Below, in pieces: positions 1 through 64,000 of a DNA stretch of 64,000 nt (position 1 is its first letter; the number at the start of each line of letters is the position of its first letter). The notes below the pieces were generated by a model, which was not told where the DNA came from, ran no database searches, and was given only the letters and a program-made list of their open reading frames with translations. The DNA is taken from assembly GCF_000003815.2 (NCBI RefSeq), contig NC_049983.1:14492212-14556211 (forward strand), read 5' to 3'. Made by a program: the position numbers and the translations under genes. This stretch comes from Branchiostoma floridae (Eukaryota > Chordata > Leptocardii > Amphioxiformes > Branchiostomatidae).

Positions 1-224
1 GACCCGCGGTCGGGCTGAGACCGAGGGTGATACGGAATACACCGTGTTGTATTCTATATTTCTAGCTAAAAACGAAAATGATCTAAATCATTTTCCATTG
101 CCTTCGGCCGTCGGGCGATCCGACCCGCGGTCCGGCTGATACCTTGGGCATTACGAAATACACCGTGTTGTATTCTATTTTTCTGGCTAAAACCTAGAAT
201 GATCTAAATCATTTTGCATTGCCA
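1..224. repeat. Two tandem copies of a 121-bp MITE-like repeat
   Basis: A unit starting GACCCGCGGTC at base 1 recurs at base 122 with a period of 121 bp and scattered substitutions; the first copy is probably cut by the window edge. Both copies share the core ACACCGTGTTGTATTCTA and a short palindrome AATGATCTAAATCATT. No ORF is present. It looks like a non-autonomous interspersed element or satellite. Its family cannot be named from sequence alone. Confidence 0.6.
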
Positions 225-762
225 CAGCTGAGACTCACGCCTTACCCCGACATTACATGCACACACCACACATTTGTGTACATTGATGTTACTCTGAAGT
301 TACACAATGGCAGACGCAGATTTTCTTGAAAGTCTAAAGTACATGTAGATTTTTTAGCAACCAAAATAAATTCACTAAATAAGTTAAAATGACAACACCA
401 TGACAACTAAAATATGTATAAGTCAGCTCTTTGTTATTCAATACAAAAATTGGGGCGACTAATTGTTTAAAAAGTTCCTTTGGAATATCTTATAACTAGC
501 TAAATCCACTTGGTTGCAACTGTTGACAAATGGTCATCTGTTGGGCAGCAATCCGCAGGTACTACCGGTAGTTGATCCCTTGTTGTGTATTGGCAGACAT
601 CCAACAGTTTCTTCTCCAATATACTAAGTACATGTACTTCTTAATGATGTCACCATCCTTATTGCTTTGTATAGTGTCCTGTGGTAAATATGGCTTCAGG
701 TCTTCAAGACAAACATGGAAGTTTCAAACAGACAAAATCACAGTACTTCTACCTTCTACTTG
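225..762. other. Region downstream of RXYLT1, no gene seen
   Basis: About 540 bp of AT-rich sequence lies between the left-edge repeat and the RXYLT1 stop codon. It presumably holds the RXYLT1 3' UTR (minus strand). I found no canonical AATAAA on the minus strand close to the stop and no convincing coding signal. Confidence 0.5.
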
Positions 763-3700
763 TTAAGATTTCTTGGGGAAGAATTTTTGGTTGATGATGC
801 GGAGGAATCGATCCTTCATCTTCCCCTTAAACTTGTTGCACCACTCCAGAACTTTTCTTCTTCTGACAACTTTGTCCTGAGGTGACAACATCCTGTATTC
901 CTCCAGGACTGTAGGAAGTTCACTCCAGTCTTTTACAAAGATGAATGGTGGCTTGTGGTATTTTAGAAGTCTTAGTGGTGCGTTGTCGTATTTGTCATTG
1001 TTTCCACAGGTGCCGGGTGTCATTTTGTCCTCTATGACTGGGATGGAGCCATACTCGCAGGCTTCATAGATACGGTAACACTCTGTGTTCTGTCCTACAG
1101 GACTCAGGGTTAGGTCACTCTGTAACAGAGCTTTTACATACTGTTGTCTGGTTTCAGGTGACTCGTCTGGACTCCATCTGAAACAAGGAAGAAAACAAAA
1201 CAAAACATTACAATATCATACTTCACAACCTTAGGCATGCTTAATTTCGAGTGTACTAGTGGGAATAGTAGAGTCACTGATACTATATTTTAGCACTGTG
1301 ATAATCTAAGTACAGTAGAAAGTACAAGAAGATTCTTTTAACCTGACGTCACCTTCACTTCAGGTAAACCATAAGGTAAGGCACTGTTAAATGTTCTTTG
1401 GCTTAACTTAAAGCACATGCTCCAAATTCAGGGACTGATCAGTGATCAAACTGATCATGCCTTTCCTACAATTTATCAGTATCTCCATGTATGTCATAAT
1501 CTAATGCCTGTGATTTAACTCCATAATGTTTTAAGTTTCCAACTGCACCTATGTCAAAGATGAAGGTCCTTGACTTGATGACCCTGTTTTTCTAGACCAT
1601 GTTTACTACATAATGGCTTTTCTTTGTCTCAGGGGCCTTCAACTTTGACATACAGGTATTACACTCATTACATCACACTGCACATGCACAGTTGGATCAA
1701 TTGAACACTTATTAAGGGAAACCAAACCTCACAGACTCCTTGGTAAAACAAATGGTATACAACAGATCTAAAGTTAAACCACTGATTGTCCAAGACTTAC
1801 TCCTCCCTAGCCTTGATGAAACATTCCTTCTCCAGGTCATGTTTGTTGATGACCCCCATCAGAGTCTGTCTGGAGGAGTTTGGGTACACCGTCCCCACAA
1901 AATTACACAGGTACGGCCGGATACTGTTCACAGGGAAGTCATCCTTGTCTCTTTTGGGAAACTTACGATATCTGAAAAACAAATGATGCAGTATGAATAC
2001 CCAAACAATATTCCTGGGCAGGGATTGAAGTACATATACATTATACTTTGAAATGCATTCATCAAAGATATAACCATCAACTGGGTAATGTTGCGCACTA
2101 CACATATATTGTTTGTTCAATCAGACCATTGTTTATTCATTCATCAGTCAGATCCATTTCATCCAGTCCAGTCTGTCTAGTTACAATTTCAGTCTGACAT
2201 TCTAGTTTCACAATGTTGGATAAAATACAATAAATGACGCTTAAATGTCAAGAATATACTATTTACAGAAATTGATAGTGCACAATTGTACCCTTGTTTA
2301 TGTGACCCTACACAAATGTCCTGTGCACCCACAGTTAAAAATTTGGTGCACAGCTCCAATTTTGGGTGCACAAAAGTGAATATGCACCCAGTATTTTGAG
2401 CCTGGAGTAATATTTAGCCAAACAGTTTCAAAGCATATCCATGAAACTACATGTATTTAAAAAAACTTACGTTGCCACCCCAAGTGGCCACTGGAACACA
2501 GTTTCATCATCCACCCACTTGCTGTCATACACCACAAACAGCAAATCCACCATTCCCCCATTTTTCTTCAGATATGGTTTGATCCAGTCATTATCACACT
2601 GCTCGTTGCCTAGGAGAAAGACTGCCACATTCTGCAGATTGGGGAAGGAGGGGAGGTAATCCAGCCAGATGGTGGCAAACTCGATCTTGGACTGTTCTCT
2701 GCCGTTCAGAACCAGGATGAGGTTTCTGGTGTCGTGTGGTGCTTTACTGGGGATGACTCCTGGTCCTGTTCGGAACCTGGGGCAGGTAACCATAGCAACA
2801 GGTCAAGTTAACAAAACACAGTGTAAACAAATGGACTAGTGCTCAGAGGAAATGAAAGGAAAGTGTTAAGTAGCGAACACTCACTTGAACTTTAATTTGT
2901 AGATTTTCTTGAAACCGTAAGTCCAGATTCCTCCCATCTTCTCCTCCAATGTTCCTCCCAAGATGAACTCCCAGAGATAGAGACCTACCGAAAGATAATT
3001 ATACATAATACATAATAATAATGGAAAAAGGGTAGAGATATGCTACTGTGCATTGTCTTTCCTTCAAAATCAGCACTACCAAAAATCATATGAGAACTTA
3101 GATTACACATACGCATCTTACTCTAGGGACTAGACATTCTGGAGAAATTCTGCAGAAGCTATAACTTATCCCCTACACAGCAAAGTAAAGGTTATGGTTA
3201 GAGTGAAGTCTATCCCATCTGCTCCACAGGTTTTATCTTCCCTCTGACTTCATAACCTTCAACAGCCTGTGTGAAATTCCACCGGTACAAGACACAATAC
3301 CAGAGCTGCAAATGTAAACCTTTTCTGACATTCACACTGTTGATAGGTCCTTTTCAATAAGTAATGCTCTTCAGTGGTCTGATGCACAAAAAGTTATTAG
3401 GCTAATTATGTTACATTTCCAAACCAGGGCCCAGCCGGGCTGTCTGTAGAAACCTTGGAGAACCTTGACCCACTTTTTTTACCTACATGTAGTTTTGAAT
3501 ACTACTCACCAATAGCAGCTTTACCCCACACTTCAATCTCAAACTCATCAGTTGTAGAGTTCTTCTTCTTGTTGAACTTCTTGCCAAAGTCCAGGTCCTT
3601 GTTCCAGTCCCAGCTGACTTCTTTTTTCTTGGGTGCGACTGTCTTGATCCTGTTCTTCTCAAACTCCTCCCCCCAGGGGTTCCACTCATCCTCACCACCC

Positions 3701-4467
3701 TTCTGTTGGGACCTTCTGTTGATCAGCTCTTCTTCATTTGGTAAGTTTTCCTTCCCTGTTGGGAATGCAGAAACCAACACAATGAGCTTCTCATAAGCTC
3801 AGGACGCATGTGCTGTAACAGTAATTCCAGGTAATATGTCATAAGGTGTAAAAACCTGTTAAGGTGCAAGTCAAAACATTGGTCGAGACAAGGAATGTTT
3901 TCTTTTTTTGGAACCAATACCTTTGACATATTACCTAGAATTTCTGTCGCCATACATGTGTCCTGATGATTCATGAGTGATTAAAGCCTTAATTAAAACA
4001 ATACTGGATGGCATTGACAAGGATTCTTTCAACCCAAGGACGTTATTCAACGCTTTTCAACCTCCTTTCTTGGACATGATCAAGCCACTAGCAACAAGTG
4101 ATTTCTGACGTCTGTAGAAACATATGCTTGCTCCTAAAGGTGTGGCCCAATAGTAATGCCACGACGCAAACCCATTGTTACCCTCCATTCACACAAATAC
4201 CACAGGCTTTAATTCCCAAAGCCAACAGAGATTATATCCTGATGCATCTGTACTGAGTGAGATAGCAACATGCAACACCACCTCTACACAACTACAAGTT
4301 TTGTACACTCCAAGCAATGTACTACACCAGAACACCTTACCGCGAGGACTAATTTTATCTACATCACCCTTCCAGTTCCTAGAAAGTAAGATGTAAGCCG
4401 TATAGAAGGTCAGGAGACAGTAGATGCCGACAGCTACAAGTACAACTCTTCTCACTGTCAATCTCAT
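763..4467 (-). CDS. RXYLT1: Ribitol xylosyltransferase 1 (TMEM5), complete, 6 exons
   Basis: Golgi type II membrane glycosyltransferase. In the known family it adds xylose from UDP-xylose to ribitol-5-phosphate on the core M3 O-mannosyl glycan of alpha-dystroglycan, working with fukutin and FKRP. Exons in coding order: 4341-4467, 3510-3755, 2885-2984, 2471-2776, 1801-1971, 763-1177. All have GT/AG sites and the frame is continuous, giving 454 aa (human protein about 443). Residues 8-28 form one hydrophobic signal anchor after a short basic cytoplasmic tail. The stem is lysine-rich. The catalytic half carries [23 protein letters not shown] and, in the last exon, [20 protein letters not shown] and IPVIED, typical of exostosin-like GT47-type C-termini. 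It is divergent from THUMPD3. A 4-codon upstream ORF overlaps the start (see findings). Confidence 0.93.
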
Positions 4468-4930
4468 CTTGCCATTTTTATTGTAGTCGGCTAAAATCGC
4501 TCATTGTGTGTGCCTGTTTAAGAAAACATACAGACGTTTGTAAATAAATCATCAGCAAAATACGAGGTATATTCAAATAATTTATTCGTAATTGCTTATT
4601 TTTTCACGTTCTTAAAACTATAATAATCTCAGCAATATCGAATTTTTGATAGATAAAATGTCGAATTTTGACAGGCATAACATACTTATAGCATAGGCAG
4701 TCCTAAAAGCAGGAGATGTTTGGAATAGCTCATTAGAAATCGAAGGGGTTCAACTTCAACCTCACAAACATAAATATTTGGGTAAAATCTGCAAATTTCG
4801 ATAAAGTTGCCCAAGCTATTCGTTGATTTGAGGATATCTAATTGTGTTGACTATTAAATGTGTTGCGTAGAGTGTAAAGATTGTTGGCAACTTTCAGGGG
4901 AAAAGAAAAGTGGCACAGTCAAATTTCAAG
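4468..4930. promoter_or_regulatory. Divergent promoter between RXYLT1 and THUMPD3
   Basis: The 463 bp between the two ATGs must hold both 5' UTRs and both promoters, because the genes are transcribed away from each other. The sequence is AT-rich in the middle. No TATA box is clearly positioned for either gene. Bidirectionality is inferred from geometry only. Confidence 0.6.
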
Positions 4931-7900
4931 ATGGCTTCCCTGGACGTCGAAGGTATCGGCTGCTGCGTGGTTCAAAACGAAGATTTGATCCGTATCGACG
5001 CCACAGTCACGTCTGGTCTGGAGCAGATAGCGAAGGAGGAGGTGGAGGAAAAACTAGGCACAAAAGTGGTGAAGCGACGAGGTCGCATCAGGTTCGATAC
5101 GCCATACAAAGACTTCGCTCACAAGGTATGTGCCCCCTCCCCAACTCTACTTCTGACCACGTGCTTTTGGGGTTTTCTTCAACCACCAGTAATTTCTTAT
5201 CGCAGTTAACGTCATGAGCCACTACTCAAATTGCTGCCTTTGGAGATCGTAGCATCATGTACCAGTGCAAGAAGTGTTACCGGAACGCAACCGCATTATC
5301 GTATCAGCTGAAGTTTGTTTGGACTTTTCCCTTGATCCATATGTTTACTCACCACAGATCCAAAGTCTTCGCACCTTGGAAAATCTCCACGTGGTTGTAG
5401 CTGACTTTGAGAAGGAGGGTCTGGCAACAGACAGTGACAAGGTAATGAAAAATCATGTCTAGAAAACACTGGATTTACCAGAAGTTAGATATTTGTGGAA
5501 TAAGCTACTGAGTTCACCAGTCAAAGGCGAAGGCCCAGACTAGTAGATATTACAAAATATTATATATTACAAAATTTGAAAGTGTAAATCATGCTTGTGA
5601 AATACAATGTCTGAAATGATGCATTAGGTTATGTATGAGCCTTGTCTATTGTATGATTGTTATGATTTAAATGTCATGACTTCAGTTCCTGTGTAAATTT
5701 TGTGATACCAAAGGAACAGGAACCAGTAAATATCTTTGCCCATGTTCCTTTACACAGGATGCAGTACTTAAGCACTTCTACCAGCTTGCAAAAACCTTTG
5801 ACTGGGGTCCTGCTGTGTGCGCTTGGAAAACCTTCACAGGTGCCTTCCCTCATGAGCCAGGTCCTCCCAAGAAGAAACAGAAAATCCAGGACTCAGCCAA
5901 AGATACGTCCAAGATGCTGGAGAGGTATGAGAACATCATCTCAAGAGAAGAGATGGATGGACCAGACTCGGACAAGACTCAGGATGAAGCTGCAGAGAGA
6001 ACAGAATCAGTACTTTCAGAGGATGCACAGGACTCTGGTACAGCCAAGGTAGCGACTCAGGAAAAAGGAATGTCGAAAATGGAAATCTTCCCACTCCAGG
6101 CAGATACACAGACTAGCAGTGGTGTTCAGAATGTAGCTACAAATGTCAAGGACAAAGCCTCTTCTCCTTGTACAAATCTATCAACTGATGACCAAGATGG
6201 CACAGACACTGTACCTGCAGCAGTTGAAAATCATGGCCCACTGAAGCCCAAGTTTCGAGTAACCTGCAACAGGGGCGGAGCCAAGCACAGCTTCACCTCC
6301 ATGGATGCGGCCAGGCACTTCGGCGGTGGGATCAACGATGACCTGGGCTGGCCTGTGGACTTGACAAAGTTTGACATCGAGGTTGTGTTGAACATCTATG
6401 GGGACCAGGTCACAGTGATGATAGCACTGACTAAGGGGAGTCTACACAGGAGGAACATTCAACACTTTGGACCAACAACTCTAAGGTCTACTATAGTCAA
6501 TAGTATGCTGAGGTCAGTGTGTCTTGCCTTTATCAAAGAATAGCATGCTGCTAGGTAGCTATGACTATAAAGTAAAGGAGGGAAACATTAGATAGTCATG
6601 AATATGAATTTGTATTTATCCAGATGAGTAGATAAATGAAGATGTATTGACTGGAAAGTTTCTATTGTTCTCTTGTTTTGTGTTGAACTTTTGTTTACGT
6701 GACATCTGACATGTGCCATTCTGCTCCCCTTGCAGAATAGCTAATGTACAGGCTGGAGAAGTCATTTGTGACCCAATGTGTGGAAGTGGAGCCATCTCTA
6801 TAGAGGTAATAAAACTGGAAATCAGCACAAATGCTTATATTCTATTACATATACACAATGTACCTGTGATCTTACTGTGCAATACTTGGACTTGATATAT
6901 CTACACAATGTATTAAAGAGCCTCTTGATACCCCACCGTAAAGATTATGATATTTCTGCATATATATTTTCAGATTATCTTACTGTATGTTAACACTCTG
7001 CATGGATTTAGTGCTGATGGTTACTAACCAGTATGTCCGTAGGGTGGTCTTGATTTCCGGCAGTGCCTGCACCTGTCAGGAGACAACCATGAGTGTGCCT
7101 GTCCCCGCACCAGGGCTAACATTGCCACTATCAACAACCAGAGGAGGAGGAGCGGACAGTAAGTCATGACAACCTTAATAAAACTCATTTGTTCAACCTT
7201 TGTATAACTCTGTCACATTCCACAGAATTTCATAGAAAAGCAGAATTGTTTTCTGTACCTTTTGGACATTGTACTTGTATTCTACAGAGGAGTTCTGCCT
7301 GTGGACACCCTGAGGTGGGATGTGGGGAACCTTCCACTCAGAGATGAGACTGTGGATGTCTTCATAACCGACATGGTCAGTGCTGGGTTTTTGTACATTA
7401 TATCTCTTTCAAATGTAAAAATGCTATCCTTATTCTTTAATTCATCTATTGATTTGTTAGGTTTCATGATGCACTCCCCTATACAAAAACTAATGTTGTT
7501 GTTTTTTTCTTCTTGACTGTTCCTGGCAGCCATTTGGAAAACGGTGAGCATTTTTATCCTTGTTATTTTACTACTAAGAAACGAACATTGAGAAGACTTG
7601 TCCTTGTTATTCATCGAGTTTCCAGTCATTACTGAGAAAAAACACTTGCTGGTTCAAACACTGACATAACTGTGTATTTTTCCCCACAGACATGGGTCTA
7701 AGCAGGGGAACTGGGAGTTGTACCGGCGGACAGTACGTGACATGGCCCGAGTCTGCCGCTACGCTACAGGCAGGGCTGTCTTACTCACAGAGGACAAGAA
7801 GTGTCTGAACAAGGTGGGGCAAGAAATGAGAATTAGAACTTTGATTACTGAATGCTTAATGCATTCTTCCATATCTTTTCTTTTAGAACATTACATCTCA

Positions 7901-8592
7901 ATAAGGACTGTCTCAAAGTTCGCTACATCCTGGGATGGAAATTGGCAAAGATTTTCAGGCTATCCATCCCAAAAATATGACATGAAAACAATTTTTTTCA
8001 GTTGAAAATGACAGATTTAACAATAAAAGATCAAAAACATTGGCTTCCAATTTCCAATTTACTTCTAGTTAAATTTGCCTTTTCCTCAGCAAAGCTTTAG
8101 CCACTAATCTCAGCTACTAGTAGTAGCTTATAAGCTTTGAAAAAAGGCCTGCAATAGGTGCCTCTTCCTTCCCCTCATAGTCAGTGGGACTTCTTGAAAT
8201 TTAAAACTAGAGACAGCCTAATTTTGTATTGAATTTTCCTCTGGCAGGTCTTAACTGAATACGACTCCCTGTGGTCCAAGAAGCTGGTGCTGTTCATCAA
8301 GATGGGAGGCCTGGATGCGGCTATCTACCAGCTCAAGCGGACCAACAATCCCTTCCCAAAGTTCCTTGAGCACAAGCTTCTCTCCAGTAAGAGGAAACAG
8401 AAGAAGATGGGGATACCCCGGAGTGAGAGGGTGGGAGAGCCAATCACAGAGCAGCTGGGGGAGCCAATCACAGAACAGCTGGAGGAGCCAATCACAGAAC
8501 AGCCAGGGGTGAACACGGGAGAGGAGGGGATGGAAGAGAATTTGGGAAAACAGACAGAGGAGACTCCAGTTAGCAGTGACACCTCCACATAA
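4931..8592 (+). CDS. THUMPD3: tRNA (guanine-N2)-methyltransferase THUMPD3, complete, 9 exons
   Basis: SAM-dependent Rossmann methyltransferase with a THUMP RNA-binding domain. The family makes m2G at positions 6/7 of tRNAs with TRMT112 as partner. Exons: 4931-5125, 5358-5441, 5758-6512, 6736-6805, 7043-7158, 7288-7375, 7530-7543, 7690-7813, 8248-8592. The frame is continuous throughout, giving 596 aa (human about 507). The start is the ATG in AAGATGGCT; a longer frame upstream would need a GTG start. The THUMP region spans roughly residues 230-340 (FRVTCNRGGAKHSF). The SAM motif VICDPMCGSGAISIE is near 354-368 and the catalytic DMPFGKR at 435-441, the latter split by a 14-nt exon. Extra length comes from an acidic, low-complexity linker (about 120-225) and a repeat-bearing C-terminal tail. 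Confidence 0.95.
8437..8508 (+). repeat. Coding 24-bp x3 tandem repeat in THUMPD3 tail
   Basis: Three 24-bp units encode EPITEQLG, EPITEQLE and EPITEQPG (residues about 546-569). The nucleotide copies are nearly identical, which suggests recent expansion. The repeat lies in the non-catalytic C-terminal tail, after the Rossmann fold. Confidence 0.9.
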
Positions 8593-9631
8593 AGGGATGA
8601 TTTCAATTGGCTTTTGTTCTCAACCAGCATGGATATACTCCTCTAATAGAGAAGACATGCTTGCTTTTCTATACGCAATTTCGCTCATACATTTTTGTAT
8701 TGTAGTATGTCCACAAGCAGATGTTACAATATGAAATTGTTATGGATCAATGTGCCAATATTGCTTGTATTTATTCTTGATACACAAGAACACTCTGAAA
8801 ACAGTGTTTATGTAGGGTGCACAATACTTGGTGAAGAGAAGCATTAGAACCAGGAACTCTTGAAAATTCTTTGCTTAAAAGCTAACTAGTAGCATTAATC
8901 TTTAATTCTGTTTGGCAGAATCCGATCATTATTTCCAGTTTGAAGAACAATGCACATGCAGCCAAGAGTGGTTTTGTGTCTTTAATACAAAAATTAAAAG
9001 GAAAGTGTGTACAGTCTTCCACAAATAGCAGCATCAGCACATACACATGTATAAGGTACACATTGCACAGGTTTATAATATAAGTATATAATGTGTATGA
9101 TACAACATCTAACAGACAAAAGTGTTTGTTTGCCAAGTTTTTAAGAGTGTGACTGAACAATGGTTTTAGACAAGATTGTTAGTCTTGTGAGATTCAGAGC
9201 AGCATCAGTTTTGACTTGTCAGCAACAGTGCATTGTGAACGTCCTCTGCATGTTTGCTATACAGTATAACACTTCATTTTTTTGCAGCAAGCCATCATCC
9301 ATACCTTCCCAGTTCACTGGTGTGTCAGACAAATCGAATTACATAGAAAAGTAAGTAGGACCTTAAGATTTACAAGATATTAAACAAACCTTAAGAAAGG
9401 TAATAAAGTTTCCACGGGTGATAGAGATATATGCAGCATTCAATAACAATAAGATATCTTACAAATGCATTGTGTTGCAAGTGTTTATGAGTATTTCTCA
9501 AAAATATTCCACTTTCAGAATCGCTTGATTTATGTACATTTACAAGCACTTGACGACCAAGACTCATTGTGGTTTACATGTATGTAATATTTGGTGCAAT
9601 AGAATAAATATACTGGGCTATTATTTCTCCC
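8593..9631. other. Convergent 3' region of THUMPD3 and CNBD2
   Basis: About 1 kb lies between the two stop codons and should contain both 3' UTRs. It is AT-rich. Small ORFs here have no family resemblance. No repeat or RNA gene was recognised. Confidence 0.6.
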
Positions 9632-12600
9632 CTAGTGGTTTTCTACAATTGAGTTCCATTTCCTGCCGTCGTGTAGATGAGGCAGGATAGTTTTGGGCGG
9701 CCTGGCCTGTAGTTCCCGCATGGTTGTGTGGAGAGACTTCAGCCGGTAGTCCCGCCAGTTCACGTGCTTCTGCAGGCTGCGCTGCATCTCCTGCTCGCTA
9801 GGGTACGGGTTCTCCTGGACACAAAAACAACCTTGAGTTTTCTTGCCTAGCTTGCAAGCCAGAAGAAAAATAAGGAAATAGCCATGACAGAAATGTTTCT
9901 GTATAAGGATGTGTTCAAATATTCTACTTTCTTGTCACCAAACATCGTTATGTAAAGACGACGAGAAAAAACTCGAAAGAAATGTCACAAAGTGTTACAA
10001 ACATGTTGCTGAACCGACAAGAGGCGTTACTCACGTCTTCCTTCATCTTGTTGATGACCTGTACGGGAGCGTTGTCTAAGAAGAACTTTTTGGACAGCGT
10101 GAGGACCTCCGCACCGTCACTTACCAAGATCAGGCTGGGCTGGTTGTCAAACACCATGTCAACTAGACCCTGAAGAACAACGTTCAGATGACATGTAGAT
10201 TCTACTCTTATTCTTAATCAAAGTATATCCATTACACAGAACAAACGTGCAACGCAAAACTACACCATGTATACGTATTCCTTTTGACGGTGGTCGATAG
10301 CGGAATCAGCTTGTATTATGACTATCTGTAGAGTTAAGCTTGTAATAAGACGTCCTGTAAGTTTAACATTTATGTGAACCTTAATTGTCAAAAACGGTGG
10401 GATGAAAGTTATCTGCACTCACGAAGACTCCTCTTCTATTTAAGGACTTGATCTTGACAAAGACCGGCTTGTCTTGGATCTGTGAAGTCATGCTCTGGTC
10501 ATCCTGAATCTGTAATCAACAATAAACGAAACAAATGACAATCATTGACATTACATTAAGCATATACAACAGTTTGTTACAGATTCTAGAATCGTAATTT
10601 GTATAAGTGTGTTGTCATCCCAACGAACAATAAGTCATTAGGCTGCTACGAAAGCGCATTTAGCATCAAGAAACTTGATCGCAAAAATTTTTGAGACCAA
10701 AAGTCAGCTACACGGCAACTTTGTACCTGTTCTTGTAGGATGATACTTTCCAGTGACTTGAGAACGCTGTCCTTAGACTCCGGCGTCTCTTCCTTAGTGT
10801 CGATGTTGATTTCCGGTCTCTCCAACTGCCGGACCCGCCAACTGCCCTTCCTCATCTCCGCCTTCCTCCGCTTGAAGTCTATAAACCTCTCCCTCAGGAA
10901 GTGGTGGTGGTCTCTCTTCTTGTTCTTCTGTCCCAGGTCCTTCAGCAACTTGATTGTCATGTCTAGGTGTTATGAGAAAAGACATGGACTGTAGGATATG
11001 AAGTCTTGTACATAGAAATGTCTTTAAAAAGGCACAATTTACTGATAGTCACTTTTACCGTCGTTTGCATATGTTAAGTTTTATTAGTAGATTGCATTAC
11101 AGGAGCTGATTGTACTTTGAGTGAAAATTTGTGGCAGGCAACCCCAATGTACCTATTTTCGGCATTTCGTCTTTTGGTGGCGTGCTTTCCTTTGGTTCCA
11201 CCATCTGCAACTTCTTTAACACAGAACAGCTTCCCTGTATAAAATGACAGAACGATGTCAATGGAATGTCAATAGCATGGGACCATGAAGTTCGAACTCG
11301 TCAAAAATGTGAACGCAAAAATGTGAACTCATAAAATTGTGAACGCACGAATTGTGTGTTCAGGGGTGGAAATCACACGCAATAGAACTGTTTGTGTTCA
11401 GATTTGCATGAAGCGTAACTTGATTTACATCAAATAGAAGAATTTCTTTATCCGTGTGCTTGATGAAAGGAATACTAGCATCTTACCGACTTGATGACGT
11501 AGATCCAGTCGGAGTCAGTGCTGTCCTTCACTAAGACCGTCCCTCGTCTGAGAAACAAATGCATTGGTTAGGGAGTTATTGGCACGGACACAACGTTAGG
11601 CTTAGTTTTGAAGGTCAAAACCTTAGATTTTGTCATGAAAACACAGCGTATTACGGGGATTCTTGTGATAATTGCGATAGCAAAACAGTGCAGATCGAGG
11701 AATTTTTTACGGATAAAACAAAATATATGGCAACAAGAAGTGCATTGTAAAGTCATTTTTCACAAGCGTCAATATGAGATACAATGATTCTGTAAAATGC
11801 CACCCAGTACCTGATATAGCTGAATGTCATTTTCTTTGGAACTTTGTGCAACATCTGCAGAGGCCATCCTCTCATAAACCGCAGGCTCCTGTCAAGGAAT
11901 GGAGAAATGGAGAAAATGGATTATTTGTGAGTGTGCTGTGACTAGTAGTAGGCATCCTTCCATCTACTGTGACTACTTGGTAGGAAATTCTAGGAATATG
12001 CACAGCAAAGTATCCAAGTCTTTGTCAAGTTGAATATGTCGCTTTTCGGTCGACACCACGGAAACGGAATTCATCAAAAGACTTTCGTAGACTTACCCTA
12101 AAAATGCAACTTGAGCCTGCTCCTGTTGGGTGAGACCTTTAGTCCTCGCGATCCTTTCGAAATCCTGTGAAGAGATTGACTTTATTTCGCAATTCCATCG
12201 AGATGCGGGTATTTCGGAAATCTAATCTTTTCACACAGTTTCAAAGATATAGCCAAGTAACAAACGTTAAAAATAGTTATTTTTCAGTCTTTGTACCAAG
12301 TGACTAAACCAATCTCCTTTCACTGTTTCAAACGGCTAAATGTGAAAATGATATATAACCTATCATTGTCGTGTATAGGTTGCTGCATTCTAAAATTCAC
12401 AGTTGACTCACCCGTCGTTGTATGTGGAGAAGTTCTATCGTCTTCTTAGCTATTATTGTGCTGCATTCTAAAATTCACAGTTGACTCACCCGTCGTTGTA
12501 TGTGGAGAAGTTCTATCGTCTTCTTAGCTATTATTGTGCTGGTGTGAGTCGTGCCGTCCAGTATGGCCTTGTCCTGTTGGTAATGGAATAGATCAAGCCA

Positions 12601-15600
12601 CGTCGATGCCATTCAAAAATACCTCCATTCTTCATGGAGGTAATAATAGAATAACAGACAGAGAAACATCAAAATCACAATGTAGGCTAGAGTTTTGTGA
12701 AGATGAGTCGCTCACCCCAAAACAGTCCCCCATGTGTAGGAACCCTGTCGTCCGATATCTCCCTGCTGCGTCATCCCACTCACACTCCATCGCTGAGGAA
12801 AATACAGCAAAACGTTATGAACTTGTTTTCATCACGGTCAAATGCTTTGTCATCACGGAATACTCCTGATACCACAAACTGCACAGCTAACGCAGTCCAT
12901 AATGTTTGGTAGTGATTGTCATAGTTTACTGTAACATTGATGGCAACAGTTTACATACTTTGTGAAAGAGTTTATGTTGAACAGATACTTGACAGGTATA
13001 GATGTACATATTATAAACCTTGTACCTTGCCCTGAGAGTATAAAGTACACCGCCTCCGGTCTGTGGTTCTCTAGCACGATGACCCTGCCACGCCCAAAAC
13101 TGGTCCAGCACGAAAAGAAAAAGACAATTTGAAGATCAATGATATGAAATAAGTCTTGTCGCTCACACAATCATATGATCCACTATTAGTGACAGACGTT
13201 CTCTTGTAGAATTACGTCGTCTTTCATTTTACAAACATCTTACTTTGACGCCTCGTGGTTGGTAAGTAAAGAATACTAGTAGTTGCGCGTACCACTGATA
13301 GAAGCCAGTCTCCGTCAGTTTCCTCTGCGCCTCCAGCGGATACTCAGCAATGGTCTTTCTAATGATGGAGTTGACCGCAATACTGGCCTAGACGTGATAA
13401 ACAACATGTTATTGTGCTATGATACATGTTTTATAGTTTGAAGGCACATAAATTGACAGTCAACTCACGCAACTGTCTAGATTTTGGAAATGGCTAAGAC
13501 ATGACATGCAAATTCGTAACGTTCCATATGTTTTACTGTTTCCAAAATCCATCCAGTTTCTTGATTAACTGGTATCTTGGTGATATTTTATCATATATTC
13601 CAATATCAAAGCATTACAAGTTTACAACCAATATTGTAATTTCAGTGAGCCATAGCTGTGAAATATGCCTTACATGTTTGGTTTCCTCCGTGGTCCTGTT
13701 GCTGGGATCGATAGACAGGATCTCTTTAGTCTTGTGCGAGACACGGACGTCCTGGAACAATCATATATCAACAATCAGGTAATAGCCGTGTTGTGATATC
13801 AGTAATATCATCAGTTATAAGACACCCCTCCACTATTCCATGTATTAGTCTAGCCTCAGCCCTTTTCTGTAACACCACACTGGACTTCCACCTCTTCACC
13901 TCAAGACCCGAGCGATGAGCACATATTTGTCACCTGTTTCACTAACCACAACTGAATAAATCATCCAAGAGAGGATTTCCAGTCTAAGTCTGTTACCCTG
14001 CTGAAAAATTAGAGTAAATGCGGGATGTATCACAAGTTTGGTAAAATCTTTTTATTGCGATTTAACAAAGAGTAGCCCTTTGATGATTGACGTCATCGCT
14101 CACCTGTTTGTTGGCCTTGAACGCAGTGACGTCAAACATCGGTTCGTTTTTCCTCTCGTCCTTCTTCAGACTGGCGGCATTTCCCGCAGGCCTCCGTATA
14201 ACACCCTGTTCGTCAGCTCTGGAGCGGAAATCAGGAAATAATGTTCCCGATTATTTTGGTCATGATAATTTGAGACTAAAACTGGGCATTTTTGATTTGA
14301 TAGTAAAAGTAAAGTTATCTATCATCAATACTGCTCCAAGCTTGTAAAGAGATTCTTCATCTGTGTGTATTATTCTTCTTCTGGAGAATAAATGTGATAG
14401 CAACCCCTTTATCACATTTATTCTCCATAGAGAGAACAAAGACTCTTCTTCTGGAGAATAAATGTGATAGCAACCCCTTTATCACATTTATTCTCCATAG
14501 AGAGAACCAGAATTCTTCTTCTGGAGAATAAATGTGATAGCAACCCCTTTATCACATTTATTCTCCATAGAGAGAACCAGAATTCTTCTTCTGGAGAATA
14601 AATGTGATAGCAACCCCTTTATCACATTTATTCTCCATAGAGAGAACCAGGATTCTTCTTCTGGAGAACGTAAATGTGATAGCAACCCCTTTATCACATT
14701 TATTCTCCAAAGAGAGAACCAGAATTCTTCTTCTGGAGAATAAATGTGATAGCAACCCCTTTATCACATTTATTCTCCAAAGAGAGAACCAGAATTCTCC
14801 TTCTGGAGAATAAATGTGATAGCAACCCCTTTATCACATTTATTCTCCAAAGAGAGAACCAGAATCTCTCCTTCTGGAGAATAAATGTGATATTAGGCCT
14901 GTTCGTATCAGTATGGGGTTAACGTCACTAGCTCGCAGCATGCAATCGTTTCCGGAATTAAACACCACACACGTTACATTTGGGTGTAATATATTGTCCT
15001 TGATTTGGGGAGAATCTTTATGAATGTTACGTACATACACTTCTGTTGGTTATATAACGTCCTTGATTTGGGGGAAACTGTATAAGTTTTCTCCAGAGCT
15101 GAGGTTTGTCCAGACGAAGCGCCCCTATTTTGCGAACATGAGACCGGAAAAGACGTCACAGGGTACTCCCCCAACTCCGCGGGATGGAACAAAAACATAA
15201 ATCGGCATGAAAAGCCATCTGACTTTGTCATAGAGAACTCTTAGAGTTCGTCAGGCCAGGTAGGGACAAGGTAGTTGTTTTAGGTTGGGACCCCGTCTTA
15301 CGTCCCTTCCGAAAGACGAAAGCAATCACTTCTTACAACATGTCCGAACCTAGCCGAGCTGAACCGACCCCGGAATCCAGACATCGAACTCATCAGGCCC
15401 ACAGATCCATGGAATTGGATCCAGATGGGTAGGCCACGGAGATTTTGGTAATTTACATACCAGATAGAGTCGGAACACAGTTAACTTCAGATTCTAACTG
15501 AAAGGAAATTTTATTTGCTGACGATGCACAGCGAGAGGAAGCGAACGTGAAACGTGGGAAGGTGAATTCAGAAGTTTCACCGTTTCACAGACGGCACTTT

Positions 15601-17066
15601 GTCACCAGTCGTCTTCCAGAGCGTTTCAAATAATTGAAGTAAATAGGCATTTTCCTATCATTTTTTGTGGTAAAATCTGAGAAAAATACCGATACATGTT
15701 GGTACGCAGAAGTTGACAAGATATGCAAGTCGTTGTTCCAGAAACGTGTACAACAAGACGAGCTGTATCCATGATGTGTTCAAAAATTCAACAGAAACAC
15801 GGGACTGTTATTCCAGAGATGTTTAAGACCTGACGAGATGTAGTTATGGTTTGCGCAGTACTGTACCTGAAACACAGGACTAGCACATTAATTCTCCAGA
15901 AAGAACCCTGGTTCTCTCTTTGAAGAATTAATGTGATAAGGGTTTGCCACTAACTGGCAAAGACTACACATGTCATTGTGTCCGTACCTTGGTCTCCGTA
16001 CGTGCTTTCCGCAACATCCTGACTCGGCGAGTACGGTATGCACTTTCTATTGGTATACTTGTATTAGTTCACACGCGCTACTCAACAGTACGATTTGCAG
16101 TGACATTCATAACTATGCCACTAGTTAACGAAGGCAATACGCCTGACTTAAAGTGATACATAGCTCATACGTTGTTAATGATGTTAATGGTGAGATCTAA
16201 CCGTCTTTATCTTTGATTTTTTAAATGGACTCTAAGTCGGAACGGAATTTGCGCAAATCACGAATCGAGACGTCGCACAACGACGAAAACCGAAAACGAT
16301 TGCATGCTGCGAGCTAGTGACGTTAACCGCAAACTGATACGAAGAGGCCTTTATCACATTTATTCTCCAGAAGAAGGATCCTGGTTCTGTCTTTGGAGAA
16401 TTAATGTGATAAGAGGGTTGCTATCACATTTATTCTCCAGAAGAAGGATTCAGGATCTCTCTATGGAGAATAAATGTGATAAAGGGGTTGCTATCACATT
16501 TATTCTCCAGAAGAAGGATTATGGTTCTCTCTATGGAGAATAAATGTGATAAAGGGGTTGCTATCACATTTATTCTCCAGAAGAAGAATTCTGGTTCTCT
16601 CTATGGAGAATAAATGTGATAAAGGGGTTGCTATCACATTTATTCTCCAGAAGAAGAATTCTGGTTCTCTCTATGGAGAATAAATGTGATAAAGGGGTTG
16701 CTATCACATTTATTCTCCAGAAGGAGAATTTTGGTTCTCTCTTTGGAGAATAAATGTGATAAAGGGGTTGCTATCACATTTATTCTCCAGAAGAAGAATT
16801 CAGGATCTCTCTATGGAGAATAAATGTGATAAAGGGGTTTCTATCACATTTATTCTCCAGAAGAAGAATCCTGGTTCTCTCTATGGAGAATAAATGCGAT
16901 AAAGGGGTTGCTATCACATTTATTCTCCAGAAGAAGATTGTAGTAACACTTATTTGGTGAATTAATGTGATATAAAAACCTAAATCCTTTATCACATCTT
17001 TTTCAGTTATCACGACATTTATTTTATATACTTTTCAGTGCTAAATAAATGTGATAAATAATCAGG

Positions 17067-17107
<41 letters not shown>

Positions 17108-20100
17108 CTTTTCTGTCCTCTCCGCAGATACTTGTACTTGAGCGTATAATACGCCTGGGCTGGATACCAGACACTGCAGTGGTTGGTCTCAAAGGTCTTC
17201 TAAATTACTCACAACTACCCTACCGGTAGTGCATAGTGACACATGGTACAGCAAGTTTTCTGGCTGTTTCAGTAGCAGAGTATATTTCTACAGGGATAGG
17301 TAGCTAGCCCTTCTCCTATTCGCGAACAGTATCCTCCTGTGTCGGGAGGCAATGGAGTTTGCGCCATGGTTTGTTCAGTTCGTGGTTGGGTAGCAGCGCC
17401 AAGTGTGGCTGCAGACACGTATGGCCTAAACAGTGAGTTAGAAATAATGGATGGTGTACATGTAAGAGAACGTCCAAGCAAGATCGTCCTTGACACTTTC
17501 AATCCATCGTAAATCAGCACCAATAATCTCTGCCTTGTCTGTGAGAGACGATTTAATTTAGTAGCCGTTCACACACGCACCTGTTCACATCCTAATGGCT
17601 TTATTTACAGGCCATAAATCCATCCATGCCTATCTTATTTGCACCAAGCAATCAGCAGCATTTGAAGTTTTTCTACTGAAGAATACAGCACGACTATTAA
17701 GATTCCGTCACGTCTTTCATTACGTAAGTCATTCTTCAATCCGGATATCTGGCTATTCTGTGGTTGAGTCAGCCATTTGGAGTGCTGACAAACTCTCCTT
17801 GTTAAAGACGCACTGTTTTCACGATATGTTTGCTTAAGCAGAAGGGTTTGTTTAAGAAGGAAACGTTATCTAGGTACTGGTTGTTGGGCAGGCATTGTGG
17901 GCCTGTCGCCGGGCGTTGCTGCTTGTTGACACGGGGGTCTAGATAAACAGAGTTTTCGTCTGTTAGGACAAGATGATAGCAGACCTTTTCAAACCTCTGG
18001 CCTATTTTGGGATAAATACAGCGCAAATGTTCCCCGCGCGTGCCACGCGAGCTCCCTGGTATAGCCACATCTTTAGTGGCTAATTTCTTGCACAATATAA
18101 CTTCAAGTGGGCTGGTTTTGTATTTTCAGTGTTCTAACGAGGTGTTCTTCATTATTTGATTTTCGGCTCATGAAGACAGGTGACAGATAAACCGTGCCTT
18201 ATGTGCGGGTACTCCATACAGAAGTTGTAATGAGGCTTGAAGGCTTTAGGCTACCATTCAGGCCAAATAAAGGAATAAACTGGACTTTGAAAAATCATCC
18301 CGCATTCTTTTTAAATAGACCGAATCAAGAACTCGTATTGGTGACAATGTTTCGAAAATAAGTTTTTGGAGACGAGCATACGTTTATGTCAAAACATTCG
18401 CTACGTTAAAAATTGATTTTGGTGCGTAGATACGAACGATTGCCCCCCCAAAAAAGCTGCACAACCATATATTGACGCCATCGTCAGTCACATACATGTA
18501 GCTGAGAAAATTGCCAGCTTATATAACGTTGATGAAGTTCATAGGCATGCCTTTACATCTAGAACGGCAAATTGAGCTTTACCCTGGCACGTAGACATAA
18601 CATGTAACATTTCGCATTTTAACTCTTCTCGACTTGGCATGTGATTTGATAAGAATAGTTTCCAGTAGAAGATCACCATGGTGACCGGGTTGCCTTGTGA
18701 CCGTTCCTGTTATGTTGGCTCTGTGAGCTTGAGTGACGGTACGCTAACCCTGCACTTGACAGCACCGTAAATTCCCTCCAAAAATAGCTTCACCAGAGGT
18801 AACGGTTCATGATGAGAGACGAGAAAATGATTGGTCCGTCCTTTGTTCTTAATCCCACCTCCTCGCACGTTTTTGCAAACGTTGACTTGAACACAACCAT
18901 GCATAGTTTTCGTGTACAGTAATCAGTGTTACACATTAAACTCATGTGGTGGAACACATACCTCAAAATGTTTGTAAACAAACCGTACTTCACACACCTT
19001 CCGACAAAATGTTTTGAATTTGACCCGACTTTGAATCTTGATTGTGGCATGCTAACAGTTTTAACGAACCTTGAAATTTCACGTGATTTCACAAAAGCTA
19101 TTAAGTCTTTTTTTTTATTTGCACAGTGTGAACGTGAGTTCAGATGTGAGATGACCTAAGTACAAAGGGTTTTTGTTCCAACAAAGCTTGGATCTTGACA
19201 GAGTCAGGACCGGGACCGGCACGGGTCAAACGTTGCCAGGTAGAGTGTCGGTGTCGGGACGGGAAGTATGCGGAGCCCCCTCGGTTAGAGTTTACTCGGT
19301 CACAGTAATGGCGCTCTATCAGCAGCTGGTTCTATTGTGGGGCGACGTTTTCTCGGCAGGGGATGTGTACACCTGAGACGATTAGTTCAAACAAGGAAAC
19401 ACCAGCAACGTCATATCCCTTGGGATGGAAATAATGTAAATATGTACGGACTCTAACATTATGGTACAGTAGTAATGCCGAACGAAAACTCAATATAACG
19501 TTCCATGTAAACTAAAATTTCATGTAAACAGAGAAAAAAGGGTATGCTTTGTACGATGTTCGTTAGGCTTTTCAGGTAGCTACGATTTTTTCGTTAAAAA
19601 ATCTTGACAATGTTTTAGGCTATGCTACTTTCGTCAGGCTAATGTGTATTGCCTTCCTTGCATGGTTTCAAACGCTCATGGGCTGTGCGGGGTTGTTAAT
19701 ACGCTAACAACGTTTGGACTTTGGAGTGAGAAATTGTCCGTTGTTTTGCTGAAAGTTAACCCCTAGGCAATATTACGATAATCACGCCATTATTATTCAC
19801 TGACAACAAAGGCTTCTAGCAGGAAAGAAAAGGAAATCATATTAGCTTAGTTCAAAGCACGTTTACACGAACACAAAACCCACTGCCATGATTACAGTAT
19901 CAACATTATGGGCGGTATTTCAAGAGCTTGTTCTCTGTAAGCCATGCTCGGACGCTGGCCGGCAACCCGAGTCGTTTTTGCTCGAAAATAATCTCTATAA
20001 ACCACCTCTTGGTACATGGCAGGTTCCAAGTGGCTTAAAAGCGTTTGGCACCAAACCTTGTCCTATCAAACAAACTCGCATTAGACTTCCAGATAGTAAA

Positions 20101-21531
20101 GACACAACTCCGACGTTTTCGAGTATAGAGCAAACACAGACTGGTGATAGCGGGCAGGATCTGAGAAATGACCCTGTTACATATTTGTACAATGAACCTG
20201 TAGATTGGTACGTAACGTTACACAGATAGATTGGCAGTCAGATAAGTCTAATTTTAACTCTTCTGAAACTGCACTGATTTTTTGGCCGATCGAGCACGCG
20301 ATATATTTTACACTTTGGACTGCACTGAATCTGAACAGGTTCCAAACTGTACTGTAAGAATGTGTATCAGAGACCAAAGTACTACCAGGCATGCTGTTAA
20401 CTCATTACAAGGCATAAATAGTGAAGGTAGATATACGGAAAAGACAGATACTATCTGAAGACCAGACTTACACTAGAAAGTGATCCAGATGGAGGCGATG
20501 CAGCAACATAATTAGTCTTCCGACTCTGCAGAATTTTTCGAGATGTATTTTCTGTATGAGAAGGATAAAGAATGAGAAAAACAACTGCAACATGACAATG
20601 TTACAAAGAATCATTACATGGAAGGAGAAGGATAGCAAGGATATAAATTCATCTCTCTACAACTCAATGTTTGTGACAAGAAACGGTTTGAACAGCTACT
20701 AAAAGGGTACATTTGTTACAAATATTCAGGAAGTAATTAGTTGGTAAGTCTATTCAGAGCACGGCAGTATGTTTGTAGCTAACATACCAGCCCAGCCCTA
20801 ACGACATCCTGCTCAAATTCTCACAAACGCTGACGTACAAAACTTCAATGTGAACGCCAACATCATGGGCACAAAGGCGCAATGTTTATAGTACAACTAA
20901 TGTTTGTGTCTACACCATGTCGCTGACTCATACATAAAACATTGCAGATGGAACATTGACAAAAAAAGAGGGACGAAAAATATACACTTTAAAAACTTAC
21001 CTCAGGTAATGAAGGAAGAGGTTTGGAAATGCGAGGGAGTCCTTTGCTCTTTTTGCTACTTTTGGAAGAATGCTTTGACTGGTGAAGTTTAAGGATTTGC
21101 GGCGGTCCGGACGACGTCTGTTTCTGACTAGTTTGATGCAGTTTCGGAGTTTGTACTGGATGTAGCTTTGGCAAATAGTCGTTTTGGGTTGATCTTAATC
21201 CTTCCTTGGAAACGACGTGCACTTTAGTCCGTTTTTCCTCTATTTTAGGCAGCATGGTCCAGCTCCTTCGGTCCAGCTCGGTGTGTTTAGAGTCCCGGCT
21301 GTCGTGCTGTGCTGCCGACACCGACGCAAACTCTGCCTGCTTCTTTCTGCGGCGCAGCCGAGACTGCCCCATAAGTTCTAACGCTGCCAGAGCGCTCTCC
21401 TTCCGCCTCTCCGTGTCTAAAGCCTCCGCTTTGGACGAAATACTGAACCTGGGGCCAGTTGAAGACATCTTAGGCCCTCCTTGTTTACCCAAACCGAGGT
21501 AGACTCCTGCGCTGCTCATCCCGGCCGACAT
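9632..21531 (-). CDS. CNBD2: Cyclic nucleotide-binding domain-containing protein 2 (CNBD2), 16 exons detected
   Basis: Matches CNBD2, whose mouse orthologue (CRIS) is a sperm cAMP-binding protein needed for spermiogenesis and flagellar bending. Exons in coding order: 21001-21531, 20472-20525, 14104-about 14216, 13674-13751, 13293-13387, 13026-13099, 12716-12792, 12490-12573, 12097-12164, 11811-11888, 11487-11547, 11153-11234, 10727-10962, 10423-10509, 10035-10169, 9632-9814. The product is about 675 aa. The first 177 residues are a basic, Ser/Lys-rich N-terminus. The first cNBD has FGRGRVIV, YFILSGQ and the cassette GDCFGDKAILDGTTHTST. A second domain has RGTVLVKD, WIYVIKSGSCSVLKKL and SDGAEVLTLSKKFFLD. 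The ATG at 21531 is used because the upstream frame is closed by TGA. The exon 2-3 join is not phase-compatible with the best donor, so an exon may be missing in the 6-kb intron. Confidence 0.85.
12383..12538. repeat. Perfect 78-bp tandem duplication across a CNBD2 splice donor
   Basis: Bases 12383-12460 and 12461-12538 are identical. Each copy contains the 3' part of CNBD2 exon 8 plus its GTGAGT donor (minus strand). The copy nearer the exon body (donor at 12484-12489) is the working one. The second copy lies in the intron. Confidence 0.95.
14383..14892 (+). repeat. Left array of 70-bp hairpin units
   Basis: About eight copies of GGAGAATAAATGTGATAG recur every 70 bp (one unit is 72 bp). Each is followed by GCAACCCC and then by the reverse-complement arm TTATCACATTTATTCTCC. 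Every unit is therefore itself an 18-bp-arm palindrome with alternating spacers of about 9 and 27 nt. Confidence 0.92.
16351..16950 (-). repeat. Right array of 70-bp hairpin units, inverted
   Basis: About nine units start with TTATCACATTTATTCTCC and carry the spacer AGGGGTTGC, the reverse complement of the left array. Units drift in the 27-nt loop and keep the 18-bp arms nearly perfect. Beyond 16930 the pattern decays into AT-rich sequence that keeps TTATCAC/GTGATAA fragments to about 17060. Confidence 0.92.
17071..17104. repeat. (TG)n microsatellite
   Basis: An uninterrupted TG dinucleotide run of 17 repeats sits just outside the right end of the foldback element in the CNBD2 intron. Confidence 0.97.
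17105..20471. other. Remainder of large CNBD2 intron
   Basis: Intronic sequence between the foldback element and exon 2. I see no recognisable exon on the minus strand. One unexplained 113-codon plus-strand ORF at 19888-20229 is listed separately. A small CNBD2 exon could be hidden here. Confidence 0.5.
19888..20229 (+). other. Unexplained 113-codon ORF in CNBD2 intron
   Basis: ATG-initiated ORF running antisense to CNBD2, with protein-like composition (segments KPPLGTWQVPSGLKAFGTK and NDPVTYLYNEPVDW). A donor-like GTACGT follows GTAGATTG near its 3' end. I recognise no family. It could be an exon of a nested gene, a decayed coding fragment or chance. Confidence 0.25.
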
Positions 21532-21988
21532 GAAGGCATCACTGACCGTACCTGCGGTGTGACCTGACGGTTTCACCTGTCACCCCACGCAGCGCACAGC
21601 GCCCTCTCCGGTATTGTCAAGCACCTGTGGGCACAGAAAGGCTGATGTTAACGTATACGGCCGATAACCTTACAAGTGGCACGGCTCTCCCGTGCCACAA
21701 GGTCCCAGGAACAATGACCAACAATGTTGTGCGCTCCCAACAATGGCGACTGGGGCTGCCGACCGAGAACTCGTGTCAACCTTCCGGGTTGCCGTTGGTA
21801 ACGGACGCCATGTTCGCGTATTGACACATGGGCGGACGCACGTTCGAGCCGCTGGGAAAGTTTAATTAAAATGGCATCAGCAGCCATCAAGCATGTGTAC
21901 GCCCTTGTGTGAATTAGCACACATGTTTGCACAGTGCGTGTCGGCTATCGTTTACATGCTGCTAATATCTCCTTAATCAGGCTACTGG
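21532..21988 (-). promoter_or_regulatory. CNBD2 upstream region with RFX X-box
   Basis: At 21788-21802 the sequence GTTGCCGTTGGTAAC fits the RFX X-box consensus RYYNYY-N(1-3)-RRNRAC exactly, with a 3-nt spacer. It lies about 257 bp upstream of the CNBD2 ATG. RFX factors drive ciliary genes in animals, and CNBD2 is a sperm/cilium protein, so position and gene function agree. No TATA box was seen. Confidence 0.7.
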
Positions 21989-22369
21989 CTGCTGGCAGGT
22001 GCCAACAGGTGGGAATAGGCTGGCAGGTGCCTACAGGTGGGCATAGGCTGGCAGGTGCCAACAGGTGGGCATAGGCTGGCAGGTGCCAACAGGTGGGAAT
22101 AGGCTGGCAGGTGCCTACAGGTGGGCATAGGCTGGCAGGTGCCTACAGGTGGGCATAGAGTGGCAGGTGCCTACAGGTGGGCATAGGGTGGCAGGTGCCA
22201 ACAGGTGGGCATAGGCTGGCAGGTGCCTACATGTGGGCATAGGCTGGCAGGTGCCTACAGGTGGGCATAGGGTGGCATGTGCCTACAGGTGGGCATAGGC
22301 TGGCATGTGCCTACAGGTGGGAATTGGGTGGCAGGTGCCAACAGGTGGGCATAAGGTGGCAGGTGCCAT
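21989..22369. repeat. 28-bp minisatellite upstream of CNBD2
   Basis: About 13.5 copies of a GC-rich 28-bp unit built on GGCAGGTGCC(T/A)ACAGGTGG plus GCATAGGCT. Copies differ at a few fixed positions (T/A, G/A, ggCT/ggGT), so variants are interspersed, as in unequal-exchange minisatellites. It contains repeated CAGGTG E-box cores. Confidence 0.95.
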
Positions 22370-23321
22370 GTCAGGAGTTTTATCTGATCCTACAGATGCT
22401 ACTGGAATGAACGTTTAAAGTTTCAACACTGATTTCTACAGCACAAATCATTGGTTATCAAGTGCCAATTTAGCCCTCTGTCGAAAAGTTCTTTGGCTTT
22501 ATTGCCATTAAAATTGTGTTTATTCGCCAACATGACGTTATGTTTTCTTTCAGAGTTATTAGCTTAGCGTATCAGGGAAATGGCAAAAACGTGTGAAAAA
22601 TATGCACATTTATCAATACCGTCATAACATGCCTATTTTGTATCTTTGGTACAACGTGTAGCTATTACCAGAAACGTTACAGAGGTTCTTTGTTCCGTGC
22701 ACGTCGTCAGGACACAACAGAGTAGTTCAGGATCAATGCCAACCTTGCGGGCACACTTGATGGTTCCTCAGCGTCACGAGTGTCCCATTTTTGCCCGTGA
22801 TTACGGTTGCGCGGGGCAGTATCTATCTAACCAAACACAAACCGCCCAATGCACGGGGAGAACAAACAAAGTTGTGACATATTGCTCTGGCCTTGGGAGA
22901 AACAGATCAATTAGGTAAAACGTGAAGTTTAACCAAGGCGCGCCTGAAGCGATAATCCGTGAACAACACGTCATTTGTCTTTGTTAATTGCCATTTGAAG
23001 TCAACGTTATGGACGTGTTTCAATTTAGAGTGTATTTGGTTAAAGGTGATGCTTTTAAAAGTCGTCGCCAAGCAGATGGGAAGGCTGTTGCCCCTTTTCC
23101 ACACGAGGGCTATTTTAAACACACAAAAAAACAACTTTTTAATGAACAAAAAATAAACGTTATTATCAATTCACTTTTTATCAGTGGAATCCAATAACAC
23201 ATGAACTTGCCACTAATTCTTCTTTGGAAAAAATGTCAATCGCGACAAAATGGTTCAGAAAAACCTTATGTATGGTTAGCAACTGCATCTGCCTTGGAAG
23301 CGGCTGATTTGAAGGTTTTTA

Positions 23322-23459
23322 CTAATCTCCAAGCAGATCCCACGGCGCCATAAGATAGTATCAAAGCTGGCCAAGGAGTGTAGCCGGCTAAGGGAGTCAA
23401 ACGGGCAGTTTGATACTACTAGTATACTTTACGCACCGTGGATCTGGTTGTAGATTAGG
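23322..23459. mobile_element. MITE-like element, copy 1
   Basis: About 138 bp bounded by inverted ends CTAATCTCCAAGCAGATCC (left) and the complement of CTAATCTACAACCAGATCC (right). The internal sequence (AAGATAGTATCAAAGCTGG, GTAGCCGGC) matches a second copy at 26492-26611. It is too short to encode protein. Confidence 0.7.
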
Positions 23460-24599
23460 CTTTTACCCGCATTTCTCGCGGTGACAGTAAAACAACTAAG
23501 AGAAACGGAAAGACTACTGCACGGTCTAGCTATACTAATGTCGTACTTCCTGCGTCTTTGTGCATCTTCATGACGAAACCGACTAAAATTACAACATACC
23601 GGGTAACCCTGTAAGGCTCCGTCTGCAGTGAAAGTAGTTCACTTCGCTGACCAGTCAAACCGTGGCGTGGGATTATGCGTCATCATCCGATGCCGGCTTT
23701 CCCCTGTCATCCCCCACAAACAATCTTTGCGCTCTATTTGATAAATACACCCACAGCTCTTGCACATCATTTGAAGTGGCAGCAAGAAATGCGCCCTGCC
23801 TCGTAGCTACGTAAACTGTTTTGTGCAGTAATGGCCATTTCATGTAGCTGGGTGTTAAGTGGAGGCCGGAGTTTCGGTAACGGTTGTTTTAGTTCTCATA
23901 GAGGTCAATCTTTCGAGGACGAGATTGGGCGACCTGGTTTGGGTAGCAAGTCACAGACGCTTGGGAAGGGATAGATTAAGGACCTTTTCAGCAAAAAAAA
24001 AGACGGAACAAAAGGGGCATTATGTGTAGTCCATATCAAGACAAGCTCAGATAAATTTCAATGCAGTTTTTCACACAACCATTTTATTCTCACAAAATTC
24101 CTGATGTTACATCTACCATACGAAGTAAAAACAGGGATATCACAGCAGCATAACACATGAAATAACACTGTTTCCTACATAACACTGTTGTCAAACACAA
24201 ACCACACAATCGCAAGTACACGCACGTATCATAGACATGTCACCGTATTGAACACGAATTTTATACAAGTATTACTGTTTGTAACGTTATATTTACTTCC
24301 TTGGCCCATGTACAGAATCTAGATCAACTGATTGAACGTATAAATCATTATTGAGTAAGAAAAATATTGATCACTGGGAAGACGGGTAAATTTTGTTTCA
24401 ACCTTACCACTGACATTGACATCAAATACAACACTACGATAAACAGACCAGCCTAGCACCAAATATAGTGTATCGGCAACCCACAAAAATACCATACAAT
24501 GCACCGCGTACAGCTGATAGTTTTCACTGTCATTTCTCCTCTATCCATTTCATTACATTCAAGATTGTTCGATTTACAATATGAAACCATACATACAGA

Positions 24600-24622
24600 A
24601 GTACATACATACATACATACAA
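24600..24622. repeat. Short (ACAT)n tract
   Basis: Five to six tandem ACAT units, in an intergenic position. Confidence 0.8.
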
Positions 24623-25834
24623 AACATGCACAGAACGTGCATTCATCTATGTACATTATAATCTCAGTTTGGCAACTGCAAGTGTGACTTTTGGTTAAGT
24701 ATCACATACAAACCCATAAACCAAATACTAAAAACAGATCACATAGACACCTGCCCATGCTATAAGGTACATACAGGTTAATGATTTTCTTCACCTGGTT
24801 TCACATGCATTAGAATTAAGATTAAACATAACAACTACCATTGAAAGGGAACTTTGTTTTTAAAAAGTAAACAGAAAATAAATGATTGAAGATAGCAGCA
24901 ATTGATGCGATAAAACAAAAGATAACAGCACAAAAACATAAACAAGGAAAGGAAACAAACATGTCATAGCAGCAAATGCAATCTACCCCAAAGTCTCTCC
25001 GACCAGAGTGTTTCAATTAACATAAAGTAGACTAAGTATTCCTTGGTTCTTGTTCGTCAATCCGTTTGAACCGTCTTGGCCAAATCAACATCGAAAAGAA
25101 TTCGTTCAGAGCATCAATGAAAACCTTGAGTGGGATATATATACATGCACGGGGGTTAATAACTGGACTTTGAACGTTATTGCATAGTTGGTAATTTAAT
25201 GGTATACAAATGTCTGACTGTATGTTTTGATAAAACATATTTTAGATGACCCCTAGGCCAAGCTCGCCGAATCGTCCCCATGGTATACGTTGATTGGTCC
25301 ACTGTATATACGGTCCATAACATTGATTGCTCTATGTCCTCGGTCCATTGCCCAACCCGAGCACCGTGCCCTTCGACCCCATGCCGTACCGTCCATCTGA
25401 AAAAGATGATGGCAAATATCATTAGTCCAAAAATCGATCATTCTCAAGACATTCTTATCATGGAAGCTTTGGACTTTAGAACACCCTTCTAATTTATCAT
25501 TTCTGTGGTGCTGGCATGCTGTTCTGAACATTGTAAAGGTGTGTTGATGTAGTCGTACATGTAGTTTGATTATTAGGAAAAATGTCGTCAGTTTCCCCTG
25601 ATCTCTAACTCATACAAGATTCCCATGTCAGTAGAAGAGCTATCTGTAGACTTCACATAGATCGAAAGAAAGAAGACAAACCATGGCATGCCAGAAATCT
25701 AGAAAGGCGCATTTACTATTATTCTCACAAGAGTTTTCTGGTAATTGGCAGTGTTTTTCCTTGCTCTACGTATGAAAAACATGCAACATGCAACATGCAA
25801 TTGTCTGATGGATTTTGTGATTAGAAGTCATTGT

Positions 25835-25840
25835 TTTATT
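25835..25840 (-). terminator. Candidate poly(A) signal of the 26073-28802 gene
   Basis: AATAAA on the minus strand (TTTATT on the plus strand) lies about 233 bp past the stop codon at 26073. No other close candidate was noticed. Confidence 0.4.
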
Positions 25841-26072
25841 GTCGTTGATTCCAGTGAAAAGAAGGACGACTACACCTGTACCCTCCAGGGCCATTCCATC
25901 TAAAAACTAGAAAGTGGCGGCCAGGAAACATTTCGCCTCCCCTTTTGTTCTTAAAACACTGTTTCCTTTCAAGTCCTCGTAAAGTATGTCCTTTCCATTA
26001 TGTTGAGGGGGAATGAGCCTGGCCGCCCCTTGTCAACCTTTTTCAAATGGAATGGTCCTTCGCTTCATGTAC

Positions 26073-28802
26073 CTAGATATACTTATCCATGAGCGTGAAG
26101 GAGTAACAATTGCCACTCCCTCTGTATTGAAACCTCTTGAGTGTATCCTTGCCCCACATCTCGGAATAGTCAACCTTACACTTTGTGGGCTTGGGTCTGT
26201 CCAGTTGCCAGTACTTGAATCCTTCCCGCGCCCTGTCGTTGTAGGTGTTGCGTTGGGCCCATCGTGACGCCGGGCTGGACTTGGCTCGTTGCTGGGACTG
26301 CTGGCGAGCGAAGTAGTCCCCGGGGATGTTACCGTGGAGCTCCTGCACGATCAGGCCGCTGAAGTCCCGAGGAGGTAGTCTGGAGACTTTGCCTTCGCGA
26401 TAGTGGAAGTTGCCGTGGTGGTGTGGGTTTTCTGCCATTGTAAGGGCTGCAAGGAAGTAAGAGTGCGATTAGAACTTCGGTAGCTCAGATTTAATCTCCA
26501 AGCAGATCCAAAGGTAGAAAAAGATAGCATCAAAAGCTGGCAGAGGAGTGAAGCCGGCCAAGGAGTGACCGTCTGAATCCCTTTAGCCCCCATCATATGC
26601 TTGGAGATTTAGAGTTCGGTGACTCTTGGTGTGGCGACGAATTTCTGTGCAGACCCACAAAATGAAAAGGCTACGTCAAGCTTTTTGTGGTCACTTTGGG
26701 TCCACGTTTACCTTCGGATTAACCAGGAACGGAAAGGAACAAAACTAATGCAGTTTTCTGTCGATTTATCACATCAGAGACGATAATCCAGTCATTATAC
26801 GATTGCCTAAGCACGGCAAGTTGTAATTAATGTCTCAAGTTTTAAAGGCAGGTTATCCATGGATACTGTAATGCAGCTATGACATCGGCATGTCGCCTGT
26901 GTGTCACGCCGCTGGCAAACACTAAATGACGTTATTTGGTCAGAGGACAAACAAATTGTCAGATAAGACCTTTCATTCGGAATTTGTCTTATCAGGGCAA
27001 AGGTAGTACCCGTGTGTAATGACGGGTATTGAGTCAATAGCCTGTCCCACACACGGTGGGTATATTGAATGATGAGGCCTCACAAGTGACATGACTGTAC
27101 CGAACCAATAACGTTTCTACACAACAACGCCGTCTGTTGGCAGAAAACATTACTACTCCCAACACATATCGTAAGAAGACGTCCAGGTCCGTTGAAGCCA
27201 AAACACTAAACTGTAAACACACAATCCTAACGTGAATAGCTGGAGTGTTTGTAGGATTAACTACGTGGCTTCGTGAGTTGGCAACCGACTCCGGACTTGG
27301 TAACCCTGTACTGTGCATGTCACCAATCTGTTTTCACATGTTTGGTTGTTCGAACAACACATCCGTCAACTACATACAAATTGACGTGTCCCTCGTCTGG
27401 TCGTGCTTTGTTTGCGGTGTCATTTTCTTTGTTTTGTGATTTTCCAGAATTCTCCACAAGACTAAACGTATAATTCACAGATGATCTAGTCTGCACAACT
27501 GTCAAGCGACAGACAGACCGACTATCCAGAGCAAAGAAACCACAAATAAGAGTCAAATAAGTGAAGTACCCGAGACTACCAAGAGTAATTTCCTGATTTG
27601 GGACGTGCTGTGCGGTAGTTATGTCTACCGCCAGTGTTTTGTCCTAGACATGTAATCCTACATTCATTTTCCAACCCCTTCTCTTGACAAACCCCACAGC
27701 ACGTCTTGACCCCCTCACGTGTTTGCCCAACACTCAAGGTAGAGTCTTAAAGCATATCTTATTCTGTGTGGTGCCGTCTTACCTTTCCTGGGGTCCTTAT
27801 AGTCTATAATGTTCAGCCCTGGCATTGACACGGTGAATGTTGTTGCCTGTAATAAAAACATAACCAAAACATCATGAATTATTATGGGCGGAAAATACAG
27901 TAGTACTGCCAGTATCTATTGGGTCCATCCCGAAGACAGAAAGTAGCTGTGATTGAAGTTATGACAATCGCATTGCAGTGTTTCAACAGTCTATTCATGG
28001 AGCCCATTGTAGCAATAGAGCTTGCCATACATTTTACTCCCGCGCTGGCAATAGACAAGTGGTTTTCCCTGTTGTTTCTATAACGCAACTGAAGTGTGCT
28101 CAACTTAAATGGCTCGGAAACACTCGTTAGCCCTTCACAGTTTGCCAGAACACATGAAAGATCACAAGTAACAAGGAGCAACACAAGCCATAAGTGTGCT
28201 ACGTATCAAATCCACATAGAGCACCCAGTTTGCTACAGGGAGAACACATTTTCATTGTAACCAGCGGGAGGAAAATTAGGGCAACTGAATTCAAAGCGTT
28301 TGTTGGGCAAACAGCTATGACAAAGAGTGAGCCTGGACAGCGTTGGTATTGCCTGTTGTTGGATAAACCAACCGTTTAGCACCATTACTGCTCCAGAGAT
28401 TCTGCACTGAAGGAATTTGACGTGAAAAAAGTCACGCCAGCAGCACGTAACGTTTTAACAATAGACTTTAGCGACTGATTAGTGTAACAAAAGAAATCCT
28501 AACAACAGAGTGAGGGATGGAACAGGTGGGACTACATGTACAGGTGCACTCACGCCCACCTTGTGCTTCATCTTGGACCAGTGGTCAGTATCTCCCCAGG
28601 ACATCATGACTGGACTGTGACGGGACCAGAAGGTCATGCTAGAAAAAACATCAAAAAGAAAACACCAGCCTTAAGATAACTTCGAGTCTAGGAACAATCG
28701 AATGGAAGTAGAAATGGCGATAATGGGGAGTTGAGCAGTGTAAGAAGAGTTTACTTACTTGGACTTGCGAGGTTGAGGTGGTAAGGCGGCTAGATTCGCC
28801 AT
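26073..28802 (-). CDS. Unassigned small aromatic-rich protein, 4 exons, possible axonemal protein
   Basis: Exons in coding order: 28759-28802, 28554-28638, 27783-27846, 26073-26446. Phases fit exactly, giving 188 aa from the ATG at 28802. The N-terminus is MANLAALPPQPRK, followed by a conserved-looking core TFWSRHSPVMMSWGDTDHW, then PPRDFSGLIVQELHGNIPGD, REGFKYWQLDRPKP and a C-terminal GNCYSFTLMDKYI. There is no signal peptide, membrane segment or enzyme motif. It is rich in Trp, Tyr, His, Arg and Gln, like many small microtubule inner proteins of cilia and sperm tails. That role is inference only. Exon 2 offers two in-frame donors 9 nt apart (GTGGGC, then the stronger GTGAGT used here). It is transcribed in the same direction as CNBD2. 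Confidence 0.75.
26492..26611. mobile_element. MITE-like element, copy 2
   Basis: About 120 bp with ends TTAATCTCCAAGCAGATCC and ATATGCTTGGAGATTTA as inverted repeats. The interior (AAGATAGCATCAAAAGCTGG, GAAGCCGGCCAAGG) matches copy 1 at 23322-23459. It sits in the last intron of the unassigned gene, 46 bp upstream of the final exon. Confidence 0.75.
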
Positions 28803-31800
28803 GATGAGATAGAAAACTCGGCCTGTTGACTTTGGTCAAAGTTGAGCGCGACCACTGACAAGATTTGCAACCGAGAAGTTGGATGGTAGCAACCAGAGCG
28901 TGAATGGACGCGGCGTGCGCGGCGCAGCCTGGACCCGGCTCAGGCCCGGTTACCAACAACAAAAAAGTCGTCTGATTCATCAGGTTTCCCCTCGAGCTCG
29001 TGTCACCGTGTGTATACTTAGGGGCGATCCAATGTTGGCGAAGGGGAGTTAGGATATATCCATTTTCTGACTTACTCTTCCAAGCAAATTGGTAAAGAAA
29101 GACAGATTTATTCAATAAAAAAGATCACAAACTGTTCGACAAAATTCCCGCATTTTTCAATAACATTGGAAACTTTCAGACAACCCCACTAAACTGAACG
29201 GTCTTTCCCTGCACACCAAACACCGCACGCTTTGTGTGATAAGTAGATGCCTGTGATAGGTTTTCGTTGACCCATTGTTGGGTTTACTCAAAGGGACAAC
29301 CTATGAATAGGCAGACCAATAAAAGAAGACTAAAACAAAGAGCGTGTGTAGAAGGGGTGTGACATTCCGTCAGTCCCCAAGCGAACAGACAGGTAGAGCT
29401 CCAAATCACCCAATCCCTTCAGGCGTGTTGTAGATTATATCTTTCTCGAAAAGATAAAAGTGGTCGCGCATTTCCCTCTTATGATTCTTATATCGTGATC
29501 AGATTTTTCTTCTCGCTTCTTTTATGAGCGAGAAAGACGTTAGGTAAAGACAACAGTAGGATAATGATTACAAATTTCGACCATGTTGTAACGCTAGACA
29601 TGTAAGTAGACCATTAAATGCTTCACTCTGACAATTGAGGTTATTGCTATTCTGGCTGACTCATGAACAAACGTGCAAACTAAACTTTATATTTTACCGT
29701 TCGATCAGTCAACTTCAAGGGTTCGTCTCATTCCCAATCAGTCCAAAAGATCAAGGAAGTAAGCAGACAGACTAGTTAATGAAGCCTATTGACAACATAA
29801 AGCGCTTCGGACGAGTGTGTGAAGAGCCCACTTGTTCTATTGAGTGTGGAGGGCAACATCAATTATCGCCATTTGATTTGTGTATCGATAAGGCACTCTG
29901 AGAGCAGTTTCTCTCAGTGCGCAGTTTCTCTCAGTGCGCAACTGTAGGCTGACCTTCCACGGCGTCAGGTCATCACCATGGTAACCCAGACGATAAGTCA
30001 ATGCGTCGGGTTACTTTGAGTCTGTTCACAAGTGTCGGAGTGGAGAAAGCGTTTTTCTTCAAGTCAACATGAATATAACGTTATTTCTTGCAGCCTTCAA
30101 GAAGGTCAAAACTAATTCACGAAACTAAATGATCACACCGCTGTCAGGGATCAATTGAAACAAAATACTGCAACAATAATTACGTACCCCAAGCATAGTA
30201 TTTACTAAACATTAACTCTCTATATAGCTAACTACAACATTGTACAACCCAGAAGAAAGAATACATGGCAGAGGTAAATGGTACAAACCTAGTGCAACGT
30301 GAGCTTGTGGAAGAACAAAGCAGAACTCCTTGGGTAGACGCACACAAATGCTTGTTATTACTCTGTAAACTATCTTCAAAGGTTCTGAGGACCTGCGCAC
30401 GATTGTAAGTCATTGACAGCAAATCTTTGGTGTAACATCAAAACATGGTACTTGTAAGATTATGAGATTATGAAAATTCTAATGACAACCATTATTTGGG
30501 GTGATCTAATGAAAAATCTAATGAAAAATCTAATGACACCAATATGTGGAATGAATTGAAATAACATGTCGCAAGAGGATACCTTTGTTCGTAACTTCCA
30601 TGTAATCCTTTTGGAATAACAATAATAGCCATACAGCAAAAAACATCCCAAGCGGATGTAAGTAGATTTCGTGTGACCGGTTGTAATTATAGACAAGATA
30701 AGACAACCCACTTTTACCCGCATAATAATCCTGACGTTTTTTTCGCAGAGAGACAGTAGAGGACATATACTAGTACTTGTGTTCATTGTTCGGCCATTCC
30801 TTCTTTTACTGGTCTTACCCGAAATATACCCTTTAGTTGGATTAACTCTCCACATTAATAATTTATTTCAAAATTTTCGATCACAGAGATAGCCAAAAAG
30901 TCTTCAGATCACTCAAGAATTCAACGACCTATTGAGCTTTTTGTCATGCCGACAAAGAAAGCGTGATTGATTTCTAAACTTCTTTCTCTGTGGCCTGATT
31001 ATAAAATCTTGTACAAACATTTTCTCATGTGCCAGACATTCTTATCGATTCTCCTGAAGACGGGCCCCACACAAAAATTCTCTGGTGTAGCTTGTCTACA
31101 CATTTTCACAACAAAGGAAAGAACCTGAATGAAACCACCAGCTAAGTGCCAAATGAATGGCACGAGTATTGCAAATATTTCTCTTATTCCAGATACATAT
31201 TAAGTATTGTGTTATTGTGTTAATCAAATATCATATTTGTACCGTAGTGACTGGTAAATTTTGTTAGAATTGGGCCCGAATTGAAAATTACTGTGCCCCA
31301 TGGGATATAGAGTTGACAACAGTTTTAGTAAAAACACACACGATAAGATGCCATGCGTTACACTGGCGATCCCCTGAGAACACGCGGATCCGTAAAATTA
31401 ACCTATCTAACAATCGGCGTACTCATTCAAAGAGAATCATACACTACATTACCTGCAGCATTCCCAGCGCCCGCCATTTGAACCATCCTAAGATGTTTCA
31501 CGTGATACAATAATGTGACACATGCAGGCATACGGGTTTCTCCGGTAGTAACCGCACCCAAGCGTATCCAAACATAACAGCACAATATGGATCCAGGTGC
31601 TATATACGTTTGGTGACGGCAGGTGAACGAAGTATGTCGTCTTCTGAGTTAAATCAAATTAACATCAAACTCAGAGAAGCCACGAAGATCATCGGTTATA
31701 ACGTTACATTGTAGAACAATACAAGTCCTGAGTAGTGACAATGTTGCTGCAATACTATAGAGTTAATCTGTCCGTCTTTCATTCTTTCTATACTTCTCTT

Positions 31801-32303
31801 TTACTTCTTAAGAAAACTAGTATTTTTTTACAAAATAATCATATCCTTTTAAACTGGCAGTAGTAGTGAGACTATGGAGAAGATCCTGTATCAAAGCACG
31901 AGGGTTCATAACCGGTTACAAAGTTGTAACCGTTGAGAAGTAATAAGTAAACGACATATCATTTCATCTTCCTGACCATCGTTCTTATGGTCTGAAAAGT
32001 TTGAAATAATAATATTAGAAATGGTTATTATTATAATCAGCATCACAAGCCATCCCCGTATCATTAACTCTCTTAGACTGTAGATTCTGAATGTTTCATT
32101 ATTGATTTTCAGCCTAAAAACTTATAGATATACATGATTGTTTTAACTGGCCTCGTAGAGGAACTTTTGATTTCTGTTGACGACTCCCCTTAGATTGCAT
32201 TCAATCTGTAAAGTCGAATAAATAAAATGTGTGTAGCTAAATGTTTTCATAAACACGCTAGGCTTGACTGTGTGATTCACAACATAATTTAATAACGGTG
32301 TTC
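28803..32303. other. Intergenic region upstream of the unassigned gene
   Basis: About 3.5 kb with no supported gene. The first few hundred bases should hold the promoter and 5' UTR of the unassigned gene. An X-box-like ATCACCATGGTAAC lies at 29972-29985. A duplicated 18-mer (TTTCTCTCAGTGCGCAG) is at about 29909-29941, and an AATCTAATGAAA triplication near 30470-30530. Confidence 0.5.
29972..29985. promoter_or_regulatory. X-box-like motif
   Basis: ATCACC-AT-GGTAAC fits RYYNYY-N2-RRNRAC. It is about 1.17 kb upstream of the unassigned gene's ATG, farther than usual for a functional X-box unless a 5' UTR intron exists. Confidence 0.3.
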
Positions 32304-32309
32304 TTTATT
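32304..32309 (-). terminator. Poly(A) signal of the secreted-protein gene
   Basis: AATAAA on the minus strand, about 106 bp past the stop codon at 32415. Spacing is suitable for a short 3' UTR. Confidence 0.6.
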
Positions 32310-32414
32310 TCCGCTGTTCATCATGGCTCGCTGTTGATGTGACCATTTGGTGGAGTTCCCCCGGTTTTATCTGTAGTTCGACATGACTAACGCTAGGTGG
32401 TGCGAGGTAACGAC

Positions 32415-35400
32415 TTAGGCACCGGTGTTGAAGGTGCTGTCGAAGTGGTTCTGGATGGAGTCGACGATGGTCTGAGCGTCATCGATGTAAGGCTGAGCCA
32501 CACCAAGGATCTGGTCTGTGGGCAAAAAAGTGACGTTACAGTAATAGGGACGACTCTTTGTTACAGAACAGTAGCTTAGCCTAGTTATTTTGAGTTGAAA
32601 CTACCGTGAGTTACGCATTACGTTAGAAATAGTTAGTACAGTTTTATTATCATGTTCTTGTTGTGTCCAAAGCATTAGATATTTCACCGTTACATCTTGT
32701 TGTGACATGTGTTCAACACTCGTCAAACGTATACATCCAGGTACATGTATATACAATAAGGGCAAAACTTGAAACAGATTAGGAAAAAACGGTAGCTTTT
32801 AGCAAGCTCGTTCTTTCTAGCATTTTCCACTGTTTCGCTTCTATAGGAAATAATAATACTATAGATCTATATGTTCTTCCCCAATACGCCAGAACAGGGT
32901 ACGTACCATAGGTCTGCTGCAGAGAGGTCGACACGTTGTTGACCAGCTGGGTGCCGTGGTCCAGGATGGCGGCGCCGGTGGCGGTGGCGGCATCAACCAG
33001 CTGCAAACAAAACGGATGTCATGAATCAGTGTCAACGTAACATGCACTTGAGGATACATAGTGCAAAGGTGTAGTCTAGAAAATGGAACATTGTTGAGTG
33101 AGCGTTAGGCACAGGTCAATGGGGCTGTCAATGGAGCAATCATACTCGGTAACTCAACGGCAAACAACATTTAGCATGTTTACTTCGTTTGTACTGTGTT
33201 ATATATCTTTGCTAGCTCCATATATGGTCCAAATTACACTCAGAACAATGAAGCGATGGTAGAGGAGTGGCAGAGGTCATGAGACGTCAGTTTATCTCAC
33301 GTCCGTTGAGGCTTAGCTAGGCAACAACTTCCTAATACCTCCAGTGTAAGATACAATGAGATACTGAAATAAATCCATGATAATTTGTTACCACGCTGGA
33401 AAATTGGACTCGATTGTAGCCCATGGAAGGGTGCAGACTTGATGTCAGGCAGCGTGTTTTTTGTGTTAAGGGAAAGGAAAGACAGATAACTTACAGTGTT
33501 GAAGGCAGTCTGGGCCTGCTGGATGGCGGGGGCGAACAGGTCAGAGGCAGCGGCGGTCAGATCATCGAAGAACCCGCGGGCACGTGCCTGGAACAGGGAT
33601 TACATACTAGTAGCATGTAAAAAGCAGTACTTTTATCAGAGACCATAGATGGATACTACTTTCCCGCGCAAGGCACTGTACCGCGCAAGGCACTCTACCG
33701 CGCAAGGCAATTCCCTGAGAGTCAATGGTATTCATATTTTTTCCCATGCATGATTGCCCCCCCCCCCAAAAAAATAGATACAAATTTCTTAATGATTTTT
33801 TCCCTTTTTACACGACAGGAGTATAAAACCCTGGCATTACCCTGAAATCTGTTCACTCACCATCTTCTGGACAGCCTGGGTCATCTTGTACTTCATCTCC
33901 CTGGCGCGCTTGTTGATAGCGAACTTGCTCTTGGCGCCGTTCACCATGACCTTACCACCTACGGACAGGATGGCAGAGAGGAGGTGTCAAAATAGTTTTT
34001 TTTTGGTCCAAAAATTCCTGTTACATAAAGGGGTCATGCGCGTTGTTTTTCAATCGCAAAATGTACACCGGACAACCATCGAATGAAAGGTTTCACATAC
34101 GAATCTGTGTCTTCAATCAAAGGCACCACTGTATACCTTGATCTAATCCCAAAGAAGATGTGAGGGGCGACTTGTTTTACAAGTATTTATTGAACGATTT
34201 GACAGTCTTCAAACACAAAAGGCTGACTGAGGAATGAGTTGGAGACAAACATCGCATGGTATTCGGATAATGCAGGACATGACTTACGAGTGCCGGTGGT
34301 GGTTCCGCCGAGGCCGTTGATGAGGCCGGAGAGCTGTCCCTGCACGGTCTGGGTCACGCCATCAACCGCCTGCTGCACGGCTTCGGTCAGCCCGTTGAAG
34401 CCATCCTGGATGATCTGGCCAAGCTGTTGTGGGGAGAAGGTAGAGTGGGTGCTATTAAAGGCTGCCATATCAAAGGTTTAAGCGCAAAGCCGGGGCCCAG
34501 TCTCGCTGACAACCCGTAGTCTGAAGAGAGTACATGGATAGCTTGCATCAGCTCTTCATGGTTAGTGCGGGTGACGCTCCTGAGCATACAGTCTTTCAAA
34601 TCTGCATGGTCATTGATTTGAAATGCAATAGTTTTGCCGTCTCATAATAGCATATGCTGCCAAAGAAGTTGCTGATACTCATTCGCCTAAAGCCGACGAA
34701 AAAGATTGCAAATATACTACATTTCGCTTCTGACAAGATGCAAAAAGGATGGAAAAAAGAAAACTCTCTCTAACACTTAGACAAGCCTGTGATGTGAGAG
34801 GAAGGAAGGCATCGCGAGACAAACTTACCTCAGTCAGCAGCTGCCTCTTCCTCTTGCCGGAGACGAGGTCGGTCAGCGCTTGTCCCGCACTTTGTACCGC
34901 TTCTCCCACTAACTGTTGGGCGGCCTGGCCCAGGACGGGGACGTAGGTGTCAACAAGTTCTGAAACAGTACGTTACAGTCTCTTAGTAATAAACAAATGA
35001 AACACAAGCGATTTCCATGCAATTCTTACTAGATGTTGACGAAAGTTTCAATGATTTAGCCTCCACCAGGCCTTCATACGGGGGTCCGGGGATCAGAGAA
35101 TTCGGCAAAAAATCGGTCAGTCCACGTTTAGGTTCATGTTTCCCCTCCCGAGGACCGACCAACCTACTCCTCGGTAGCAAACCTCCCCTGGCAAATTATT
35201 CTCCCTATAATGGCCAGCGTAGATAGACTAACAATGATTAGAGGAGGGATCCTATCACTATCCGTGGGATTTTAGCAATATCCTCCAGTGTGTCATTTAA
35301 TTTGACGAGAGGAATGAAACAGACGGCATCTAGCATTGTCGGGTACTGAGTGGGTTACCTTGGGCGGCGGTCTGGGCGGTCTCGACGATGGGGTCCAGGA

Positions 35401-35494
35401 GGTTGGTCTGGACGCCGTCCCACAGGTCGCTCCAGAAGTCGGCCTGAGCGCCGGCCAGCAGGGCCAGGAACAGCACAGCGGTACCAGTCTTCAT
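32415..35494 (-). CDS. Secreted amphipathic helical protein, family not recognised
   Basis: Seven coding exons: 35359-35494, 34829-34959, 34288-34423, 33861-33958, 33495-33587, 32907-33000, 32415-32515. Phases fit, giving 262 aa. Residues 1-18 (MKTGTAVLFLALLAGAQA) are a clean signal peptide. The rest is Ala/Gln/Val/Thr-rich and predicted helical, with amphipathic stretches such as GLTEAVQQAVDGVTQTVQGQ and LFAPAIQQAQTAFN, reminiscent of exchangeable apolipoproteins or surfactant-like proteins. No cysteine was noted. A tetrabasic GKRKRQ site is at 80-85, a basic segment NGAKSKFAINKRAR near 141-154, and one N-glycosylation sequon at N220. Third codon positions are overwhelmingly C/G, unlike neighbouring genes, which suggests high expression. 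The acceptor lies directly before the ATG, so the 5' UTR is in a separate upstream exon (about 36509-36553). Confidence 0.85.
33664..33709. repeat. 17-bp x3 tandem repeat
   Basis: Three copies of CCGCGCAAGGCACTCTA-like units (the third is partial) in an intron of the secreted-protein gene. Confidence 0.9.
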
Positions 35495-36508
35495 CTACAG
35501 GTAAACGAGAAACATTCTTAGTCAACTGCAACATGACGATAGCTGTAGCACAACTCTGCAACAGGTTGCAAGTTTGCATGAGACTGCTACAGACTGCAAC
35601 AGCAAGCGATAAGAAGCCTACTTTTGACGTCCGTACTGAGCTACTTTTTGTCGATGCTCCGGTCGCTAGTAATACCATCATGCATGACCGTCTCTGCTAT
35701 CAAGTAAGACAAACTAAAGGTGGGGTCACACATGCGTATATCTTAAAGTCCGTTTGAGGTGCGTATGAAGCTCTTAGTCTCTTCCAGGCTCCACAGGTCG
35801 CGGGAAAAATAGTACAAATTGGACAAATATAGATACATAACATGCCAGATGAGTTAGCTGACCGAGAAGTATGGTTAGCGACCCAGCTAACACGCCTGAC
35901 ATGTTACCTGTTTACGTTTGTCCAATTTCTATCATTTTTCCAACGACCTGTGAGGCCTGGTGGAGGCAAATACTTCGATGCGCGCCTCATACGGACTTAA
36001 ATATATACGCACGTGTGACCCCACCTTAAGAGAGCGGAATTCGAATTGAGGGGTCGTCCTTTTGGGATTACTGTATATCCTCAAACTTTGTAAAAGGAAC
36101 ATCGCATGCTGTACTCCTCACTTTGTCAGAAAAATCAGTGAGCTAAGTGTTTTCATGAACATAATCATTTTTTCTAGAAAGGTTTCAGTTAAGTGCAATT
36201 CTGTTACATCACTCTGACCAGCCGTCACAAAGTCCTGAGAATCCATCATTCCAAGATTTAGTACCTTAAGAATTTTGAAAAACAAAACACAAACTAACAT
36301 GTTAAAAAGTTACACACGGATTTCAAACTGAGCACGATCTGTAAATTCTTTCCCCTCGGAGAGGTGACGTTGAAAAAATATTCTGCAATAATTTGAAAAC
36401 GTTGCAGAACACTAGCGGCATTTCTACTTGCCATCGAACCTATGGCTTCTTCTTACGCATTTACAAGGAGTAGAAAAAGCGCAAAACTGAGACAGAAACG
36501 GAACTTAC

Positions 36509-36553
36509 CTTTTTGGTGATTTTCTTGACTCTTTGTACGATAGTCAGGAATGT
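36509..36553 (-). other. 5' UTR exon of the secreted-protein gene
   Basis: A strong donor (CCAAAAAG followed by GTAAGT, minus strand) ends a short leader that begins about 25-30 bp below a TATA box. It pairs with the acceptor directly before the ATG at 35494. The transcription start is estimated, not observed. Confidence 0.6.
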
Positions 36554-36578
36554 GGATGATTGCCTGTGGCGACGAGAC

Positions 36579-36584
36579 TTTATA
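36579..36584 (-). promoter_or_regulatory. TATA box of the secreted-protein gene
   Basis: GGTATAAAG on the minus strand, in a GC-rich context, correctly spaced from the leader exon. The other genes of the window show no such box, which fits a regulated, highly transcribed gene. Confidence 0.65.
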
Positions 36585-36599
36585 CCTGCCCCTGAGAAC

Positions 36600-38204
36600 A
36601 GCGCACCTGGCCGGACCGGTGGGGTGAGGTGGAAGAGACCTTGTTAGCGCAGAGGTTATCACTTTACAAACTTACAAACTTCCCCTCCCTTCCACATCCG
36701 TCATGTCCGTACGCTCCATTACAAACATCTATCTCAGCACGTCCACGCTGGAACTTTCCCAGTGACGCAGCTGGAAATGTAAATTTAGGCGCCTGCTTTT
36801 TTAATTTTTTTTTGGACTTTGTGAAATTTCAGTTGAAGTCTCTTTCAGATCTTGCTGATGATGGTCGGGTCCTCATTTCTGTGATCAATTCGTGTTGATG
36901 TTGGTGAAGTATGAAATTGCATGTGTAGTTTCAAGTCGTCATCTAACATTCTAGGTCAGAACTAACGATTTATGCCATATGTAGTAGCATATGCTACACC
37001 TCCGTTCATATTTGCCACACCCTTGCCACGCCCACAAAGAACGGAAGCAAAGAAACTTCGAGAACGCAAAGTTTAAGAATATTCCGGACAACACTCAAGA
37101 CAATCTATTCTGAAATACTGTACAAGTATTTTGGGCTGCCTACTTTATACAAAAACTTTAGCCATGTTTCATACTCGAACTTTCATGATGAAGAGCAACT
37201 GAAATGTTTGCTTACTAACGTCTATCAGATCCATGTACGCATGTCAGTTAACGGTCAATTGGGGTACAATAATGCTCGTTACGGTTACTATAATGTGTAG
37301 AAACTTTACAATTATTAATCCACTTACATGTCGCTGATGCTCTATGGTTACTAAGGCTATATTTGGCATCTTCCTTTCGTGTGTTTGTCTGTAATAACAG
37401 CCGATGTATACGTAGCTGTTCTGTTTTGCGGCATCCGGTAGCGGATGTGAATGAAAATATGTCTCATCACTAATGTTACTGTTGAACTGTCATTAACCTG
37501 TGGTCAGCTAGGTCAGTACCGGCGACAATATTTTAACAAAAATCGTTAATCAAGTCCGAATAATTGTAGCGGTTTCAATTCCTTCATGTCAAAGGGATAC
37601 CTTGAGAGATTTTGGAAATCTCCCTTTTATAGCATTGGCCAAAGTCACATAATACAGAATTAGGTAGGTGATATGTCTGAACTAAAATTAGAATGTTACC
37701 ACCTTGAACATTCTCTGAACCTTGCTTATTAGACCAATATCTACAATTCCCCAGTTAGCAAGCAAAAGAGTCTTGTGGGACTTTTTTTTCGTTTGACGCT
37801 TGACGGAAAGTTGACTCACTTTCTTATAGTAGTATTCGTATTATACTGGCTCAGGGTTGCTCGCGAGTCCCTCAAATTGTGTCACCAGGCGAAAGATAAG
37901 TATGGCACGTGCTCGGTATATATGCAAAGTATATCATCGATTTTCCATTAGTACCAGTGCTATCTTAGATTCAAGCGGACATACCTGTTATCTTAAAAAA
38001 AATTGAGGTCGTTAAAATGTCAACGACCTTCGAATTTGTTGATCAGTAGTAGAAGGTCGCCGAACAGTCGCCCGAACTTAAAAAAATAAAGAGTCGATGA
38101 CCTTGTCTCCTGAAAATCTACCCAGGAACATCCAAGAGCCTCAATGACCTGCGGATCCAAGAGGACACCGGCCATATTCCGCTTGAAATTGTCCTTTTAA
38201 AGCC
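36600..38204. other. Intergenic region between the secreted-protein gene and TEX264
   Basis: AT-rich sequence without convincing ORFs. It should contain regulatory DNA for the secreted-protein gene on its left. No repeat family was recognised until about 38.2 kb. Confidence 0.5.
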
Positions 38205-38600
38205 CCCAGACTTGTTGGGCGTGTTTTCTTTATCTCCATGAAACGTGGAGATATAGTTTGGGGTGTGTCTGTCTTTTCGTCTGTCTGCTTGTGTTTCCGA
38301 ATTTTTGTAGTCAGCATAACTCAAGAACCTCTGAATGGATTACGATGATAAAAAAGTTACTATTCGGTATAACGTTAATGTGGGTAGGTGTTGGGAATAC
38401 AAAGTTTAGGGTCAATTTTGGGCCCCCTGGTATGTGACCTTCACGGTACGTTTTTGTATCTTTTGACCTGGATATGCTATGGTCTTGATTTTTTGCTGGT
38501 GGCAGAGAGCTTGTAACATTTGTTCTTTGGGTCCCCTAGCAGGTTGCTCTGGAACTGCAGGGGAGTTTTTGTCAAAATCTTCCACCTGACAAAGACACCA
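38205..38600. repeat. Probable interspersed repeat upstream of TEX264
   Basis: Includes CGTGGAGATATAGTTTGG, a degraded GTCTGTCT tract and CAGCATAACTCAAGAACC followed by TCTGAATGGATTACGAT. This order resembles dispersed non-coding repeats common in marine invertebrate genomes. No second copy is in the window, so the call rests on resemblance only. Confidence 0.35.
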
Positions 38601-38647
38601 CATTCACCAAACTCTGGCTCGGTCTGGGTAAGGTGGTTAAAAATAAA

Positions 38648-38732
38648 GGGTTACCATCTTCCGTAGTTACCGCTTGGGCCCGTTTCGTTTATACCACCGC
38701 GTAGCTAGCGGTAATCACGGAGGATGGTACCC
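38648..38732. repeat. Imperfect 26-27-nt inverted repeat upstream of TEX264
   Basis: GGGTTACCATCTTCCGTAG and the following TTACCGCT at 38648-38674 are the near complement of 38707-38732 (AGCGGTAATCACGGAGGAT, then GGTACC), with a 32-nt loop. It could form a hairpin. It may be a small MITE footprint. Confidence 0.75.
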
Positions 38733-38749
38733 AGGTTAACTAATCGATA

Positions 38750-38841
38750 ACGCCATTAACCAATCAGTAAGTTAACTTCAAAGTGGCCTCTCATTGGTTA
38801 ATACAAAGGTCAATCAGTGACCCAGGACCTCGGCAACCAAG
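38750..38841 (+). promoter_or_regulatory. TEX264 proximal promoter with CCAAT motifs
   Basis: AACCAATCAG near 38757 and an inverted copy CATTGGTTAA near 38793 lie within 90 bp of the ATG and no TATA box is seen. This is typical of NF-Y-dependent housekeeping promoters. Confidence 0.5.
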
Positions 38842-41307
38842 ATGGCGGACGAAGAGACGATGATTGTGATCGCGATTATCGCACTTTTAGTGCTCTTAGC
38901 GTTCACAGTGTTCTTCTTTCTCGTGCAATGTGGACTTTTCCACACGGTAGATGTCCGTGCGGGAACGCCCCCCATCCAGAACGTCACGATCATGTACAAG
39001 TTCCGGCAGGGGCCGTACAAAGACGCCGGCGATTTCTTCACGGACACCATAGAACTCGCCCCGACCAACAGGACATTTGGGGTTTATTATGATGATCCCA
39101 AACAGGTTGGAATGGCATCGTTTTTTGGTGATGATATGTATAACGGGTTATCCTTTTCCACATAACCCCTGCGCATCAAGTCACACAGAGCTGATGTGTG
39201 TGTATGTATCTGTGTGTGTTGGATGTGTTATGGGAGGGGGGGGGGGGCAAATTATGATGCTGCAAAAATTATAGCTGGACAAAGGACCCGGGTGGTACGT
39301 AATAGATAGCATTTAACTAAAATCGAATGTACTAAAAATTTGTTGGCCGATGCCTCTGGCAGGATGTTCCTGTCAACAAGATTTTTTTACACTGTTGACA
39401 TGACGTTCCTGTCATTCAAGGTTCAGGTGCTATTGACAAAGATTTCTTTTTTACACTGTTGACATGACTGCTCCTGATAGGCTGTTCCTGTTGATAGATT
39501 TTTTTGCACTATTGACAGGCTGTTCCTGTCAATAAAAAATTATGGTTGGAGCTGTTTACAAAATGATCCTGTTAATAAGAACTTTGGGCACCATTAGCAG
39601 TATATTCCTATGATAATCTTGGCAATAACACCTCATCATCTTGATTCTGTCAACCCTAAACCCAAGGATAGTCCTGTAAAATTAGCCTTTTTTTAGATTC
39701 AATTTCCTGAGCAAGAATGATTAAGTAGAATAATAAAAATGGAAGTTTTTCTGTTCTCAACTTTGTTCCCAGGTATATGGGTTACTATGCATTACTGGTA
39801 GTTATGAATGTGGTGTCTTTATCAGGTGGAAGCTGAGCAGTGCCGCTACATTGTTGGCTGTATCATCAGCGAGGGGAGGGAGGCTCCAGACAAGGAGCTG
39901 ATGGACAAGATGGCCGCTGAAGGCTACACATCCTTCAGGTTCCCTGCTGTCACTCATGCTGTCAAGACTCAGTTCCCCTTCGCCAACCACGTCTCCATTC
40001 TCATAGCTACTGGCAGGGTTTACCCATGTCTTGCTGCTTACATCAAGGTAAGGTTATGTGCAGGTAGTATTTTTGATTCAACTGGATACTTTTTAAGGTT
40101 TAGCTTGAATTAATGTAGTGTGGTAGATATGCTCTTTTCATCTGAGATCTTTACCTCAGGTTAGATTTGAATTAAACGTCATCAGGGAGGTACTAGTAAA
40201 AAAAAACATGACTTCATCTTATGGAAAAGGTAACAGTACTCTCCAACTCAACAAATATAATTGGCGTCATTGGAAGTTTGAATTGAATCACCGTTCTTAT
40301 TCTCTCTGTACACATCACTTGGCATATGTGACAGCAATGGGTCAAAGGTTGTTGGAAAGTATTATTGTCAAGTTTCAAGGACAGTTTATCTTTTCCACAA
40401 AGTAACTTACCATCTCAGATGAAGTTTCATGCTACATTTTTTGTAATAATTTACCACACATCTTGTCTCATTCCTTAGGAACACCACCTGTGTGCACACC
40501 CATGTCTGGAGATCTACGATGAAAACTACATCCACTACATGGCTCCGCTGGCCAAGCAGATCCAGTTCTACGTGCCCGAGGTCAGGAGCGGCTCTCCCAC
40601 CCTGTCCCTGGCAGAGACCACCAGTCCTGAGGACAGTCAGAGTGATGAGGAGGGGGAAACCTCCTACATGTCAGGAGACACGTCTTATAACACCACTCTG
40701 GACTCCAGGGATTTCAGCACTCAGGTAGATAGTTATAAAAAAAACATTATATAAGACAGGAGATAAGGGAGGACTTAGCCCAGAAAACACATCCAAAATA
40801 ATGATGAAATTGTTTTGGCGGGCCACACCACAGCATAGTAGAGAAAATGCTTGATTTCACTTTTTCTATAAAAGTACATATACATGTAGTATCTGATTTC
40901 CTTGCATATCAGCCGATCACATTTAGTGATGATGTGTTTCTTTTTGACTGTATTCACAGAGTAGGTAGTGAAGATTTGACTGGTATAAGTCTCGAGTCCT
41001 TACAGCCATTTACAAACAACTGCTGTATATCCATTGACGGATGTCGAGTCTCGACATCTGTCAATGGATATACAGCAGTTGTTTGTAAATAGCTGTAATA
41101 ACTTCTTCTGTAATTTGTATGATGTTATTTTTATGGTAAGACTAGCTACATGTCCTTAAAAATGTATGTTAGCTAATGGACTATACAAAGTTCCCACACA
41201 ATTTGTTGATCTCCTGACAGGAAATTCGTGAAGAGATGGGCAAAGGAGAAGGGTCGGGGGAATCATCATTTGAAGAGCTGGAGGTGGAAGACGATTTGAA
41301 GGAGTGA
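38842..41307 (+). CDS. TEX264: TEX264, ER-phagy receptor, complete, 4 exons
   Basis: Single-pass ER membrane protein. In human cells it binds ATG8-family proteins to deliver ER to autophagosomes and also recruits p97/SPRTN to TOP1 adducts. Exons: 38842-39105, 39826-40047, 40479-40724, 41221-41307, giving 272 aa (human 313). The N-terminus is short and acidic, then a transmembrane helix spans about residues 7-28 (MIVIAIIALLVLLAFTVFFF). The GyrI-like lobe covers about 40-190 (NVTIMYKFRQGPYKDAG, GVYYDDPKQ, YPCLAAYIKEHHLCAHP). A disordered Ser/Glu-rich tail ends with SSFEELEVEDD, in which F261-L264 is the same FEEL LIR core as in human TEX264. The first intron donor is weak (CAG followed by GTTGGA). 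Confidence 0.95.
39361..39640. repeat. Degenerate tandem repeat in TEX264 intron 1
   Basis: Four to five diverged units share GTTCCTGTCAA and GATTTTTTTACACTGTTGAC, with unit length about 45-75 bp. It is an old minisatellite-like array with no coding content. Confidence 0.6.
41000..41098. repeat. Near-perfect 99-bp palindrome in TEX264 intron 3
   Basis: Two 49-bp arms (41000-41048 and 41050-41098) pair with only two mismatches around a single-base centre at 41049. The centre reads GATGTCGAG-T-CTCGACATC. There is essentially no loop, so it is an inverted duplication able to extrude as a cruciform. Confidence 0.95.
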
Positions 41308-41404
41308 CCTGAAAAGCCATCATCAGAAACTGAAGGATTTCTGTGCAAGGATGTTGGACATGGTAGTTTGTCTTGTCATAGTGGGAAACAATGGCACTCC
41401 CAGC

Positions 41405-41410
41405 AATAAA
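41405..41410 (+). terminator. Proximal poly(A) signal of TEX264
   Basis: AATAAA about 98 bp past the TEX264 stop codon, followed by TGTGT-containing sequence. Confidence 0.5.
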
Positions 41411-42471
41411 TGTGTACAAAAATGTGTAAGAGAGAGAAGATAGTCTTCTGTATGTTGATGTTGACAGATGGTCTACACCATTGCTGATCCTGTTATGTTC
41501 ATGCAATGTTATTCAGCCTAGTAATTTTCATTTTCTAGACTTCTTTTAGATATTGGAGGAAAGTGATATATACTGAGAACTGACTAGTGCAAATACCGGT
41601 GTTGTCTTCGGACACTCTCAAAAGGGCATTCCATCCAAAGCCTACAACATTTAGTATCATCATATACATTTAGTATACATTGTATATATTCAGGTGTCAA
41701 CCATGGTAGTTTGTACAAGTGCACAACTTCTCTTCAAAATATGTGCACCAGTAACTTCAAAGTTCATGTTGTAATTGTCCATAAAGAAGAGATGTCACAA
41801 GTCCATGAATTGTTGCTTTGGTTTGTTGCTTCTAAAAGGAGAGAGGTCATTTGTGAAAACCCTTTTTTAGGTATTTTGCAATATATTTGTTCTTCCAAGC
41901 AAACATTTTAGATACAACTCTTTACAACAAGAAGAAAGGGAAGATGTGTAATGAGAGAGTGACATCATATGGTAATGGTATTGCATTGTTATTGGGACCA
42001 CCAAGGAAGTGAAAAACACTACTTTCCACAAAGTTGAATACTACCTCATTCCTTTGAATACCTCCTTGATGTATGTTGTGTAAATGTGTCTGTAAACATT
42101 TTAACTTTGTAACTCTTTTACACAACTTCAAGTGCACAGAAGCATCTACACAAGAGGTTAAGCTGATGAAGAGAAACATTTTCTTAGAGTTAAATATATA
42201 AGTCCAGAAATTTAACTCAGAATACATGTACATGTGGAAATACAGATCTCTACTTATAGCTTGTGACTTGTTCTGAAACATGCTGTTTAACACATACTAG
42301 TAACATTCCAAAACTGTTGAACACATTCAATGTGTCAGTTGTATGCCAACATATTTATGTTGCTAACAATTGAACTTGTTAATGATATTTTTTTGCTATA
42401 TTCTTAGATAGGCATTGATATTAATGAGTTACATATTTATCTTTGTTGATGATAGATTATGTCTTACATTG

Positions 42472-42477
42472 AATAAA
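42472..42477 (+). terminator. Distal poly(A) signal candidate of TEX264
   Basis: AATAAA about 1.16 kb past the stop, with T-rich sequence downstream. It would give a long 3' UTR and stops short of the ZNF277 coding end. Confidence 0.4.
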
Positions 42478-42949
42478 AAGCTTATTGAAAAATAGCAGCT
42501 CACTTTTCCTCCCTTGTGTCAATAAGTGCAAGCCTTTCTTTGCTGTATCAACTGCGTAACAATTGATTAGTGTGGCTAATACTAAAGAAGAAACAAACAC
42601 AAAATACTACTGAGCAGTCCATTGCAATGTTATATCATTCAAAGGTGTCCAGTGTCTAAAAGTGTTTTATCAAGAGTGGATATTCATCATCATCACTAGC
42701 AAAGAGACCCCTATGTTATGATTGCCTTATCTGTGTTGTGACAATAATCAGATTAACTATGCAACATTACGGATTTATCTAACCACAGATTGCACTTGAC
42801 ATTAAGCACAACTCTTGCAACTTTAAAGCTTCCAAAGCTATATTGCTGATTGCCACACTCATATGTTAGCCATTTTTGGAACAACAATGTCAGTCACAGA
42901 CTGGTTCTTCATTGAGTCAAACCAAGGCTTGGTCAAACTTAGTGCACAA

Positions 42950-45900
42950 CTAGGATCGCAAAATGTCTCTTAACACACTTCCCTCCTCAGGCACGGGTAA
43001 CTCCTCTGCAACAACAATGCCATCACCATGGCAACCATTGTCAGATTCCTTGTCCTCTAGGTTACACAGAAGGGTGTCATTCTCATAGGTGGGGAAGAAG
43101 TACCTGATGACAGAAGTTGAGATAATAGTTAGTGGAAACATACAAACGAATCAACAAAAGGCAAGCAAATGTGTAGATATGATTTGCGCAGCTTAGTTTC
43201 AGTCAAAATGCAGTTGTTCCAATGTAGGAAAACCAAAGACAAAGTAGTCTAGAGAGAATTGTCAAACTGTGACCAAACTACAAGTTTTAGTCCTCATTTG
43301 ATGGTTCACCATGACAAGTTATGTTCAAAATGACCAATACTTCCATCTAACGAAATATCATCTTTGACATTTATTACATTATATCATATAAGAAAGGATG
43401 AAATAATGTACTTACTGTGGCTGATCCCACACAGACTTGTCAGGAAGGTCTGTGTGATCCTGGGAGGTCATGTGATCTAACATGGCCGCCCTAGAGGGGA
43501 ATCTCTCCTGACAGTGAACACAGATGCACTGGTGCACCTGGCGCCGGATGTAGTTCACTAGTTTTATCCGCTGGTAGAACGTCAACTCTGGGAGGCAATG
43601 GTCAGAGACATTTAAGATGATATTAGATGTACCACACACATTCTATAGATACTTTAACAGGGGTACCATAGATCTCTACAAGTATCCATGAGTTAATATC
43701 AGCAAAAACAATGGACAGACCCAGGTGGGTTAGATGGTTCTGTCATATCTCATCATCATCATATCTGTACTGGGTAAAATGTATAGGACTCAAATTATAC
43801 TTACCTAAAGACTCTTTCACATTGTGGAAATCAAAGGAATGGACATCCTGGAATATACAGATACACAAGAATGTGTCAGGAAATGTTGAGTGCAGAAATG
43901 TTTGAGATTCACTTTCCAATAAAATGCAAATCAGCAATATGAGAACAGGTTCTACAACATAGGATACTAACGTTACATTGTATCAACAACCTTTGTTAAT
44001 AAAGCCATACTATACCATCATGTGTTCTGTTAGCTTGTCTATTGACTCTGCTGAGAAGTCACAGAACAGGCACACAGCCTGAGCACCCTCCTCCTCCCAG
44101 TCTCCCCACTCCCTGGGGAAGGAACAAGTAACAATCACACATTTGCAGCCAATGGCATATTAAAAAGCTGAACACCATCCACACACAGGTAAACATACCT
44201 GGCCCTGGTGCTGAACACCATCCACATACAGGCAACACACCTGTCCCTGGTGCTGAACACCATTCACGCATAGGCTGTGACGTGTATTACCATCATGGAA
44301 GTGTATAGAGGCCAGCAACCCAAACAGAAGAAGTACTCTTTCTAAGGCAGAGGCTCTGCTTCTTTCCATTATATCACTACTATGAATATGTCTGCTGACA
44401 TCAGATTTACCTAGTTCATCTGGGTTTTGCTTCAAAACTGGTCTACCATCAAAGTGTGTATTGTATAAAAACTGATTGGAAGATCTACTCATGTTACTGG
44501 TATGACAATGACGTACTCCTCCTTGTCTGTGTCCACACTGACCACATCAGTGTCATCCTCTGCCTGGATAGACTCCCAGTTCTTCCCCAGCTCCTGTCCA
44601 GGAAGGAATAAACAAATTGATTGCATCATCTAGTTTTCTTTCAGAATAGCATCTGATATGATAATTGAAATCAAATATGTTGCAGTAATATGGACTGGCT
44701 TAACGAATAACATAATGGAATCTTTGCAAAAACTCTCTGGACTATTTGTCAGTAGAACTGTGTTCCAGAACTGAGAGTCAACAGAACACACATACTCACT
44801 AGGTAGTTGATAACATAGAATTTGTCGTATGCTGTGTTCTTGGGGTTAATCTTCTTATGTAGTTTCTTCCTCATGTGGTCCTTCAAAGTTGGCCTATCCT
44901 TAAATGTCTTTTCACAAAAAAGACATTGTAGCCTGTTGGGGAAAAATGGCAATGCATGAAAACATCTATGTGGAATCTTACAATTTTGTGTTCAATTGTT
45001 CTGTGAATGACATAGCTTATTTTCAAAGTTATAAGTTATTTTTCCAACAGCTCATCTCTTCTGATTGCGTCTATCTGTAAATGTTGGACCACAATCTATA
45101 CAAGTGTAATAGCAGTATTTGATATGGTAGAACAGTCTTGCTATGTATTGACGCGATAAATTAAGTTATTACAAAATGTAGTTCAGTAACTTACCCATCT
45201 AGTTTTTCTTGTAGTATATCCAGGAATTCATTGGCATACACTGTAAGCAACATAACAGAATAAAACTGAGAACAATAAAGAATGAATATTAGACTGGATA
45301 AATCACCATAATCTCCTAATTTGGTATGCTTGTTAAAAATTAACAGTTGATTAGGAAGCAGAAGAGATGAACAAACCTAAGTTATCTGGCTGTCCCACAT
45401 TAAACCCATGGTCAAAGGTCATGTGGTTGAAAATTTCACACCTGTAAAACAAAGCAGTCACCATTTCATTACAAAGAAACTTTTGAAAATATTTCCTTTT
45501 GACTTACTAAGTCAGTATGAATCTACATGTGGCAAGGCCAAAGTTGCCATTCATTTGTTTATTTGTTTTCATATGTAAGCACAACAAACCATACAAGCCT
45601 TTCACAGCATGTGAAGGCCAACATTGAATTGTTATGAATGTAATAGTTAGGCCACAGCAAGTAAATTTTATGGATGACATCCTCTGCAGACTGCAAAAAT
45701 AGTGCAATAGGGCGAAAAAAAACAAGATGGGTGAAAAAAAACAAGATGGCTATATTGTCAACATAGGCACCATAAAGTTGTGATGACTGTTGTAAAAAGA
45801 ATTAAAGGGACAAGGCATTCATTCCTGTATTCAAGAGATGAACTGGTGTGGTAAAAGTGACACTAGTGTGGTAGACTGGCATCACAAACAAAGTTGGTAA

Positions 45901-48087
45901 CCACACTCATAGCTTCCATATTCGTGTCACTTTTACAACCACAACTACAGTCCTGGGTACCTCGCAAGTGTCACTTCTACACGTACAATTATTAGGCTAC
46001 AACACTATATATTTGCTTATTTTGATACTTCATGATACGTCATGTTGACCATCCCTGCAGAAGAAAATTTTTTTTTCTTTCTGAAATCAGGCGAAAATTA
46101 ATGTGCGCGCTGATGTCATCCATAAAATTTACTTACTGTGGCCTTATAACAAATACTAGTACAATTTTTTTCTGTCTAAATCTCATATCACATGTACATT
46201 AAAGACTTGTACTTTATATTGACTGTAACATACAGGCTAAAAATTAGTCAACCCCTGATGCATCAATACTTGCCTATTGCCTTGGAAGTGCATCTTACAG
46301 AAAAGACAGGCCCTGGAAAAGTTAGTGTCAGTCCTTTCTTTGTGCTGCTGGGTTAATATCTGCTCCTGTGTGAAAGTAATACAAACAGAGGCAATGGCAG
46401 ACAACTTCACATGAAAGAAAAATACCCCCAAAAGCCAATCTCTCTCTCTCTCTCTCTATCTGGTTTAACATCCATTGTTGATGTCCAAAACAAATCAATC
46501 CATTAGTCAGCATACAGTAGAGACATGGCCCTCTTAAATGTACGATTCTAATCATACACATTATTCCATCCCACAACATCCAACCCTTGTAAGACGAGGA
46601 ACAACGGACACTAAACCGGATTTTGGGATAAAGCATTACATAACAGTGTACTAGTCCATATCTTACTTATAAAAGCATTTACAATTAGATAAAGTTGAAT
46701 AACTTATAACAATGTATGATTAAGGTAACAGGGAAGAATCGCTTACCAGCCTGCCCCTCTGCAGTTCCTCCCGAAGTTCCTTGTCTTCAGGTAGAACATC
46801 ACACAGCAGGTAGAAGTCCTCACTGGGAGCTTTATCTGTGGGGTGGGTGTTGGTTCTGATCACACTGCAGAACTCTGTCAATGGCTTGTCATGAAGTCTC
46901 TCCGTCCAGTGCTGGGCATATCTGAAAAATGTAGTTCATTCAGCTGCAGTTTGACATTATATCAACAGGTGATGTTCCTAACTCTCAGTTTGGCATGTTT
47001 TTTGGTGACTTAATGGGATACATCAGGAGTGATGGCATGACATTTTAATTCTATATAATGGACATTCTAAATCCTTTAGAAGTAACTTCAAGAAAGCTGA
47101 TATCATGCCTATAGGCAGGAATTTGTTGGGTTTTCAGGGATTTTAAAAATTGTCACGACCCCACCCCCCTCATATGGGCACAATCCAAAGCCAACCCATG
47201 ATAGCGTCAATCTGAGAATTTAATGACAACTGTTGAGATTAAAACTTAATCTATACCAAGGAGGGTTAAATCTCCTTGCTCATACAAAGCCAGTTATAAA
47301 AGTACCTTTTCAGGTCAGCTATGAGCTTCACATCTGCGATGACTAGCTTATGTTCTACCAGTAAGTGTGCCAAGAACATGTCTCTGTCCACGTCAGAGTC
47401 TTGAAAAGTCTGGTCACACAACAAGCAGCACAGCCTGTCTGAGTCAGCACCAGCAGCTGCTGCATGATCTGTGGTGTTGTGTGGAGAGCTGGGAGTTTCC
47501 TGGTGCTCTGGAAGGGTGAGAGGCTCCAGTATACAGTTGGGTTTGTCTCCTGACAGACCTGAAACAAATGTACAGGGATGTATGAGAAACTGGACAGGCT
47601 TACGCGACTCAAGATGATTTATCAAAATCAATGTGCATATCCTGGCTAAATAAATCTTTCTTATTCATGACTTTCCCTTTGCATGACCATTAAACAGTTT
47701 GATCAAGACCATGAATGGCCTTTATAAACTTAAGAACGAGTTTGAGATTGGAGAAATCAAATGACTGTAGTTATGAGTAGAACAATTTTCTGCATAGCTG
47801 GGTGAATGTTGACAATACAACAGCTAAGCTTTTATACAAAGTAAATAACAACAAGGCAAGTGAAAGTAAATTTATGCCCCCCTCCCACAAAAACTTTTCC
47901 CAGTTCAAGATCTGCATATGTAACGTTACATGTACAGTTGTTATAATCTTGCTACAAAACAGTTCTCATACGTCTCTAGTGGCAGCTCTCTAGTGTGTTT
48001 GATATACTGCCCTAATCTCTGCAGTAAAAGAAAATATGGAAACAAATCTCTTCAGATTCACACACCTTCTCCACTGGACTGCGCCAT
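42950..48087 (-). CDS. ZNF277: Zinc finger protein 277, complete, 12 exons
   Basis: C2H2 zinc-finger protein. Human ZNF277 has been linked to Polycomb BMI1 and to ribosomal protein uS5. Exons in coding order: 48066-48087, 47306-47558, 46747-46921, 46274-46365, 45377-45441, 45195-45240, 44800-44932, 44517-44593, 44016-44112, 43805-43847, 43416-43587, 42950-43103. The frame is continuous, giving 442 aa (human about 450). Five fingers are visible: C52/C55, C170/C173-H187/H192, C221/C224-H237/H243, C302/C305-H318/H323 and C357/C360-H373/H379. An acidic stretch DKEEEWGDWEEEG precedes finger 4. Intron 4 uses a GC donor (AATAG followed by GCAAGT). It is head to head with the DOCK gene and convergent with TEX264. 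Confidence 0.95.
44170..44277. repeat. Minisatellite, about 42 bp x2.5, in ZNF277 intron
   Basis: GAACACCATCCACACACAGG recurs at 44170, 44213 and 44254 (periods 43 and 41) with CCCTGGTGCT between. It is intronic, 57 bp upstream (minus sense) of exon 9. Confidence 0.9.
45847..45952. repeat. Inverted repeat pair in ZNF277 intron
   Basis: GTGGTAAAAGTGACAC at 45847-45862 faces its near complement GTGTCACTTTTACAACCAC at 45934-45952, about 70 nt apart. A MITE remnant is possible. Confidence 0.55.
46440..46458. repeat. (TC)n microsatellite
   Basis: A TC dinucleotide run in ZNF277 intron 3. Confidence 0.9.
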
Positions 48088-48255
48088 GTTGGTTTAAAGT
48101 TCCCCCTGTTTACGTAATGAACTCGTCCACCTGTCACGTGACCAAAACAACATGGCTGCCAGTCAAAGTTCATTCGATACAATTTCGCCCGGGATGATTA
48201 TATAAAATTATGCACCGTTTCATTGGAATTCTGGTCAGATCTGAGGTGTAAAGCG
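48088..48255. promoter_or_regulatory. Bidirectional ZNF277/DOCK promoter
   Basis: Only 168 bp separate the two ATGs, so both promoters overlap. At 48133-48142 lies GTCACGTGAC, a perfect palindromic E-box identical to the CLEAR consensus bound by TFEB/MITF-class factors and also usable by USF. An ACATGGCTGCC motif near 48149 resembles a YY1 site. There is no TATA box. Confidence 0.75.
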
Positions 48256-51200
48256 ATGGCTACTTGGAGCCCCACTCCTCCGCACACTAAGTACGGAGTT
48301 GGTGAGTAGAACTTGTTGTTTGTTGGAATTTGATGGCATGTTTTCTGTGGGATGAATCCGTGCGCTTGGCACGGCCCGACCCGGCTGACGGTTCGTGTGG
48401 CGAGGGGAAATGATTCATTGTTGCAAAATTTCTCTTTACTGACTATTCCTCCTTAATGAAAACTTCCTGGTGATTGTAGAGCATTTACAAAGCATCTAGA
48501 ATGACACAAGTTTTGCTTGCACGCCTACCCAGCTGCGTTTTCTAAACAACAGTTATTCATAAACGGGTGGGTGGGCCACACGGATCCCGCTATTTTGTTG
48601 AGGATACGTGAGATCGTCAGGGGCTATGCGGGGCTGTGGCCTCAGGCGCTGGCGGAGGTTTGACGCTATCGTACCACATCTGCCTGTATCAAAATACTTC
48701 CCCATCGATCGTGCACATACACGAGCTAACGGGTGCTTCTGTACTCTTCTTGTCCGCTGTTTACTGAAGAATTTGGAGCCGGAGGAAGTGGTCAAATTTG
48801 ATCCACTTCTCCCCGGTCGCAGAGCACGCCCCCTGTTGATATGTATTGATATGCATGTTTACAAAATGCCAGATGTCATAATGCACCATTGTTCCTATGG
48901 ACAGCGTTTCTGCACTCCAAAGGAATTCTACTACTCATTTGTTCAGCCCAGAATAGCCAAGTTCAAAGTGTTGTTACTGAAACACTCTATGAATACATTG
49001 TAAGGCTGATATTTTGTCAACGAAAGTGATGTGACTTTTTCAGCAGGTGGTCTAATCACATTGGGGACAAACATAAGTTTACCACTAGTTGAACAAATAA
49101 ACGGGAAATACTATAGATAAATATAATGTATAATCTGACTGCTTGAAAAAAGAACTGTCATTTTCCCAATTTCTCCTTTAGATTAAGAAAGATTTGATTG
49201 AATTATATTGTGTTTCATACTTTTCTGTTGTTAAAAAGAAGACCATTGTTTGCCGGGATGATACCTCTGACTTTTACCATCTATTTGATAGATTTATATA
49301 ACTTAACCACAGCTACAGTGTGATATATGATGTGTGACTAAATGCACAGATTAGTACATTGGTTGCTCATTTAGAGAAGAAAATTCCTAACATTTGCAGG
49401 AAAGACATTTGCATCTGAGTATTTATTTACACAACAATGTTGGCACATGGCACTAATTACCAACTTGTTTTTATCTAAATTATGGTCATTAGCTGTATGT
49501 AATTTGCACTATCTCTTCAATCACCACCTGTCTGGGGAACTCCACTGTTTGCAATATCCTTCTGCATTATGAGGAGCTGCCAGAAGAATATATGTCTACT
49601 CAGTCATATCCGTAAACAGGATATACTAGTAACGGGTTATCTGAATACACAAAAGAGGTGCCATTGCTGCATCTTCTTTGTACAATGTAAATATATCACA
49701 TGGGCTATCACTCATGGTTGACGTCTTCGCTTTCTCTATAGCAGACATAATTTCCTCTTCAAATTGGAACTACTACATTATATTTCTTTCTTACAAAACC
49801 CTTACTGTCCTAGTATCTTTAATCTTTGTTTAAATATTGAACTGCTAGAACAAGTTTGTACCTGTTTAGTCTGCCATTTTCCAAGAACAATGCACACGTT
49901 TGAAAGTCCAAAGAACAGGTGGTCTGTACAGGTTGCAAAGTAGGACAAGCTGCAATGTATACATATACATGTGTATGGTCTTAGATTTGCCTTTTTCCTG
50001 CCAGACATCTGCTCCAAAATAATTAGAGCAGCCAGATGATTGAACTGTTGTTATCAGTGTGTTTTATGGTGGCAGCATCATGCAATCAGAAAGGGACAAA
50101 CACCCAGAAATGACCACCCAGGCCACACCTTTGGGACACAATCAATTTGCACCTGCTGTAGTGTCAATCAATTTTTCATTAGGTTCACCTGCAAGCCTGA
50201 TTGCTTACAGACAGATTGGGGGTGGGCTTTGTATGTTCAAATTAATCACAATGCAATAATTAGATAGAAAGGGGTTTAGTTTTATTCTCTTATTCCAAGG
50301 AGATTATGTGAGATTTGCTTATAAAAAAGGAAAGTTAAATTGCAAGCTGAAACTTGAAAAAAATAGAATCATGATTCATTTTGATCTAAAATCCTAGATA
50401 GAGAGCTGGATGATTCAGAGAATGAATATAATATTTATAGAATTCTATATGCTTTATCAACAGAGAAGACAGATTTTCATGTGGCAATTGATTACATATA
50501 ATCACCCACCTTTATTCTAAAATATAGGAACAGATTTGGGAGGCATTTAGTTTAATTTATATTTCATCCTATATGTTTATATTTTTGTCTCATCACATTA
50601 TTGTATGCCTGTTATTCTTGTAGATAGTGTTGCTATAATGTATTACGGCATATGTTAAATCAAGATACCATAATTTTGAAGTACATGTGCAAATAAGTGA
50701 GATGCAATAGAAATATCAGAAGTTTCCTCCAAAGCAGTTGAGATTGAAATTGTAATCTTATTGTGTTCAAATACTCTGTGAAAATCTAGGGCAAAAATTC
50801 TCCAATGCTAGATGTTATTCCTGTGGGACTGATTACCCTATTTTTATGGAACTAAGTCCTTGGCCAAAATATAGCAGTATCCTCTGTAGTATTACTACAA
50901 TTCATCAATTTTGTGGTGGTAAATCTACATTAACCTGTTTCCTGGTTTTTATTTATTGTTGGATATACTTCCTCATCTTCTCCTATTGGCTGTCTGCTGT
51001 TCTACCTTTTAGCATACCGGTATTAGAGGAACAACTGGCATGACCTGATAAGAATGTGCAAATTGTATAGTGCTATTTTCTGCTTAAATAGTCAGATATA
51101 TGTGGTTGCTAGAAAAATGTGAAAACACAGATGGTGGTCATGTATCCCATCCCAATCTTATCATAAAAAGCACCTGTGATATTTTATATGACATGTCTTA

Positions 51201-54200
51201 GAATGTGCTTCATCTGATATTCAGATATCAATTCAGCTATGATGCAAGAAGGATAAAATGAGAAGGTTGCATGTTGTTTGATGACTTTATCACAGATTTT
51301 ATGCTGACATGTAATCGGTAACGTGACATTTGCAGTTTTCCCTGGTGTGTTTTCCTGCAAATCTCAGTCGACCCCATTTGGCATGCAGCATTCCGCTAAT
51401 GGCATCTGGTGATAAGGCTGGGGATTTGTCTGAAACACTAGGAGTAAACAACAAACAATCCATCAACATCAAGTTACCATCACTGGTACTGGTAGAACTG
51501 GTGCCCCCCTCCCACCCTGCCTGATGATAGGTTAGTGAGGGAGAAATGACAGTAATTTCAGGGGTCATGGCTGTTGCTGCTGGCACTGTTGGTGTGGAAC
51601 AAAGCAGTACAGTCATCATTCTTTTTACAGACTGCTTGGAATATTCCTACAATTCTGTTTTTTCTCTATATTCCCCAGGAGAGTTTATCATACCATTCTT
51701 TACAGAAGATACATGGATCAAAATGTGGATGATTGTACTATTTGTAGCATCTGTATTCTTATTTTTCAATGACTTCTAATATTGGTAATTAACCGTAAAA
51801 GAAGGCAAGTTAGCATATGAGAATTAGAAGTTATTTTAAGACGTTGCAGTGTTTTGGGATAGCAACTTGTTTTTGACAATTTTTTTTCAATGATGAAAAA
51901 AATTAAAGAGCATGCTTTACAGCTTTATATCTCTTTATTGTTGACTTGTGTCAACAGTCTCAGTAATTTCCTGCAAATAGCTATAGACATGCCAACACAC
52001 TCTACTCTGTAATTATATGATTTGAACCAAACGTAGGGTCCCTGTAGTTCCATGTTTATGTCCTCTAATAACTGTGTCCCTATTACGCCAGCCTTTGTGA
52101 AGGTTGGTTTGACCCATTTTCAGTGTTGTCAGTTAGATTTGATAATGTTATTAGTTTAAGCTGAAAACAGATGTTGCTAGTATTGTGGCCTTCATGACTT
52201 AACCTTCTTATCTTAGCAGTGCTGGTGTTCCTTGTGAGTCTGGCACATCATATAGATAAGTACTACTACTAGGTAACTTCTAACATTGCCAAGTCGACAT
52301 CTTCCACAGCTTTGTCATCATAGATAGATTATATATATTTGATATTCAGACACAATCATCCAAAGTTCACTAGGTCTGCATTGTCAGTATTTTGCCACCA
52401 TTATTTCAAAATAGGAATGGTTCATCTCAAAGTTTATGTCTAATACATAAACTAAAGTGAAATACAATGAAACTGTTGAAACAGATCAACATATTCATTG
52501 TATACATATGTTATTGTGTACATGATTGTGAATTGTGTACATGATTTCTAGACCCATTCTAAAGATGCAAAAATTGGATGAAGCCCCCTTCCACAGTGGC
52601 ATGACCCATGTTGTTTGTAGTGAAAGTGCATGGCATCTCTGGAAGGTACTTGGGCCCATACCTCTGCCCTGTTACAGATATGATAGTCAACAAACGCAGT
52701 GCCCCTATAGCACAGCTGTGTACATGTATGGTCCACGTATTTGGGAGCAATTTTGTTGTGTTACAGTAGTACTCTTCTCTAATAGGTTTGAAAATAGAAA
52801 ACTGCTGTCCTGATATGTTTTTTTTTTACCACATGAAGTTTATTTTGTTGAATTTTTATTAAGTTGCAAAGCCATTTAGTCATTATGCTGAGGACTGCTT
52901 TTAATATAAAGTGGTTTACGTAAAGAAGGACAAGAAGATAATTCTTCCAGAGTATATTCATATTCCGCAAGATATTGGTCCTTGTATGTACACATAGCAG
53001 AGGAAATGCTTTTTCTCTTTAGGTATAAACTTTTGTTTTCAAATTTCTCCTATTTGTCCAATGCCTATATAAACCCTATGTGGTAGGTCTTGACCATAAA
53101 GACCTATCAGGATGGACATTGTTGCCAGGCAACAGTGCCAGGAGGTCAAGTGGTGGGTATCAATTTACATAAACAGTGTATTTCAGTAGAGCCTAAGTAA
53201 TGATGATGCTCCAGGAGCCCCCATTAGGAACATTAGGTTTTAAACAATTACATGTACCATGAAAACTATACTAACATCTTTTTACAATTTACAATGACAG
53301 ATTCCTGGTGCAATGTTGATTAGGTACTTGTTGTAATTATTTATCATGATCATTGAATACCTATATGATTTTTTAGAAGGATTAGATAGCCTTTTCAAAC
53401 AAAAAAAGATTATCAAGGATGTATGCATATTTAGCATGTGCAGTGTTCAGCAATGTTCTTCAAATCAATGTAGTCCTGTAAAATGGTGGCGCTCAATTAT
53501 GATGTAAAATCCTTAGCTCCCCTCCCTCCAGGTCTAATCACTTTAATTATGTCCACCTCATGTAGTACCCATCCATTCTGTGACACAGGCCATCCTTTGT
53601 GATTAGCACATAGGCGTGAGAACATGTGTCACCAGAGTGAGAAATGTTCTTCTGTTGGACTTCCTCTCAACCAAGGAGGTTACTTTCCTCTCCTGTACAG
53701 TACCAAAGTATATATAGTACAAAATACAAATGTTATATTTAGAGTTGTGACCTATTTTTCTGAAGAATGTTTAGGAGTGAATGTTGTCCAGTTTTACACT
53801 GTGTAGTAGCCAGTTGGTATGTGATGTGACCTGAGATGTTCCAGTTGATTAGGTAGGTGTTCCTGTGAGACACACAAACAGGAAACTGAATACCATTATA
53901 AAGTCTACATGACAAACTGATGATTAGGTAGACCTATTCAGATTACATGCTGTGTTTTTGTCTAAGAGAAGTGTCATCAGATATGTTTGTGATATCATCT
54001 TATAATTATATGCTACGGGTCTTGGTTGGAAATGGTTTTTGCATTACAAAATATCTTCAAACATCTACTTGGTAATTACTATTGGCTCACCATTTGAGAG
54101 GCCACAGCACAAGTCACCCTCCATATGCCGCTAAACAAATAAAGATAAATCCCATATTTCTGGCAGGTTTGTAGAATTTTATTAAATAGGATATGCTTTG

Positions 54201-57200
54201 AACTTGAAGTTGTCATTTGTCTAGAAAATGCATAATGTGCATGTACATTAATTGTACCACTGCCAGTTGGCTTGCCCAATGCTGGTATTATTACATGTAC
54301 CACACCCATCCAGTTCAAATTTAGAAAATGCTGGGCTTGTCATCCACTTAGTGATTGGATGTAACCTAGTGCCGACCCTTCCAACGATGCAGGTCAAACA
54401 AGTTCATCTACAAATATTGAGGAAACGTCTGGCTTTTTTCTTGACTTTGAACCTGTCTCATTGATTATATGCCACTGCAAGCATTGTGCATGTGGTCTAG
54501 TTGGTCCCAGTAAAAACTGTAATGTGATTACTGAACGTGAATGTCCTTGCCTCAGGGCTGATTGTCTGGCTTCAGTATAATCTACCATCATCTCCATTCA
54601 CCACAGGAAATTAGATCTTATGGAGACAGTATATTTCTAATCCAATTTCTGGTTTTGTCCATTTACGTTTGGTGATAAAACATGTTTTCAATATTTTTTC
54701 ACTGAAAAATTTCATCATTGGGTATACAAAAGGTAGTTGTTGTTTTACAGTTGCATACACCAGGTCAACATTCTGTTGGTCAACTTTGAGCTAAAATAAA
54801 AGTTGTCAACTTTGCCCGACATTTTCACAGGTGCTGTCTGACCCCCATATGGTTCCTTCTGTACTGTTCAAACATCATACTATTCATAGTCAGGACCTGT
54901 TTGTTGCTGAAGGTTGGAAACAAACACTGCAACAGTTGGCTTTCAATTCAAGGGAGAAGGTGTAGGGCTTGTCTTCAGTTTGTTTGAGCCCAAAGAAAGG
55001 AGAAGAAAATCTTATATGTTTTGTTTTGAGATTAGGAGGAAAGGATTTTGTACATGTATTTAGCACAAGTGAAGTCCCTTCACAAATCACACACCTAGGG
55101 CAATGTCATGTTCATGGTCACTTAGCAGAAATCCATGGTCACTTGGCAGAAATTCATTGTTACTTAGCAGAAATTCATTGTTACTTAGCAGAAATTCATT
55201 GTTACTTAGCAGAAATTCATTGTTACTTAGCAGAAATTCATTGTTACTTAGAAGAAATTCATGGTCACTTAGCAGAAATTCATCGTTACTTAGCAGAAAT
55301 ATATATTTACTTAGCAGAAATTTATGGTCACTACACGGAGTTGCACTCATCCAGCTATGGTAGCCAAGATCGATCATGATTTGATTAATAAAACATTACC
55401 AAGGGTAGAATTTGATTTGATATTGATTTGTGGTTCTCCTTTTCAGAATCCAGACAGAATATTATAAGTAATCACAGGTAGTCATATCAATGTGAACTGT
55501 GAGGTGTTATTCATGTAAAAGAGCGGACCAAATGGAAAACCACTTCAGCCTGATCAATGCCATAGCATGCAATTACTGCTGTTCACTCCTGTTGCACACA
55601 AGATTGCTAATTAAATCCTTTATTTAAAAAAAAGGAGAAATACAGAATTTAGAGAAAAATTTCAGTAACATAGTTGAGAAGGTATACAAATAGAAGATAT
55701 GAAATTGGATAGAATGTTTGATATTGATAAAATCATATGTATGTATGACTAACATATTTGTTTTTGTTCTCCAGCCATAGACAACTATGTGAGCAAGTTT
55801 CCATGTGGGGTAGATCTACAGATTGGAGAGACTGTGCAGATTTTAGAAGAATGTGCAGGTATGAGTTTATGGTTCTTTCTCATATGTTTGAAAGAACTGT
55901 TTATAAATCCCTACCTGGCATTCCTGACCTTATGTTGACAATAAATAAAGTATGTGTTCTATGAGAAAACATGTGCTTGTTATGCAATAATTGCAAGATA
56001 TTACATCATCATTATTACCTGATTACGTAACTTGCCTGTATGTTAGATTCTTTTTTCAAATCTTTATATTAACAGAAATGAACTTAACTGAAATCTTTTG
56101 CATCTTTGGAAGTAAAACTAAATTTTGTTGTGTGACAAAGTGATATGGACAAATGAAGTTGGAGAAAGATTTGTAAATATGAATGTGTAGACCACAGGTA
56201 GAATAGCCTCTTATGAGGCTAATTGTGGATCTAAATAAACTCAAACTCAAACTCAAATTTAATTCATTTTATTTCTGCGATGAAAAAAATGTCTGTACCA
56301 TACAGTAAGATTGTGTCTAAAGATGGGGATGGATCTAGGCTGGGACTGTCATAGCCTGGATCTGTCCCAGTCTGGATTCGTCATCATTTGGCATGAGGTT
56401 TGAGGTTATGGAACTCTAGTTGTCACTAGTAAAGGTGTGTTTGTGCATAGTGTATTCTTTGCTCTTGAATTGTTATGTCTTTCCACAGGATGGTACAGAG
56501 GCTTTTCTTTGAGGAACAAGGAGAAGAAGGTGAGGGACTGAAGCACCAAATCAGCTTTAGTAGATGTTTATCTACATGTACATACATTAAATGATTTCTG
56601 AACATCTTCTCACATTAGTATCAGCATTTATGGCTACAAGGTTTACATGATATCACTCCTGGTAGTGGTAGCTGAATACATGTTTCAGGAAGCCCATATC
56701 GTTAATTTGCACTCAAAGCAAAGAAATATGACATGTCCCAGTTAATATTGTAAGCCCATGTGTTGAGAACTAGATAACACAGTAAAGCACATTGGCGGTA
56801 TTCCCACTTGGCAAAAGCACAACCATACTGATATTTGAAGTCTTGCTGTGCCTTGAATTTGTTGTTCTAGATTATATGATGACAGTTGGATTGGTGTCTA
56901 TCAAAACATAGTACATGTAGTAGACTAGTGATATATTACATGTAGTTGTCATCACTGGATACACTGAACTCATCTCCATAGTTACAACTTACAAGTCCTC
57001 ACGTCCTCTTTAATGCGTTCCAAGTTATCCAATCTTGAGGATTCTTTCACAATACCCAGTTTGACATGAAAATTTATGTTTGTATTAAAGCTGCAATTAC
57101 AAACAAGAATTTTGTTTCTAAAATAAAAAGTGATTAAAAGAACCTGTCAAGTGAAGTTCAGCTGGCACTTTAAAAAGTAGGTCATCTCTTCATTAACAAG

Positions 57201-60200
57201 CGTTGATATCCAATTTTCTGACACAGAGTGCCTCCCTATATTGTAATCTGTGAGATCTTGCTCCATGTAGTGGAAGACTATAATGTTGGACATCAAAGGA
57301 GTGGACCTTACAGGCCACTGCACAAACCCAAAAGAATTTGTTCCTCACGATCGGACGGCTGCCAAGACAGATTAGCCCATTACTTTTTATGTAAGAAGTC
57401 TTCAGGGACCTTGATGTATTAGATGTTCTTCCATTTGTAAAGAATACTTACCTATTTTTATTTCTTCTAAGTTACATAATGACTTCTCGAAAGGAAAGGA
57501 AAAGCAGTTACTGTAGTGTTACTAAGAAATTCTGGTGTTCAGAAAACAATCAGCTTGCTTTGGAATGTCAAACGCATGAATGGTCCATTGCCATGGTAAC
57601 AGCATGTTGGTATGGATAAAGGGCTTCCTGAAGTGTATGTACCAAGGGAGACTTGGCATTGTCCTGTCTTTGTCTGATTTGAATATGGATTAATGTTAAG
57701 TGGGACAAATTTGTCATACTGAAGTGAAGGCCTGAAATACCTGCCATCTACTCCTGAAAAAACAAGATTTTAGATAGAAAAGTGAAAGTGGTCTCAAACC
57801 AGATACTGTTAATCGCACAGAAAAATTAATTTCCCACATGTCTTTACAGAGAAGACACATGTTATGTACAGTATTTACAGGTTCAGTGTACCTTGGAAAA
57901 CCCCTTAGCTCTTTCTGAGACGTATAATGAACAGAGGACCACAGCTTAACGTCCTGTTCAAAGCACTGTGTACTACAGGGTATGTATGTCGGGTTAGCGA
58001 CGTAAGTGGGATTCAATCTGGGATCCTTGTGGTCCATGTTTCTAATTGCTAAACTATGCACGCTGCAATAGAAAGGACTTGATTTTCTTCTGTAGTATGT
58101 TTCCAAATACCCATTACAATTCTCATATACATCTCCTCTATATATCTCAAATCAGACATGTTCTTATTATCCCTCCCTGACATATTAAGTGGATTATCCC
58201 TTTGAAAGGGACTGAATGTTTATGTCCACATTTTCGGACAAGTTGCCAAAACTCCCCATGTCCACATATCCTGCCTTTTGTGAACACGGTGTTTCAAAAA
58301 AGTACTGTTTATCATAGAAACCTCGGCCATGACCTGGGGTAGTTCCAGTCACGTACACTGAATGTAGAATGACTTGTTGTGTGGTAACAGTGGTCTTGGG
58401 TAGTGTGTATGTGGGGAGGAAGGGGGCTTTGATCCATGAAGGGGTGAACTGAAAAACAAGCACACACTTTCATCTCCTTTATTTATGGTCTTGTATAATT
58501 GGTTCAGGTCATGGCTTCTTTGTCAAGTCTGCCTCAGTCTCTATATCCCATTGAGATAGTGGTAACGTTTACAAGTCAAGTGAAATGAGAGGCAAATTTG
58601 TACAATACTTTGTGTCGCATATGGTTGTAGTTTTAGAATTGTCAAAACAAATTTATCAATACTTTCATCACATATGGTTATTTTTCCTACATTAATATTG
58701 CTAGAGAAGTATTAAAACCATTCATATTTTACCCTTCAGGGTGTTTTTCCAGCATCCTATGTCCACCTGAAAGAGGCCAAAGTGGAAAATATAGGGTAAG
58801 AATCTATTGTACAAAGTGAAACAATTTTTTGTTATATATACAGAACTAAAATAGTTAGTTATTCAGGCATATTTTTGTTTTCATTATAGATTGACGTAAT
58901 GTTGTAATTATTTTTTCGAAAAATGATTATGATAGTAACAAGTAAAGGCTTAAGTAAGTGAAGAAAAACATTGACTAATATGAAGAAAAAGTGATACATG
59001 TAAGTTCCTCTGAGGCTCTCTTTCAGAACATATTGCAGAAACCTTTGTGTTTGTCTTAATTTAAGGCAATATGAAACAGTCAGTCCTGTGGAGAACCCCA
59101 CTGTGCTGGAGGTGACATCAGTTCTCAGGGAATGGGGACAAATGTGGAAGAGACTTTATGTGGTAAGAAATGCAGTCTTTAGCATAGTTTTGTCACATAA
59201 GTTTTGTCCTCTGCAAAGTAATATGAAGATTGCTTTGTTTGTGATGTAAATTCTCTTTGCTTTTGGGGATCAGGAAACATCTGCTTCTGCCTTATCTTCT
59301 GTCGTCTATAATGTATCTCAAGATCTTTCCTCATCCTCTGCTGTGCTGTCCTTTGCTATACCCATTGTGTACAGGAGCATCAGAGCCAGCTGTTCCACAC
59401 AGTCAAGAAGCTGATGTTAGAGCTGATCCAGATGAGGAGGCAGCTTATGTCGGGCACACTCACACAGGTAACCCCTTGATAACATGGCTTTTCTATGTGT
59501 TCAGTTCAGTTATGAACTATGTGTTAGTGTGATGAATGTCTTGATTAAAGCTTTGAACAAGGTTTATCTGATGATACACTGTTCTAAGAACCTTACAAAG
59601 TTATCTTGATTTCCATCTGTGCTGTTGACATCATTCCCTCTTTCAGTATAAGAAGATCATCTACATATTTCTTTTCTCTGCAGGACCAAATCAGGGAACT
59701 CAAGCTGAGAATTACATCAAAGATTGACTGGGGGAACAGGTAAGGGAAGGAACTGTCATACCAATCATCTGTAAGCTTCTTTAAGAAGGCTATCTTAAGT
59801 ATCTTGATATCTTTACCATCTTGATGGTTTCTTTTTCTTGAATGGATTTGTACTAGATGAACTTTCTAATTGGATAGGATGAGCTGATACTTTCAGTTTG
59901 GTAGTTATAGGTTTTATCAGAACAAATCTCACAAAGAAAAAGTGTCACTTACATGGTACTGAGGCATACATGCATTATCGTGTAAAGCTTCATGCTTAAA
60001 AAACTCACCTTTCCTCCAAGTTTGATAAACTTTAGATGACTGAACTGTGACCTTCCCTAACTGTGTATAGGAAACTTGGCCTGGACCTTGTACCAAGGAT
60101 AGATGGGGAAGTTGTGGATGTGGACAGAACCAGTGCAGTTCAGCTCTATCAAGTGGTTTGTACTATCTACTGCAGTTTACATGCAGACAACTATATCTAC

Positions 60201-63200
60201 AGTCAAAGTGTTCATTGTGAAGAATAAGAACATACAGAATTTATCATGTCAACCTATCTGAAGAAAATAATCCTACAAGAACAAAAGGCAATGTTGGATG
60301 TCTTCTAAACAGCCCTCATTGTATAAAATATAAGGTAAAACTTTGTATTTTTCATCTGTATGATAGACTTTAAATGTTTGAGCTAACATTGTGTGGCTGT
60401 TCTGAGACTTCGTATAATTCCCACTGTATAATTCTCACTGCTTGAATACGAACACTTGGTGACTTGATACCTGCAACACTGTGTGCTTTCTGAGCTGCTC
60501 ATTCTCTCTTACCACTTGCAGCATCTTAGGAGCCAGCAAGATACACAGAATTCTTCAGTGAGTGCTCCCCTATTTCCTTTAAGTTAAATCTAAGAAACAT
60601 TTACTGGCTGAATAGGGAGGAATTCAAAAGGTGGAAATTCTCCTTATAGAACTTTTGCCATCATTTTCATAAAGATATTCCACAGAGAAATGAATATGAA
60701 AAATTTGTCAGTTTTTCTCTTCAAATTTACTTCCTGCTACTTTCCTTCCTATTCCTGCCAAGAAGTGAAAATACATTTTTTCGGTCGGATAATCCAATTA
60801 TTTCAGGAACATTTGAATGCTAAGCAGCTAAATTCTACCTGTTACTTTTGCATGCTACATTGTACATCTTGCTCCAATCAGCTGATTTGGTGGGACATCA
60901 TATTGCAATGTTGATATTCCTGTTTACATCTGCTGTCTGTCCCTACAGAGTCGGGGTACAGTCAGGAAGTCCAAGAAGAAGGTCCTGTCTCATCATTTAT
61001 ACTTCATCTTAAAGAACTTTGCCTGTAGTGTTGGGGAGGACACGGACATCTTCTTCTCCCTGTATGATGCCAGTGAGAACAAGTTCATCAGGTAGGACAC
61101 CTCTTTTTTTTGGCATGCCTGACTTTTTATGAACCCATATGTTAGACTTTTGCTTTGCAAGTTCACAAGTACATGTATATAGAATTTATTGTTGGACAGC
61201 AAGTTTGATTGCTTCATTTTTGATTCGTGTTGACTGGGCAATATTGGTATTGAAGAATAGAGTAAACTTACAGCATATGTTTCTGTATCATGGCCCGTAC
61301 TTCATGTTATGATTGTCACTTTTCAGTGAGAGGTTTCATGTGAAGCTGACCAAAAATGGACTGCCAGTAAATGTGGAAAAGCTGCATGGTTTATCAGCCT
61401 TCTTCATTGTAAGTGTGCATAGTTGCATTATTTGCCAGTGTAGAAGTAGTATCCATGTTTCTTAATCTCTGATTCTCACCGGAGAGAAATTACTGGATTT
61501 GTTCTGAATTTCCTACCTGTCATTTACTGTATTTTATAGTTTTATCTAGTATCATTCTGGAACTCAAGTAGTTTCAGCCAAAATATATTGCAGCCAAAGT
61601 AAAGTTGCCATACTTACCATTTGTGTGCGTACTGAAATTGTGAACATGTTGCTATTAAAAATGTGACTCTGTACAAATATTGTCTATCATTGCAGGACTT
61701 AGGGAACCAAGACCTTGCTAGAGAACTGTACATGGTAGCACACATCTTCAGAATAGGTGAGAAAAATGTCAGATGTTTTACGGCGTTATATTTCTACCAA
61801 AGTTCTACCAAGCAAACACTTTCATCTTGTCTTTTATATTGTAATTGATTAGAACAGATAATATTTGTTAGACCCTGTTATAAAGCACAGTTCAGGTTTA
61901 AATGTCTATATTAGATATGTTGCCTGCTGTAGGCTGAGTTCTGATTTATTTTGCTCCATAGGCAAGATGGTTTACTCTTCAGGAGAGTCCAAGAAACCTT
62001 CTCTACAGTACAGAAGACCTTATGGATGTGCAGGTGACATAGCAACTTTCAAATAACAACAAACAATAAATACATTATAGGATACAGTATACTTTAAGTT
62101 CAAATACCATGAAGTGTGCAATGAGGAGAACTGCAATTTGCTAGAATCTAATGAAGTTTTCAAACTTATCCTAAATGATAAACATAAAGACTTGAATGAA
62201 TTCTCATCCCATTTGTTCTGTTTGTCCAGTGTTGAGTATACAGGAGGTGCTGGTGGCTCAGTCTGACCAATCAGAAGGACAGGAAGATAAGGAGTTTCTT
62301 ATGAAGGTGTACAGGTGGGACAGACATGATACTTCATTTGTGCAAACTGTTGCCAGACTTTAGTTAACATCAGTATAATAGTTGATATAAATGGTGAATC
62401 CAATTTACATGGATATACATACATATTCATACAATATTTGAATCCAATTTGTTGAACCAGTAAGCAGTATTTCAGTGGCTACCATTGCTTTGAATCATTT
62501 TTATTGAAGTCTCAACCCTGTCTTGCCATGTCTGCAGGACTAGCAGAGTATCAGGGAGGATAATTTGTAATGTTGAACACTACAGGTACCCAACTGTTAG
62601 GTCAAGGTCAACTTGTGCCAGGTTCTTTTCCTGATCAGGATTATGTTTGTTTTAGGGTCCAAGATATAACCTTTAAAGATATTTTGGTCATTTATTCACA
62701 ACCATGAACCTCTGCTCACTAAATAGCTATTTTCATTGCATGATACAGTTGATGTGAAAAGTAAATGTATTCCTCTTCACAGACTGTTTTGAAAGTGAGC
62801 CTATTGTGTTTTGGAAGGAAGAGCCATTTGATCATGTTGGCCTTGACAGAAACAAGTGGTGCATTGTGCACTTCCTGTAGTAACCAAAGGTGGAACACAG
62901 CAAAAACAATCAGCACCACTAACCATTCACAATCACAACCTATGTCACAGTTTACCAGATACAGCATTCATTTGTCAATAAGAAGTATTCAACTTATTTG
63001 TCCTTTAGATCTTTTACCTTATGTTTATATCTGTGCTAGTCTGCACTTCAGTGTTGATGCAAGATTTGCTAATGTGAATTTTATGAGGGATTGTTGCAGC
63101 AGCAATGCTACAATGTACACAATTAAATCGAACAAAGATGCAGCTAGAATTTTAATGGACATGTGCATGCCACTACTGTAAATTCATTTATTTTTTACAG

Positions 63201-63561
63201 TGATGTAATTTCCAGATAAGAGACAAAAGGAGATTTTTGCTGTGTTTTAAAGTTGACTTAAATGTGTCTTCATGGAGTCATAATTTTGCACTGAAGATAT
63301 CACCGTGAAAACACTAAATTGAAACCACCGTGTGGATTCAAAGATTCACAGTATTTAATTTGTGCTGATGGATGGTTGGCCATTGCCAATTTTCAGTGTT
63401 TCCTCCTTTATGCTAGCTCAGTTTCCATGTTTTGTAGTTGTCAGCATATTCTCCTCCATGTTTCCTTATCAGCTGTAGCAATGAGAATGAGATGTGGCAG
63501 CTCCATGAAAACATCATCAGGAAGCAGCTGGGCAAGGTCAACCTGCAGGGGTCAGGCTATG
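48256..63561 (+). CDS. DOCK4: DOCK3/4-type guanine nucleotide exchange factor, N-terminal part
   Basis: DOCK-B family GEF for Rac/Rap that binds ELMO through its N-terminus. Exons seen: 48256-48301, 55775-55858, 56489-56529, 58740-58795, 59066-59162, 59375-59467, 59684-59739, 60071-60155, 60522-60557, 60949-61091, 61327-61408, 61696-61756, 61962-62033, 62230-62314, 63479-63561. They give 373 continuous codons ending in phase 1. The gene continues beyond the window. The SH3 domain lies at about 12-69 (KYGVAIDNY, ETVQILEECAGWYRGFSLRN, GVFPASYVHLKEA). The ELMO-binding helical region follows (LREWGQMWKRLYV, DWGNRKLGLDLVPR). YRRPYGCAVLSI and LHENIIRKQL precede where the DHR-1 (C2) domain would begin; DHR-1 and the catalytic DHR-2 are outside. 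The sequence fits DOCK3/4 rather than DOCK1/2/5. A single pre-duplication DOCK3/4 gene is likely, so the symbol is a nearest label. Confidence 0.93.
48302..55774. other. DOCK intron 1, 7.5 kb
   Basis: The first intron separates 15 codons from the rest of the SH3 domain. It is AT-rich and holds a 21-bp minisatellite (55107-55332) and a GC-richer stretch at 48.6-48.85 kb. A stretch at 50040-50275 has several TAAT/ATTA and TCAATCA sites. No nested gene is supported. Confidence 0.6.
55107..55332. repeat. 21-bp minisatellite in DOCK intron 1
   Basis: About 10.5 copies of a unit containing TTACTTAGCAGAAATTCATTG. Five consecutive central copies are almost identical and the outer ones diverge (CATGGTCACTTAGCAGAAAT). 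The period is a multiple of three and lacks stops in several frames, so it creates long spurious ORFs on both strands. Confidence 0.95.
57714..58463 (-). other. Unexplained minus-strand ORF block in DOCK intron 3
   Basis: Two neighbouring minus-strand frames of 89 and 130 codons (58194-58463 and 57714-58106) lie inside the DOCK intron 56530-58739. The first opens after an acceptor-like TTTTTCAG at about 58450 and reads FTPSWIKAPFLPTYTLP, then TPGHGRGFYDKQYFFE. It looks coding, but I recognise no family. It could be the end of a nested gene, a retrocopy fragment or chance. Confidence 0.3.
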
Positions 63562-64000
63562 GTAGGTCTTATCTTGTTTGTGACACTCTGTAAGGTCACA
63601 GTTTGTCAGTGTAATCTGCTGGCAACAAAAAAATGAATACAAATGAAAAAATCATATTTTGTAACTGCATATGACTTGTTGATCAGTGAGCTGTTTGTGA
63701 TATGATAGGTCCAATCCTGTCAAAAATGATGTTTGATCTAAATGCACATGTCTAGTAGAGTCTACACATTGCTTTATAACAAACTTTTCCCTCTCTAGCA
63801 CATCTTATCTTCATCTTAAGGTTTTCTTAATTTGTTGAGATTCTGTTACAAAATATTTAGAACTTAAATAAGGTTGATTTGACATAAATGGCATTTTGCT
63901 GAATGCCACTGCTGTTGTCAGATGTTTTCATAAATGAACAATTAATTGAAAAGTTGGGAAGGCATTGAAAAGGCAATTTTTATATTTTTCTGTACACATT
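63562..64000. other. Start of the next DOCK intron, cut by window edge
   Basis: The sequence after the GTAGGT donor at 63562 is AT-rich intron. No further exon appears before the end. Confidence 0.8.

Follow-up and report, generated by a model that had tools for sequence, protein, structure and literature searches.

A foldback element with palindromic terminal arrays in Branchiostoma floridae and its dispersed relatives of 0.2 to 35 kb

Introduction

Two arrays of short repeats that face each other in inverted orientation in the genome of the amphioxus Branchiostoma floridae raise the question of whether they are the ends of a transposon and, if so, what their palindromes do. The arrays lie in a stretch of 64,000 nucleotides of contig NC_049983.1, here called the window. 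A first-pass annotation made from the letters alone had proposed a foldback element at 14360-17060 with no transposase inside it, built from 70-bp units that are themselves hairpins, and had named the finding that would point instead to a local rearranged satellite, namely, that only this locus carries the repeat. Beyond that annotation, the true ends lie outside the arrays, one of them is lost in the window copy, and the family has members of 25-35 kb.

Results

The window copy consists of two arrays of palindromic units, a pair of inner cores, a middle domain, and a single terminus (Table 1). The arrays are mutual inverted copies, as annotated: complementarity is 95-97% in the five longest arm pairs (295-297 nt) and 93% in the 61-bp inner cores. 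The annotation put the number of sites at about 35; a search of the 64-kb window with the 16-bp arm core, at ≤3 mismatches, gave 36 matches, of which 35 fall within 14383-17055. Folding of two adjacent units gives 18-bp hairpins with a z score of −12.3, matched by none of 200 shuffles, in agreement with the description of each unit as a hairpin with 18-bp arms. The annotated span stops short of the element's right terminus at 17069, and the left terminus is missing: the copy retains the terminus that we call End A and is without End B, which in complete copies lies outside the left array. The 8 bp that lie 3 bases before the left array (CTGTGTGT) and the 8 bp beyond End A (ATGTGTGT) agree at 7/8 positions, an ambiguous match that is no proof of a duplication, since the right flank enters a TG microsatellite (17071-17104).

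Table 1. Features of the window copy, its surroundings, and related places in the genome (positions without a prefix are those of the window)
Feature	Position	Strand	Detail
Possible remnant of left target-site duplication, CTGTGTGT	14361-14368	+	3 bases before left array; putative
Left array, 70-bp palindromic units	14372-14892	−	7.4 units, 96% matches
Inner core of inverted repeat, left copy, includes AACGTCACTAGCTCGCAGCA	14895-14955	+	
Middle domain	14956-16289	.	Longest frame wholly inside, 88 aa
Lone internal palindromic unit, TTAATTCTCC subtype	15882-15937	+	
Inner core of inverted repeat, right copy	16290-16350	−	
Right array, 70-bp palindromic units	16352-16937	+	8.4 units, 94% matches
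End A, true terminus, inward from 17069 as AGACCTGATTATTTATCACATTTATTTAGC...	16938-17069	−	
Expected right target-site duplication, ATGTGTGT	17070-17077	+	Boundary taken from other copies; putative in window copy
Likely host gene exon, RXYLT1 C-terminal domain (RXYLT1_C)	766-1215	−	E 3e-59
Likely host gene exon, THUMP domain	5680-6540	+	E 6e-07
Tandem repeat, 78-bp unit	12381-12541		2.1 repeats, 100% matches
Tandem repeat, 28-bp unit	21991-22367		13.5 copies, 92% matches
Giant relative	C1:2371678-2396607		24,930 bp; own perfect 8-bp duplication
Giant relative	C1:30531109-30563033		31,925 bp; own perfect 8-bp duplication
Giant relative	C16:7301986-7336868		34,883 bp; own perfect 8-bp duplication
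Sister family, foldback order	C2:3717199-3720837		Among matches listed
Sister family, foldback order	C1:13824032-13827436		Among matches listed
Sister family, foldback order	C18:2708637-2712632		Among matches listed

The window copy is consistent with the annotated lack of a transposase: the longest stop-to-stop frame wholly within its middle domain is short, and the one frame of the element scanned against Pfam (74 aa) had no match. A stretch of about 219 bp within the middle domain (15512-15730) resembles at least 18 other places at 80-85% among the matches listed and is probably a fragment of some other dispersed repeat.

The repeat is not confined to this locus. In the window's own genome (513 Mb), the 18-mer has 1031 matches at ≤2 mismatches, compared with 54 for a reversed control, which excludes the single-locus outcome. 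For the inner part (14893-16351), four copies elsewhere are 98-99% identical over practically the whole length, many further ones are partial or diverged, and the arms of the window family are present in 19/20 of the relatives' regions examined.

Where the element ends was established from these relatives. The termini that flank the arrays differ, End A beginning AGACCTGATTATTTATCACATTTATTTAGC... and End B beginning AGAGTTAGCTATTTATCTCATTCTTTTAGC...; both start with 5′-AG (AGA or AGC), the boundary being set by the duplications. Patterns of the two ends, at ≤3 mismatches, have 110 (End A) and 27 (End B) matches genome-wide. Twenty copies with both ends were compared: 15 of 20 fetched regions and 5 MITE-size copies. 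The window copy, with one end, was excluded, as were L050 (no site and no end) and L043, L044, L048, and L054 (one end at most). Sixteen of the 27 End B matches fall in paired copies, one is that of L054, and the other 10, like most of the 110 End A matches, lie outside the comparison.

An 8-bp target-site duplication is exact in 14 of the 20 paired copies and matches at 7/8 positions in 4 more, while among 380 mismatched end pairs the best agreement was 6/8, reached twice. The duplications have no strong consensus sequence. The two copies with none at the boundary are C13:7.90M and C12:19.20M; in the latter, AGATATTT is displaced by 3 nt. These duplications, as read from the assembled sequence, show insertion of units of 0.2 to 35 kb. 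The foldback element of the annotation is thus upheld by dispersed copies whose complete members carry 8-bp duplications, and the same observation rules out a local rearranged satellite, for which the tandem 70-bp structure would by itself have spoken. In one copy without a matching duplication (L042), a 397-aa frame at positions 1204-2394 interrupts one array; it was rejected as the element's enzyme, its match to reverse transcriptase (RVT_1) marking an unrelated retroelement insertion.

End A and End B, aligned without gaps, are identical at 22/30 and 67/110 positions (maxima in 5000 shuffles, 18 and 53), and they are diverged homologues, inverted relative to each other. Both hold a motif related to the arm at offsets 13 (+), 64 (−), and 97 (+), and End A has an additional weak motif at offset 43 (−). 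The best match in End A has 3 mismatches, which only 1 of 3000 shuffles reached; that in End B, with 6 mismatches, is by itself no better than chance (515 of 3000 shuffles were as good). Since the two ends are homologous, the shared offsets are not independent evidence and may reflect descent.

The family spans a wide range of sizes, from 224 bp to 34,883 bp (34.9 kb) among the paired copies. The smallest, at 224, 268, 274, 392, and 463 bp, resemble MITEs and hold one or two site pairs each, degenerate in the 224-bp copy. Three giants stand at the other extreme (Table 1). Beside the End A array, 2.3-2.9 kb of their interiors agree at 98.3-98.9%, and beside the End B array all three share a 3.2-kb stretch at 98-100% identity, which insertions split in one copy. 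With differing perfect duplications, they are copies of one large mobile unit. In the 24.9-kb giant, C1:2375971-2377000 and 2387001-2392033 read as N.

The annotation had suggested looking for full-length relatives with a transposase. Six domains were searched for, and each has matches in the genome: the hAT dimerisation domain (PF05699; 33), DUF4371 (PF14291; 7), P-type RNase H (PF21787; 3), MULE (PF10551; 27), KDZ/Zisupton (PF18758; 12), and DNA_pol_B_2 (PF03175; 13). None lies inside the three giants, an absence that, with stretches of N in one giant, introns that may split domains, and a set of only six domains, is weak evidence. Frames were also surveyed in 12 readable interior stretches, with up to six frames of ≥75 aa each. 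Seven selected frames (four from L059 and one each from the window, L049, and L045) matched no Pfam family at E values up to 1, and one L047 frame matched none at E values up to 0.01.

Within the arrays, each unit consists of a site, a 26-nt loop, the inverted site, and a 12-nt spacer, after which the next site follows, so that site orientation alternates at two spacings. The annotation held that arms stay nearly perfect while loops drift. Among 243 units (174 in a close subfamily, 56 in a diverged one, and 13, those of L058, in neither), mismatches to the consensus in the close subfamily were 0.9-1.3% in the arms, 8.0% in the loop, and 3.4% in the spacer; in the diverged subfamily, they were 3.6% and 1.5% in the two arms, 19.9% in the loop, and 2.5% in the spacer. 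This count detects units by their arm sequence, which biases it. A second count, of 187 sites, gave 1.6% mismatches in the following arm, which was unselected, 10.3% in the loop, a value probably inflated by length changes, and 3.4% in the spacer, where the demand for a spacer match at 8/12 favours constancy. In the preceding arm, also unselected, 7.0% of positions mismatched, with a fairly even distribution across columns, probably from shifts caused by changes in loop length. The drift of the loop therefore stands, but the spacer is nearly as constant as the arms; in the diverged subfamily it is no more variable than they are, and constancy is not special to the arms.

Two further features bear on how the units evolve. 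At one arm position, which is either T or A, the two arms of a unit agree in 210/243 units, which may reflect one ancestral change or hairpin-templated correction; as possibly one inherited event, it means that the palindrome outlived a change and does not indicate how frequent such changes are. Units of the same array differ at 4.36 positions per 70, compared with 4.80 for units of different elements (the lowest of 1000 label shuffles gave 4.38), so that homogenization within arrays is weak.

These counts suit, in part, an alternative in which the transposon is real and its arrays are passive, playing no part in its movement but expanded and homogenized through unequal exchange and the correction of quasi-palindromes. 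Hairpin pairing by itself would keep the two arms alike, spacer and arms are about equally constant, and units within an array are slightly more similar than units of different elements. Array length also differs by copy, from one site pair in the MITE-size copies or a few units to about 23, and is unequal between the sides of one copy; insertion has occurred in copies limited to one or two site pairs. Such a passive origin, which we hold to be somewhat unlikely although it deserves to be kept in view, has to contend with the arm-related motifs in End A, a terminus outside the array, and with the design of a second family.

This sister family was met among the matches to End A, some of which start AGACTTGATTATTT... 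and run into different arrays. In L073 (1-301), the unit is 72 bp, and its arms, TAGTGAAATAATGTGATAGT and ACTAACACATTATTTCACTA, are 95% complementary; a 23-mer derived from it has 259 genomic matches and 0 in the reversed control. At listed places such as the three in Table 1, spacings are mostly 71 bp or multiples thereof, and the matches run forward on one side and in reverse on the opposite one. At two of these, about 210 bp past the last listed unit match, there is an End A-like match whose orientation fits (C2:3721047-3721072 and C1:13827646-13827671). A 176-bp MITE (L072) has related ends, with GGTAAAAA on both sides, the left copy being one extra A from the end. The window and sister families have related termini and share a palindromic design, with units of 70 bp and 71-72 bp, while the repeat sequence itself has diverged, and this retention of a palindrome in another sequence is what a passive array explains less readily.

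Discussion

Several lines of evidence place the element in the foldback class: it has long inverted ends made of tandem repeats, a variable middle, and duplications at its dispersed copies. With a probability of roughly 60%, we interpret the window copy as a foldback DNA transposon, truncated and non-autonomous, in whose arrays paired, inverted sites for the binding of a transposase have been multiplied. The candidate site is the arm, TTATCACATTWATTCTCC, and such a role for the 18-mer is plausible since related motifs sit in the termini. The layout runs from the ends through palindromic 70-bp units and, in array-bearing copies, an inner inverted core to the variable middle. The array would continue inward the alternating sites of the terminus (+ 13, − 64, + 97), and more paired sites might raise the affinity for the transposase or ease the pairing of the two ends. 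The enzyme would act in trans and could be encoded either in the interior of the 25-35-kb members or by an unlinked element. Long arrays are not required for movement, given the insertion of MITE-size copies that hold one or two site pairs.

A function of the arrays in expression or silencing, with hairpin transcripts feeding small-RNA pathways or with the repeats binding host proteins, would draw on the strong folding of two-unit DNA. Recognition by a transposase is the better fit for related motifs close to the exact termini, and we judge a role of this kind to be very improbable.

As to the superfamily, a duplication of 8 bp fits hAT, KDZ, P elements other than Galileo, and possibly MULE, whose duplications are usually 9 bp. 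The length is thus of the hAT type, but hAT termini start CA-G or TA-G, and those of the present element are AGA or AGC. It also departs from the 7-bp duplication of Galileo within the P superfamily and from the 6-bp duplication of Polinton/Maverick elements.

Among known systems, TU of sea urchins and FB of Drosophila share the foldback class, a likeness by description rather than by sequence. In TU, outer domains made of short tandem repeats, with units of about 15 bp that are not palindromic, occur together with inner domains, middles that vary, and duplications of 8 bp; FB duplications are 9 bp. Polinton/Maverick elements and Teratorn share large size with the amphioxus giants, and Polinton ends, like those of the amphioxus family, begin 5′-AG. 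The duplication of Teratorn is TTAA, whereas that of the amphioxus family is 8 bp, and all 13 genomic DNA_pol_B_2 matches lie outside the three giants.

Closer parallels come from two Drosophila elements. Galileo, of the P superfamily, has long terminal inverted repeats, inside which tandem repeats differ in number from side to side, as well as chimeric copies without matching duplications, according to the available excerpts of its description (PMC3573991). Its terminal tandem repeats contain secondary transposase-binding sites (excerpts of PMC3573991; see also PMC4079207), a role that is putative in the amphioxus family. Galileo differs in having 7-bp duplications and repeats of about 210 bp, where the amphioxus family has duplications of 8 bp and palindromic units of 70 bp in which site orientation alternates. 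Tetris of Drosophila virilis is likewise a non-autonomous foldback element with tandem repeats inside its terminal inverted repeats; its outermost ends are common to a MITE, its transposase was not found, and duplications of 8-9 bp are present in its three complete copies, with 8-10 bp also reported for it (PMC4079207, in excerpt). The same excerpts give repeats of about 220 bp, do not call them palindromes, and do not mention members of 25-35 kb. They also name a sea urchin foldback element (Lieberman et al. 1983) and assign most foldback elements to MULE (PMC4079207).

No lancelet element of this kind is named in the open-licence literature, among the matches listed; a search there for foldback with Branchiostoma returned only a match that concerned a tick, and one for LanceleTn returned none. 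A herpesvirus link in lancelets (PMC12373286) was dropped, the available part of that source showing no tie to the amphioxus foldback family. The element is real, and it is known in class and unusual both in its size range and in a design that alternates sites within 70-bp palindromes. A bolder reading, which we regard as unlikely at present, is that it represents an animal transposon group of 0.2 to 35 kb whose transposase lies outside the tested superfamilies and recognizes arrays of alternating sites that co-evolve as palindromes, the enlarged ends mobilizing very large units.

The family is of interest for the question of what makes foldback ends grow. Within a single genome, MITE-size copies, array-bearing copies, and members of 25-35 kb have the same ends and clean duplications, and a sister family has a palindrome of its own. 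Such a set makes it testable (i) whether multiplied paired binding sites let a transposase move very large DNA and (ii) whether selection or hairpin correction keeps the arms of the palindrome equal.
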